NCBI GenBank assembly: GCA_950295325.1
Contig: OX485808.1
Coordinates: 19,674,527 to 19,738,526, forward strand
Length of the DNA: 64,000 bases
Direction of reading: 5' to 3'
DNA from: Polytrichum commune
Taxonomy: Eukaryota > Streptophyta > Polytrichopsida > Polytrichales > Polytrichaceae
The position numbers and the translations under genes are program-made. The first letter of the stretch is position 1. Every line of letters begins with the position of its first letter. Positions 1 through 64,000 of the stretch are shown here, in pieces. The notes beneath the pieces are model-generated. The model worked only from the letters and a program-made list of their open reading frames with translations. It did not search any database and was not told the DNA's origin.

Positions 1-530
1 AACTCGTTCAAAGAGTGCATTTGAAAAATGAATTGCTTTTAGATACTAAAAATGATTACCTAAAAATGAAACTATGTAGTTCAAACACACTACTTTTTGC
101 TTGGAGGACCATAATGGTTATGTTGGACGCTTAGGGGGTAATATGTGCAACATTTGTAATACATCATGCCCAACCTCCAAGCTATAGACTAGGAGGCTTG
201 AATGAACAATGTTGATGATTTGTTTCCTTCCACTGATCCCATCTTCAATTTGTTGGTGTATATTGATGGGCAAATTCAAATGAGGAGCACGGACAACGAA
301 CTTGTTATTTTTGGAGTCAAGATGATCTTTCTTGAATTGTTGAAGTGTTGCTTGCCATGAATTTTTTGAATAATTTTCTTCCAAGTATGTACAACCTATG
401 TACACGATCTCTACGAGATGATTAAATAATATTCTTATTGGGTTAGCATACACACCGACTCATCGTTCTTTCACCAAGAGCATAGACACTGTCTCTATGA
501 AAAAATTTCAACAGTCAGGATTCACAACAT
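1..530. other. intergenic, nothing recognised
   Basis: AT-rich DNA with only short open frames. I see no gene, RNA or clear repeat boundary before the terminal repeat that begins at 531. Confidence 0.5.
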
Positions 531-1470
531 TACCGTAGGTTCATAGCCGGTTCGACAGAAAATAATTCTTAAAATAGATGCCGAAAATTTTGGAATATTA
601 TTGGCATTTTTTGCCGAATATGAAATTAATTATTTTTCAAAATTGCCAAAAAGTAAGAAATTTTTACTTCTCACTAGAGTTTTACTTACAGTGGAAGCAT
701 ATGTGAATTTTGGAAGAGAGAAGGTGCTCCTTTTGTAATCAAGCTCACTTACATTAGTCCATAAAGAATATGGGTTAAGAAGTAGCAAGACTCTAGGTGA
801 GGCTTTTCAAATGTGTTGTACACAAATTTTTGGAGTCCAATTGAGCATAGAAGATGAAGTTTTATAGAATTTTGTCCAACTAACAAAAGTTGAGAAATCA
901 ATCCTTCTTCCACCTCCAACAAGTTTTGTGTCAGAATAAGTCTTTATGCAAAAGATATGGACAAAACATTGCAGCCGTGTAAAGATCAAAAAATTAAAAT
1001 GCGTTCATAACAGTTTTTCGGAGCTCATTTGTGCATAGAAGATCAACTTTTTTTGGAATTTTTTTGGTCTAAGAAAAGTTTAGAAATCAAGTAGTCTTTC
1101 ACCTTCAACAAATTTTATGTCATTTGAAGACTCTATGCAAAAGTTATGCGTGTTATAAAAATGAAGTCTAACTCGGTGCTTCACCTCAAAGTTTACATAT
1201 CCCATATGCATTGTTGAACACAACTCCACTCTACTTGCATAAAGCACAGAGCATTCTCAACTCTTCACTCACATCTTACTTGTCATTCAATGCAAGAGAG
1301 ATGTACAAGATATAAGCTTAAATAGAAAATGAATTTAAGCCGAAATTTTAAAATTAAAAGAGAAAATTGCCGAAAATATGAATATTCTATTTTTAGGTGC
1401 CGAACTGACTTTTTGAAATTTAATTAATTATTCGGCTAACATGTGTCGAACCAGCTATGAACCTACGGTA
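531..1470. mobile_element. TIR element of about 940 bp, non-autonomous
   Basis: The left end TACCGTAGGTTCATAGC at 531 is matched by its reverse complement ending at 1470. The terminal repeat runs about 27 bp with one mismatch and is followed by weaker inverted similarity (CCGAA-rich AT DNA). TA lies at both outer ends, so a TA target duplication is possible, but I see no longer flanking duplication. The interior has no recognisable transposase. It carries an imperfect direct duplication of about 190 bp: about 820-1010 against 1015-1165, both with 'gcatagaagat' and 'tatgcaaaag' blocks. The superfamily is unresolved; Tc1/mariner-like is only a guess from the TA ends. Confidence 0.55.
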
Positions 1471-1499
1471 GCAGATTCATTCATGTTGAAAGACAAATA

Positions 1500-2180
1500 A
1501 TCAAGTATCCAATTTCCCTCTTCTTTGGTCAAGTGAAGGATTTGTGGGCCTTAGATCCAACAATTGTGGACTCGGGTGGATGCTCTAAGAATACGAAGAA
1601 CATCATTATACAAGGTTGTGACGTTCTATCGGACAAAATGCCCTAGATTAGACTGGTTGAAGTGAAATGGTGTCCCCTACTAAATAGAGTGTCTTTTTAT
1701 TGACCTAAGGTATGGCATAAAGAATGTTCGGGCACAAAAATTGTCTTCATTTGGCATGTGTGACATTGTACAATTGTGGTTTACAATTGGCATGAGAGTG
1801 TTACTAATAACACTCACTTGCCTTATGTTGCAACCACTCAATCGACAAGGATGAAATTCGTAGGCTTTGGCATTGCTCGCTTGCACAAATTGCTTGGCAA
1901 CGGTCCATTAGTTTTTTCTATAAAATGAGCTCCCACCCCGGCTTTGCCCCTCGAAGAAGGGACCTTAGAAACACTTAACTCTTGATAAATGCATTTTTTG
2001 AGAGAAATCACCAACCTTTGATAAGCTCATAGGAATTCAGTGCCTACTTTATGGTATTACTTCGTGTGGGTAATTTGGATGTGCAGGAATGACAAGGTGT
2101 CTAATCAAGAATTGTGGCCGATTGCAAAAGCGGAGCTCACACATTGGTTACACTTGTTGGACAATGAGAGAGTTGCATGT
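1500..2180 (+). pseudogene. relic of the 3' end of an L1-type LINE ORF2
   Basis: On the plus strand the frame from about 2042 to the TAG at 2178-2180 reads ...FVWVIWMCRNDKVSNQ..., the W-x2-W-x3-N-D pattern found after the RT zinc-knuckle region in plant L1 ORF2 proteins. Weakly protein-like segments continue upstream to about 1500 but are broken by stops and frameshifts. No polyA tail or target duplication is visible. It is a fragment, not a working gene. Confidence 0.45.
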
Positions 2181-3252
2181 TAGAAAACATTAAATATAAA
2201 TATCAAGAAGAATGAAGCAAGTGAAGAGTGGTATCTTGCAAAATATGACAAAACTTGGGTGTTACATGGCATCCTTTGCAACATGATGGACAACAAACAT
2301 ATGGCATATGAATCAACCACCTTTTGATGTGTGTGATGAGAAGGGAGTCCGTGCTTATCCATTTTAGGTGAGTGGTTACGAGTCCAACCCTCCAGATGGT
2401 TGTCACTGGGGTGTTGGGTGCTAGGTGGTTTGTATGCTACACCAATTTGGAACATGTATGTGGGCTACTTGGAGGGTGTTTATTTGGTTTGACTAGCCAC
2501 TTGGTTCTTTGGCTATTGTTGGTTAATTTTTCTTCCTTTGATTGAGTCTACAGTTCGGCATCTTCTTATGCATAAGTCTTGAAATAACTTATAATACATA
2601 TTCAAGGGCGTGTAGCTTTATTTAGTACATTGTCTTGCACAAATGTTCGAATATTCATATTCTCACGCGTGACATCGATGATCAAAATACAAGGAACGCA
2701 TTTGCACCCAAGATACCCAAGCTACATATTGAACCCAAAATTTCAATAACATGAAGATATTGAACCGAATGTTAAAGCACACTTGAAGAACGAGTGAATT
2801 TGCATAACGAGCTTTTGACACAAAACCATAACACGTAACTCGACCACACGCTTTTGTGCATGGAGAGGCGCAAATTGGACCTCTTGGATGCTCAAGGGTT
2901 TAGGATTGCTCACCGCATGGTGCGTGTACGAAAGCATGTGTCGGGACATGGTTTAGCCATGAATAGATACTTAAGACAATACAATACTTAAGTTAGCATG
3001 TTTTGTTTTCTTGTGTATTCTTTCAAGCACAAAACCATCATCAAGTTAAGAGTGGATTGGGGGGATGCCTTTGCGGCTGTTGCAAAGTGCGAACTGCAAT
3101 ATTATTTTATCGCGAGTTGGTGCGTCTCCATTAATGTGCATAAAACGTGTGCACGGTGTTTGAGAGGAGTTTTGTGGAAAGGGGGCAATTCCTGGATTCT
3201 AATTATACAGGAAAACCACTGCACATGATGGTGCCTAGAGCTGAGTGGCTTC
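2181..3252. other. intergenic, nothing recognised
   Basis: Several short ORFs occur on both strands, none with recognisable domains. No repeat boundary is visible before the hAT target duplication at 3253. Confidence 0.4.
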
Positions 3253-3260
3253 TTCTTCAG

Positions 3261-4422
3261 CAGTGTTCAAGATTGAAGTCTTCAATGCCCTTCAAACGCG
3301 ATTTGGCCCTTCAAAATATACCTCTCTCAAAACAGCCCTTCAAAATGCAACCCCAAACTCAAAATGAAAACTTCACTTGACGTCCTCAAAAATTTTACAC
3401 CCGTCAACACTGTAGCGCTACAGTGACGAGGAGGTCGCTACAGTGACAACCTCAACACCTAGCAAATGATTCATTCAACATCGATCTGGCTTGGAATTCA
3501 ACTTTTTAGGTCTTGCAAAAGATTGGAATCCAACCCTTTCTTTGGTAAGCATTGAGTCAGTGTTGTAGTGTGATGTGATTCAATCAATGTGAAATCAGTG
3601 TTGATTTGGGTCTACAAATTTAAAGGTTTGTGATGTAATTCACAGGCTAATCACGAATGAATGTTTTTTGTGGGGTGAAGGCCAGCACACTGGTAGTGGT
3701 GGAGCATGATGGTGGGGTTCTGAAAGGATCATCAATTAGTGCAATTGCAGCTGCGAGTGCATTAGGGGAAGGAAGCACAGTCCAAGCTCCATCCAGTTAT
3801 TGATAAGGTACTGATTCCCGTTGGAGCGATGACCTTGTTAATCAATGCAATGCGGAATTGCTAGAATTCGTGGAGATGTTATGTTCCGTTTGTGAACGCC
3901 GAAGTATGCAAGAAGCTTGGGTTTTTTGTGGCAATGACCGGGAGTTCATGATTAATTGGCCAACTATGATGTCGCTATGGCAAGCCATACTTGTGATCCC
4001 AACTAGCACTGCTGTTTGTGAGCGTGGTTTTTCAAAGCAAAATTGGGTTAAGAGTGAAAGGAGAACTAGACTCAACCTTGACCCACTAGATGCTTTAATG
4101 AGGGTTAGTCTAAATGGGTTAGGAGTTGAATTCATGGATTGGGATAGTATTTTTGAATCTTGGAAAATTGGCACAAGAACCAACAAGCGTAGGGCATTAT
4201 CACTAGAAGAGGTGGAGTTAGATGGTTGATTCTTAATTCTTCACATTGTATTGGAAGCATGCACCATATAAATCATGCATAAGTTTAATATGAGTTTTTT
4301 ATATTTTATTTCTATATTATTGAATTGACGTCTTGAATTTGAACTAGCCCTTCAACCGAAGGGCTCAAATTTTAGAGCCCTTCAAAATGAAACTCATATG
4401 AGGGCTTCAATCTTGAACACTG
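3261..4422 (+). mobile_element. hAT element, copy A (deletion derivative)
   Basis: The ends are inverted repeats (CAGTGTTCAAGATTGAAG at 3261, its complement ending at 4422). A perfect 8-bp target duplication, TTCTTCAG, sits at 3253-3260 and 4423-4430. This is the standard hAT signature. Subterminal regions hold several CCCTTCAA / TTGAAGGGC repeats, as expected for transposase binding sites, and an 18-bp palindrome CACTGTAGCGCTACAGTG near 3409-3426. Only the C-terminal dimerisation part of the transposase gene remains. Copy A is about 102 bp longer than copy B because of an extra internal segment near 3754-3853. Confidence 0.92.
3657..4229 (+). pseudogene. hAT transposase C-terminal remnant (copy A)
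   Basis: The frame opens at an ATG at 3657 (MNVFCGVKAST...) and meets a TGA near 3801 inside the 102-bp segment missing from copy B. Coding continues in another frame at 3858-4229. That second part, 123 residues, contains the hAT dimerisation signature: WP..., then P-T-S-T-x-x-CERGFSKQNWVKS and RLNLDPLDALMRVSLNG. The N-terminal BED finger and the RNase-H catalytic core are absent, so it cannot encode an active transposase. By analogy with autonomous plant hATs it derives from the dimerisation end of the protein. Confidence 0.85.
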
Positions 4423-4518
4423 TTCTTCAGCAACGCAAGGCTTTCAAAACATCAAACATAGTTTAAAATAACAAGTTTGGTTTAGAGCCGGTTTAACTTA
4501 GAAGTCATCACCGACAAG

Positions 4519-5578
4519 CAGTGTTCAAGATTGAAGCCCTCATATGAGTTTCATTTTGAAGGGCTCTAAAATTTGAGCCCTTCGGTTGAAGGGCTAGTTC
4601 AAATTCAAGACGTCAATTCAGTAATATAGAAATAAAATATAAAAAACTCATATTAAACTTATGCATGATTTATATGGTGCATGCTTCCAATACAATGTGA
4701 AGAATTAAGAATCAACCATCTAACTCCACCTCTTCTAGTGGTAATGCCCTACGCTTGTTGGTTCTTGTGCCAATTTTCCAAGATTCAAAAATACTATCCC
4801 AATCCATGAATTCAACTCCTAACCCATTTAGACTAACCCTCATTAAAGCATCTAGTGTGTCAAGGTTGAGTCTAGTTCTCCTTTCACTCTTAACCCAATT
4901 TTGCTTTGAAAAACCACGCTCACAAACAACAGTGCTAGTTGGGATCACAAGTATGGCTTGCCATAGCGACATCATAGTTGGCCAATTAATCATGAACTCC
5001 CGGTCATTGCCACAAAAAACCCAAGCTTCTTGCATACTTCGGCGTTCACAAACGGAACATAACATCTCCACGAATTCTAGCAATTCCGCTGCAATTGCAC
5101 TAATTGATGATCCTTTCAGAACCCCACCATCATGCTCCACCACTACCAGTGTGCTGGCCTTCACCCCACAAAAAACATTCATTCGTGATTAGCCTGTGAA
5201 TTACATCACAAACCTTTAAATTTGTAGACCCAAATCAACACTGATTTCACATTGATTGAATCACATCACACTACAACACTGACTCAATGCTTACCAAAGA
5301 AAGGGTTGGATTCCAATCTTTTGCAAGACCTAAAAAGTTGAATTCCAAGTCAGATCGATGTTGAATGAATCATTTGCTAGGTGTTGAGGTTGTCACTGTA
5401 GCGACCTCCTCGTCACTGTAGCGCTACAGTGTTGACGGGTGTAAAATTTTTGAGGACGTCAAGTGAAGTTTTCATTTTGAGTTTGGGGTTGCATTTTGAA
5501 GGGCTGTTTTGAGAGAGGTATATTTTGAAGGGCCAAATCGTGTTTGAAGGGCATTGAAGACTTCAATCTTGAACACTG
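4519..5578 (-). mobile_element. hAT element, copy B (deletion derivative)
   Basis: This is the same family as copy A in opposite orientation. The terminal repeats start at 4519 and end at 5578, with a perfect 8-bp target duplication, CCGACAAG, at 4511-4518 and 5579-5586. It is therefore an independent insertion, not one half of a foldback duplication. It is nearly identical to copy A except for the missing internal segment, implying recent activity of the family. Confidence 0.92.
4712..5182 (-). CDS. hAT transposase dimerisation-domain ORF (copy B)
   Basis: An uninterrupted 156-codon frame starts at an ATG at 5182 and ends in a stop at 4712. Residues about 60-140 match the hAT C-terminal dimerisation region (VCERGFSKQNWVKS, RLNLDTLDALMRVSLNG). 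The N-terminal 40 residues lack known motifs. The DDE-like catalytic region and the zinc finger are missing. The open frame comes from loss of the roughly 100 bp that interrupts copy A. It may be fortuitous, or a small transposase-derived protein; it is unlikely to be a host gene because it lies wholly between the element's terminal repeats. Confidence 0.55.
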   Translation of the reverse strand: MNVFCGVKASTLVVVEHDGGVLKGSSISAIAAELLEFVEMLCSVCERRSMQEAWVFCGNDREFMINWPTMMSLWQAILVIPTSTVVCERGFSKQNWVKSERRTRLNLDTLDALMRVSLNGLGVEFMDWDSIFESWKIGTRTNKRRALPLEEVELDG

Positions 5579-5586
5579 CCGACAAG

Positions 5587-5945
5587 GCCAGCCCGCCCTA
5601 GTGACGATTTTTCTCACAACAGTGGGTCAACTTGAAGGGGCACTATATAGTAAGGCTATAACGTCCTAAAGTGTCAAAAACCTTTCTAATTCAAGCGTAC
5701 ACTTAATTAAATGGGCCAAAACACAGACCGGAACATTTCAACACTCGTCAACAAATGAGGCTCCAAAAGGTCTGAGCAGTTGATCAACTACGACGCTGGC
5801 CCCACTCTCACTTTAGCACCCGCATCAAATTAAATTAGGGCGACTGACAGGGCACTTATTAGCAGCAATTACTCTCTCTAGAGCTGAGGCCTCTCTCTCC
5901 CATAGCCCAAACACACCCAAATACTACTACTCTACTCGGAAACGT
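5587..5945. other. intergenic, nothing recognised
   Basis: No gene or repeat structure is visible between the hAT copy B target duplication and the LINE relic. Confidence 0.4.
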
Positions 5946-5949
5946 AGAT

Positions 5950-6990
5950 TAACTTATGTAGAGGAGTCCGTCAAGGTTACCCACTAGTTCCTTACCTCTT
6001 TATTATTGTAGTTGCGCGGAAGCATTGAACGTTGCGGTTAAAAATGCGGTAAGGACTGGCCGTATTAGAGGCATTTCCCTTCCTCAATGCCGTATCCAAC
6101 AAACAATTAGCCAATATGCATACGATACTTCATAAACTGTGAGGGGTTGATTGCACCGGCTAGTTCTGACACCATCCGTTGGCATCTCCGGTTGTAATAG
6201 TGTGAAAAATGATGGGCCAATATCTATTTCTAAACAATCCCCAAATTCACGGCTGGAACCGGACGAAAAATTTGGTGTGATCATGGCATGAGAGTGGAAG
6301 AGGCTAGCATGGGGATTCTTTGAAATTCCGGGCTTGCTTCTGGCCTGGAGATCAACTGGCACAAAAGTGTGGCATACTGATGCGGCCGTGGCACTCAACT
6401 AGGTTGGGTGGAGAAATTTCAATCGAAATGGGTTGCCACCGAAGATTTGTTCACGCTTGTTGGCAAAAGACTCATTATGAAATAGGTGTTGATGTCATTC
6501 CTTTGGTATTTCATTGTTGTTTGAGTTAGTTTGAAGAAAGTCTTGAGGGAAATTAAGGCTCTGCTACGTAATTACCTTTGGTCAAGGTCTGAAAACATTG
6601 CAAGAGCACGGGTGTGTTGGGATGATTGTGTGATGTTGAAGAAAGCTGGAGGTTTTAGCCTTACTTCCCCAGAGGACGCGATGCAAACATTCATGAGTAA
6701 GTGGATCATTCAAGCACTTCTCCCTAGCCGACTGAATTTGCAAATCTTGTTGAGGTACTAGATTAAGCAACTCCAACCTTCTTATCATGGTCCATGGGGC
6801 CCTTCTTGACTATAGTAGACTTGAGTGGCAACAACCTCTTATGGATTTGCATAAAAACACTAGATGTTGCTTATGAGGATGTTCTTAAAGATTTTGACAA
6901 TGTTTGGTGTGTCAAAAGTCTTATTGGTACTCTTAGCAAGTTAGTGATTGATTGGGAAAATAGGCCCCGGATGGGCGCTATTTCTTAAGT
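5950..6990 (+). pseudogene. L1-type LINE reverse-transcriptase relic
   Basis: Plus-strand fragments line up in the order of an L1 ORF2 protein. First comes GVRQGYPLVPYLFIIVV at about 5963-6013, the RT G-x-R-Q-G-x-P-L-x-P motif. Next is QYAYDTS near 6109-6129, where the catalytic YADD has become YAYD. Then ASGLEINWHKSVAY near 6338-6379, and last the post-RT region 6531-6761 (LLRNYLW...W..C...KAGGF...KW). Frameshifts and stops separate the blocks. The catalytic Asp is lost. The element is 5'-truncated or rearranged and I see no target duplications. Confidence 0.7.
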
Positions 6991-7080
6991 CCCCTCATTT
7001 GCTTTGTTTTGCTCAAGGTGGTTGTACTCTTTCTTTGCAATTGAATTTTCTTTCAATTTGTGACCAAAAATAAAATAAAA

Positions 7081-7859
7081 TGATACTAGGAAATGTGGGC
7101 CTAGGATACACTTCCCACTTGACATGGGTGGTCCTTAAGACACAACCCCATTTACAAGTGACGAGTTCAATGCATGATAATCATAGATTGGACTCGAAAC
7201 TTGTAAATGGGGTTGTGTCTTGAGGTTTGTGAGTGTCATTTGGTTTGTTTTTCATGTTCTCCAACTTCTACCGATTAGATTTACACATCAAAACTCGTGT
7301 TGCATTAGTAATTCTACAATGAAACATATGCAAAAACCGGATTGAAATTTAGACCTCCCTTAATTTAATCATGGCTATTAAAATTGCGTGTTTGTTGATT
7401 TCTAAATTGGATACACATGTCCTCCCAATTGTGTTCACTACGGAGTGTAGAGTGGTTATTAATATTTGAAGATGTAGTCCAATCTCTTTTAAACATGTGT
7501 CTTTATGATGTTTGCTCTTTGATCCTCACCAGACCACATACCATAGTTTCATAGCAAATTGGGTGGGGCTTTGCCTAATAATCAATTAAAGTGACCAAAA
7601 TGGTTAGGCAACCCATAAAATAATATATCTAAAACAAGTTGCTTCAAAATACCATCAAAATAAGTTAGACATTCAACCAAGTTTTATACACTTCCCATTC
7701 GACACGGGTGGTATTTAAGACATGCCCCATTTACAAGTGTCAAGTCCAATCTATGATGGTTATAGATTAGACCCAACACATGTAATTGGGGTCATATCTT
7801 AATGACCGCCCATGTCCAATGGGGAGTGTGTTCATCTAGGCCCCACAATCCTAGTAGTG
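7081..7859. repeat. hairpin-forming CACTA-like MITE region, probably composite
   Basis: The right end reads ...CCTAGTAGTG at 7859, and an inverted partner TACTAGGAAATGTGGGCC begins near 7084. Inside, two related hairpin blocks ('acttccca.t.gacaYgggtgg...' paired with its complement) lie at about 7108-7222 and 7688-7835. The same block occurs in the CACTA-type MITE at 25606-25769. A Tourist-like repeat (7229-7552) appears inserted between the blocks. The first three bases of the left CACTA end are altered and no 3-bp target duplication is left, so the boundaries are approximate. Confidence 0.4.
7229..7552. repeat. Tourist-like dispersed repeat, copy 1 (degenerate)
   Basis: Its sequence blocks (GTGTCATTTGGTTTGT, 'gatttacacatcaaaactcgtgttgcatta', 'cctcccaattgtgttcac', 'tctttgatcctcacc') recur in the same order at 12466-12862, 58085-58426 and, inverted, 43771-44060. 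The copy at 58 kb defines the ends. Here the right end is truncated or diverged. Confidence 0.55.
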
Positions 7860-8265
7860 AGCGTAGGGCTTGAAGCAATGAACAGGATGAACCGACTGCT
7901 AGTTTCAAATGAACCAATTGAGTTTGAAAAATGACTAATTGAAGTTCAAGACTTTGAAAAATTACCGATTGTGTTAGAAGAGTCTATGGAATGTGCTTCG
8001 AACAAATAAAGGAAAACCGAAAAATCACAACATGTAACCAGTTAGACTTGGAAACAATGCCCGGGAAGTTTTTGGGCATAGTTGGTCAAGATCTTGGTGA
8101 TTCTAAATCTAGTCGGTTACATGTTGACATCTTCTAGTTTTTCTTCTATTCATTTGGGGTATATTCTATAGATTCCTCTAAAATGACCGGTAATTCTCAT
8201 GAAGTCTCCAACTTCAACCGGTCATTTTTCAAATTCAACCAGTTCATATGTAACTAACCACCGGT

Positions 8266-8991
8266 CAGTGTTCAATATTGAAGTCTTCAACACCTGTCAA
8301 ATGCCATTTTGGATGTCAAAAAAGTTTTTTTTGGGTGGGCACTTCACAAAAATGTGCTCTGCAAAGTTTCCACCCTTCACAATGAAGGCCTCTCCAAAAA
8401 TTGCTTGTCATAAAATACAGTGGTTGTAATTTGCAAATAGAAACATAGTTGGACTCCAAACTGGGCACTCTAGCATACACTTTCGAATTCCAATGACTTG
8501 TGCAATTTCAACTTTGAAACTTCGACTCGGCACTAACTACAACTTCGGCTTGGCAAGCACAACTATATGTGAACGTGGATTTTCCAGACAAAATTGGGTG
8601 AAGAGTGATTGTAGAAGTCGATTGAATCTTGAAACATTGGATGCATTGATGCAAGTGTCATTATGCGGTCTCTTGATGGGAAATATGGATTGGGCTAAAT
8701 TTTTTGACACTTGAAAATCGACCAAAAACCAGAGAGCTTTGCCTTTGGAGTTGGCTGATGATTAAGTGCATTATGTAGGGAATCTACATAATTTTAGTGT
8801 GTCATTTTATTGCATGTACTTCTTCAATATAGTGAGACATCACATTAGTTTCATATTCAATACAATACAACCAATATCAAGTATTTTTTTCTGTGAAGTG
8901 TTGCAAATAATTTTGAAAGTTTGAGTGAAGTGTGGTTATTTTGAAGCCCTTCAGATTAAAATGCATGTGCACACTTCAAACTTGAACACTG
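8266..8991 (+). mobile_element. hAT element, copy C (old, diverged)
   Basis: The ends CAGTGTTCAATATTGAAG and ...CTTGAACACTG match the termini of copies A and B. The flanking octamers CCACCGGT (8258-8265) and CCGCCAGT (8992-8999) agree at six of eight positions, an eroded target duplication. The interior is diverged and shortened. The frame at 8493-8714 keeps TTICERGFSRQNWVKS and RLNLETLDALMQVSL, the hAT dimerisation signature, then stops at a TGA. It is an older member of the family, or of a sister subfamily. Confidence 0.8.
8493..8714 (+). pseudogene. hAT dimerisation-domain remnant (copy C)
   Basis: A 73-codon frame. From about residue 24 it matches the C-terminal 50 residues of the copy A/B proteins (CERGFSRQNWVKS, LNLETLDALMQVSL, MDW). 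Nothing upstream resembles a transposase core. It is a remnant lying wholly inside copy C. Confidence 0.75.
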
Positions 8992-8999
8992 CCGCCAGT

Positions 9000-11900
9000 T
9001 CTCCTTGAGGAACTAATCACACTGACCAGTTCACACACCATCCGTCGGCATCTCCAGCTGTAACAGTGTGAAAAGTGGTGGGCCAACATCTATTCCTGAA
9101 CACAATCCACAACATTTTCACAACTAGAACTGGACGGAAAGTTTGGTGTGATCGGGGCACGAGCAGTGCTTGGAGCACACTCAGATTTTGACCAATTATG
9201 TCCAAAGCTCTTTTCCGGACGCTGTATTGAAGGCAAGGTGTTGTTGTATACTATATGGACAATGTCCAAATCCTTTAAATTTAGCTGGTTTTCTGATCAG
9301 GATTCCAAGACTGCAGAGTTACTCCGGGACATCAAATTTGTCCCAATGTTCACTATTTTGGGTGGCCAACCAGAGGCACATATTTTAAGGGAGAGGAATA
9401 TGATACTACCCTACCACGAGTCTGCTGTATGTATGATAGTATCCGATTCTGAAAGACAATTGGCAAGCGTCCCAAAAGGTGTCCCTCACTTAATCGGGTT
9501 ATTTTTGCTTCTAATGCTTACATCAGCATTAATTATAGTACCTTCGTCCATGCGGGCGAGTGGCGACATCGGCTGCCTCCAAGTGCATTTATAATACAGT
9601 CAATATGTATGTTGACATTGCTATTCAATATAGGTGAATGCTATAATGGGAGTTGCTTTATGGAAGTTAAAGGCAAGAGGCCTGAGGTCACGTGCCCTTA
9701 ACTTTCATAATGCACGACTCTATAGGCCATTCCCTTGCATAAAGAGTTCCCTTGCATTAAGATCATGTGTAGCATGCATTTTACAGGATATAACGTTGTA
9801 TAGTGGGCATTACGCGGGTCATAATGTATTGTAATCGCAAATGTGTGGATTCTCTTAGATAATGGACATGACTTGAAGAACGTGATAAAAGCCATGTCTT
9901 TATGACGGCTGATTGTTGAGAAAGCTTGTGCTTTGTGGAGTTTATATAAACTCGTTCGTTATGGATTTGGAAAACTTTGCAATAAAGACAACTCACATGT
10001 AAGGTTAAGGGTCAGTTTTATTCTAATTGGATTCCACCGTATTTATTTGGGGTTTTGATGCCATGTTTGGAGTTGAATTGTCTGAATATATATCTATTAT
10101 AGTCTATAAAATCCTCTGTTGCGTTTGCATCTTCCCAGTGCACGAGTTTACATGAGTACAACAAAACCTTGGTTGGTTGAGGTTACAATGTAGGACCTAG
10201 GTAGATGAATGCAAATAATGGGCGGTGCTATAAGAGATACATGTATTACAATTAATTCGATGTCCACTGGGCTCTTAAACATGTGGCAAGGAGTTATTGT
10301 TTACAAGCGCATCTCTTAGTCATCCATTGTTAATGGTGAGAGATTTATGTATTGTTCATAAATTGTTCTACTTTCACACATGCATTATCTTCAAATATTT
10401 CAAAGTAGTTTTCACTATCTATGGTATTTAGTATCACAATATGGGTTACATTAAATTTTCTACAACCTTACACATGTCACATTCACTGATTATCAACATG
10501 ATATAATTTGTCAATATAGTAAAATTTTGAAAGGAGTTTTATGACATTTTGACATTTAGGGTAAGAGTGAGAAATGAGGAGTGAGGTAAGGAGTGAGGAG
10601 CCAACTTAAGGTTGATAATCACATGTGAGAGATTTTTCCATATTTATTTTCTATATTAGAGCAAAATTTTAATCACTTAAGTGTCTTCATCAAATATAAA
10701 TTTATAATATTATATCTCATAATTGCTACATTTTAGTGGTTCCCATGAATAGTCATTTTGTAGACTGGTCATCTTATACTCTTTTCTATTACAATGATTG
10801 AGAAAAATATTGGCAATTGGTGTAAACTATACATAGGCTTCAATATAGGATGAATGACACTATTGAGCAAGTGCATAGAGGAGTTAACTCCCATATAATG
10901 TAAGGGGTCATGTGTGATGGGATATTTTCAGGAGGGGAGGGGAATTACGAAGTAATGCAGTACTCATGGGACATTTATCATAATTGATGAACATTTTGAA
11001 ATGTACTTAATAATGTATCTTTGGTGGTTGCAGTTGGTCATGAAGGAGTCATGGGAGGGTCGTTCACATCCTTGATAAATAGAGGTTCGTCCTTATGGAC
11101 TATGTCCCATTTTACAAATCTCGTGAAATACAACAAGCTTTTGAAGATGTTGGACATATCTACTTCTGTTTCTTTTTTGTCATATAGTCCATTTCTTAAT
11201 GTTGCAAAATGAACACTTGGACACATCAACAACCATGTCCGATGGAATGATCTCCAAAATCATTGAACATTAATGATGACGTACAAACAATCACTACAAA
11301 AGTGATCCAAGGTTGGATAAGAGAGATCAATTAAAATTTTGGTAGAGATAGTCATGGGGAGAGATTAGGAGGATCTTATAGATGATGTACCATTCTTTGT
11401 GAAATAAAGTTATGTAGTTCATAAAATTGAGTTTATGAAGTTGTGAATATGGATACTAAATCATGAAATTGTTCACAACATGTAATGAAATTGGTTGAAA
11501 GTTCAAGTTAAATTGGTTGTCTATATATTGAACTTGGTTCATGATTACGATGAATTTCGTAGAACCCATTGCTAAACTGGTTTTATAAAACCATGAAATT
11601 GAGTTTGCGCTATTATGAATTCATCTTACCAAAGGAGTATATTCTCATGATAAAATTTTGACACCTTTTTTTTCCTCTAACAATTCTATAATTTGAACTA
11701 ACGTTTCTAATGAGCTATCTTTTATTGCACCACATTTTTTAGTGCTCGAGTTGGTGACACTAAATTACGCGAACAATTACTAGAATCTGCTTGAGATGAA
11801 TTACATCCATACATGTAGAGGCAACTTTTTGATTTGAATGAACGAGAGGTACACTTGTATGTGGGCAAAGAACCCAGTGTTAAAAATTAAAAATTAAAAA

Positions 11901-12465
11901 AATTAAAAAAATTAAACCGCCATTCAAGTGGTTATCAAATGCTCAATTGCAAAAGGAATATTGTGTAACCAAACTAGAAAAAATAGACCCAAATATTTCA
12001 TCAACGGGAGTTCATGTATAAGCTATGCAAAACATGCGAGCCCAAAATGTACATCGATTATGAAGAAATCACTTTGTAAACAAAGTACTCCATTTAGGAA
12101 TGCAAGTCTAAGACCATTGTATATTGGTTTTAACTGTCTATGAAAAATGTCCATCTTAAGCTCACATACCTTAGGAAGTTCAACACTTGGATTGCTTACC
12201 CCCAAGCCTCTAGTGTGAAGCAATCTATACCAAACATATGATTTAGTGTGGCCCACACTATTCATCGTTGATCCATGTTTGTTATCTTGCAATGACTTGG
12301 TGGGAATTGGAGAGGGTGTCATATGATAATTGATGCCACACGACAAGTCACAAAGGCCACCTAAGTAGCATGCCTCAACAATTATAATGCCACACTAAAT
12401 CATATATGTAGTGTAAGCACCTTCAATTTATCACAATTTGCAAGAATTCAACTTACTTCATCTAA
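9000..12465. other. intergenic; a short LINE-linked repeat, otherwise nothing recognised
   Basis: About 9026-9160 resembles 6160-6290 inside the LINE relic (shared blocks 'caccatccgt.ggcatctcc', 'gtgtgaaaa.tg.tgggccaa'). An unbroken 148-codon plus-strand frame at 9148-9594 follows, with no domain I recognise. The remainder to 12465 is AT-rich with scattered short ORFs and no repeat boundaries that I can define. Confidence 0.45.
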
Positions 12466-12862
12466 GGTATGTGGGTGTTATTTGGTTAGTTCTACTCGTT
12501 CTCCACCTTCTATTAACGTTTTTAAACGTAATGATCAGATTTATGTCTTCAAACTTGTATTGCATTAGCTAAACCATGTTGAAACATTAACACAAACTGG
12601 ATTGAAAATCATCCCTCCCTAATTTAGTTACGTAAATCAACAATGCATGTTTGTTGAATACTTGAATTGATACATAGGTCCTTCTAATTATGTTTATTAT
12701 TGAATGTGGACCCAATGTGGTGTAGTTAATAAAATTTGAAAATGTAGTCCGATATTTTTTAACATGTGTCTTTATGGCGTTTATTTTTTATCCTCACCTA
12801 ACCACACACCAATAAAAATATAGGTCTCCGATAAGAAAAGCAATTGAATGACACCCCATGCC
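12466..12862. repeat. Tourist-like dispersed repeat, copy 2
   Basis: It starts GGTATGTGGGTGTTATTTGG and ends with the diverged complement ...GAATGACACCCCATGCC, and the internal blocks match the 58-kb copy. TAA and TTA flank the two ends. At about 397 bp it is longer than the 58-kb copy (342 bp). No coding capacity. Confidence 0.6.
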
Positions 12863-13018
12863 TTATGTTGTTGACAACTCATGAGAGATTACCATGGCAA
12901 AGCAAGGTCAAAGCGTGGATAATCATGGATGAGAGTCGGTAGATGACCATCATAATGGACCCCATGGCTCTCACATCGGCCACTTGATTGACAATTACAC
13001 AAACCAAATTTAAGGTTC

Positions 13019-13803
13019 TTAAAGTTGGTATGATAATGCTCTCCATGTTATCCACTGGAGCAAGGCGTGCATCAAGCTAAAAGCCCCAAGGAATGTCCAT
13101 AGAGTTGTACCTTTCAAAATTTGACAATTCCAATTTCCGCATTCTCCATTTTTTGTTCCAATTGCAATGGTTGTGTTGTGCTTGTACAATGGTGACATGT
13201 AGATGTAATATCTTCCTATATAACCAACAATAGGATGATTATCTTTGATTTTCTTGTGTAGTGCATCTCCAATCACCACAATATTTCTAGTAGATTGAGT
13301 CTCGTCAAATTTTCTTGTGGCAAATTTTTGATCCCTTGCCTTCTTGTTAGCCTCTTCTTGTGCCTCTCCACTTGGCGCTTCTTCTTGGATGCCTCCAATT
13401 CTTCCTTCTTCCAAGCTCTCTCATTTCTTGCGCGAGTTTTCTTTCTTGCCATCTCCGCCATTGTGTCCATGTGCTCATTGGTTGCCATAAGCCATGGCCA
13501 TGAATTAATTGATGGTTGCATTGGTGGTGGTCTCCCTTGTGGTTGTTGAAGGAACATGCCTAGGCAATGTCAAAAAAAGAGTGATGGCACTACCAAGCTC
13601 CTCTTCACCATTTTCTTGATGTATATAACAAACTCTTATTCTTCAGATGGTGTCAACACACCAAATTTTCCCCTCTTCCTTGACATTTCAATTCCAAATA
13701 GGTGGTTTTGCAAGGTAGAACAAGGGATGTCAAAATCACAAGCTTTGGTCATGATCTTTGAACTTGCATCCACTGCATCCAATGTGACATCAAGTTGAGC
13801 CAT
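13019..13803 (-). pseudogene. psq-type HTH transposase remnant (pogo/Tigger-like)
   Basis: From an ATG at 13803 the minus-strand frame reads MAQLDVTLDAV... and contains FDIPCSTLQNHLFGIEMSRK, then GVLTPSEE, a stop (TAA at 13636-13638), and in the same frame EFVIYIKKM. This follows the psq helix-turn-helix layout: an A-x-x-(Y/F)-x-I-P-x-S-T-L helix, a basic stretch, then L-T-x-x-E-E-x-x-(L/F)-V-x-(Y/W)-I-x-x-M. That layout is found at the N terminus of pogo/Tigger-type transposases and related domesticated proteins. Downstream frames (13557-13273 and 13414-13019) encode a Lys/Arg/Glu-rich segment, possibly a coiled coil, of unknown origin. No DDE domain is seen. The family call is from motif layout only. 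Confidence 0.5.
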
Positions 13804-15390
13804 TCTCCACCTCGGAGTGGGTGCACATTGTTGTTGCTGATGTTTATTTGATCTTGGTGCTCCGGGGTAGGCACATGTGACGTTCTCGAGATTCCAACAC
13901 CAAGATCAACACCAAATTAATTGACATGGGATGAGGGTCCATGCTCTACTCTTCTTGGATCATAAACTCAAACTACTTCTCTAGGGTTAGGCTAGGACAT
14001 GGTGAGTCTTCCAAGTATTGTGGTGGTCTACCCATTCGCTTAGGCATCTTTTGTGTGAATGCTATAACACGATCATAGAGACTTGCATGCCTCAAACCAA
14101 GCTTGCATGGCTTGCAACAAATTTTGGATGGCCATGAAACGCCAATGTAAGTTCAATGGCAATCAACTATACCTAACCATCAATCTACTACACCCACAAA
14201 GCTTACCATCAATCTACCTCACCCAACCAAACAACAATGCCATCAAACAATGTGCTGCAAAGGTCCTTGATTTCAACACCTAATTAGCTTTGTTTTTGTG
14301 ACTCATAGGTGGATTCAAGAGGTTCATGTGCTTAATTCCATGTTCAAGAGATAGAATGCATGATTGAAGAAGTGCATGTGCTTAATCTAGAATGCAAAAG
14401 ATTTGGTTGGGAGACTAACCTTGTGTGGCATAAACATGGGTTTGAGACTTTGCGGGCTTGGGAGTTGAAGGCGGCAACATTTGTGGAACCTATGTGCATT
14501 GCACATTAGATTCACCACCTACATTGGGATGAGAATTCTCTCTATGAGCCCCTTGGGGGTGCACCCACCACTCCCCATCCATAGACTTGGAGTCTAAATA
14601 CTCCAACTCAAGAACATGTAGATGTTGCACATTCTGATACAACTAACCTCTCTCATCTTTGGGCTTTGCATTCGAGATCTCTTGCACAAACTCCAATCCA
14701 AACAAAAGTCTAAAACCTCTTCAAAATTGTAGTTTGCAGCCCTCTCCACCTAGATTGATTCTTACTTGTAGGGCTATCAATGATCCATCCACCTTTGCCA
14801 AGTGCAAATTCAGAGGTTGCTTTAAGATGATTTCACGGTTAGTTTTCTTTGCTTAGAGAGAGAGATACCCTAAAATTAGCTAAAGAAATAAATTGTTGCA
14901 AGTTTGTGGAATCAGATGTGTAGCCTTGCTCTTGGGTGTCAATCACCAACTTTAATCCAAATTTGAGCTACCGTTGAATGAATTTCTTAGTGTAGCTGAA
15001 TTGAACTAAAGGAGCAACCAAAACAAATTTTTGGCGTCTAGAATGTGGTTGTGCTTGCAAGTGATGCAAATGCATGGGAGGTGCCACTTAGTGAGATCAG
15101 TGAGCTTTTGAAGCTTCGATCAGTGGTAAAAATATGCAAACTAGGTGTAGGTTGTTGTGTTAAGCAACACTAAAGTTAGAAGTTGCCATTGACATAGTGA
15201 GCAACTGCCGAAGTGGTTGTACACTTGTTGCAACCACTTGATAGGCCAAACATGTAGCTTAAGTGGTTGGCCACGTGTTGTTAAAGGCACTGGTCCAAAT
15301 TCCGGCCTTTAAGGGTTGTCATGAGACTACATTCTAACCAAATCTAAATAGCCAAATATTAGAAATGACTACTTAACACCCACATACCTT
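13804..15390. other. intergenic, nothing recognised
   Basis: Short ORFs only (for example 14083-14283 and 14659-14856), none with domains. The segment 13840-14060 may be the 5' part of the psq-type element, but I cannot extend the frame through it. Confidence 0.35.
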
Positions 15391-15535
15391 AGTTCAAATA
15401 TTTTGCAGACATAGTCTGATTACTTGAAAGCCATGTGCCTTTTTATGGTGTTTTGTTCTTTGATCCTCGCCTAACTACACATCAATCAAATATAGGTCTT
15501 TGATTAAGAAAATAACCGAATAACACCCGCATACC
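15391..15535. repeat. Tourist-like dispersed repeat, copy 3 (3' half only)
   Basis: It carries the right-hand blocks of the family ('tttgatcctcgcc', 'aataaccgaataacacccgc') and ends ATACC before TTA, like the 58-kb copy. The left half is missing. Another right-end motif, 'aacacccacatacctta', lies just upstream at 15375-15391, so two truncated copies may abut. Confidence 0.5.
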
Positions 15536-15759
15536 TTATGTTGGTTGGCGATTGACGCATGAACAACATGGTGAAAGCAAGGTCAAAGCATGGACAATCA
15601 TGGATGAGAGTTGGTAGATGACCATCATAATGGGCCCCATTGTGGAGATGTAAGATGTAAGTTACTTTGCCCCCTACCCTTCTTGCCCCAGGCCCCTCGT
15701 TAATAAGGGTTGATGGGCATGCATGACGACCCTCTAACATCTACATGTCCTGTAGATCC

Positions 15760-17470
15760 TGCAGTCGAAGCTCTTTCAAATTTGAGATCCGAGTGTCGGT
15801 CCCTCATGTTGCCTTGACCCCCCCCCCCCCTCTCGTATCACCTCAGAGTAGATTCCACGCTATGAAATCTACAAAACGAGATAATAAGGGATGGTGACTA
15901 TCCACTTGACATCTACCCTCTTTGTACATCTACTGTAATTAATTTGCCAGAATCTATAGATTTAAGTGTCGGTCCCTCATCATGCCTTACGGCCTCACAT
16001 CCACCAAAGAGTAGATTGCACTTCCTAAAATCTACAAAACAGTGGCCTTTTGTCTCAACATTAAATAAAATTTATGAATTGGGTAAATATTGGTGGCTCA
16101 TGCTACTGAACTTTTGAGTACAATTTGTATAATATTTTGCAAAATATCATCGTGACGGATTGAGTGACAAATTTACAATTTTATCAAGAAATGTTGTTCA
16201 CACTCTATACACATGATCATGTTTTTTTATACACTAAAAAACAATGTGTTCACAAGATAAATGTATGTACAAATTGTTCATGCTAATTGATGTCACCTTC
16301 ATTTTATGAATTCTTTTAATGTTGCTTGTTTTAGAATTCTTATATGTAGTTCATGACATTATATAGAAGGTCCAACCTTATAGATGTGTTCTTCAAATTT
16401 GTGTCAATGGTTTTTCTTCATGAATGTTTCATCAAGCAAGCTTGCAAATCTCACTCTATAACTGATCTTGAAATGACATGAAACCTCAAGGATAATAAGG
16501 GTTATATGATTGCCTCTTTTCCAGACTCACCCATCTGATGACATCCTTGCATCTATGCGACACGTAGATCATATGGAGTTGGATCTAGCGCATTGTAAGA
16601 TGAGGTGTGTTAGTTGCTGGCTGTGGCGACCGTCCTTCATGGTGCCTTATGCCTTCACATCTAGAGATAAACTTGGCCTACAATCTAGGAAATATAAAGA
16701 TCCGGATCGTGCTTAATTAACGGACTTCCTCCATCTCCCCTCATTAAGGGCTGCATTCTATAAGCAAACCAAAGCCTGACAACGTCCTTGCAATCTATGC
16801 AGAGCATAGATTCATAAGAGTTGGATCTAGAGTATGTGTAGATTAGGGTGTTCATCATGCGTTTTGCTGTTGGGCAGTAGCGATTTTCCCTCAAGCCGCC
16901 TCACGGCCTGACATCCACGAGAGAGAGTAGATTTTACGGTCTAGAATCTAGGAATGGGCAAAGATGCATGTTGTGCTTAATTGACAAGTCTCCCTCCTCT
17001 CCCCCTCACTTAAGGTATAGCTGCACATCCTTGTTACGTCTCCAATTAGAATAAGTAACCATTCAAATTAGTTATATTGTGCCCGCACTGTCTGGTTAAG
17101 AGAATTAGCTAACATACAAGGCACCTAACCTAATGATAACTAATCAATCTACAGGTCGCGTCACTTAGTTAAAAGTATGGTTTAAATAAAAGTTATCAAA
17201 CTAGAAGCTGGCTAACTTTTAGAACCTTGTTTTTTCCGGAGAAATCCTAAAACTAACTAACTTTTTACAAATAAATAGTCCAAGTTTGTTGAATGGCCGC
17301 CCGCCCGCCCGCCTTTCACTCCCCCACATCTTTTCTGTTCTGCTACCAGGTGGACCACACTAATTCTTACGTCGTCCTAAATTAGTGTACATGCGAGGCG
17401 TAGATTGTTTTGGAGCTGGATCTAGGGTTGGTGGAGATCAGGGTGTCGGTCATGCATATGCTGCATATGC
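15760..17470. repeat. degenerate repeat cluster containing 'tagatt..tctagga' units
   Basis: Four to five diverged copies of one motif set recur about every 200-600 bp: a 'tgtcggtccctcat.atgcctta/cgg.ctcacatc' block, an 'agagtagatt....ctagaatctaggaa' block and a 'cttaattgac...ctccc.tctcccc' block (near 15790, 15970, 16600, 16880; partial near 17385-17460). The last partial copy runs into the GC-rich leader of the receptor gene. A run of 14 C lies at 15818-15831. No coding potential; origin unknown. Confidence 0.4.
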
Positions 17471-19894
17471 TGTGGCGATGGAGTGAGCGAGCACTCAAGA
17501 GCAGGGAGCCGCGACGGAGGGAGAGCGAGGGAGCGAGGGAGAGAGAGAGAGAGGGGGGGAAGCAGAGTGGCAGAGTAGGCAGAGGAGTTGGAGTGGTAGC
17601 TATGGAGGGCTATGGGAGCTGGGAGGCTGCTGCTGCTGCTGCAGGCGCAGAAGGGCGCTGACACAGGCCAACGGGCGCCGGGCCCTCCACCGCGCAGTAA
17701 ATCGGATCGTACAGCCTCTCGGCCTCCCAGTCCCACCTCTCTCTCTCTCTCCTCGACCCTGCCTGCCTGCAGCTACCACCAGCTCCTCGCCCTTTCGCAC
17801 CAGACCTGCTGTGTCGTCTCTGCTGCTGGTCAGCTTCTTTCATCTCCGTTGTTGCCTCATGCCCTTCCGAGGTAGCTGCCCGCCGCACCGCTTTCTCCCA
17901 CCGCAAGCAACCGGGCTCCGATCATCATCGACACTGCCGACGAGGAGTGGCTGGATAGCTTGGGAGCCAATGTGGCGGTAGAGAGAGACAGAAGAGAGAG
18001 AGAGTGGTGTGATTGCTGTGTAGGAGCGTTCGTTCTTTACGTGAGGTTAGAGTGTGTCAAGATGTGGCGCCTTGTGTCATTGCCGGCGGTGGCGGTGCTG
18101 TGAGGACGGTTCCAATTGCCGCCAGGAGTGAGGAGCCAATGTAGAGGCGGGGGAGGTTGGAAGGAGAAGAGGTCTCGTTGCAGTTTTTGTTTGTGTACGT
18201 CCTTCCGCGGTCGGTCAGGGGGGTGTTCAGTTCGCTCAAGTGTCGTCTGAGCTGCCGGAGTGGAACTAAAAGCAAATGTGGCGGGGTACACGCCCGGGAA
18301 AGAACTCAGAGAAGGTTCTTTCTGTATGTTAGCTACTCCGTGTCATGTTAATGCCTTCCGTAGGGCCCTTGTGGTACGGCACACGTCACCTCTTTCAGGC
18401 TTTCCATCCTCGACTGCGGTGTTGAGCAAATTGCCATTGCTCTTCTATAGTCGAGCAAGTGGAGTGAAATAGCTTCAGGTTTCGAGTTTCTATGTATGGA
18501 AGTAGACTTTTTGGTGTATTTCTCCAGCGTGAGCGTTCGTAGACAGACGTGGCGCACATACAGCTCCTCCTCCTGACCTGTACGTGGCACGTGAGGGCCG
18601 TGTCAGGATGTGTTATTGAGCCATTTCTCGTCCAGGAAAATGTGGCCAGGAGTGTAGCTTGTAAGGAGAATCTGACTGCTATCATAGTAGCCACCTATTT
18701 GTTCAGTTGGACCTCTCTTATTCCAGGCCTTCTCATGTTGCGGGAAGCCATTGTTGAGTCAGCAATTTCTACTCACCACACATTTGTGTACTCCTGCTTT
18801 CCAATAGCCGACACTGCCTGCATAATCATAACCTACAACAAGCCATCTTCGTGGTAATTCTAGCTGCGGAAGTGAATGTGCTATCTCGCTTCGCATTTGC
18901 CATCGGAGAGTCCTTATATTTGTGCTCCTTCGTGAGCTTGGAGGCCTTGTACGTTTAAGCAATTCCTTCAGTGCAGGATGCATAAGAGAGGACTTCCTGA
19001 AGTACAGTATCTCCTGGTGTCTATCATTGAGAACTGAGAAGGTTGAACGGAGGCCGTCGTCAGATCAGGAATCGCCACCTTTTCACCATATAGCTGAGGT
19101 ATATAGACAGTCATTGTAAAGTAATTGTTGCTTCAGGAATTGGTATTCTGCGTCTAGTCTTCTCTGAGATATCGGTTTACATAGACCACGAGAATGCCTA
19201 CATAGGTAGAGCGTATAATTTGTCCAACAATCGTCTGTTTCCGCACCGTACTGGTTCGCAGTAAACTAACGGAACTCACAAAATTTAACTGCTGATCAGA
19301 CGTAGAGCCAAAGATCAAACATTTCAGCATATCGAATGCACCGTGCAACAGAGCAGATGCACGCCTCATCCAGATGGAATAACGAAAGTTTTTGGTTGAT
19401 ATCATTGTTTGTCACGGACCTTTGCGTCTCAAGAGAGCCAAGAGATAAAGCTGGCAATGTATTGGGAATTGAACGTACCAGAAGTGAACGTTACCAGACA
19501 AACTGGTCTTTCAATAGACTCTCCGTAGATCTGAGTTATGCGAGGAGCTGAGCAGTGTGATATTCACGAACGATCTTAAGTGTATCCGGAGGCCCTGGTT
19601 TATATTTGCTGAGGAGGGGGAAATTTGCTATTGACGCAAGGGCGAAAAAAACCCTAATGTAAGTTTCAACAAAGCGCTCAATCATCCAGCAGCTTCTATT
19701 TGTTCCGTGTAGTTACAGTTACAGTTACAGTCACAGAGGTGCGATTCTGCTGCGCGTGTAATGGTGGAATTATCGAGGCAGGTTTAAAGAGGAGCGGCTT
19801 ATACGTGACGAGTGGGACGTGAGTTTGAAGGTCGCAATAGTCAATGGGAGGCCTTCAGGAGGGCTCTCACTTAGAGTTACCATGAAATATACTG
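17280..19894 (+). promoter_or_regulatory. GC/CT-rich upstream region and probable 5' leader of the receptor gene
   Basis: Base composition changes sharply at about 17285 (CCCGCC repeats) and stays GC-rich to about 18600. There are long GA tracts (17519-17560), CT tracts (17731-17752) and a GAGAGA tract near 17983-18004, and short overlapping ORFs that look like composition artefacts. GA/CT tracts of this kind are typical of plant promoters and leaders and are known targets of GAGA-binding BPC proteins. The last 100 bp before the receptor ATG contain two upstream ATGs (19819, 19883) in another frame. A leader intron is possible (candidate acceptor ..ACAG at 19737) but unproven. I cannot fix the transcription start. 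Confidence 0.45.
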
Positions 19895-22800
19895 ATGAGA
19901 CGAAGGAAAAGCTCGAGCTACTACTGCCAGAACGCGGATCAAATGTCCAACAGAAGTGGAGCCAGGAGGGGATCAGACTCCAGCCCCTGCATCTCCAACG
20001 GGAGCTCGCGGTCGAAAGTGCCATTGAAGGGCGGGAGTGGAGTCTTCATGTCCAAATCTATGCACAGGACCACAGGACCTGGGAGGCTTGGGGTGAAGTG
20101 GTGGAAAGACTCAGGAAACTCTAATTACGCCAAGCCTGTATATAATAAGGATTCGGAAGGAGCTCCCAGGTATGGTCATAATTGGCACACCAAAGCGTTT
20201 GTCTTCTGGGTGGTCTTCATGGGCGCTGTGTCCGTTTCCGTTTACCTTGCCATGAGATTCGACATGCTCGAACGGCGGAGAGAGAATCTGGCAAATTTGT
20301 GCGAGGCACCAGCTCGGATGCTCGAGGTAAGTGCTCACTTTCAGATGAATCGAGCTCCTGTGACTGTCAGGATAAATATACCTTATTAGAGGTAAGGTGA
20401 GTCGTGGACGAACAAGAAAGGCCTGTGTAAGTGACAGACATCCCTGTCGCACATATGATACTTTTTCCTGCATAACTTTAGAAAGACTGGCCAAAACAAA
20501 TGGTATGTGGCCGCCAAGATCTGGAAAGAGGCTCGGGACTGTAAAAATACTGATTATTCTTCGTTATTTTAACATAGGCATGCAGGATAGAAATCACCAA
20601 TTTTATCCTACTAAAATTGCAGTACAAATTCTGGACATGCAGTACATCTCAGACCTTTCGGTCTGCTGGCTTTGCACTAGAACTTAGAAGTTAGACTGAG
20701 CTTGCAGATAGAAAATTCTCAAGAGGTGGAGACTTCGTTTGGTTCCGTTAAGTGATGGTGATCCAGCGGTACACTTTGTTCCAGCATGTGCAACTGTCAG
20801 GGCACAGATCGTACACTTCCGTGACTAGCCTCACAATTGACATTGATCGAGATTCTCTTTCTCTTCTAAAATATATTTGGGATGTATTTGCGATTGCAGA
20901 ACCAGTTTGTGGCTAGCATGAATCATGTCAGGGCGCTCACTGCTCTTCTCACCACTTTCCATCTTGGCAAGCAGCCATCAGCTATCAATCAGGTTGATTC
21001 CCATCTTCTCTTTCGGCTCCTGTTTTCTCGAGTCCTGCCTGAACATATATCGATTTTGCAATTTTTTTTGTTTTCTTTTGTTTTTATATCGAGCTAGCAA
21101 TGGATTACATATGAATCTAACACATGACTTTTACTTGCTTCAGGAAACATTTGCTACATATGCCAACAGAACCGCATTTGAGAGGCCTTTGATGAGCGGA
21201 GTTGCTTACGCCGAGAGGGTCCTTCACTCGAATCGAGAGATGTTCGAGAGAACTCATGGCTGGACAATCAAAGAAATGTTTTCGAAAGAACGGCAACATG
21301 ATTTTGACGAATATGCCCCCACGACAATGTCACAAGACACCGTCTCTTATTTGACCTCTCTTGACATGATGTCTGGGCAGGTGTGTGCTTTCTGATACTA
21401 CGGACTTTTTTTTTCTCAGATCTGAAACCTACACTTGGTAGTACAATAATGTGTGCTCAGAACTTCCGGGGAAGCAACTAAGTCCGCGGAACCATTTCCA
21501 GGGCTTGACTCCCGACCTTGGAATAGTGGGGCTAAAAATCTTCCAAATCGACCTGCAGTAGAGTTCAAACCAATTTTCAAGTACTGACGTACGCGTGTAG
21601 GCTCTCAACCTTCAGTTTTGATACTGGCTGAAGAATCTACTCCCTTATCACTTCTGAATTAGGACTCACTGTATTTTCAAGGTCGTTCGAGGTGTATATT
21701 TTAAGGCCCAATGAGCATGTGATTATAAAGTCAACCCTTTGTGATATAAGGTTTTGCTAATGAGCAAACCTGATGTCAAATTTAGACTTAAGACTCCAAT
21801 TACTGTAGAGAGCTTACTTTAGGATTTTATAGGTGGGCCAGTCAACCCTTCCAGGATTGGGCCCCTCAAAAGTGTCTCTGCCGCTGATCTGGACCTAAGT
21901 TATGTTGGGGCGCAGATTCCTCTGAATAGGGCGGTTTTATAGTGTTCTAAGGGTGCTTCTATAGACGCACACTAGGGAGAAATTCTCATGTTATACTTGA
22001 TACACTGTATTTCATATGCTTATTCAAGATCGTTCAATCGTTTCGTTGAACCTGGCTTCACTCTCCAGGAGGATCGCGAGAATATTCTGAGAGCGCGAGA
22101 ATCAGGGAAAGGTGCTCTAACCAATCCTTTCAGGTTACTCGAATCAAAGCACCTTGGCGTTGTTTTCACATTTGCCGTATACTGCACAGACCTACATGAT
22201 GATGCAACTCCTGAAGATCGTGTCAAAGCTACTGCCGGGTACACATCAACTGTTTCCTCATGTTTTGGCATATAGATGTGTAGGTATTTTGTCCCACATA
22301 AGTATTCTCAGTGAGGCAGTATTCTATTCCTTGCTCGCTTTTCATGCACATGACAAACGTTGTAAACCTTCTGGGGGAATTCCTCTTGTGCAGGTACTTA
22401 GGGGGAGCATTTGATGTGGAGACTCTTGTGGAGAACTTACTAGCGCAAATGGCTGGCAGTCAGATTATTGCAGTCAATGTCTATGACATCACCAATGAGT
22501 CAATGCCTCTCGTCATGTATGGTCATACACATGTTGAAAAAGCATTGAACACATATGTGAGCGAGTTGGACTTTGGTGATCCCCTACGGAAGCATGAGAT
22601 GCGATGCAGGTTCAAAATTTCTTCCAACTTGCCGTTTCATAGGTGCATTTTGATTCCAGGGTCTATTCTGCAGATTTTCTCAGCATCAGTCGCTGTACCT
22701 TGGGCATCCACTAAATCGCCGCCTGGGAATAAATATAGCTTTTTGGGTGTCAATTAGGTCCTAAAATTACAGAAATGCAGTAGTGAAACGCACATCCTTA

Positions 22801-25800
22801 TTGGATTTGTAGATGAAGCAGAAGCTCAATGCTAATATAAGAGAGACAGATCCTTGCTCTGTTGTAAATGCAACTGATCATCTGTAAGTACAGAGTGCCA
22901 CTTTTCCGATTCTGTGAGTGGAACAGTTCAAGACTTCCTACTTAGATATGAATTTTCATACTTGGAGATATATGCAAGACAGATAGCAGGGCAATTAAAT
23001 TTCTAAGTAACTTGCTTGCAGAACCTTAATCCAAGTGAAATAGGAGACCTGACTTTGACAAGCTCAGTCACTACTGTGCAAAGTTGTACAGAATTGTTGA
23101 ATGGGAAGTCTTATGTTGCCCAATGCAGATTCAAAGAGGATGCACTGCCTCCCTGGACTGCCATATCTACTTCAGTGGGTATATTTGTAATAGCATTCCT
23201 GGTTGGTCACATGCTACATGCTTCACGAAACCGAATTGACAAGGTAGAAGAAAACTGCCGCTTATTTAAGGACCTTAAAACGCGTGCAGACGACGCTGTT
23301 ATTGCAAAGTCTCAGGTACTCTACTCCCGAGATGTCCGTGGCTCAAGAGGATTCTACATGAGTGCAATTGAAGAGCGTAGGGATGCTACTAGTGCAGATC
23401 TCTTATCAGCATCTAGGTCCAAGTAGCTGATTTTCACGAGCTAACAGCCATGCTTTGTAATGACTGCAGTTTCTAGCAACTGTCTCGCACGAAATTCGGA
23501 CTCCCATGAATGGTGTCTTGGGTATGTACTCAGAAACCATGTTAAATTGCTTATACATTTTAATCCACACACATCTGCATTTTGAAACTCATACATGTTA
23601 ATCTTTTCCTATGCAGGAATGCTGCAAATGTTAATGGATACTCCATTGGATCCAACACAACAAGACTATGCTCGAACAGCTCAAGCTAGTGGAAAAGCAC
23701 TCATCACTCTCATTAATGAGGTCCTTGACCAGGCCAAGATTGAATCAGGCCGCCTTGAACTTGAGGTTGTCCCGTTTGATTTATGTGCAATACTTGATGA
23801 GGTACTATCCCTTTTTGGTGGCAAATCCAGAGATTCAAGCATTGAGGTAAGGTTCTATACCTTCATACGTTGGTTTCTGTCTACACGCAAATCCATCCAG
23901 TTTAGTGTGCCCACTAGATAGAGAAAAAAGCATGTTGCTAGAAACTTGACATTGTGATTATTTTGAGCTTACCTAAACTTCTGTACTAAACATGTTTGCT
24001 TTGGCATGAGCAGTTGGCCGTGTATGTTTCTGAGAAGGTCCCTAGCATCCTCATTGGTGACCCTGGTCGATTTCGGCAGATCATTATCAACCTTGTTGGG
24101 AACTCCATCAAGGTAAAACACCAACTTTAAAACTTGCTTCATCACACATAGTGGTGCAGAAATAGTGTTGTATATGTAATTAATAAGAGGAGTCTATATA
24201 TCTATAAGGTATGAAGCAAAAAGGCCAGTATTTGGAATTGTTTGTTATATGAGTCTGACATTGTCTGGCCTTTGTGCCTGAAAATTTAGTCTTTATTTGG
24301 CTATTTTGTCCCGAATTTCTTGATGAGTATATGTGATCTTTCCTGTCTGTGGATGTTCTTTTACTGATAGACTTGGATTTCTTCCATGTTCATCAGTTCA
24401 CCAAATCTGGTCATATATTTGTTTGCGTTCATCTAAACGAAGAGATCAACATGGTTATGGACGAAGATGGAGGTGACGCCAATGATCATCAGGATGGGGA
24501 GGTTGAAAGTCCTGAGCCGCCCATTGATCAGTACAACACTTTGAGTGGCAAAGAAACTGCTGATTATCGGAACAGCTGGGAAATGTTTGAGAGATTGCTT
24601 GCCCAGGAGTATTCTTACCAGCCATCTACTGAGCATAATAGCTGGGACTACTCGGATGTTGTGAACTTGGTGGTCAGTGTGGAGGACACTGGAGTTGGTA
24701 TACCACTGCATGTGCAAGAGCGTGTCTTCACCCCTTTCATGCAGGTAAAGTCAATGCCTCAACTCTGTATTGCTAAAACTGAATGTTGAGGACTTGGCAT
24801 GTAAGATTACTATTCTGGACTCCCTTTTATGACTTTATTGGGAATGAAATGAAATCTACTTTAAAGTCTGTGAAGCCAAAAGGCTAATGGGCCTGACAGC
24901 ACATCACTATGGTTTCAAACTGGTTAATTCTCTAGAGTGGCAGAGTTCAGTAGCCTCCGTGAGATAGAATCTAATGTCAACTTGCCAATCCAGTTGAAAG
25001 AATGACTTGAGGCTCCCTAATACTACATTGCGGAATACAAAATACGGAAAATCCATGGACAGAATTTAAGTGGATGCAATCTTTTAGTAATTCTGCACTA
25101 ATATGATAACAGTCAACCTGTCAGTGCTATCGAGTTTGACAAGAAATCTAGCACACTTAGGTCATCTATGATAACCACTCAGCAGGTTTTATTGTCAGAC
25201 TTATATTGTCCTTGATCTAAAGGCTTTTCTTTTGGGATGTCCTGGATGGTGGTTTGCCAAGGATACAATACCCTTCCCTCTTCCATGAGTAAAGAACATC
25301 TCTTTCCTGGATGATTGGAGTGCAATGACATAATTGATGAGTTATTTCATCCTCGATGGATGACTTTGCTAGATATCCCCTCTTAAAAAAATGTTGTCAT
25401 GAACTGGTGAACTAAATTGCACTTTAGGGTCTGGAAGGCAATTCGATCATCTTTCAAAATATTGTTACTTTCTAAAATTATAATAAGATTGCCAGATCTT
25501 TAGATCTATTTTGATATAAGTAACATTGAAAATGCTCATACAACTTATTCACAAATGCCCACTTTGAACTCGTGTTGGCAGTTTGCAATTGACCTCATGG
25601 ACTGACACTACTAGAAAACATGTTCCAGAACGCATTTCCCATTTGACAAGAGTCGCGTCCCATCTACGACCATCATAGATGAGCACTTGACATTTGTGAA
25701 TCAGGTCTTGTGCTAAGACCGCCTGTGTCAAATAGGAAGTGTGTATTAGGACCATGTTCTCTAATAGTGTGATTCTGCGCATTAGTTTATGCATTGGGCA

Positions 25801-28233
25801 TTAATGGAAAGTACATCCCCTCTGATCCTTGTGCAGGCTGATAGCTCAACATCAAGAACATACGGAGGCACAGGAATTGGACTCAGTATAAGTCGTTGCC
25901 TGGTGGAATTGATGTCTGGAGAGATGGACTTTGTGAGTAAGCCAAATGTGGGATCTACATTTACCTTTACTGCAGAGTTTCAACGAGTACCTGCTACTGT
26001 ACCAGAGAGAGTTCTTAGGGCAGGGAACTTTTTGCTTCAGACCCCACCTCTGAGCACTATCTTCCAAGGACTGCGAGCACTAGTAGTAGATGGCAGACAA
26101 GTCCGTTGTGAAGTTACTCGCCACCATTTGAGGAGGCTTGGGATTGAGGTAATCAATACTTTCTTAAAGCTAATAAAAGATGATAAGCTGATAGTCCCAA
26201 ATTCCCAATCATTTGCTTACTTTGTAGTCTTATTCGAGGAGATGCCTTTAGGTATTGAGGGGAATGGGTTCAGGCTTCTGTCGAGAAGAATGAAGTGCCA
26301 ACCATTGCAGAGCGGACTTAAAAAAGTTGTCCACCGAAATAATTACTAAATGCAAGGTCGTTTAATTAATGCACATCAGTAGACCTAGGGTGTATATCAA
26401 TTCCTGTATTCTGGCCACTTTCCTCTCTAACGTCACTGCTCACTAAATCTAAATATGTTTCTAGAATTTCTTTCAAGTGAATTCGAAGCCCTCTTTTGGG
26501 ACTAATATATATTTATAAATGTTTTATTGATAACAGGTTGAGGTTGCCCACACAGTAGCTGCTGCTGCTGAGATTCTGACTACAGTGGCTGGTCAGGGAT
26601 CGCGGAGGTAAGAAGCCAGGAACTTCACTGTTCCTTAAGCCTTGTGTACTCCTGACTTTACACTGGACTGTAAGACTCTATAATCATCTTGGCATATGCA
26701 TGTGAAAGCCCTTGGTCCACTATCTTGTTGTGAATAAAATAGCCTACAGAAAGATACACCACAGAAGAATTCTTCATAATGGGAAAAGACGTCTTTATAT
26801 AGATCCTGTCTTGCTTGATACCTCTTCCATAATTGACGCACTAAATAATTTAAGCTATGCTCTTCAGCTCGCAGAGCTTCTTAAAATATCATGTGACATA
26901 TTCATTTGACATAATTCCTGTACTGGCCATGAGAAGGGATGTATTTGTTTCAACCAAATGACACTTCAACATAGACACATGTTCTTTGATTACTAGTTAC
27001 AAGCTTCTCTAGAATGTGTCAAATTCTCATTTTTTTTGCCTTGTGGGCTCTTAACACTTGTGTGAACCTTCTGTACAGTGGCCGTGATGGAGATATACAC
27101 ATGATCTTTGTGGATAAGGATGCTTGGGGTCCAGGAACTGGTATTGATTTTCGACGTCAGCTTGCTGAGTTTACTATGGAAATGTGCCACCCAAGCTACT
27201 CAAGTACAAGGGGAAGAATGAACATGTACCGCTCACCAACAAGCAGACTTCCTGTTGGCTTCCCGCAGCCACTTCATGCTGTGAAGAAAATGGTATTGGT
27301 GGCAGTATCTATAAATCAGACAGAGCTTTTGATGGCAAGAAATAATGGCTTTGTGGACACTGTAATTATTAAACCTCTTCGAGCTAGCATGGTGGAGGCT
27401 TGTCTCAAGCAAGTTCTTGGTGTCGGAAATGGGAGGGAACGGGGACATGAATTGCGAGGTGGAGTCATATCACTTCGAAATCTTTTAAGTGGGAAAAGAT
27501 TCTTGGTGGTTGATGACAATATAGTAAATCGAAAAGTTGCAGCTGGGGCTCTGAATAAGTACGGTGCCCAAGTTGAGTGTGTTTCAAGTGGGAAAGAAGC
27601 TATTCAAAAGCTTAAACATCCTCATAACTTTGATGCCTGCTTCATGGATGTGCAGATGCCAGAAATGGACGGGTATGGCATCTCCACTCAACTGATTATA
27701 TTTACATCTTTATCCACCGTTTCATTGGAATGTCTTCAGCTCTGATGAAAGGAGCCCCAGAATCCCGAGTACAATACCTTTCTAGAGAGAACTAAAATTT
27801 TGTTGGTTGTGCATGAAGGTCAGAGAAAAGGGTATATTCCCAATCCTGGGTTTGTTTTGAGTGACCCAAGAGTTTTGATTACTGATTAGATAATCAACTC
27901 ATATAAGTGCTTATATCCAGCAGCCATTAGATAGCCAGTGACATTGAATTTTTTTAAACCTGTTATGAGCGCATGCTAACTGTATCGTTCCATTACAGGT
28001 TCCAGGCAACTAAATTGATTAGACAGGCAGAAGAAGCTTCGGATCACAGAATATCAGGGAACAATTCAAATCATGGCCGTCGCACACATATCCCAATTTT
28101 GGCCATGACTGCAGATGTCATACAAGCTACATCAGATGAGTGTCTGCGTTGTGGCATGGATGGCTACGTTGCTAAGCCCTTTGATGAACAACAACTCTAT
28201 TCAGCAGTTGCACGTTTCTTCCAAGCAGATTAA
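19895..28233 (+). CDS. cytokinin receptor, CHASE-domain hybrid histidine kinase (AHK4/CRE1-like)
   Basis: Fourteen exons with GT-AG introns keep one frame: 19895-20326, 20900-20992, 21144-21380, 22069-22238, 22394-22609, 23129-23315, 23470-23521, 23617-23846, 24014-24112, 24397-24744, 25837-26148, 26537-26607, 27079-27672, 27999-28233. They give 1091 residues, a normal length for this family. TM1 lies at about 101-120. The CHASE sensor (about 145-385) has the conserved [17 protein letters not shown] segment. TM2 lies at about 393-412. The HisKA box is [11 protein letters not shown] with phospho-accepting His452. The ATPase has an N box (INLVGNS, 564-570), a G1 box (DTGVG, 669-673) and a G2 box (GGTGIGLS). 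A receiver-like domain (about 758-925) lacks the acidic pair. The true receiver has Asp961/962, phospho-Asp1006 and Lys1073. It should bind cytokinin at a membrane and pass phosphate to HPt proteins. The start is the first in-frame ATG after a stop. Confidence 0.95.
25606..25769. mobile_element. CACTA-type MITE inside intron 10 of the receptor gene
   Basis: A 164-bp element with ends CACTACTAGAAAACATG and ...CATGTTCTCTAATAGTG. It is flanked by a perfect 3-bp target duplication, TGA (25603-25605 and 25770-25772), as CACTA elements make. The interior can fold into a long hairpin and resembles the blocks near 7108 and 7688. It lies in the 1092-bp intron between exons 10 and 11, well away from both splice sites. 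Confidence 0.85.
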
Positions 28234-28311
28234 GCTGTCAACAATTTGGTCTCAGAAGAAGCACTTTACACCTAGAGCTCATTCAGCAGCGTCACTCAAG
28301 TAGTCATGAAG

Positions 28312-28416
28312 GTATGAAAACCACCTATTGGTTTCTGGAGCCACCTTTGATAGAAGTCATCATTCAATAGCATTGTTAAATAAGAAACCTTACACGGAAT
28401 TTCCTCTTTTTTACAG
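28312..28416 (+). other. possible intron in the receptor 3' UTR
   Basis: GTATGAAAAC at 28312 makes a good donor, and a pyrimidine tract ending TTTTTTACAG at 28416 makes a good acceptor. The intron would be 105 bp, starting 78 nt after the stop codon. This is from splice-site appearance only. Confidence 0.4.
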
Positions 28417-28874
28417 GAAAAGAAATGTAGTGTAGAATCCCAACAGTTAGGGTTGAGTTGAATTTTGGAGTGTTATTGACGTGATTTAACAGGGTTGATA
28501 AAGGCCAAGATTGGTCGACTTACTTCAAAGTGGTGATATTGTTGGGACTTGGGTGGGAGCTGATGTTTAGGTACATACAAAATCAAGGTTCTAGTAATTT
28601 CATGAACGCTTCTTGGATGGAGTCTTATACATTTGCTTCCATGCTGCAGGCTTGAGAGACCAACTTTGGAAACAGTGATGCCTAATTCTCACTGCATGTA
28701 TACTGGACAGCTTGGGCGCATTCCACATCACAAGCATGTCACACTTCACTTGATATCAGGCAGCAATTGGTGGAAAAATTCACTCCAGTGAAGATTATCA
28801 TACTCAACCACCAGCACCAGCCTACTGTGACAAATATCTCTTTTTCCTGCCTAGATCATGCTCTACCAATTGTC

Positions 28875-28880
28875 AATAAA
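28875..28880 (+). terminator. candidate polyadenylation signal of the receptor gene
   Basis: AATAAA lies about 640 nt after the stop codon. It is the first canonical hexamer I find downstream. Plant signals are loose, so the real cleavage site may be elsewhere. Confidence 0.35.
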
Positions 28881-30063
28881 TATTTTAACCTCTTTTCCAC
28901 ACATTATATTGCATGCTCTTCAACATCAACAGTCAGTCAAATGTGAGTGAGATGTGAGTTCATTTGAGGATGTCAATGTCGTCAATGCAGACAACAGACT
29001 GCTTTTTATCTTGAAACTATGCTCCAACTATCCCAACCCTCGGTTTTCTTTGCTGCATAAAATGTATCGGACTTCAATCTTCTTCACTCGTAAACTTCGT
29101 TCCGCGTCTATGCAACAACTAATGCCTCTAATATTCTCAAGGCACTTCCAGAGGTTCAATTTATGCTTTAATCTAATTTCAATGTCTTCCCATTCAAGAA
29201 CTGAGCTTTCCCTTTTGCACCAGCTTTCACATCACCAAAGCTGAAAATCGACCATTTGGACAAGTGTGCACTATCAGAATATTGAAATATCTGGACTATA
29301 TGAACCGTTGATACTGACAAATAGTATTGCAGATGTAATTGACTTTGAGTAATGAGTTGACATAAGAGTAGTTGCTTGTTTGATTAATATGAACAAATTG
29401 TGCACTTGTGGAATGTTAGATAACTTTTCAAACCTAAAATAAACTCCATACGTTCTAACAACACCTCTTCGAATATAAAGTCTTCATATGGAATCAGCAG
29501 TTCATGAACTCTATACAATTGTGACAGATATCAATAAGATGCTGTACAAGGAAGTATATAATTCAGATTGTGTACTTAAGTCGTAGAAGAGAGGAGGTGC
29601 AATGAAATGTAGGTGTTGGAAGATACATGAGTTTGCAGAGCCACGGTCATTGCTGCGCAGGAGATGATGTATGTGATAATGACGAGAATGTGGAGATAAA
29701 ATTTGCAAGAAATTACTAGTTTTTTTTTTAAAATCCTTAAATAGATTGTTAATTCAATATGCATAGTCAAGTGAATTAACATAGGTAGAAATCATATCTC
29801 AAAAATGTCCAGTTGAATGGAAATGATAATTTCAGCTCTTGAAAAGAGTTCCACCACAGCGAATTGACATAGTAGAAATCCAGCATACTACAATAACAAT
29901 GTCTAATGTCGAAAGCGGAAGTTGAACCAATGTACATTACATATTACACATTACATAAAATGCCACAGCTCACTCCCTGTACAGGCAGGGAACGGACTGT
30001 CGACGGTCATTTCTCAAATATGTCATCTTGATCTCACAGTAGACACGAGTATATTTCACACAA
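28881..30063. other. intergenic between convergent genes, nothing recognised
   Basis: The receptor (plus) and the SURNod19 gene (minus) converge here. The stretch is AT-rich with short ORFs and no recognisable repeat. Confidence 0.4.
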
Positions 30064-30069
30064 TTTATT
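30064..30069 (-). terminator. candidate polyadenylation signal of the SURNod19 gene
   Basis: AATAAA on the minus strand, about 89 nt after the stop codon at 30158-30160, a usual distance for a plant 3' UTR. Confidence 0.5.
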
Positions 30070-30157
30070 CGAGGAGAATTCAAGACTTGTCAACGGACGC
30101 ACTCGTGTTGCAGATTAATCAGGGTATCAAAATCGAAGAATCAAATCGAACAGATTC

Positions 30158-32925
30158 CTACAAAGAATCGTCTTCTCTTCCGGTGGCGATCTTCAAGTTG
30201 ATGAGCCCCATGAGGCCAGTGTGGGGACCATTGACCTTGGAGTATTTCACCTCGAACTTGAGCATCTCGCCCTTGGTGATCTGGTATGGCTCGCCTCCTT
30301 CCGGTGGCCAGCACGCGCCGATGCCCACCACGTAGCCGGCTTCGTTACCCACGACATGGCCGGTACCGTAAATTGGCAGAGACTGGCACAGAAGGGTTCC
30401 ATCTTCACCCCAGATGGTGGCACTGATGCTGGTAGCATGGAAATGCCCCACTGCGGAAATTAGTGGTCCTGACACCGGTGACCTCTGGTAGGAAATTTTT
30501 GTGTCGACGCATGCTTCGTCGTTGGGGTCGTTCGATTCGCATGCGTCCACTTCGTACTCAAGCTTCTCGCCGTCTCCGATTTGGGTTACATCGAGGCGGA
30601 CGTTGGTGAGAGGCTCCACACATTCGTCCCACTCCGTCCATGACCAGGTGTACTGTTTACATCGCATTAAATATCTCGGTTCAGTATGGCACATTAGAAC
30701 CTCTAATTTAGGACATACATGACTATCTAATCTGTGGGAGATTAGTCAATCGAAATAGAGTGAATGGAAGTTTGGATTGTGGATTAGATTAAGAGTTTTC
30801 GGTCATCTCACCCTCATACGAAGATTTCTTGCGAGAGCCTCCTCATTTTGCAGAAACTCCTCCTTTACATGGCAGCGGGCTGCATCGTGGCAGCAAGCAA
30901 GACCGCCATGGTAAGTGTCTGGAAGAGGTTCCGCGGTGGTGTGGTTGAACATAGAGCACCTGCATAGGTAATTCATTGCAGAGGTCAGTACCTAGCATTA
31001 TTTCGTACGGTATACGAAAGCCGTAGCAAGCGGACAGCAGAGGAACTGAATAACTTTTGACATCATTTCCTAACGCATCTTCGCATCCCATGTCAAAGCC
31101 TGTAATAACTCCTCACGGATAGCTGTCGGCATTAGACTCACGGATAGCATGGCCATGACATTGTTAACAGACTTCCGCTTAAGCAATCAGAATGTGTGTA
31201 ACTATTTGGAGAACCACGAAACTGGTTCACATCATCCTTGTTTCTTTACTTCTATGTGACGGAAAATGCTGTACAGGATTCACATTAGTCTGGACGCCCA
31301 TGAAAGCATTAACGGATAGCAGCTCAGCTGCCAAAATGTGAAGTCCTTGCAGAACCGCAGTAACCACAAAACAGGGAGGTCGTCACAGCAGTAAGCTTAT
31401 GTACTCACTTCATGAGGAGGCACACAATGCTGTATGTAAGTATGTATCTATCAAAAACACCCACTAAAACTTTCTGACCAGATATTAACCACAGACAAAG
31501 TAGCTCTCTGTGCTTCATTTACTTGTGATAAATGAGAAATTCGACCTCCATCTACCTCTCGTGGCAAAGACAGGTTCTGATCTGAGTGCGTAGTAGGGGC
31601 TATGGCCAACAACGCATACTTCTGTTTACGCCTTTTCTGCCAGATTGTGTGCAAGTCCTTGCGAGATAAAAGTAATTGTGAAACAAGTAGACACAGTTAG
31701 CTCACTTCCTCACTTCTAAATCTACGAGAATGGTGTACTTCTCATCGCCGGCATGGGGTTCTTCCTGAACTGCAAATGCAAGCATAAACTTAGCCCTCTT
31801 CGCAAAATCTAGTCATTTTGGAGACTTAGACATGGACTTCGTCTACCTCTCATGACAAAGAAGGTTCTGATATTCACAAGAGAGCAACAAGACTAGAGAG
31901 TGCATTGGGTTACCCCGGTTCACAACAAACTTATTTCTTCACTTTCTGGGGAGGAAAATGCTATACCGATCACTGACACCTGGGTTCTAAGCTGGGTGCC
32001 TGACAGGGGGAGTGGCCAATAACGTACAACCGTGTTTAAGCTTCAGCTGCCAGATTGTGTGCAAGTCCTTACGAGGCGGGGGCTAATTAAGAAGAGACGG
32101 TTAGCTCACTTCCTCGCTTCTAATGTTACACTTCTCATCGATGACATTGTAACCTCCCCAAAATGGCAAATGCTAAAGTAAACTTGGCCCTCTCTCAATC
32201 ACCACTAGCCATTCATGAGGCTAAGAAGCTTTCCAACATTCACAAGAAGAAAGCAACACGACACTGGAGAGCGAGCGAATTGAGCTGTATACCCACCTGC
32301 ACTCAGTGCACGCCCACCTATCTACGGCACCGCGAGTGTCAATGGCGTGCACATTTAGAATCCACACGGAATCGTAATCCTCCCCGAACCGATCACCTCC
32401 CTCGAACCCATAGGGAATGGGCATCTTCGTGTTGGTGTGACGCGTCTCGGCCCCTACTCCGAACTGCTGGATGAGGAACCAAGTGTCGGGAGCTCCCGGG
32501 TACTCCTTGAGCGTCTTCTTGGTATGCTGCACCTTCGACTTGATGGCGTCCCTGGGGCTGCGGCGGAGCTCCTCCATCAGGTTAGCCTTGTGTTTTTCCC
32601 TGTCCGTCTTGGGGATGGCGTACTCGTACATGAGCCAGTGGTGGAGGTACGTCTCGAACAGCGGAACTGGCGTCTTCTTGTCCTCCAGCACCATCTCCGC
32701 TAGGAAATCGCGTGTTGCAAACCTCCCCGTCGGTGCCTCGACGAAGTAGAACAAGTTGGACACGTCCCCGGGACGGAACCGGATCGGGGGAGTTACAAAC
32801 TCCCGCTTCTCAGTCTTCTTGGTCGACTTGCACACTACCTCTTCCATCGGCCTGATCACCCTCCCCGAACTCACCATCACCATCAAACTCGCCCACAACA
32901 CCATAAACACCAAGCCCGTCGCCAT
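30158..32925 (-). CDS. SURNod19-family secreted protein (stress up-regulated Nod 19-like)
   Basis: Three minus-strand exons, 32925-32297, 30959-30812 and 30652-30158, join in frame across GT-AG introns of 1337 and 159 bp to give 423 residues. The N terminus (MATGLVFMVLWASLMVMVSS) is a signal peptide, so the product should be secreted or vacuolar. Family features seen: FETYLHHWLMYEY with the HHW triplet at 95-97, LNVHAIDTRG, ECRCSMFNH spanning the first splice junction, HGGLACCHDAARCHVKE, YTWSWTEWDE at the second junction, and the C-terminal GNEAGYVVGIGACWP and HTGLMGL. Family members were first noted as stress-induced nodulin transcripts; their biochemical function is unknown. The start is the first ATG of the frame and is followed at once by the signal peptide. 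The gene converges with the receptor gene. Confidence 0.9.
31535..32280. repeat. imperfect tandem duplication, mainly within SURNod19 intron 1
   Basis: Segment about 31535-31910 recurs in the same order at about 31970-32270. Shared blocks include 'gccagattgtgtgcaagtcctt', 'agctcacttcctc.cttctaa', 'tacttctcatcg' and 'ttagccctct'. The second copy ends about 30 bp inside the intron and exon border zone near 32297. Divergence is substantial, so the duplication is old. Confidence 0.65.
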
Positions 32926-35115
32926 AGCTCCTCACCTTCCAACCCCGCAGCTCACAAATCTTGAGCACTTGGTACTCCAGGTGATGGTGCCTGCACCACT
33001 GGGGAGTGTACTGCTCCTCTCAATTTGGAGAATTGCGCCGACGAGGTCCCACTTTAGCTTAACAGGGACCAGGAACCCCTCCCAACCTCCAACCTTAGCC
33101 CCTCACTTGGACACTTTTGAGCAGCTTCATCAACGTCGATGGCTCCGTCGCTAATCAGTCGAGTCGAGTCGAGTCGACGCTGACAAGTGCACAGGCAGCA
33201 TGCTAAGCAACCGGCTTATTATGTGCGTCGATCGACCACGTAACATTAAAGCTCTGCATTCATCGACACTTGCAGTAGCTGATGCCTTCCCTACTTATTA
33301 CAACTCTCCATTCATTTCCACTTCCGAGCGCTTTTCTTCCCCGGTGATGAGTTTGGTTGGCAGCTAGCCCGTGTCACTAGGGCCCCACGAGCCCAAGGGC
33401 AGCTACAGTAGCTGCAGTCTGGGCAATGGGGTGCCCTTGGTAAATGGACGGTGTAGATTTTTTCCCCGGTAGCAGTTGGATCGGTTGCGGGATAGGAGGG
33501 GTTTATGAGGGGATTTAACAATCACTTGATAACATAATTAAAATATCGAATTAAGTAGTGTTTTTTTTATTAAAAAGAATTAATTTTTTTATGTTGCTCA
33601 AACATAAAAGTAAAACATAATGCTTATACATAAAAACTATGTGAAAATATTTGAAGACATAAGAGCTTGAGCTTCAAGTTGTAAGATTTTTCAACTTCTA
33701 ATGATTTTTCAAATTCTTATTGTTTTGCTAAGATCCCCAAGCTCTTGAACGTTACCTCGACTACGTCTTATGTCTATGAAGACATTGTAATCTATGTCAT
33801 TCTATGGAGTTAGTGTGTTTTCCGACGCAGGGTTCCCCTTTTCTTTCTCGTGTAGTAGAAGTACTCATGCTGCAGACGGCACGTATCCCAAGTTCATGTA
33901 GGTATAATTTTGGGTGTCTTCCCCTTATGCTCATCATCTAGGATATTGCCCTCAATGACCTCAATCATTCCTACACATCCTCACCATGTGGAATATGTTG
34001 TACATGCAATAGTTATTATATTTTCACTGAGAGATCATATTCCTACAAGGTTTTATGTCTTCAAGATAAGACCGAGGCCACCGGTGAGGGGGTATTGAGT
34101 GCAAAACCATCTTTGCCAAATATGGCCAAATAAATTGTACATCTATCAAATATCGATAGAGATGCAAAGGTAATATTGCTTACCTCATTTATACTCAATA
34201 TTGTTTTTACATATTTGTATGACCTTACTTATGTGTTTCAATATATTATCAATTTTATTTTGATGTTGTGTTTATTTTGGGATCGATTGCTCATCCATCT
34301 TCACAAAGAACACTCTAGACAAGTATCTAGTTCAATGGAAGATTTGTTTTCGTTACCTCTGCATCCTTTGTCTATTCATCATCATCAAGAGAACTTGCAT
34401 AAACTGAATAAGATGAATTTAGGAGTTGTGGCAGCTCAAAGTAGGGCACCAATTTTGCAACAACAAGTCGAGCCTCATGAAATTGTTTTTTTTAAATGTT
34501 TTTTCCTTATCCAAAGAAGATTTCAAATTTGGCTTATTCTATACAAAAAGGTGGGCCAATGAGAAATGAGGATTGGGCCAATATACACAGCCAACTAGAT
34601 AGTTGGAAGGAGCACAAATTGTTTATTGATAATCAAGGTTACAATCATGACAATGGAGCCCTAAAAATCAGTCATTTTTGTGTTGGTCATGTAGAGGTCT
34701 TGGATTCATATAAAAAAAATCAATCATTGACAAGATCTTGACCGTTAGATTGGAGGGGTTGTTTTGGGCAAGGAATGAAGTGAAATTCTCCTCTGGGTTT
34801 GGACTTTGGGCTTGGCCTTTGGAGGCTTCGCCCTATGCCTGGCTGAAGGCTCCAATTATGATATTTTATTGGTTATTTTCAACCCAATTTTTTGGACTCT
34901 CAACAAAGTTTGGCCACTCAATCCCATGGCCTCTTGACTTTCATGGCCATAGTGTGAAGCGGCCCTAAGAACATCCCCACAATGCTAGGTTTTTGTTGCC
35001 TAAAAGCCTCCCCGGACACTTTATTTTAAGACCCAACTCCCTTCCATGGGAACTTACTGTGTGCTTGAGCCCCTAAACCAAGCTCTGGCCCTGCCTACAA
35101 AACCATGTAAGGTAC
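32926..35115. other. SURNod19 upstream region and intergenic DNA
   Basis: About 33000-33500 should hold the SURNod19 promoter; I see no convincing TATA box at a fixed distance. A (GAGTC)n run lies near 33157-33175. From 33530 the DNA is AT-rich with short ORFs and no recognised genes. Confidence 0.35.
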
Positions 35116-35118
35116 TTA

Positions 35119-35704
35119 GGGGTTGTTTACACCATGGACCATGAGGTCGTCCCAAGGCCCAGTAAAATCTGAGATTGGCTGTTGAACTCGTCCCGGAACC
35201 ATTTTGGTTTACACCAAGGGAAAAAAGTCAAAGTGATCATGAAGTTTGAGATCCTCAAAAGACATATTTTAAGGCCTAGATTATCCATTGGCATGGTCCA
35301 ATGTGTTTTGCGGTGGGAGAGGCAAAAGAGGTGTTGTGGTAAGAAAAGGGTAGGAGTCCATGACAGAGAAAGGTTGTTATAATAGTTTTTTAATGAAACT
35401 TTTTTGGGAAGAGAAGATGAAAACAAGAGTACGCAAGAGAATGGTCAAACTTGATTTCTTTTCTTTTCTTTTCTTTCAAGACTACCCTTTTTGGGCATAT
35501 ATTGAAGAAATCAACCCATTCACTTTTTGGTGCATGGTCATTCCTCCTTGGTCCACATTCAATTCGCGCCTAGTGAGGGGTCCAAAAGCTTTGTAAACTA
35601 AAATTTCAAGAATTTGGACCATGAAAATTGGACCATGAAGTCGGACCATGAAAAAAGACCATCTTCCATGGTCCGACTTCATGATCCATGGTGTTAACCG
35701 GCCC
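35119..35704. mobile_element. PIF/Harbinger-type (Tourist-like) TIR element
   Basis: The left end GGGGTTGTTTACACCATGG pairs with the right end (complement GGGCCGGTTAACACCATGG) over about 40 bp with mismatches. It is flanked by TTA on both sides (35116-35118 and 35705-35707), the usual Harbinger target duplication. 'CATGGTCCGACTTCATG'-type words recur several times near the right end in both orientations. At 586 bp it has no transposase frame. Confidence 0.65.
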
Positions 35705-35707
35705 TTA

Positions 35708-37900
35708 AGTACCCATGAAGCCACCATAACGAGGGAGGGGTCCGACTCCCCCATGCGCCCATCTCTCCAACATGTAAGTTACGCCATACATCACCCTGCC
35801 CGCAACCGAGCCCAACTGCTGCCCGGAAAAAATCTACACTGTCCATTCACCGAGGGCACCCCCATGGCCCAGATTGCACATGCCCTTGGGCTCATAGGAC
35901 ACACCCTAGTGACACGGGTAGCTATAAGTCACTCGATTAAAAAGCTTGCCAAAATAATCAATGGGCTTTGCATGGACGACACTTTTGCTTTGGCTTTAGT
36001 GGCCTTTGGATCCTTGTTTTCTTGCCTAATTAATAACCTCACTTTGTTTGTGGACGCTCATTCTGCCATATATGTGTGCACATGTTTTTTTTGTGTGTGT
36101 GTGTGTGCGCAATATCGAGCCTTTCATGAACATAGTAATTATTTGTGACTGGGTACTATACTTCCTCAGGCAGGCATGAAGAGTGTGAGCCCTTGACAGA
36201 CTGATGACATATCCTTCCATTTTCAAGTCTCCAGCTACCCTAGTTGATGAATTTTGTCTTGGAACGATCGGATGAGCTTTTGTCGTTACTATTAAGAGGT
36301 CGAAATTCTACCACACCACCTCGAAGGTATGTGGTCCGATTGTGGCCATCGATCAAATCGGGAGTTGTCTCCTCCGGTATGAGCATGATCACACATTGTG
36401 CACCAAACATTTTTTATACTGGACAACATGCATGCTCACACTAGGGTCAACTGTTGGTTGCTTCTTGGAAGCATGAGGAGTCTCTCTTGATAAGGGAAAG
36501 TTCATCTCTCTTCGAAATTTATTGTTGTTGAAAGGGATTTGTCATCGTACTCATAACAACCTCACTCATGGTAATGTGGTGCAGTTTCGCATGTTCTCTT
36601 CGCTACATACAAGACAAGAACTCCTATCGAGATGGAAACCCTCCCATTGGTGTGGGCCAATTGTTGGTCGTAGCGTGGGCATGCTATAACACAAAGGGTT
36701 GCTGAATTGGGTTACATTGATTTGGAGGGGAGTGGTCATGCTCTATGTCCCACACGCGCACTCTACATGAGCTTTATGAATTATGGGTCCCATGACCATC
36801 AATAATTTCATAGAATATTACACAAAGTTTTACATAGAAATAGTTGAAGCAAAGAATCTACTTGGTCAATGCTTATGAGGTACTAATAGTTGATCCTCTA
36901 TAGAGGAGTTGAAATTCATCCTCTTTAAAAGGGCGGAAGGCGTTAGAGGAGAGAGCATGATAATGAGAATGTGTGGGAACCTCTTTTGTTCAAATTCCTT
37001 TTAAAATTGGCGGTATGGGATAACATGTGAACATGCTCTAGGAAATTGTGAAATACATAGATTGTCATTTCATTTATGTCTAGGAACGGAGGTGAGATGA
37101 AAAAGTTATTAGAGGTCAAGGCGGAGATTCACTTTTCACATATGCCCTCTCAGTCATGTTAACTTATGAACCTAGATTAGTGTCTTTTTAAGCACACATT
37201 GTCCAATCTAAATGTGGCATGTGTCTTTTTCGGTGTCCATTCCTAACTACTAACCTTGCCATATACCACTCAAATGTAGGTGTCCAAATAAGAAGAGTGA
37301 ACGCATAAGGCCCACTGTACCTTATCAATGTAACCTATTCTCATCATAAATATATTGGAGAGTCCACCATGTGTTCCTCACTACATCCTAATCTCCATGG
37401 TGCCACTCCCTCTCTTATATCCCGAAACCCTAGGGAATGGATGTGCATAATTTAAACCTCCCTCCTTGTTGTCACATCGCCCTCTCATATATCACAGATT
37501 TTGACATTACAAATAATCCACCAAAGAATCCAAACCACAAGCTCGCACGCATCATGTTGTCATCATTGTCATTGTTGCAATGTGGATTTTGTGTTATTCC
37601 ATAATGTCACATGCTACACTAATCCTCTATCGTCACGCATCCATGTTAACATTGCATGCCTCCTTAATATCACATGCACTTTGGTTGCCACATGCATGAT
37701 TTTAAGGAGGTTAGAGTGTATTTTACCCCTACTTTACATCCTCCTTGAAAAGATTGTCAAAGAACCATGGGTACACATATGTCGTCAAGATTGAGATAAA
37801 TTTTGAAAGAAATAACAGGTTGGACCAAGGTCACAGTTTCCAAAATGCAATGCTCTGCTTGAAAGTTCAAATAGACACAGGAGGTCAAAAAGGAAGCAAG
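35708..37900. other. intergenic; (GT)n microsatellite, otherwise nothing recognised
   Basis: A TTTTTTT(GT)n tract lies at about 36085-36108. Short ORFs only; no domains or bounded repeats found. Confidence 0.4.
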
Positions 37901-37979
37901 GTCCAGTTTTAATGTTGGATGGATGAGAGGCACACTATAACTATGCGATAATTCCCTCTCGCTGTTGGCAAGTGGCAAC

Positions 37980-38215
37980 TTACATAGAGAGGGAATTATT
38001 GTATACGAGTGTATCTTTCATCCATCCAACATAAAAACTCGACCTCTCTATAAATTTGTTCCCTATTCATCTCAAATGACTTCGAGGCTCACGTACACTA
38101 CTTCAGGCTTCTTAAAGCTAACTCAAAGAAGTAACCTCCGGGTTGCATATTACTTTGGGGCTTTTATGTTGGATGAATGAGAGGTCATCACTTGTATGCG
38201 ACATTTCCCCCTCTT
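37980..38215. repeat. MITE-like inverted-repeat element, family 'GAGAGGGAATTAT', copy 1
   Basis: The left end AGAGAGGGAATTATTGTATA and the right end (complement of ...GCGACATTTCCCCCTCTTTT) are inverted partners. Subterminal 'catccatccaacataaaa' at the left pairs with 'ttttatgttggatgaatgag' at the right. A partial inverted copy lies just upstream (37905-37970). The same structure recurs at 59368-59606. Confidence 0.5.
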
Positions 38216-39736
38216 TTCATAACCGTAGCATTATTAAACAATGTGTGTTCGTTCATGTGGGCCTTGAGAACCTAATCGTGGGATGCTCCAACCTAATGCA
38301 AAAAGACTCAGATCAAAGCTAAATCTGCACTAGGTTGGGCCATCCCATGATTATATTTTCTTAGGGTCCACATGAACGAAGGCACGATTGCTTAATAGTG
38401 TTGTGACTTGTATGTAGTTTATATTCAAAAGAATTAAGTTGCCCAGTCGCGGATATTCGATGTATGGAGAACCACGTAGGATTCACTTTTTCCATTGAAT
38501 GGCTGACAGAATGATAAAGTAGTGCCTGATACAATGAGCATTTCTTCCTCAAATTATAAGATGATATTTACATGCCCATGGCAGTCTTTTCCGCACCTTC
38601 AAACACTCATAACCGGCCAAGAGAGACGTGGACGATGATGATCCACGGGTAGCAACAAAATACATCACCTATCCGAGTTGATAAAAAGGGGCATAATTGG
38701 GTATGCTCATGGACGTGAATGGGAGGTTATGAATGAAATGTTCTTTGTGCGTAGAGAAAAGGCGCATAGGAACTATTGCAAGTGCTTTCCGCGATCACTT
38801 GTGTTTCGCCCTATAACTTACTTTGTGGAGATATGATGTGGAAAAACGATAGTTCTTATTAGCCTATTCATATATGACTTTGGGAAGTGCAAGGCTTTAA
38901 TTTGTATATGACCTCGTATGGTGTGATGTCTATTTTGAATTGATGATGTGATGGTGAAAAACTTATAACATTGCTAAGCTCCACGTGTCACTGACCCTAC
39001 GCAAGAAAATCGTACGACCAAGGACTGGGTATGAACATGTTGTGATTCTCAAAGGGAAAACAACGGCTTCAGTCTTGGTGTTGTGGCGAAGTCTCCATGG
39101 AACAAGGCATCTCTTTTATTGGCTCTGTCTATAGGACAGAGACTATGCATCAACTTCTTCGTTTCAAGAGCAAATTTCCTAACCACTTATGAGCCCAAAA
39201 TGAGTGCTCATATTTGTTTTATGTTTAGAATTTATTTAGAATTGCATTTGAAGTGTTATTGAAATAATCAAAAGTATAAAAAGAGTGAGGATTGGTGTGG
39301 TTTATGTTTTAGGCCTTAAGCCTATTTTGGGTGGTTAATTAGAAGCTGAGTGGCATTAGGAAGAGTTTTGGCTAAGTGAGTAGTGTTTGGTGAAGCAAGG
39401 AGAAGTGCCTTGGAGTTAAATGTTTGATTTAGAACATGTTTGTGTTGGTTTAGGGGGTGAGGATTTAGTGGATAGGATAAGGTCCTACTAAGTAGGAGAA
39501 GGTTAAGGGGTTTGTGGTTTGGGTGCCCTCTCTCCCTTTTTCTCTTCTCTCCTCTCTTCACCTCTCTCTATCTTTCTCTCTCTCTCTCTCCTCTCTAGGA
39601 TTTGGAGCTCTTAGAGCTCAGAAGAATGCGGGATTTAGAAGGATACTTATTGAAATTAGTGGAATTAGGTAGGGAAATTAGTTAGGAGACTTAGTGAAAT
39701 TAGTGGAATGAGGTAGGGGAAGTAGTTATGGGCCTT
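38216..39736. other. intergenic, nothing recognised
   Basis: AT-rich with short ORFs; CT-rich stretch at 39530-39598 just before the tandem array. Confidence 0.35.
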
Positions 39737-40470
39737 AGCTAGAAGGTTGGATTAGAGAGTGTTGGTTTAGCCTCGAAGGCTTGGCCTAAGTAGCTGCTGG
39801 AAGCTAGAAGGCTGGATTAAGGAGTGCTGGTTTAGCCTCGAAGGCTTGGCCTAAGTAGCTGCTGGAAGCTAGAAGGCTGGATTAAGGAGTGCTGGTTTAG
39901 CCTCGAAGGCTTGGCCTAAGTAGCTGCTGGAAGCTAGAAGGCTGGATTAAGGAGTGCTGGTTTAGCCTCGAAGGCTTGGCCTAAGTAGCTGCTGGAAGCT
40001 AGAAGGCTGGATTAAGGAGTGCTGGTTTAGCCTCGAAGGCTTGGCCTAAGTAGCTACTGGAAGCTAGAAGGTTGGATTAATGAGTGTTGGTTTAGCCTCG
40101 GAGGCTTGGCCTAAGTAGCTGCTGGAAGCTAGAAGGCTGGATTAATGGGTGCTGGTTTAGCCTCGAAGGCTTGGCCTAAGTAGCTGTTGGAAGCTAGGAG
40201 GTTGGATTAATGAGTCATGGTTTAGCCTCGGAGGCTTGGCCTACGTAGCTGCTGGAAGCTAGAAGGCTGGATTAATGGGTGTTGGTTTAGCCTCGAAGGC
40301 TTGGCCTAAGTAGCTGCTGGAAGCTAGAAGGCTGGATTAAGGAGTGTTGGTTTAGCCTCGAGGCTAGGCCTAAGTAGCTGCTAGCTAGCTAGAAGGTGGA
40401 CTAAGGAGCTGTTGGCTTAGCGGAGGGCTTGATTAAGGAGCTGCTGGCTTAGCGGAAGGCTGGAATTTAA
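39737..40470. repeat. tandem array with a 65-bp unit, about ten copies
   Basis: 'gctggattaa' recurs at 39811, 39876, 39941 and 40006, exactly 65 bp apart, and the periodicity runs from 39737 to about 40390. Each unit carries 'tggtttagcctcgaaggcttggcctaagtagctgctgg'-type blocks. The central units are almost identical. The outer ones diverge, and the array decays to shorter 'aaggagctg.tggcttagcgg' pieces up to 40470. No coding role is seen. Confidence 0.93.
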
Positions 40471-41452
40471 GGCCGGATGTAGGAAGAATTAATTAGGAGA
40501 TCATCTCCTTAGTGAATTAGTGGAGTTGGCTCACATAACTTAGAGGGTGGAATAAGGGAATAAGCTTTAGTAGGGATTTGAGTGTGGGGTTGTGAATTAG
40601 TGTAGGAGGAGGGGAATAAATAGAGAAGAGCATTTTTCAATGCTTGTACTCGCATTATGGAATAAATTGGTGTGCAAGAATTGAATGGAAGGTGAAATGG
40701 AATTGTGCGAAGTTGGTAAGAGGGAGTGATGTGAATACGAATGTGATCCCCATTCCCTCACCCGGACTAGGACGCTTAAGGGTGGGTGATTTGGCCTCAC
40801 ACCACTTTGTGTTCACACTTGGACGTTACTTGTCCTTGTTATTTTTGGTCCACTTTATGTAATGTGGATGTTAACTATAGTTTATATATATATATAAGTG
40901 CTCCCTAAAATGCATTGAAAGAAATCTAGTTAATTATAGTTATTTCGGTAGTTCTTGATTATTTATTTAAAACAATTTGGGTGATAAATGAGTAGCTTCG
41001 ATCCTCGACCTGTATTTGAGAAGAAGGTGCACAAAATCCAAAAAAGGTTTGGTATAGTGAATAGCCATGAATTGGCATGAGCAAAGTGGACAACTACAAT
41101 TGTAGTCTTTCATAATAAAGGACAGAGCCTCATGGTTCTACCGTTTTCTTGTTTAAAGAGGGCAAGGAGCATGAGGCTTAGTCAAGTGTTATGACATGCG
41201 TGTGATAAAATTGCCTCGTAAACGCTTCTATTATGGAACCATTTTCAAAACTTGATGGCTTTTATATGATGTTTGGTAGTTATAATCTCATTTCATAGTA
41301 GGATTAAAAGGCAATTGCCGTGATAAGTTAGTTATTGCCTGTAACCACCTTCTCCTTCCTCCAGACTTAATAAGAAGAAGGTTAGCCAAGAAAGAAACAT
41401 GCTATATGGTTTTGTAGAAATCAGGCATAGTTTCCTAGAAAGCAATAGTTGT
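40471..41452. other. intergenic, nothing recognised
   Basis: A short (TA)n tract lies near 40884-40896. No gene features. Confidence 0.4.
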
Positions 41453-41461
41453 AAAGATCAC

Positions 41462-41775
41462 GAGCCCCCAATGAGGAGGTTGTGGGTTCTATTCCCCATG
41501 CCGGCGTGGTGCTCACCACCTTAGTCCACCCAACTATGGTGGGGGGTCCTTGGACCTTGTTGTATGGGTACCTCAAAGCCCTTTGGGGGGATACCATGTC
41601 CGGTATCTTCAAGGCACTAGTGGCTAGCTAGGAACTAGTATTGTGTGTCACTTTAGTGCCCATCCTCGAAAGGGGAGAATAGTATTGGCCCAATGTCCCC
41701 TTGTCCGGTGGGCATCGGGTCATTGACATTACGAACCCTTGCTAAAAAGGGACCGGTATTTTTATCTATCTATCT
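41462..41775 (+). mobile_element. SINE-like retroposon
   Basis: A 314-bp unit is flanked by the 9-bp direct repeat AAAGATCAC (41453-41461 and 41776-41784); the similarity extends to 'aaagatcac(c)gag'. Near the 5' end GGTTCTATTCC (41484-41494) closely fits a pol III B box (GGTTCRANTCC), and the 3' end is a simple (TATC)n tail. A bounded unit with long target duplications, a tRNA-like head and a simple tail is how plant SINEs look. The A box is not convincing, so the head may be 5'-truncated. Confidence 0.6.
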
Positions 41776-41784
41776 AAAGATCAC

Positions 41785-43770
41785 CGAGACTCAACAAATG
41801 AGACCGGGTAGATAGACACAGGGCCAAGAAGACAATAGACTTGAGAGAACCAAGAGATTTGGATTCTTGAAGTAATTAAATTATGAAGTTAAGAGTAAGC
41901 ATGGCCCTCATGTGCAATTGTCTTTTTTATATCGGAAGTGGAATATTGATTGCAATCGGTTGTGTGTTGAAGTAAAGGAAAGAACATGTAAGTGTGAGAG
42001 AAGTGGCTATCAATATAATTTTGAGTAAGTGAGTTGATAAGAGCATGAGTGAGTCACTTGGAGATTGTGAGAGTCAAAGTTGAGTAATGGCGATAGGTCG
42101 TGTGTGACAGTTGGGCAAGAGGTTTGGGTGAGTGTGGGCTATCAAGAATGAGAGTTGGTTGATATTATAATTGAGACAAATAGTATGTGGACCATGGCCT
42201 AAAGGATACTACCTTGCCAAAGAGGAAAGTGAGAAGTTAAAGGCTATGAGAGCCGATATTAAATTTGGTTGAGGAAATCTTGGCGATAGCTTGAGAGGCA
42301 AACTATGAGTGAGAATGCGAGAGGCAATGAAGACTAATTGTTATAAGAAGGGCGCTAGTCTTCGGGAAATGAATGAGGGAGTTGATTACCATAAGATGAA
42401 GAGTAATAGAGTTCAAGAAAGGTGATAGCATTTGATAATACCAAAAAGTTAGTTAGGAAGTTTGAGATGAAGAGTCAGTAAGTGGAAGAAAGGACTTGGG
42501 GCGATCACACCCCCTTACGTTTCGTAACCACGTGCGATAATGGGGTATCTAATGGGGGGATATTTATGCACCTCTCAATCATTTTTCCCTCCCTATTGTA
42601 GATTGAAAAACTACTTTGACGTATTTTTTAGCACCCTATATTTATTTGTAATTTTTTAGAGAGGATAATTTTTGGCGCAATATATTTTTTAATAAATTGT
42701 ACGAGTACCAAATAATAGACAAAATACTATAGTATTGCAAAATTGACTATGTGAGCAACAAACATTCCATTGCCCTAGACATTATCCTAATCATGAGCCA
42801 TTGACTATTTGCCAAGCTTTTGAGCTTCATGACTAACATTAAGGATTAAATTAGAGTAATAGGAGTCCACGCACATAGGACAAAATCACACATGATTAAG
42901 AAAGCACCAATGAACCATAAGAGTGTGAATGAAGCTTAATGAGGAAGTACGTAAAACACATAGATTATTATTGAAAACCTTAATCCAATGTGTGACATTA
43001 ATCCTTATAGAGACTAGCTCAGTCTTCCTTGAGACCTTGTATCATGGGTTGGTTTCCTTGGGTTAGTTTAAGTGATAGCAAAAACCTAACTACACCCTTA
43101 CCAAGTGTCAATGACCTCCTTGTTGCAATGCATATGAGCTTGAAACTATGTTCACTACAATCTATTGCAAAGAGGAAGTTAAACTAAGGACATATATTAC
43201 AACGTTCATCAAGTAAGTGAGTGTATTGTAACTAGGGTAATATATTTGAACTTGACTCAATCTTCATAAACATACATGTATTGGTCCAATTGGGAAAGTG
43301 TGGATAAGTATAACATTAATATTTGTTAGGGTCACTCTTGACATGCCAGGCTCAAAATGACAACAATTTGCATTGGAGATATTCAGATGATTTGAAATAT
43401 GATCTGGTAACGGGATTCAGAGGCGTGCATAGGGGATGGTTTTAGGAGGGGATCAAAATTAACACCCTCTACCTGAATTGAACTGCACATTTGTGAGCAT
43501 CTAGAGGTTGAGATGGGCCTTTGTGATCTTTAGGGGTTAACTTCTTTTGCTCCTTTCCCAACACATATAATAGTCTTTACCAACAACTTTTCTGGGCCCT
43601 TATTACACCGACATTTTAAAGCCAACCATTTTGGAACTATTCTCACTTTGATTTTATCCGCTCATCTATCTTATGCAGCGACCCATTGCCCATCTCAAAA
43701 GACTTTGGTGGTAGATGGGTCTTCAGTGGCTCGTTTTCTTAATTCGGCCCCGATACATTTGTTAGTACTA
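41785..43770. other. intergenic, nothing recognised
   Basis: AG-rich on the plus strand (41780-42500), then AT-rich. No ORF above 60 codons and no recognised repeat. Confidence 0.4.
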
Positions 43771-44060
43771 TGTGGTTTGGTGAGGATCAAAGAGAAAACA
43801 TCACAAATTGCACATTAAATAGAGTAGACGATGTTTCGAATATTCTATAGTTAATAGTGAACACAATTGGGAGGACCTATGTATTTAGTTAAGAAATCGA
43901 CAAACGTGCATTTCCAATAACCATAACTAAAATGAAGGATGCTTGATAATTTGGTTTTTGTACATATTTCATCATAGATTTGTTAAGGTAACAGAAGTTT
44001 TGTTGTGTAAATCTAATCGATAAAAGTTGAAGAACATGAAAAACGAACCAAATAACATAC
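43771..44060. repeat. Tourist-like dispersed repeat, copy 4 (inverted)
   Basis: Reverse-complement blocks of the family: 'ggtgaggatcaaag', 'gtgaacacaattgggaggacc', 'tgtgtaaatctaatcg', ending 'aacgaaccaaataacatac'. The outermost bases have diverged. Confidence 0.55.
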
Positions 44061-44974
44061 GTATACGTTACATTAACATTTTTTCAAGAAGGTTTTTGTT
44101 AGACATCCTTGATAGCCCGTGTTGGTGAACATATAAGTGTATTGACGAAAATTGAGCCAAGATTTCTTCCTTAAGGGGTGGACTCTTCATAGTGAGTACG
44201 AACTAATGTGAGTGTAAGAAAGGGTATATTTGAGGCATTAGCATAATAGTATACATAAAGGAGAGGTATCATTTTTCTCTAGTGTGTCATCGGAAAAGGG
44301 TATTAAGAAAATATGAAATAAAGGTAGATGTACAAAAGGCCCCCCTCAAATTTAGAGATTTTTTTGGAAAATAGATGTGTTAATTTTATCCAATGCACAT
44401 TTTCATCCACCGTTGTCATATGGTAATAGTCCTTAATGACAACCTTGTTCATTTTGGGTTTGCATTTTGGGTTCTAGGTGTTTACAAATTGGAGGTGCTT
44501 GGAGTGCTCATTGGCTTCATTGAGATCTGCTCTCCACATTGTGGCTGAGTTATTGTGTTTTTGTCTTTGTTTCTTTGATGCAATCATTGAGTTACATGTT
44601 GTGGATGAAAAAATGTTCAATGATTTTCTCATTGGAAAGTGAAGTTGGATTGCATATGTAATAAAGGGATATTTAATTCATGATTTATATGTAGTGGATA
44701 CATGTGCAATTGTGTTCAAGGCCACTTCACACACGTGACTGAGAGCTCGTGACCATTACACTTCAAGCACTCTCATTGGTGGAAAAGGCAGAGCCAGTCC
44801 AAGTTCGCTTCACACTACAGTTGAGGGACCAACGGAGTATGTGAATGCAAGATGGATGTAAAGTCTTCATGGATTCCTACATGGCATCAAATGGATCATG
44901 CTTCATGGTCACCTGGACTATTTTCCAAAACCACCTCTTGGAGGTAGGCCTAACACAAAACCGGGAGACCATGG

Positions 44975-45825
44975 CTCTCTAAATGCTCACAACCGTTGGT
45001 TTATTCTATTTTATCATGTGTGAGGGCCTGCATGAATAGAAATGCATTGAAATCGCATTTGGTTGAGGGCCCGCCGGTCACACTACACTTGAGGATCCGT
45101 GACCACACTACTACATGATTTTGGAGGTGTGTTGGGACGGACTTTGGACACTTTCTTTTGGGCTCTCATGATTTTATGGTCATGGTTCTTGGCTCACAAC
45201 CGTTGGTTTATTTTATTGTATCATGTGTGAGGACCCGCATGAATAGAAATTCATTGAAATAGCATTTGGTTGAGGGCCCGCCAGTCACACTACACTTGAG
45301 GATCCGTGGCCACTGGCCACACTACTACATGATTTTGGAGGTGTGTTGGGACGGCCTTTGGACACTTTCTTTTGGGCTCTCACAATTTCACGGTCGCAGT
45401 TCTTGGCTCACAACCGTTGGTTTATTCTATTGTATCATGTGTGAGGGCCTGCATGAATAAAAATTCATCGAAATAGCATTGGGTTGAGGGCTCGTCAATC
45501 ACACTACACTTGAGGATCCGTGACCACACTACATGATTTTGGAGGTGTGTTGGGACGGCCTTTGGACACTTTCCTTTTGGGCTCTCACGATTTCACGGTC
45601 GCGGTTCTTGGCTCACAACCGTTGGTTTATTCTATTGTATCATGTGTGAGGGCCCGCATGAATAAAAATTCATCGAAATAGCATTTGGTTGAGGGCTCGC
45701 GAGTCACACTACACTTGAGGATCCGTGACCACACTACATGATTTTGGAGGTGTGTTGGGACGGCCTTTGGACACTTTCTTTTGGGCTCTCACGATTTCAC
45801 GGTCACGGCTCTTGGCTCATGTGTG
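44975..45825. repeat. tandem array with a 204-214-bp unit, four copies
   Basis: 'ttggaggtgtgttgggacgg' recurs at 45121, 45335, 45539 and 45743 (spacing 214, 204, 204). Each unit also carries 'cacactacacttgaggatccgtg', 'ggctcacaaccgttggttta' and 'catgtgtgagggcc.gcatgaat'. The unit length is in the range of plant satellites, but the array is short. It could be internal to a larger transposon. Confidence 0.9.
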
Positions 45826-46105
45826 AAGTGGCCCTCCATACTCATCTGACAGGTGTGCTTTCTTTTCCAAGGGCAGGCATCCTGCAGGTAAAAAGGCAGG
45901 CCGGAGTTATGTATGTGAGCCTTCAAGCCCCAGAAGTTCATGTGGAGCTACCCACTCCATAAGCTCCCCTGACACACACACCATAAGCCAGAAAGGTATG
46001 CTATGGTGGCAATGATGGGACCACCAATGAACAGGGAGACCCGAACGCTGCCCCAAATTGTCTTATTAGTGTGGGTTGCCATTGGGAGTTTCGTGTTGTT
46101 GTGAT

Positions 46106-46500
46106 CTGCGTTCAAGATTGAAGCCCTCGTATGAGTTTCATTTTGAAGGGCTCCCAAATTTCAGCTCTTCAGTTGAAGAGTTGGTCCAAATCCGAGACGT
46201 CGATCTAAGAATATAGAAATGCAATACAACACTCACATTGAACTTGTGCATGGATTATATGGTACATGGTTCCAGTACAATGTGAAGAATCAAGAATTCA
46301 ACCATCTAACTCCACTTCTTGTAGTGACAATGCCCTACGCTTGTTGGTTCTTGTGGTGGGCAAATTTGATATTGAGGACTTCAAGTGACGTCTTCGTTTT
46401 CAATTTGGGGCTGCGTTTTGAAGGGATGTTTTGAGAGAGGTATATTATGAAGGGCCAAATCGCGTTTGAAGGGCATTGAAGACTTCAATCTTGAACACTG
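46106..46500 (-). mobile_element. hAT element, copy D (395-bp internal-deletion derivative)
   Basis: The ends CTGCGTTCAAGATTGAAG (two changes from the family end) and ...CTTGAACACTG are flanked by a perfect 8-bp target duplication, GTTGTGAT (46098-46105 and 46501-46508). Both arms match copy B, but the middle, including nearly all coding sequence, is deleted at about 46353. Orientation is the same as copy B. Confidence 0.9.
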
Positions 46501-46508
46501 GTTGTGAT

Positions 46509-47387
46509 GCTCCTTCACCGGGCCTTCAGCTAGCCTGATGAGTTCCATGTGGCCATTATTCTTTTTTTTGCACTTCCGGTAAAGGCTTTGTGCATGTAGG
46601 GTTGGGTCAATGCTAGCGCTCATGCTATTTGCGATGCCATCTTGTGAGCATGTGGGTTTAATTGTTTGCCTCCCGGGCAAGACCTAATATGCTCCCTTGT
46701 GCTCATGGATAAGGGGTTCTACTACCGGTGCTTTGGCTCCTTGTTGATCCCTCGGCTGATGATTTAGGGTTGCGGTCCACTTGAGCATGTGATGTGTTTG
46801 TTTGTAGTTTCTCCTCATTGTTTGCGCTTCTGTGTTGCTTAGCGTTGTCTAAGTTGTGTTCACCTCATCATTTGTTTGCGAGAGGGTGTTTGGATGTCAT
46901 CTTCTTGTTCTGGAGGTTCACCATGCAACGACCACTTCGTTCATGCTCTTACATGTTAATCGATGTTGTAATAAACATAGACCTTTGAAAAGAAAAAAAA
47001 ACTAAAAACCATGATTCCCAAAGTAGGGTCATATTTGCTAAGAGAAGAAAGCTTCTGAGATACAAGGGGTTCGCAACATTTTCTCCTTCAACTTACTTGA
47101 GTGGCACAAATCCCTAGCCCATACGTTGGTTAATGTGTATCACACTCTCCATCTTTTTCATTATTTATTTAGTTCGTTGAGACAAAAGATCAATAAACCA
47201 TCGTCAAGTAAATAAAGAACCAAAAAGACATGCCCCCTTCGAGAAGAAGCAAGGTCCCTCAAACGCAGTACACTGTCACATATAGAGAACCAAGTAACGA
47301 AAGACTACTCCCTAATCCACCAACCAAAGACAACCCCCAAACCACCACCAAGGACAAATCACAAACCACCAAAACAACAGTGCGACC
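46509..47387. other. intergenic, nothing recognised
   Basis: No domains or repeat ends. A Thr/Pro-rich 81-codon frame (47230-47475) straddles the left end of the next element and is unlikely to be real. Confidence 0.35.
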
Positions 47388-47389
47388 TA

Positions 47390-50265
47390 CACTAAAAAGG
47401 ATTTTTAGTGTTGATACACTAAATGTCAATAGCCCTATGAAAGTACGTAACATTAAATGTAAACTCAAATACTAAATATCAACTATGGTAAAATGTAGAA
47501 GTTACATGTTTGGAATTAATGTAAGTAAGGATACGAAAAAAAATTAACAATGATAAAAAAGAGAATTCTAGCATATTTTCTAGCATTCCAACCTTTAAAT
47601 ATTTCAGCATTCCAAAATGATAACGAATACAACTAGGAGGGTAAACACAATTTAACATTATAACATTCGATTAAAGTCAACATTCCATTTGAGCATGTGA
47701 ATTCCAACCATTCATATGAATCTAATAATATTAAATGGGATCCATTCAACATGTGAGAGCCATCTAGTATTCCAAGCACTTAACATATAAAATTTAACAT
47801 TCTAACATTTGAGCTTGAAAATACAAAACAACCATTTTGAGAATAATTCATAGCACATGAGAGCCATGTGTAATGAAAAAAATTGAATATTCAAAACATG
47901 GGTTTCACATTAATAAAAGAAGAGTATAATTTTCAAGTTGAAAGTGGGATAGGGTGCCCTTAAAAAATTTGCTAATACTTTCCAACAATCTCCTAAAGTT
48001 GTGGAAAAAATTGATGCACATTCAAAGCACTATCAATAGCCAAAAACATACTTGATCTACTCATAAGTTATTTAGTATATGGTAAATTATCACAATTTAC
48101 CTCCCGGTTGACATCTTCAACCAAATCTGTCGCCAATTGCAAAAATAACCTCTTACCCGGGTTGGTGAGTTTCCAACACCACTGACTCTCCGCTCAACGT
48201 GTGTTTTACCAAGTATTTGATACAATGAGGTTAGTTTTCTTGGCCTCCTATTTTCTATTCCATGTTCACAACAAAATAGATTTCATCAATTTTTTTTATT
48301 AGATTTTCATCAAATGTATCATTCGTAAAATCCCTATATAGCACACCTAAATGAAATAAAGTATGCATTTCAATTTCACGTTTTTTTTCCAGGGTTGTAT
48401 ATTATTTGCCCTTTTTGTAATAAAATAATATTATTATATGTAAACATAAATTGCTAGATTCAATTATTGAACAACTTTTCAATGGGAAAAACATTGTCTT
48501 TGGAATCATAAAAGATGATTGTATAGTGATGTGGAATTTAATAAAGATATCATGGCTAACTCGATGAAAAAATATGCTGAAAACTTAACTCCAAATTTCT
48601 TAAAACGCTCAAATACATCAAATAATATAGAATATAACCACTGTATTCATTTTTAACATTTATGTGCACAATATGCTATTACTTTCATCCCCTTAATCAA
48701 CTTTGCTACAAGAAATTATAGAAGATTCAAATTCTTGTTTATCTTCGTTGTAAAATTAGTCTTGTTGCGCCCACCAATGAGAGACATGCATGAAATTTGC
48801 ACTTTGTCCTCAAAAATGCTCTAAAAAAGTAGTAATTGTGCGATTGTAGAGACTACACTGACCATGTATTGATTCGTATTTTACCATCCATGTAATTGTC
48901 CGATTCTTTGTGACAATGGTGGAGTTTTGTTGGAGCTGGCAGGGAGGAGTAGCGACAATAAGATTGGTTGTCATGGCTACAAAAATGACGAGAATAAAAT
49001 GGTAAGAAAAAAATAAATTGGTGGAGTATAAACCCTTTGGGGAAAATCGTCCAAACTTGATTTCGGAGCAGAGTTGCGACAATGAGTGAAACTAAGATTA
49101 TATATACGATAAGGACCGAAAATTGCAGATGCGTAGGTCTTGGCCAAAAGTAACTGTAGTTCACAGAGGAATATTTGCATGACAACAACGATATTCTTAT
49201 GTTGAGAAGTCACATTTTTCTTGGATGTAAAATATTTGTGCTAGAGATCTCAATTTTTTAAATTTTTTTTGTTACGGAAAGCTCATTCACATACCTCTGA
49301 AGTAGTTGGAAGTCAGGTGAACAATGTTTGCTTCTTTCGCACTTCCTTGCAGTAATGGCAATGTACTCGAAATTTGTTTTTATCAATTCTTCACCCTTCA
49401 AGATGAATTTTAGAACGATTTATTGATTTTATTGTGTGTGCGTTGCAGAGTACAATCCGCAAGTATGCAAGAAGGTGCTTCAATGAGGCAGGAGTAGTCA
49501 AACTCAGACATGGCAAGACGCAAAGTAGTGGAGTTACAGCAATGGCAGTTTGGCAATTGCTAGGGGAGGCTAGACTGGTGTTCACATGTATAGGTCGTGT
49601 TCCAGCAATCTTCAGGCAAGGGCTGCGATCGCAATCACGGAGTGAAAGCGAGCAGTGCGATCGGGGGGAGGACTTGGCAAGTGATTTTTTTCTGTCACTG
49701 GAGTCATCACAGATTCGTAGCTCAACAACATGTATCATCCGGTGTCGCAATCTTGGCACTCATGCCGCAATCACAGAGCGAGAGGATCAAGATGCGTTTG
49801 GGGGGAGGAAAATCTCCAGTTCTCAATTTTCAAGTCGAACCAAAGTTGCGGGGGAGGAAAACCTCCAGGTTGCAGTCATGGGTCCGACAGATTGAATTTC
49901 AGGATCGCAAGGCAACCGGCTTCAAGGTTGGCGCAAGCTATCAGCGAGAGTTCAAAAGTTGCTTCGAGAAGTTGAGAAGCTGCTCCGACAAGAAGGCGAG
50001 AAGCTGTAAGCAAGCAGGAAGGTGGGGTGATGGGAAAACATCAATCCTAAAATGTCGTCATCTTTATCAGATGAGAGATCAATGAGCAAGAAGGTAGGGC
50101 GCTTTCCCTAAAATCGCAAGTCCAGTGAATTCCATGGTGGTAGTAGGGAAGGTGGTAGCACATTTATGTCTAACACTAATTACCAAGGAATTGAAAATTA
50201 GTGTTGAGCAAGGTAGGGTGGTAACAATATTAACTATAATCAAACACTAAATATCCTTTTTAGTG
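47390..50265. mobile_element. candidate 2.9-kb TIR element with CACTAAA ends and TA target duplication
   Basis: The left end CACTAAAAAGGATTTTTAGT at 47390 and the right end (complement CACTAAAAAGGATATTTAGT) ending at 50265 match over about 23 bp with one mismatch. TA sits on both outer sides (47388-47389, 50266-50267). The termini resemble those of the 338-bp MITE at 51339-51676, so the two may be related. Inside, overlapping frames at 49434-50085 (plus) and 48810-49213 (minus) show no domains that I recognise. The two ends may instead belong to separate MITEs. Confidence 0.45.
49434..50085 (+). other. overlapping ORFs of unknown nature inside the 2.9-kb element
   Basis: Two overlapping plus-strand frames, 49434-49895 (153 codons) and 49597-50085 (162 codons), are the longest in the candidate element. 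They are Arg/Lys/Ser-rich, lack recognisable motifs, and sit in a patch more GC-rich than its surroundings. They could be a captured or decayed gene fragment. I do not assign a function. Confidence 0.25.
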
Positions 50266-50651
50266 TAGTGACGGTAGAGCTTCCAATTCCACATAAAATC
50301 CTGGCTCGGATATCTTTTCGCTAAGAACGAGCACCTTACGAAGCATAATTGCCAGCCATGGATCACACCAGAACATAACGGCAAATCAACCATAGATCCC
50401 AACACGCATCCGATGATCGGCATATGATCCTCACCTTTATGCTCGATAATGCCCTCGGACCGAGGCAATATCTATCACATAATCTATACGTTTTCACGTC
50501 AACATAACACCGCTCTAGCCGATGCTGCTCTCCGAATTCCAAATCACTGGAAATTTGGTTTGAAAATTGAACAATGTTCTAAGGTAGAGGGTGCTTAAAC
50601 CAACACTTTAAGCTATTGCACATACATATGACTATGTGGTTGATATATAAA

Positions 50652-51998
50652 GGGGATTGCTATTTCCACACCTTTTTTGGCTATATTCACACCTTTTTGC
50701 CGGTTCGGTTGCCGTGTCACTGAGGCGCTATATATGAGATTCTTCATGGTGCATCCGGACCGTTGATCCACCAAGGCCCATCCAAGGGCCTCAATGATCC
50801 TAGGTGGCGGTGGGGTGGGGGGCGGGGGTGGTGCTTGCCATCAAGGCGGGGTGGGCCGTGGGCCTCATGTCTTTTTTGGGGAGGCCGGATTTAGGGTAGT
50901 GTCGGGCCTAGTGGCTAGGCGGGCCCAGTGGCTAGGCCTACTTATTATATAACTAGTTGGTTACCCTTACTCTACTTACTAAATAACTAGTTGGTTACCC
51001 TTACTCTACTTACTAAATGACCAGTTGGTTACCCTTACTCTACTTATGACATGATATGAAACAAGTAGGTTAGTACGAGATGGTTAGCAAATCCAAATCA
51101 AAATTTAGGAGGTCATATGAATATCTTAGTCATTATCAAAGTGAAGATTATGGTGTCAATAATGATCATATAGGTGTCCATACCTAACTTCAAGACTTGC
51201 ACATATACCACTTAAATATACATGTCCAATTAAGAAGAGTGACCATAAGTAGAGTAAGGCTAACCAACTAGTTATTTAGTAAGTAGAGTAAGGCTAACCA
51301 ACTAGTCATTTAGTAAGTAGAGTAAGGGTAACCAACTACACTAAATAGATAGATTAGTGTTGGAAACACTAATAGTCCACCAAAACGCTAAATGTAAATT
51401 GTCTCTATAGTGTTAGAACACTAAATGTCAACTCTAACACTATTTGTACCAAGTAATAACTTTAAATATTTACATGAGCGCATTTAGTGTTAGATGATAT
51501 TTTGTAAATCTTGGAATGAAGAATTGAAGGAAGAAGAATATGAGAACCTCGTAAAAGGTATAATTTGTTCAAACCCTATTCAAACACTAATTGTAATATC
51601 AGTTGAAAATTAATATTTTAGGTAGCTATTGCATCTAACACTAATCTTCATCTAGCACTAATCTACCTATTTAGTGTAGTCATTTAGTAAGTAGAGTAAG
51701 GGTAACCAACTAGTTATATAATAAGTAGGCCTAGCCACTAGGCCCGACACTACCCTAAATCCGGCCTCCCCAAAAAAGACATGAGGCCCACGGCCCCACC
51801 CCGCCTTGATGGCAAGCACCACCCCTGCCCCCCACCCCACCGCCACCTAGGATCATTGAGGCCCTTGGATGGGCCTTGGTGGATCAACGGTCCGGATGCA
51901 CCATGAAGAATCTCATATATAGCGCCTCAGTGACACGGCAACCGAACCGGCAAAAAGGTGTGAATCTAGCCAAAAAAGGTGTGGAAATAGCAATCCCC
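50652..51998. mobile_element. 1.35-kb element with long terminal inverted repeats
   Basis: The left arm starting GGGGATTGCTATTTCCACAC is the near-perfect inverse of the right arm ending at 51998; the inverted homology spans about 300 bp plus 34-bp internal repeats. An 8-bp target duplication, TATATAAA, flanks it (50644-50651 and 51999-52006), a hAT-type duplication length. Three direct copies of a 34-bp unit (containing 'ctagttggttacccttactc') lie at 50944-51048. Three inverted copies lie at 51246-51338 and another at about 51679-51722. No transposase is encoded. The right arm is split by the MITE at 51339-51676. Confidence 0.88.
51339..51676. mobile_element. 338-bp MITE nested in the larger TIR element
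   Basis: Its ends CACTAAATAGATAGATTAGT and (complement) CACTAAATAGGTAGATTAGT are flanked by TA on both sides. Removing it restores 'accaactagtcatttagtaag', which is exactly the sequence of the neighbouring intact 34-bp repeat (51290-51316). This demonstrates insertion with a TA duplication. Confidence 0.85.
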
Positions 51999-52006
51999 TA
52001 TATAAA

Positions 52007-53031
52007 ATATATATTCATATTAGCCTTTGGGCTAAACATAGGTATCAAGAAAGAAAAAATAAATTTAGTCTCAATTGAATATTTGATGAATATTCAAAGT
52101 CAAAACTACTAGCTTCCTTATACCAATCCATAGGCCCCGTGTATGGCAACCTCACATATGATGAGGACCCCCACCTTCATTGCCTAGAACCAACACAACA
52201 TAGTTGGGTACTAGACCCAAACTACATCAAAGCCCAAGTAGTAATGGTATGCAAAGCCACACGGGCTACCTCCATGATCCCTCCCAGTTCGCTTGCAAAA
52301 CCATCACCTTGCATCCCGGGAACCGACCCCCTTGCATCCCAGAAATGACCCTTTTGTGCTTTGTGGGCCTACCTCCTTGGCATTGTGAATAGAATGACTA
52401 GAATAGGCATTGACAAGCCACCTTAATCCCACCTTGAACCAACCCGAGATAGAGTGGAGCCCGTTACATACCCTACATGAAGGTCATGGAGGCCGCTATG
52501 AGGTGGCACCACTAATGGCACCTAAAACCGTCACTCCGTGGGCCCAGACACTCCTACACCGCTGGGTACGGTTCAAGGTTGTAGAGTGTTGGCAATTGGG
52601 AGGCATTTATAGGTGTTGGTTTTGGATGGGGTGTTGGTTTTAGCACCCTCTACCTTATATCTTTCGGGTGATGCCAGACAACCCTAATCCTGTAGGCCCT
52701 GATCCTAAACCCGCTGGACCCACAACCCTAATCACAAACTTCACACTTTCCGAGCCCCCATTGTCGATTGGCACATCACAACGAGTTCTTCGTTCAGTCT
52801 TGCAACATCCTTGGGGTTTAGGGGGGTTGCAGTGGCATTGTTCCTACAATTCTTATAACTCGCAAGATGTCTCTTACAATTGCAAGCACACGTTGTAGTT
52901 TCTATGAACGCCGTTTGTCCAACGGTTGAAAACTAGATCGAGTTGTAACGCCCTCCATACTGTCATTGTTATGTGAAGGTGCGTTGTCATCCTGAGTTTG
53001 TAAGCATTATCAGAATTCTTCCTGCATCATG
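52007..53031. other. intergenic, nothing recognised
   Basis: Short ORFs only. The stretch ends at the 28S rRNA-derived segment. Confidence 0.4.
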
Positions 53032-53067
<36 letters not shown>

Positions 53068-53092
53068 TGTTCCCTATTGGTGGGTGAACAAA
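53032..53092 (-). rRNA. about 60-bp fragment of 26S/28S rRNA
   Basis: The minus strand from 53092 reads TTGTTCACCCACCAATAGGG, then GAACATGAGCTGGGTTTAGA and CCGTCGTGAGACAGGTTAGT. This is the highly conserved domain V segment of the large-subunit rRNA just 3' of the peptidyl-transferase ring, with one change (CACGTT to CATGTT, a CpG-type transition). Similarity stops abruptly at both ends. It sits immediately 3' of the R2-class retrotransposon and in the same sense orientation. Too short to be a gene. Identification is from memory of the conserved rRNA sequence. Confidence 0.88.
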
Positions 53093-53651
53093 GTCGGGGT
53101 CCGGGGGGTGGTCGTACTAGGGGTAGGTATCTTAGTTATGGTCCCTTTTGCCGTCTCCAGTCCCGGATCCGCACTACTGCCCTTTAGTGCGAGGGGGGGT
53201 TCTCGTCTCTCGGGCCCCCTTAGATGGCGTACCGGGGCCTCGTTAGGATATTTCCTAGCGAGTTATTCCTAGGGTCACTTTTTTGCTAGGTTTTAGGTCC
53301 GAAAATTTGGCCTAAGGGCGGAAATAGGTTGTCCTTTTATTTATGTAAAAATTGGAAAATTCCTACATCTCCCGGTAGGTGGTTTTTGCCATCCGCGGGT
53401 CGTGACGGTCCTCACCTCCGCCGAGACGGGTCTTTAAACCCCAACCTAGTACAAATTTTAAGAAATAATCTAGGTCCGGAGTCGGATTTGAGAACATGAG
53501 TTGTTCTAGGCCTAGTTATATGGGTGGTTGGACGAATGGCCTTATTGCCTATTCGCCCAACCTCCCGAACTCTTAGAATAAGCGCTACTCTAAGCCGTGA
53601 AAGACATGCCTTTTATGGCTACTTTTATTTTAAGATATTTGGATTCATGGC

Positions 53652-56600
53652 TTAGGCGTCCCGCGCCCATCTAACTGCATTGCTAAGTACTCTATAATAA
53701 TATCTATCTATTTGTATCATGTTCGGTAGTTGAGGTCGTTCCGCCATTTCTTCTCGCGGCTGCACCTCCCACTTTTCGCGTTGGACTAGGTTCTCGCAAT
53801 ACTTAAAGTATTCTCGCCGCAACCACCTGCATTTCGGGACCCACGTTCCCGCTTCCTCATTCGGGAAATTCTGACGCCGGTTGTACAGTTGGTCACGAAC
53901 TATCCATAGTTTGTGATTATGGTTGCCGATGGCCTGTATGATTTGATGGATCACCCAGGATGTCTGCGCCTTGGGTTGAATATCGCGGAGTATCTGCTTA
54001 ATCGATGCCGGGATAGTCCCCATCACACCCACTACCATCGCGCGAAATCTGACGTCGTTATCCGGGAATCGACGGCATAAGACGTCGACCAAGTCATTAT
54101 ACTTGTCCGATTTCTGTCGTTTCGCTATCGCTATCGCATTGTCCATTACGACGGACGCCTCCCATATTTTAATTTGATGGTTTCGATAAATCATCTGCCC
54201 ATCGTCGCCTCACCTCGCCGGGGGCTGATACTGAAAAATCAAGTCTGGGCGGCGACTCGCTATCTGGCCATCATTTAAGATGTCTAGGAATATCAAGGCG
54301 TTGTCCGCCGGCACGCCCCACGTATTCTCCGCCATCCATATCTGAAAAGAATCAAGTCACCCTAACTTGTCATTTTCCGCGCGCAGTTTTACCCAGCAGT
54401 AAAGCTCGCAAACGACTTTGTCATGTCGTTTCTTCTTTATTGCTTCGAAAAGTGGATGTTTGCATCGGCAGAATAAGTGTTTTACCGTTTTTTTTGCTTG
54501 TTCCTGGCAGTTGTTGTAATGGGTCTCGTCTCGGCTCGTCCAAGTAGTGACTACCGATTTTACTGGCAGTACGTTAAAAACCACGGCAATCATAATTTTG
54601 TATTCCGGTATACTCAGGCAAGAAGTCTGAATCCATTTTCGGCTTTCCGCCGCGTGGGCCCCGTCGTGCGCAAACTATTTTGAGCAATCTTTTCTACGAT
54701 CTCTAATCCGTCCCGGTGTCTGACTGCTTCTTTTGTATACTCATTTAGCTCCAACTTGTCTTTATCGAGCCTCGTTTGCGCATTTGGGCCTAGCCCATCG
54801 CTGAATAGGCCTATTATTTTTACCCGTTCTAGTCCTTCTAGGTCGCCGCTGCGAATGTCCACCTTAAACGGCCCGCTCGCCATTATCCGCACTCCGAGGG
54901 TTTGGCACGCGTGGTAAAAAAAGACGATATAGGTGCGTCCTTTACCTTTACCTCGCGTGCCAATCTTTCGCCTCGCCTTATGATCCGTTCGCGTTGGCTC
55001 CCAGTACGCCAAACCCTTCGTTTTCGTGCTTACGTCTCTTACCGGGTTGCCGTACATTAGGTCCCAGTCCATAAAAATCCTACCTTGCGGGGCCCGCGGG
55101 ATCCCGGCTGCGATTCGCGTTTCCTCCACCATATGCTTAAACAAAGTTCGGACTTGAGGGTCCAAATTGTTTAAGAATGCATATGCCGTGTTCACGAGCA
55201 TTGAGTCGTGAATGGTCCGAAAATTCGGTAATCTCAGCCCGAGATGGTCCGTATTCATCTCGAGCTGTCGCTTGCTTCCTCGACGCGATGGCCACCCTAG
55301 TATTCTTCTCGCCGCCCCGTGTTGTATCCTGGTGGCTTCATCCAGGATATAATTCGGCGGCGGGGTCATTGGACACAATATTTCTATCAATGGCTGCGCC
55401 GCCTGTGATAGAAAGTCCAATTTTCCCGCGTAGTGTAACTTTTGTATTCTCGGTGTGTCCAATTATACTACAATCGCCTTAAACTTAGCGAGGGCACTCT
55501 TACCTTCGTGTGCTTCCCGCCTTTCCTCGTTCGGGCCGCGAGGTAGTGACAGTTTCTGATTTGTCTTTGCTGAGGCGGAGACTTTGTGTTTCCCTAAGTA
55601 TTTGAAGGCTTCATAGCCTTCCAGTTGCGGAATGGCCTCTCCGCATAGGTTGAAGTCCGCGAGTTCGACATCCTCGTCTTTACCTCCCATAAATTCTCGG
55701 CCCCAGTAAACGCATTTGTGGATGCCGAATCGCATTCATGCCCATTCTGTGAACTCGCTCTGAATCGTAGCCATTTTGCGGATATCCTCCTCTGTGTCGG
55801 CGATGCGTACCTCATCGTCCATGTAATCCATGCCCTTCACTTCGATTCCTGCGATCGAATAGCCGCGGCATTCCTACGCAATCCACTTCGCGACCGTCTC
55901 TTTGACGACCGCGAAGATTAACGGGCTTATCGTGTTACCTTGGGCCACGCCTCGAGTTATCGTAATAAGTTCCGAGGCCTCTCCGTTAACTATCAGCCTT
56001 ACCTGATTACCGAACGTCGTTTCCTTCCACATCCGGCGCAACTTCGGGCAAATAGGTACGATGTCGATTGTTTTTACAATTAGTCCAAGGGGTAAGGACG
56101 TGAAAGCGCCCTTGAAATCGGTAAACAGGTAATATAATGGTTTTTTCCGGTGTCGGCTATCTTTCAAAACCGCCGTTAATTTGAGGTTCGCATCCCGGCA
56201 GCCTGCTACTCCAGGATTCACCCCATCTGAAAGGTGAATGGCGTGTGTGAATACGCCCTCCTTATTGTCTCCCTCATCGTTTCATACGCCACGAAAGTGA
56301 TGTATTTGCTCAGAATCTTAAAGAAAATCGGTAAAAAAGTTACCGGCCTCAGATTCGGGGCCTGAGTGTTGGGCGCCCCCGGCTTGGGTATGTAGGACAC
56401 GAACTCCAATTTGTACGCCGGATATATTAAACCCAGCTTGGTCTGGACTGAGAATGTATGAATTAGCCACATTATCAGTGACATCTTATCGCACTATCTC
56501 AGGGTGCGATACGTAATCTGATCGTATCCGGGACCTCTATCACCATCCCCCTCGCGCAGGATGCACCATAGTCGTCTGACGACTAGACCATTTTCGTCAT

Positions 56601-56700
56601 TCTCAAGCGGCTCGATGTGGAATGGGGTCCGCGGTGCCACCTCGTACTGTCATAACGCCTCCAGGTAAGCGTCGCCTCGTGGGAACGGGGCTACTTGGTC
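53652..56700 (-). pseudogene. RT, zinc-knuckle and restriction-like endonuclease polyprotein of the R2-class element
   Basis: Blocks in minus-strand order: GPGYDQITYRTL (RT motif 0 region, near 56530); PNLRPVTFLPIFFKILSKYI (56484 frame); YYLFTDFKGAFTSLP (motif A, catalytic Asp); TRGVAQGNTISPLIF (motif B); GMDYMDDEVRIADT near 55832-55795 (motif C, catalytic DD); FGIHKCVYWG and YEAFKYLG (motifs D/E); a thumb region (55462-54614); C...TVKHLFCRCKHP with downstream RHDKVV near 54500 (zinc knuckle); WMAENTWGVP and RRPDLIFQYQPP (endonuclease P-D); IKIWEASVVMDNA with KRQKSDKYNDL (endonuclease E...K...KY). Frame changes occur near 56218 and 54600, and at least five in-frame stops are present, e.g. TAG 55874, TGA just before MRFGIHKC, TAA before LDTPRI. 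Catalytic residues survive, so decay is moderate. Confidence 0.8.
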
Positions 56701-56705
56701 CGCTG

Positions 56706-57400
56706 TTACGACCTCGCCGGTGAAGCTGGGGCGGGCAAATTCATACAATTCTGCCGTTGTGGCTTCAACGTTGGCCCGACTCGCCCCTCCCTCGTACATC
56801 CATCTATGAAACTTGTGCACCGACCCGATATAGCGTCTGTTGAGCGCCGCCTTACCTTCGCGTCGAAGTCCATTCGCGGGGCGTTCTTAGTCGCGTGGTT
56901 CCTCCGCGTGTACGCCCCGCATTGAGGTAGACGGCCAATGTTTGACCATCCCGAAGATCCGTGTTGCCGCAAGGTTAAGCCCCCACCTCACTACGATATC
57001 AATCCGTTCCCCCTTGATTGCATCACGTTTTCGTTCCGCTTTTACGAGTTGTTTAAGGCCATACTTGAATATGGCCTTACTAATGCCCCTAAACCGTTTC
57101 CGAGTCTTAGGCTCGAAGTTCTTGACCATTGCGGCTGGTCGGAACCGCAAGTCTTCGATTGCCTCATTTCCCCTTAATATCATCGCCATTTTTCATTTTG
57201 AAATCGGCGATGATCGTATTGTCATTTGGCATTTCCCCCGCCACCGGTTTGGTGGTCCATTTCATTGCCCGCCCGATTTGACTGTGTGTGGCCCGCCATT
57301 CTCGAGCCTTCGGCGCCCAGTCGCCTTCGCGGAGGTCGTGTCGTGCTACCTCCGCCGGGTCCATTTCAAATCATACCTGCATCCCACGTCCATTTGATTA
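56706..57400 (-). pseudogene. N-terminal region of the R2-class element, unassigned
   Basis: Minus-strand frames 57364-57164, 57189-56887 and 56972-56706 give basic, protein-like segments in three phases (e.g. FEPKTRKRFRGISKAIFKYG). R2 elements have zinc-finger and Myb DNA-binding motifs here, but I cannot recognise one with confidence. Confidence 0.4.
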
Positions 57401-57624
57401 ACAGTTTCCACCCCTTTATTTTGACTTAACCTGTATCTAGGTTAGTCCTAAGTGTACTCTCTCTCCCCCACCTACTCCTAGGCTAAGGTATCCATTCAGT
57501 CTCGTTGCGACTTCCCGGAAGAATGCGGCATCGGTAACTTTCCCCCGGTAACTTTTCTTTCGGTAAATCCCCTTCTCGGTAACTTTTGCGTGGTAATTAT
57601 CCTCTATTGTTTCCCCCTTAAGAT

Positions 57625-58640
57625 GGTCGTCACTTGGATGCGTCGGAAGTGTACAGGAAGTCTCATCAAGAATGTGCTCTTTTTGCTGAATTCAAATCGC
57701 AGTTTTGCATTAACCTTATACACATGACTTGCACATGTAATGAGTTGACATCACCTTCCATTATGAACAGATTTTTGCATCGAGTTTACACATGGAGTTT
57801 GTGTGCGATTTGCTTACACTGATTGTCAGCTCACCTTATGTTGACGTTTCTGGAGCTAGAGGTGGGGTTTTTTTTGAGGCTAGGGTTTGCTCCCTGATCT
57901 TTAAACTTTAAACAAATACATGTTGGCTTCTGATGACTGCATTGCTCAAGTGTTGTCAGAATCTTTCCCGAGTGAAGAATTCAAGATGTTCTTCACTTGG
58001 ATGCTTTCCCGTGGTGTACATCAATTCTCATCAAGAATATGCTCTTTTTGCTCACTTCAGATTTGTACTTTTGCATTAACTTTAAGGTATGCGGTGTTAT
58101 TTAGTTCAATGTTTCGTGTTCTCCAATTTCCAGCGATCAGATTCACATAACGAGACTTGTCACGCATTAGCAAATCTACAATGAAGCGCCAGCAAAAATC
58201 GGATTTAAATTCCCATACCTAGATTTAGTTATGGTTATCAAAAGTGCATGTTCATAAGTCATGCCAATTGTGTTGACTATTGAGTTTGGAATAGTTAATC
58301 TAATTTGAAGACATTATAGACCGATCTCTTGTAAACATGCATCTTTTATGGTATTTGCTCTTTGATCTTCACCAATCTAATATAGGTGTTTGAGTAAGAA
58401 AAGTAACTGAATAACACCCGCATACCTTATACACATGATGCAGCCACTCTGATCAGATCGTTGCATTTCGTGTGCAACTTGTTTCACATTGATCCTTAGC
58501 TGAACTTGTGGTAGGGAATGTTGAAGTTTGTGGAGCTTGAGGGGGGGTTTTCTCGGAGGCTAAGGTTTACCCCCGATATAAGCTCCAGACAGATAAATGT
58601 TGGCTTCTGATGACGGCATTGCTCAAGTGTTGCTATGCGG
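57625..58640. repeat. local direct duplication, second copy interrupted by a MITE
   Basis: Unit 1 (about 57630-57970) and unit 2 (about 57992-58635) share 'cacttggatgc', 'tctcatcaagaat.tgctctttttgct', 'ttttgcattaac', 'tatacacatga', a 'gaggctagggtttgc'-like block and 'atgttggcttctgatga.tgcattgctcaagtgttg'. Unit 2 is longer because of the 342-bp MITE at 58085-58426. Origin unknown; no coding frame runs through both units. Confidence 0.75.
58085..58426. mobile_element. Tourist-like (Harbinger-type) MITE, defining copy
   Basis: Ends AGGTATGCGGTGTTATTTAG and ...GAATAACACCCGCATACC, with TTA on both sides (58082-58084, 58427-58429). The uninterrupted site 'taaccttatacacatga' is preserved in the neighbouring duplicate at about 57709-57727, so both the ends and the TTA duplication are supported. 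This copy anchors the family seen at 7229, 12466, 15391 and 43771. Confidence 0.85.
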
Positions 58641-59366
58641 ACAGATACGGGTCAGATATTTTATGGAGTCGTCTCTGCTTAACAATATTCCATAAATATT
58701 TGGAAGGAGAAACTTATTGGATTTCAATAGGACTAGAGATAAGATTGCACAAGCAAGTTACACATATACAAAGGCATATGAACAATGTTTGGAGTGAGAA
58801 AGTTTCATCTGCCCTTTGCCTTGCTCTTTATTGCTCATGGTCACCTCGGTTGCTACAAACAATATGGGATAGCTCCGTTCCCACTACGGCCAAGCCTTGT
58901 AGGCTATTACAACCTTATTACTTCTAGTATTACATTTTTATGACTACGAGCAACCTAATGCTCCACCTTCAACAAAATTGTCATAGAGAAAGAGGATTAC
59001 ACACATATAGTCTATTAAACACAAGTAAAATTCTACCATCCCTCCCATTTGGCGAGAGGGACTTATTGCATATGAGCATACCACTCATCCATCCAACATA
59101 AAAACTTGACCGCCTATGAAATGAAACTGTTTTTTTAAAGCCTAGGATGCCAAAAGGCTTATGAGACTTGAAGTACATCAAGATGGTGTCAAAAAGGTTA
59201 ATTTCCTAGAGTGATGGAGTGCACTAGCCTTAAGATAGATACTAGTATCAGTCATAGTAACCTATGATAGTGGCGAGCCGAGATCAAGATATCTTTTCCA
59301 ACTCACACCATACAAATTAACCAAGGCACATAACATGTGTTCCTTAGTTATAACACCAAGGTATTG
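58641..59366. other. intergenic; partial MITE-like fragment
   Basis: 'gagagggacttattgcatatgagc...catccatccaacataaaa' near 59050-59103 is a left-end fragment of the family at 37980 and 59368. A 105-codon frame (58610-58927) lacks recognisable motifs. Confidence 0.4.
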
Positions 59367-59367
59367 G

Positions 59368-59606
59368 AGGCAAGAGGGAATTATCGCATATGAGCGTTTC
59401 TCTCATCCATCCAACATAAAAAACTTGCCCTCATAGGTTTGTGGGTGATCCATCTCAAACAACTTGTAGTAGACTTAACTTAGGGTCTTTAATGGTAAGA
59501 AAATAAATTTTAATAAAGAAGTAACCCTCAAGATGCATACTATTTTAGGACTTTTATGTTGGATGACTGAGAGGTACGCTCATAAGCAATAATCTCCTCT
59601 CGCCCT
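59368..59606. repeat. MITE-like inverted-repeat element, family 'GAGAGGGAATTAT', copy 2
   Basis: Left end GCAAGAGGGAATTATCGCAT with 'catccatccaacataaaa'. Right end 'ttttatgttggatgactgag...' followed by 'aataatctcctctcgcc', the inverted partner. The length is about the same as copy 1 at 37980-38215. Confidence 0.5.
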
Positions 59607-60218
59607 CCCATCTCACGAGGCACCCTTCCTCTCCTTATAAGGGCACACTTCCATGAGCCAACCGTTCCAAAAAAGCAAAATATAGACTCCACCAATGTCA
59701 ACGATAGTTTAACATTGACCACTGTCTCCAAGCATTTTGTTGGTCGAGCACTTCTAAGTGGAGTAAGGGGGCCTACATGTGAGAGAGTATTTTTGCCTTG
59801 TTGTCAAACATGGAAGTTCAAATGTGACCATCATTGCATGACCCATTCTGTATGTTGCATATTAAGTGGATTTCTCTAAACCTTATATCTTGAGATGTAA
59901 GGCAAATAAAACTAAATCCAAAAATTATGAAAACAAGTTTGGGCTAGGTCTGAAGAATAAGAATAAGCACCATGACATAATTTGGTGTTTAGTAATACAA
60001 CAATCTTGGATCCACACCAACAAGTTTATGTAAATCAAATATTTCCTACTCAAATGAGAATCGATTTTCAAGTCCAAAATAGAGAGGCAATCAAGTCCCC
60101 CTCCTCGAGCTTCAACTTCCCCCAATAATTGTGCAAACCACCAATTCTCCTCCAAGAAAACTATACACACTTTGGTGTCAAGGAGGTCCAATTATTTGTC
60201 ATCGAGTGGCGGGCTCGC

Positions 60219-60266
<48 letters not shown>

Positions 60267-61145
60267 GACTGCTTGCTTAGGTCTTTTATTGTTCTCATTG
60301 ACATTGGGTTCAACTAAGCTCTAGTAATTTCCAATAATATGACTGTTCTAAGGAGAAAGCAGAGATCTACCAAATTTCTTGACTCTTTGAACTGACAGGT
60401 TGAAGTGTTTCCAAACACCCCAAGAAAAAATGTTCTATCCAAGTTGAGAGGAGGTTTTATGATACTCTACTTGGAGCACAACTTGGATGATTTTGAATTT
60501 ATGTTTGTAGATTTATAACATAAGGCACTCCCAAGTTTTTGCAAGTAATTTCTAAAAATGCATGTACGTTACACACTGTAGCTGAAACAATTTGAAGTTA
60601 CATCTACAACTGGCAGCAACAGGCTTGATTGAACACAAATGATAAACTCAAAGATGTCCACTGCTGAATTATTCCTTTGGTTGATCTTATCTCAGCTATA
60701 AAATCCAGAGAATCAACAGGTATGTTTAGTCTAGAAAGAGCTACGCACTCCTGCAGATGGAAGTGGTCCTTTTTCACAAGGTACTCATTTGAAAACAGGT
60801 TGCACACACAAAGTAGACAGAAACACATTCAGAAGTTGCGTCTGCAATATGGGGTTTTCTGCTGGGCTTAATTCGCCTCCATGTATCTGAAGCGACAGCC
60901 AAGGATGTCTCGGGTGCCAATACGATATCTCATTCATTGTAGTACTTAATCATCAAAACTAAACAGTGCAATAAGTGATATGACAAGAATGCACACACCT
61001 GGGATCTATAAGGGCAATGTTACAATGATTGCAACCATTTCTGACAAATGAATTGCAAGCTGAGACACATCTCCTGAACAAGTAATAGACACACAAAGGA
61101 AAAAAATACATGCTTCTCATTGTAGATCCTTCATGGGAGCTACTA
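59607..61145. other. intergenic; GCTC/CT microsatellite, otherwise nothing recognised
   Basis: A (GCTC)n(TC)n tract lies at about 60213-60265. The part from about 60590 to 61145 may include the 3' UTR of the membrane-protein gene; I see no canonical AATAAA close to its stop. Confidence 0.4.
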
Positions 61146-62620
61146 CTAATTCAACTTGGTCTTTGCAGAGCTTTTCACTGGCTTTGCTATGGGTCTTGTA
61201 AGACGGTTCACCTTTGCTAAATCAAACTTGATTGACAACACAGACAAGATCAATGCTACAAACAGCATTGGCGAGGCATGAATACCTTCCCTACCTGCTT
61301 TGCTAGGGTCTGTAGCCAAAAGGGTTTCCTTCACAAGGCCCCATGAGATTAGGAGAGTTCCAAACATGCTCATTCTTCCTGATTTAAAAAGACTTATAAA
61401 AGCACCTGCCACCGCAAAGTAACTTCCCGCCAATACCTGCAATTACAGAGTCCCAGTTAATACAAGCTACACAACCAGGTCATTTTCCAAGTCAAACATT
61501 TAGAGCTCTCTCATACGTTTGAGTTCTAACAAACTACCAAAAATTTTCTTCACTGAGGCATACATTTCAGCCCAAGGTACTGTACTCGCCAGTCCTGTAC
61601 ACATGTGGCATGCTTTCCTCCAGTTCCATGTGAGGTATGTGGGCCTTGTGTGGTCAATCTTCTTAACTGAACACCTATATTTGAGTAGTGTATGGCAAAG
61701 TTTGTAGTTGAGAATGGACACCAAAAAGGCATGTATTACAATGAGACTGGACTATGTGCTCACACTAATTAACCATTCTAGGTTCTATTGATATACACAA
61801 TTGAGAAAGTCTATGTGTTCAAATAAAGAGAGAATCTTCACTTTAGCCTCCTATAACTTTTGCATCTCACCTCTGATTTTGAAACTTAAGACAACAATCT
61901 GCATGGTTCGCAATTGCTAACCGGATGAAACAATGTCTGATCCGATCCAATGGCCACAAGTATATTAGTTGGAAGTGCCCACAATAGGGCCACATACCTT
62001 ATTAACGTGAATGTAATTGAAGGTGCATTTACACACAACTACTCATTGTGGTTGTGGTTGTAGTTTGGGCCCACATACAAACCACAACTACAAATACTTT
62101 TGTTTACACACAACAATTTTTGTAGTTGAAGGGTGGATTTGACCTCAATAATTGTCCCTCCTATTGGTGCAATATGTGGAGTGGAGACAAACACTTTCTG
62201 GATTCTGATGGAACGTTTGTCTAAGAGTAATTTCCTCCTACAAATACTCTCCTGTGCTTTGGCCCTGAAGTTCTCTCTTGGTGCCACATAGGAACTACAA
62301 ACAAAATAGAACCCAAGATAGAAAACTACAACCACTGCAACTACTCCCAACTACACCTTGACTCATAATTAGGTAAGGTAGAGTAGTTGTGGATGTGATG
62401 GTTGTCATCAATGCACCTTTCTTTCCTCCAAAACAGAACCGAACAAAGTAAATTACAACCTCAACCAGTGAAATGGTGGCTGTGTGTAAACACACCTTGA
62501 GGTATACAACTTCCATGGACTTGTGACCTGATTCACCAAGGACAGAGAACTATAGGATAGACTGTTTATTACCTCAAGACGTGGCAGTAGATTTGGATCA
62601 GGGGTTCCCATGTCCGTCAT
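61146..62620 (-). CDS. small multi-pass membrane protein, unknown function
   Basis: Two minus-strand exons, 62620-62573 and 61436-61146, joined by a GT-AG intron of 1136 bp in phase 0, give 112 residues: MTDMGTPDPNLLPRLE, then VLAGSYFAVAGAFISLF... Three hydrophobic stretches, about 17-33, 42-60 and 78-97 (SPMLFVALILSVLSIKF), suggest membrane spans. The tail is Lys/Ser-rich (KPVKSSAKTKLN). The splice acceptor TTGCAG and donor GAG/GTAATA are both good. I do not recognise the family with certainty; it resembles small conserved plant membrane proteins of unknown role. The start is tentative: the frame stays open upstream to 62824, and an ATG three codons later is also possible. Confidence 0.65.
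62021..62497. mobile_element. 477-bp TIR element in the intron of the membrane-protein gene
   Basis: The left end AGGTGCATTTACACACA pairs with the right end (complement AGGTGTGTTTACACACA). TGA flanks both sides (62018-62020, 62498-62500), a 3-bp target duplication. The interior is rich in 'GTTGTGGTTGTAGTT' words near the ends and encodes nothing. The superfamily is unresolved. Confidence 0.7.
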
Positions 62621-62624
62621 GTTG

Positions 62625-64000
62625 TAATCTTGTAAGAGTGTCTGCCAAACTTCTAAAGGCTGACGTCCGTTGAGGGCTTGGTTCAAACATGCTCCTGGAA
62701 AAAGAATTGCCTTCACAGCAACGTTGGGCACCAACTGGCTAGCCACAAGTTGCACTACTGTTATCTCCAACGGATTTGTGCAAATTCCACTTCGACATGG
62801 AAAGCTGATCCACAAAACCCTCAAATTCAGATTTCAGCTTGACATCAGGCATAATCAGGTAAGTAAACCCTAGCAAATTTAAGGTGGTGCAAAATCCTAC
62901 CTTCACTCTAGCCAAGACAACAACAGTAAAACAGATTTGAACCCTTGTCCACCTGGTGTGAGGCAACACCGAACTGGATGGGACAACCTCTACAGGTATC
63001 TACCCTAGATGCCTAGCGGGACCTGAGGATGAAGCATTTTCTAAAATGTGCTACAAAGTTGCATTTCCAACGGTTTCTTGAGAACTATTACAAATGAGAA
63101 GCTCTGAGGCACCATCAAAGGATCGCATCCATGGGATTTAAAATATGATAATACTTTTGATCCTCCTATAATGAATCTGAAAATGAAAAATCTGAAAATA
63201 CATCGTAAATACAACTCTCATTGTTTTAATGAGAAACTTGATACACTTGGAACTACAGATTGATGGGATGTGCAAGCATAGTATGATCTTCAAGTGTTCA
63301 AATTGTCAAAATATCTCTTAAGATGTGAGCACTTCATGCAGTATAGAGGATAATCATGATAGAGCATTTTTAGTCGATAGGCAATTCCATTAGCTACATC
63401 TAGGAAAACAAAATGGAAAACAAACTAATTTCTTTAACAAGATCCAAGGGAAGTCACGGTCAAGAAAAGTCCTCGTAGGCAATTAGGGGATATAGAGCCA
63501 TGAACGCTGGAAACTGTACCAACTGATTCTTTTCTTTTGAAATTTCGGAGCAAACAGCTAGTAGAGCGAAAACCACTCTTTCTAGCCTTAGCTCGTATAC
63601 AGATTTATAGTAGTGAATTTAATGACCTCCTTGTGAAGATGAGACTGCTACAAATATGTTACTTTTTGATTGTCTTACATTGTCATCCTAGACGATAAGC
63701 ATTCATTCTTGCAGAACTTATGTCATTCTGCTTCTGAAACTAGATACACTCATTTTCTCAAACCCCACGGGCATTTAAATACAATAATCGCTGCTGACGA
63801 CGTCATAGTGAACCGACAGGCTAGAATTAACGGAGTATAGGGCAACATTCGTTTAGTTTTAAAACTGGATAATTTCTTATCCTAAAACACCAAAGGTCCT
63901 TAAATGCAACAATCGAGGTTCTCAATTACGTAGAATGTGTATTATACAGAAATCGAAATAACCTAATCGAAAAACCGCAATAACCAGTTCACTCAAAAAC
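62625..64000. other. upstream of the membrane-protein gene; nothing further recognised
   Basis: The first 100-200 bp probably hold its 5' UTR, with a possible upstream leader exon (an acceptor-like TTTTTCCAG lies at about 62695-62703 on the minus strand). The rest to the window end shows short ORFs only. Confidence 0.35.

Follow-up and report, generated by a model that had tools for sequence, protein, structure and literature searches.

In this genome, copies of a LINE family carry pieces of 28S rRNA at their 3' ends (tails) and at their 5' ends (heads), and the family probably targets, or in the past targeted, the position GTGTTGGA/TTGTTCACCC of 28S genes, where its insertion would generate a long target duplication. 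Residence in rDNA is an inference; no copy inside rDNA was seen. The heads and tails, their common start, 28S from upstream of that start in two heads, one 90-bp host duplication and broken LINE reading frames were all directly observed, and the 28S mark is a real feature in several diverged family members. A junction with one fixed position of the rRNA gene is present, seen only outside rDNA. In the 28S numbering used here, +1 is the first T past the slash in GTGTTGGA/TTGTTCACCC. The window is the whole 64,000-nucleotide stretch of DNA analysed, and it contains one copy of the family. The host is a land plant, since NAM-domain (NAC) genes are present (28 matches over the cut-off, in about 14 genes) and none was found in 14 control genomes. 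The small number of NAC genes and the seven large contigs suggest, by inference only, a bryophyte.

The window copy and the 3' ends of the family

An earlier note, made from the sequence alone, had claimed that about 60 bp of 28S lie in sense orientation directly 3' of a retrotransposon, and this held. The last base of the element is 53092 (...CCCCGACT), followed at 53091 by 28S in sense relative to the reverse transcriptase (RT) frames (Table 1). Comparison with 28S-derived stretches of the same genome gave up to 98% identity over 60 nt (range 88-98%); identity to the reference 28S stretch is 96.7%, and relative to the host 28S copies the tail has a G to A change at +24. Its best Rfam match is the eukaryotic LSU model (25.3 bits, E 8.4e-4 when 1 kb was scanned), which is below the gathering score of 50, and at gathering scores the region 45000-64000 had no match. 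The window LINE is 94% identical over its 5' 1.9 kb to a sister locus, L041. No target duplication above shuffles was found for this 5'-truncated copy, which in the best explanation is a dead member of its family.

Table 1. Features of the LINE copy and its surroundings, in window coordinates
Feature	Position	Strand	Remarks
Host flank past 28S tail	52500..53031	.	28S does not run on
28S rRNA tail	53032..53091	-	+1..+60 from GTGTTGGA/TTGTTC, sense, joined to element 3' end
Element 3' end	53092..53450	-	found at 14 places by DNA search with L004, at 67-100% identity
LINE body, 5' UTR truncated	53092..57619 (5' limit approximate)	-	nucleotide identity 74% to L004
ORF remnant, ~1,200 codons	53652..57364	-	stops and frameshifts; start estimated from translation
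Restriction-like-endonuclease-like motif	54084..54254	-	RRPDLIF ... IKIWE ... K..KY
Zinc-knuckle position	54462..54518	-	C-X2-C-X9-H-X4-C in L005 and L004; window copy without first Cys
Reverse transcriptase and following region	55034..56257	-	PF00078 over cut-off in ORF 55874-56221; DFKGAF, QGNTISP, YMDDE by eye

The working set comprises 26 loci, the window's included, and copy counts are lower bounds. When the genome was searched at the DNA level for the 3' end of L004, 14 places were found, the window among them, and a 15th 3' end (L036, later merged into L039) came from a separate search with the 28S stretch. An RT protein search with L005 as query, in which 127 of 658 candidates were scored, gave one group at about 30-100% identity, followed by matches at 24-32% that we take to be L1; at least five more RT fragments from this search are outside the set. 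Two of the loci, L027 and L043, are neighbours on C2 and possibly parts of one copy, and the C50 copy, a duplicate of L048 in the compared stretch (L022:L023), was left out of the counts. For 3' ends, L038 was excluded as degenerate, and 10 further loci have no 3' end in the stretch examined.

Inspection of the 3' junctions of other copies, which the earlier note had proposed as a check, was mostly favourable. At five of the 15 readable 3' ends, 28S starts at +1 or +2 after the element end and continues for 21-60 nt before unrelated flanks. The tails reach +60 in the window, about +40 in L039, +31 in L004, +28 in L008 and +22 in L029, five different end bases in 28S. Another four 3' ends (L027, L033, L005 and L024) have just 2-6 nt of 28S, possibly by chance, and six have none (L025, L026, L028, L030, L031 and L032), L025 also being without the last 11 nt of the element. 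Because the same element/28S joint recurs in four other loci with other tail lengths, the joint in the window is not due to chance, and the refuting option of a separate later insertion is ruled out. All tails end at or before +60 and so stay within the span covered by the heads, which extend to +73; an origin of the tails from concatemers is therefore also possible.

28S heads and target-site duplications

Nine of the 26 loci start with the same 28S stretch, which reaches up to +73. The head covers +1..+73 in L004 and L005, +26..+73 in L024, +21..+73 in L040, +4..+50 in L029, +1..+57 in L038 and +1 to about +53 in L048. Two heads also contain 28S from upstream of +1: that of L008, which reaches +57, has 9 nt (AGTGTTGGA), and that of L037, an old head reaching +55 at 83% identity, has 10 nt (AAGTGTTGGA; 11/12 if two more nucleotides are counted). 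Six further 28S-like bases with one mismatch in the 5' flank of L004 may be chance. 28S is present at both ends of three of the five tailed loci, L004, L008 and L029. The remaining 17 of the 26 loci are 5'-truncated, diverged or unresolved at the 5' end. The heads, the upstream 28S in two of them and the 90-bp duplication described below go beyond what the earlier note had noticed.

The heads that were compared are better conserved than the element sequence next to them. Among six of the nine (L004, L005, L008, L029, L038 and L048), +4..+50 is 89-100% identical, and between L004 and L008 the head is identical at 47 of 47 positions, compared with 69% for the adjoining 5' UTR and 72% for the last 350 nt. 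With the close pairs excluded (L004:L005, at 97% and 97%, and L008:L029, at 89% and 85%), the next 150 nt after the heads are 42-79% alike and the last 350 nt, compared for L004, L005, L008 and L029 only, 71-74% alike. The family's own sequence has thus diverged by about 30%, while the compared 28S pieces remain 89-100% alike. It is likely that the head is renewed from rDNA, which is simpler than constraint on every head base, although the latter also fits.

A host duplication of 90 bp (83/90) flanks L029, starting no more than a base or two from the end of its 28S tail, with a score of 145 versus 21 for the best of 100 shuffles. On the 5' side the order is duplication copy, 37 nt of telomere-like filler, then 28S from +4. 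The filler itself, between host duplication and head (sense strand 190-226), is a telomere-like repeat, AAACCTAAACCC.... The L008 copy has a partial host duplication (score 37 versus 25), and the other five of the seven copies tested, L004, L005, L024, L025 and L038, have none above shuffles. The long duplication at the off-target site of L029 is consistent with the head being the duplicate left by insertion in a donor 28S gene.

Pairing between the head and the 5' UTR is stronger than in at least 495 of 500 shuffles for four of the seven loci tested (L004, L005, L008 and L040, the L040 stretch including 20 nt of host flank) and does not exceed shuffles to that degree in L029, L038 and L048. 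Pair counts show no covariation, and the pairing remains a model prediction only. An Rfam search of the 5' end of five loci, at E up to 5, found no ribozyme. An HDV-like 5' ribozyme was considered, since by eye +1..+6 could pair with GAACAA in L004, L005 and L024; there is no Rfam match, and no ribozyme is claimed because the pairing partner of +1..+6 differs in other subfamilies. The 5' UTR also contains a conserved GTTCGAGGCC, at about 5980-5995 (minus) in L004 and at the same site in L008, L024, L029 and L040, which we take to resemble a polymerase III box B (no box A is shown). Young copies (L024, L005 and L004) have repeated 5' UTR segments of roughly 100-150 nt.

The protein and its relation to known LINEs

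The RT of the family is that of a LINE, as judged by PF00078 matches (2.3e-14 in L025 and 1.1e-7 in the window) and by profile matches in the PDB. The RT profile of the copies matches 8c8j ('RNA-directed DNA polymerase') at 2.6e-12 and LINE-1 ORF2p at 4.1e-12; the matches to R2 proteins, at 1.1e-9 to 5.6e-5, are slightly weaker than that to LINE-1. In order, the ORF pieces comprise about 270 residues in which no cysteine was seen by eye in L004, the RT, C-X2-C-X9-H-X4-C, and about 70 residues further on RRPD...IEIWE...K..KY. Such a domain order is that of RLE-type LINEs (R2, NeSL, CRE, Utopia). The RRPD-type motif is what we take to be a restriction-like endonuclease, by motif only and without a database match, and RPD is retained in nine of the 14 loci that have sequence at this position, all of which are broken copies. 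PDB searches gave one irrelevant match (E 0.39) with the C-terminal profile, irrelevant matches only with the C-terminal part of L005, and no match with the endonuclease-like piece; an AlphaFold model of the window's C-terminal part (pLDDT 33) gave no support for an endonuclease fold. A zf-RVT match is weak and below the cut-off, the N-terminal pieces of L004 and L025 have no Pfam match, to an APE domain or otherwise, and none of the 26 loci has a single open frame over the RT and C-terminal part.

How does this family compare with the LINEs already known from RNA genes? According to its surveyors R2 has never been found outside animals (PMC5035012), and the statement in the earlier note that rDNA-specific LINEs are known from animals only agrees with the R2 literature (PMC5035012, PMC12203849). 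Like R2, the family combines an RT with a C-terminal zinc knuckle and endonuclease-like motif (by eye), no APE found, and an apparent 28S target. Unlike R2, it lives in a plant, its off-target copies have 28S at their starts and ends and, the residues before the RT of L004 being devoid of cysteine, no N-terminal zinc finger was seen by eye; the junctions at GTGTTGGA/TTGTTCACCC represent what we take to be a site other than the canonical R2 site. R2 5' junctions may themselves contain duplicated 28S, and in the earwig all junctions have 22 bp from downstream of the site (PMC3774820). The target duplication of R9 is exceptionally long (title cited in PMC12203849); in the R9 of bdelloid rotifers it is reportedly 126 bp. 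Beside this very long 28S duplication, the family described here has 90 bp off-target in one of seven copies, a partial duplication in another, and heads to +50..+73. The host of R9 is an animal, unlike ours, and the R9 site was not compared, so that the same site is not excluded.

Other RLE-type LINEs likewise target RNA genes, among them the NeSL-group 28S elements LIN9, LIN24 and LIN26_SM of planarians (PMC4640811), and Utopia, an RLE element in U2 genes of Amoebozoa, SAR and Opisthokonta, hence also outside animals (PMC4640811); the relevant sections of that paper include no land-plant member. The only LINEs named for land plants in a 2022 review are L1 and RTE (PMC9033089). The family resembles plant L1 and RTE in RT homology and in its weak zf-RVT match, and differs from them in that no APE was found, its 3' ends are without poly(A) or (GTT)n, and 28S is attached. 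No plant rDNA LINE, and no mention of the present site sequence, was found in print in the part of the open-licence literature covered by title and abstract. As far as that search reaches, a plant LINE of the rDNA-targeting kind is probably new, its residence in rDNA being inferred.

Target-primed reverse transcription, the coexistence of parasite and rDNA, and rDNA-directed gene insertion are all studied with rDNA-specific LINEs as the standard model. If the present reading is true, plants have a counterpart that differs in its site and its DNA-binding parts; LINE parasitism of rDNA would then have arisen in, or reached, plants, and there would be a new site-specific enzyme to study. Both ends of the RNA intermediate can be read from the off-target copies, unlike from copies inside rDNA.

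Origin of the 28S sequence

What could have placed the same stretch of 28S at both ends of a LINE? In the explanation considered most likely, the home copy, which is inferred, would be located between GTGTTGGA and TTGTTCACCC of 28S, in what we take to be the peptidyl-transferase region, A-loop. The first-strand nick would be made at GTGTTGGA/TTGTTCACCC, with the second strand nicked about 50-90 bp further downstream, and these staggered nicks would produce a direct duplication of 28S +1..+50/+73 preceding the element. The element would be co-read from the rRNA transcript, and its RNA would start at or slightly before the duplication and end past the element 3' end, in downstream 28S. Target-primed reverse transcription, the known mechanism of LINEs, would then generate, elsewhere in the genome, copies with a 28S start and a variable 28S end. 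The rDNA residence, the co-transcription, the nick positions and the RNA processing near +1 are all inferred. In a bolder reading, which is no more than possible, this is a 28S-parasitic LINE lineage of land plants, independent of R2 and still in the rDNA arrays of this species, with insertion in the peptidyl-transferase centre, a 50-90 bp duplication, and the duplicated 28S paired with a near-complement in the 5' UTR as a 5' RNA structure.

The main rival is a LINE without rDNA specificity that captured the 28S as a 5' module, the tails being read-through into the head of the next tandem or concatemer unit; 28S-headed SINEs exist and offer a comparison. In favour of this rival, heads are present in several diverged subfamilies, the tails (to +60) are never longer than the longest heads (to +73), and the head and 5' UTR pairing exceeds shuffles in four of seven loci. 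However, two heads contain 28S from upstream of +1, heads and tails have a common 28S start base, the heads remain 28S-like despite the family's divergence, and one off-target site has a long duplication, all of which make a captured module unlikely. Less likely still is that element-bearing pieces of rDNA were spread by duplication at the DNA level, without insertion of a 28S-bearing RNA. Although 28S fragments are common in the genome and some are within other repeats, the five tails have five different 28S end bases, none of the 11 loci with 28S has a longer rDNA stretch attached to the element, and the host duplication of L029 starts at its tail end. A chance origin of the 28S at 53032-53091, or its later and separate insertion next to the LINE, is all but excluded by the identical joint in four other loci and by the absence of control matches to a 29-nt 28S pattern. 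The earlier note had left undecided whether the window copy moved out of rDNA with read-through rRNA or is located in an rDNA fragment; a formerly 28S-resident LINE is favoured over a passive rDNA fragment or later insertion because of the tails, the heads in nine of 26 loci, the upstream 28S in two and the 90-bp duplication. Its claim that the family targets, or once targeted, this 28S position is therefore supported, with no interrupted 28S unit seen.

The downstream half of the target (first 29 nt, up to 3 mismatches) is present at 22 places, nine of them in the LINE family, and the control pattern had no match in the genome. For the upstream half (27 nt, up to 3 mismatches) there are 29 places; all were inspected, and none of these readable, dispersed 28S fragments has the element at the site. 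The assembly has gaps and no rDNA-like array could be read in it, only close pairs on C3, and functional rDNA is taken to be unreadable in the assembly because there are fragments without an array. At four places the upstream half is intact and the downstream half is not; these were considered as interrupted targets and rejected, being degenerate or having an unrelated insert off the site.

The dispersed 28S fragments include repeats of their own. One, of at least 650 bp with about 317 bp of 28S (-84..+233), is represented by L018-L021 and L051-L055, nine copies that are 94-99% alike, non-28S flanks included. A second dispersed family (L006, L007, L009-L012, L015 and L049) consists of scrambled, partly tandem 28S pieces. 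L013, L014 and L016 are 99.4-99.7% alike over at least 650 bp, with 28S from about -90 on.
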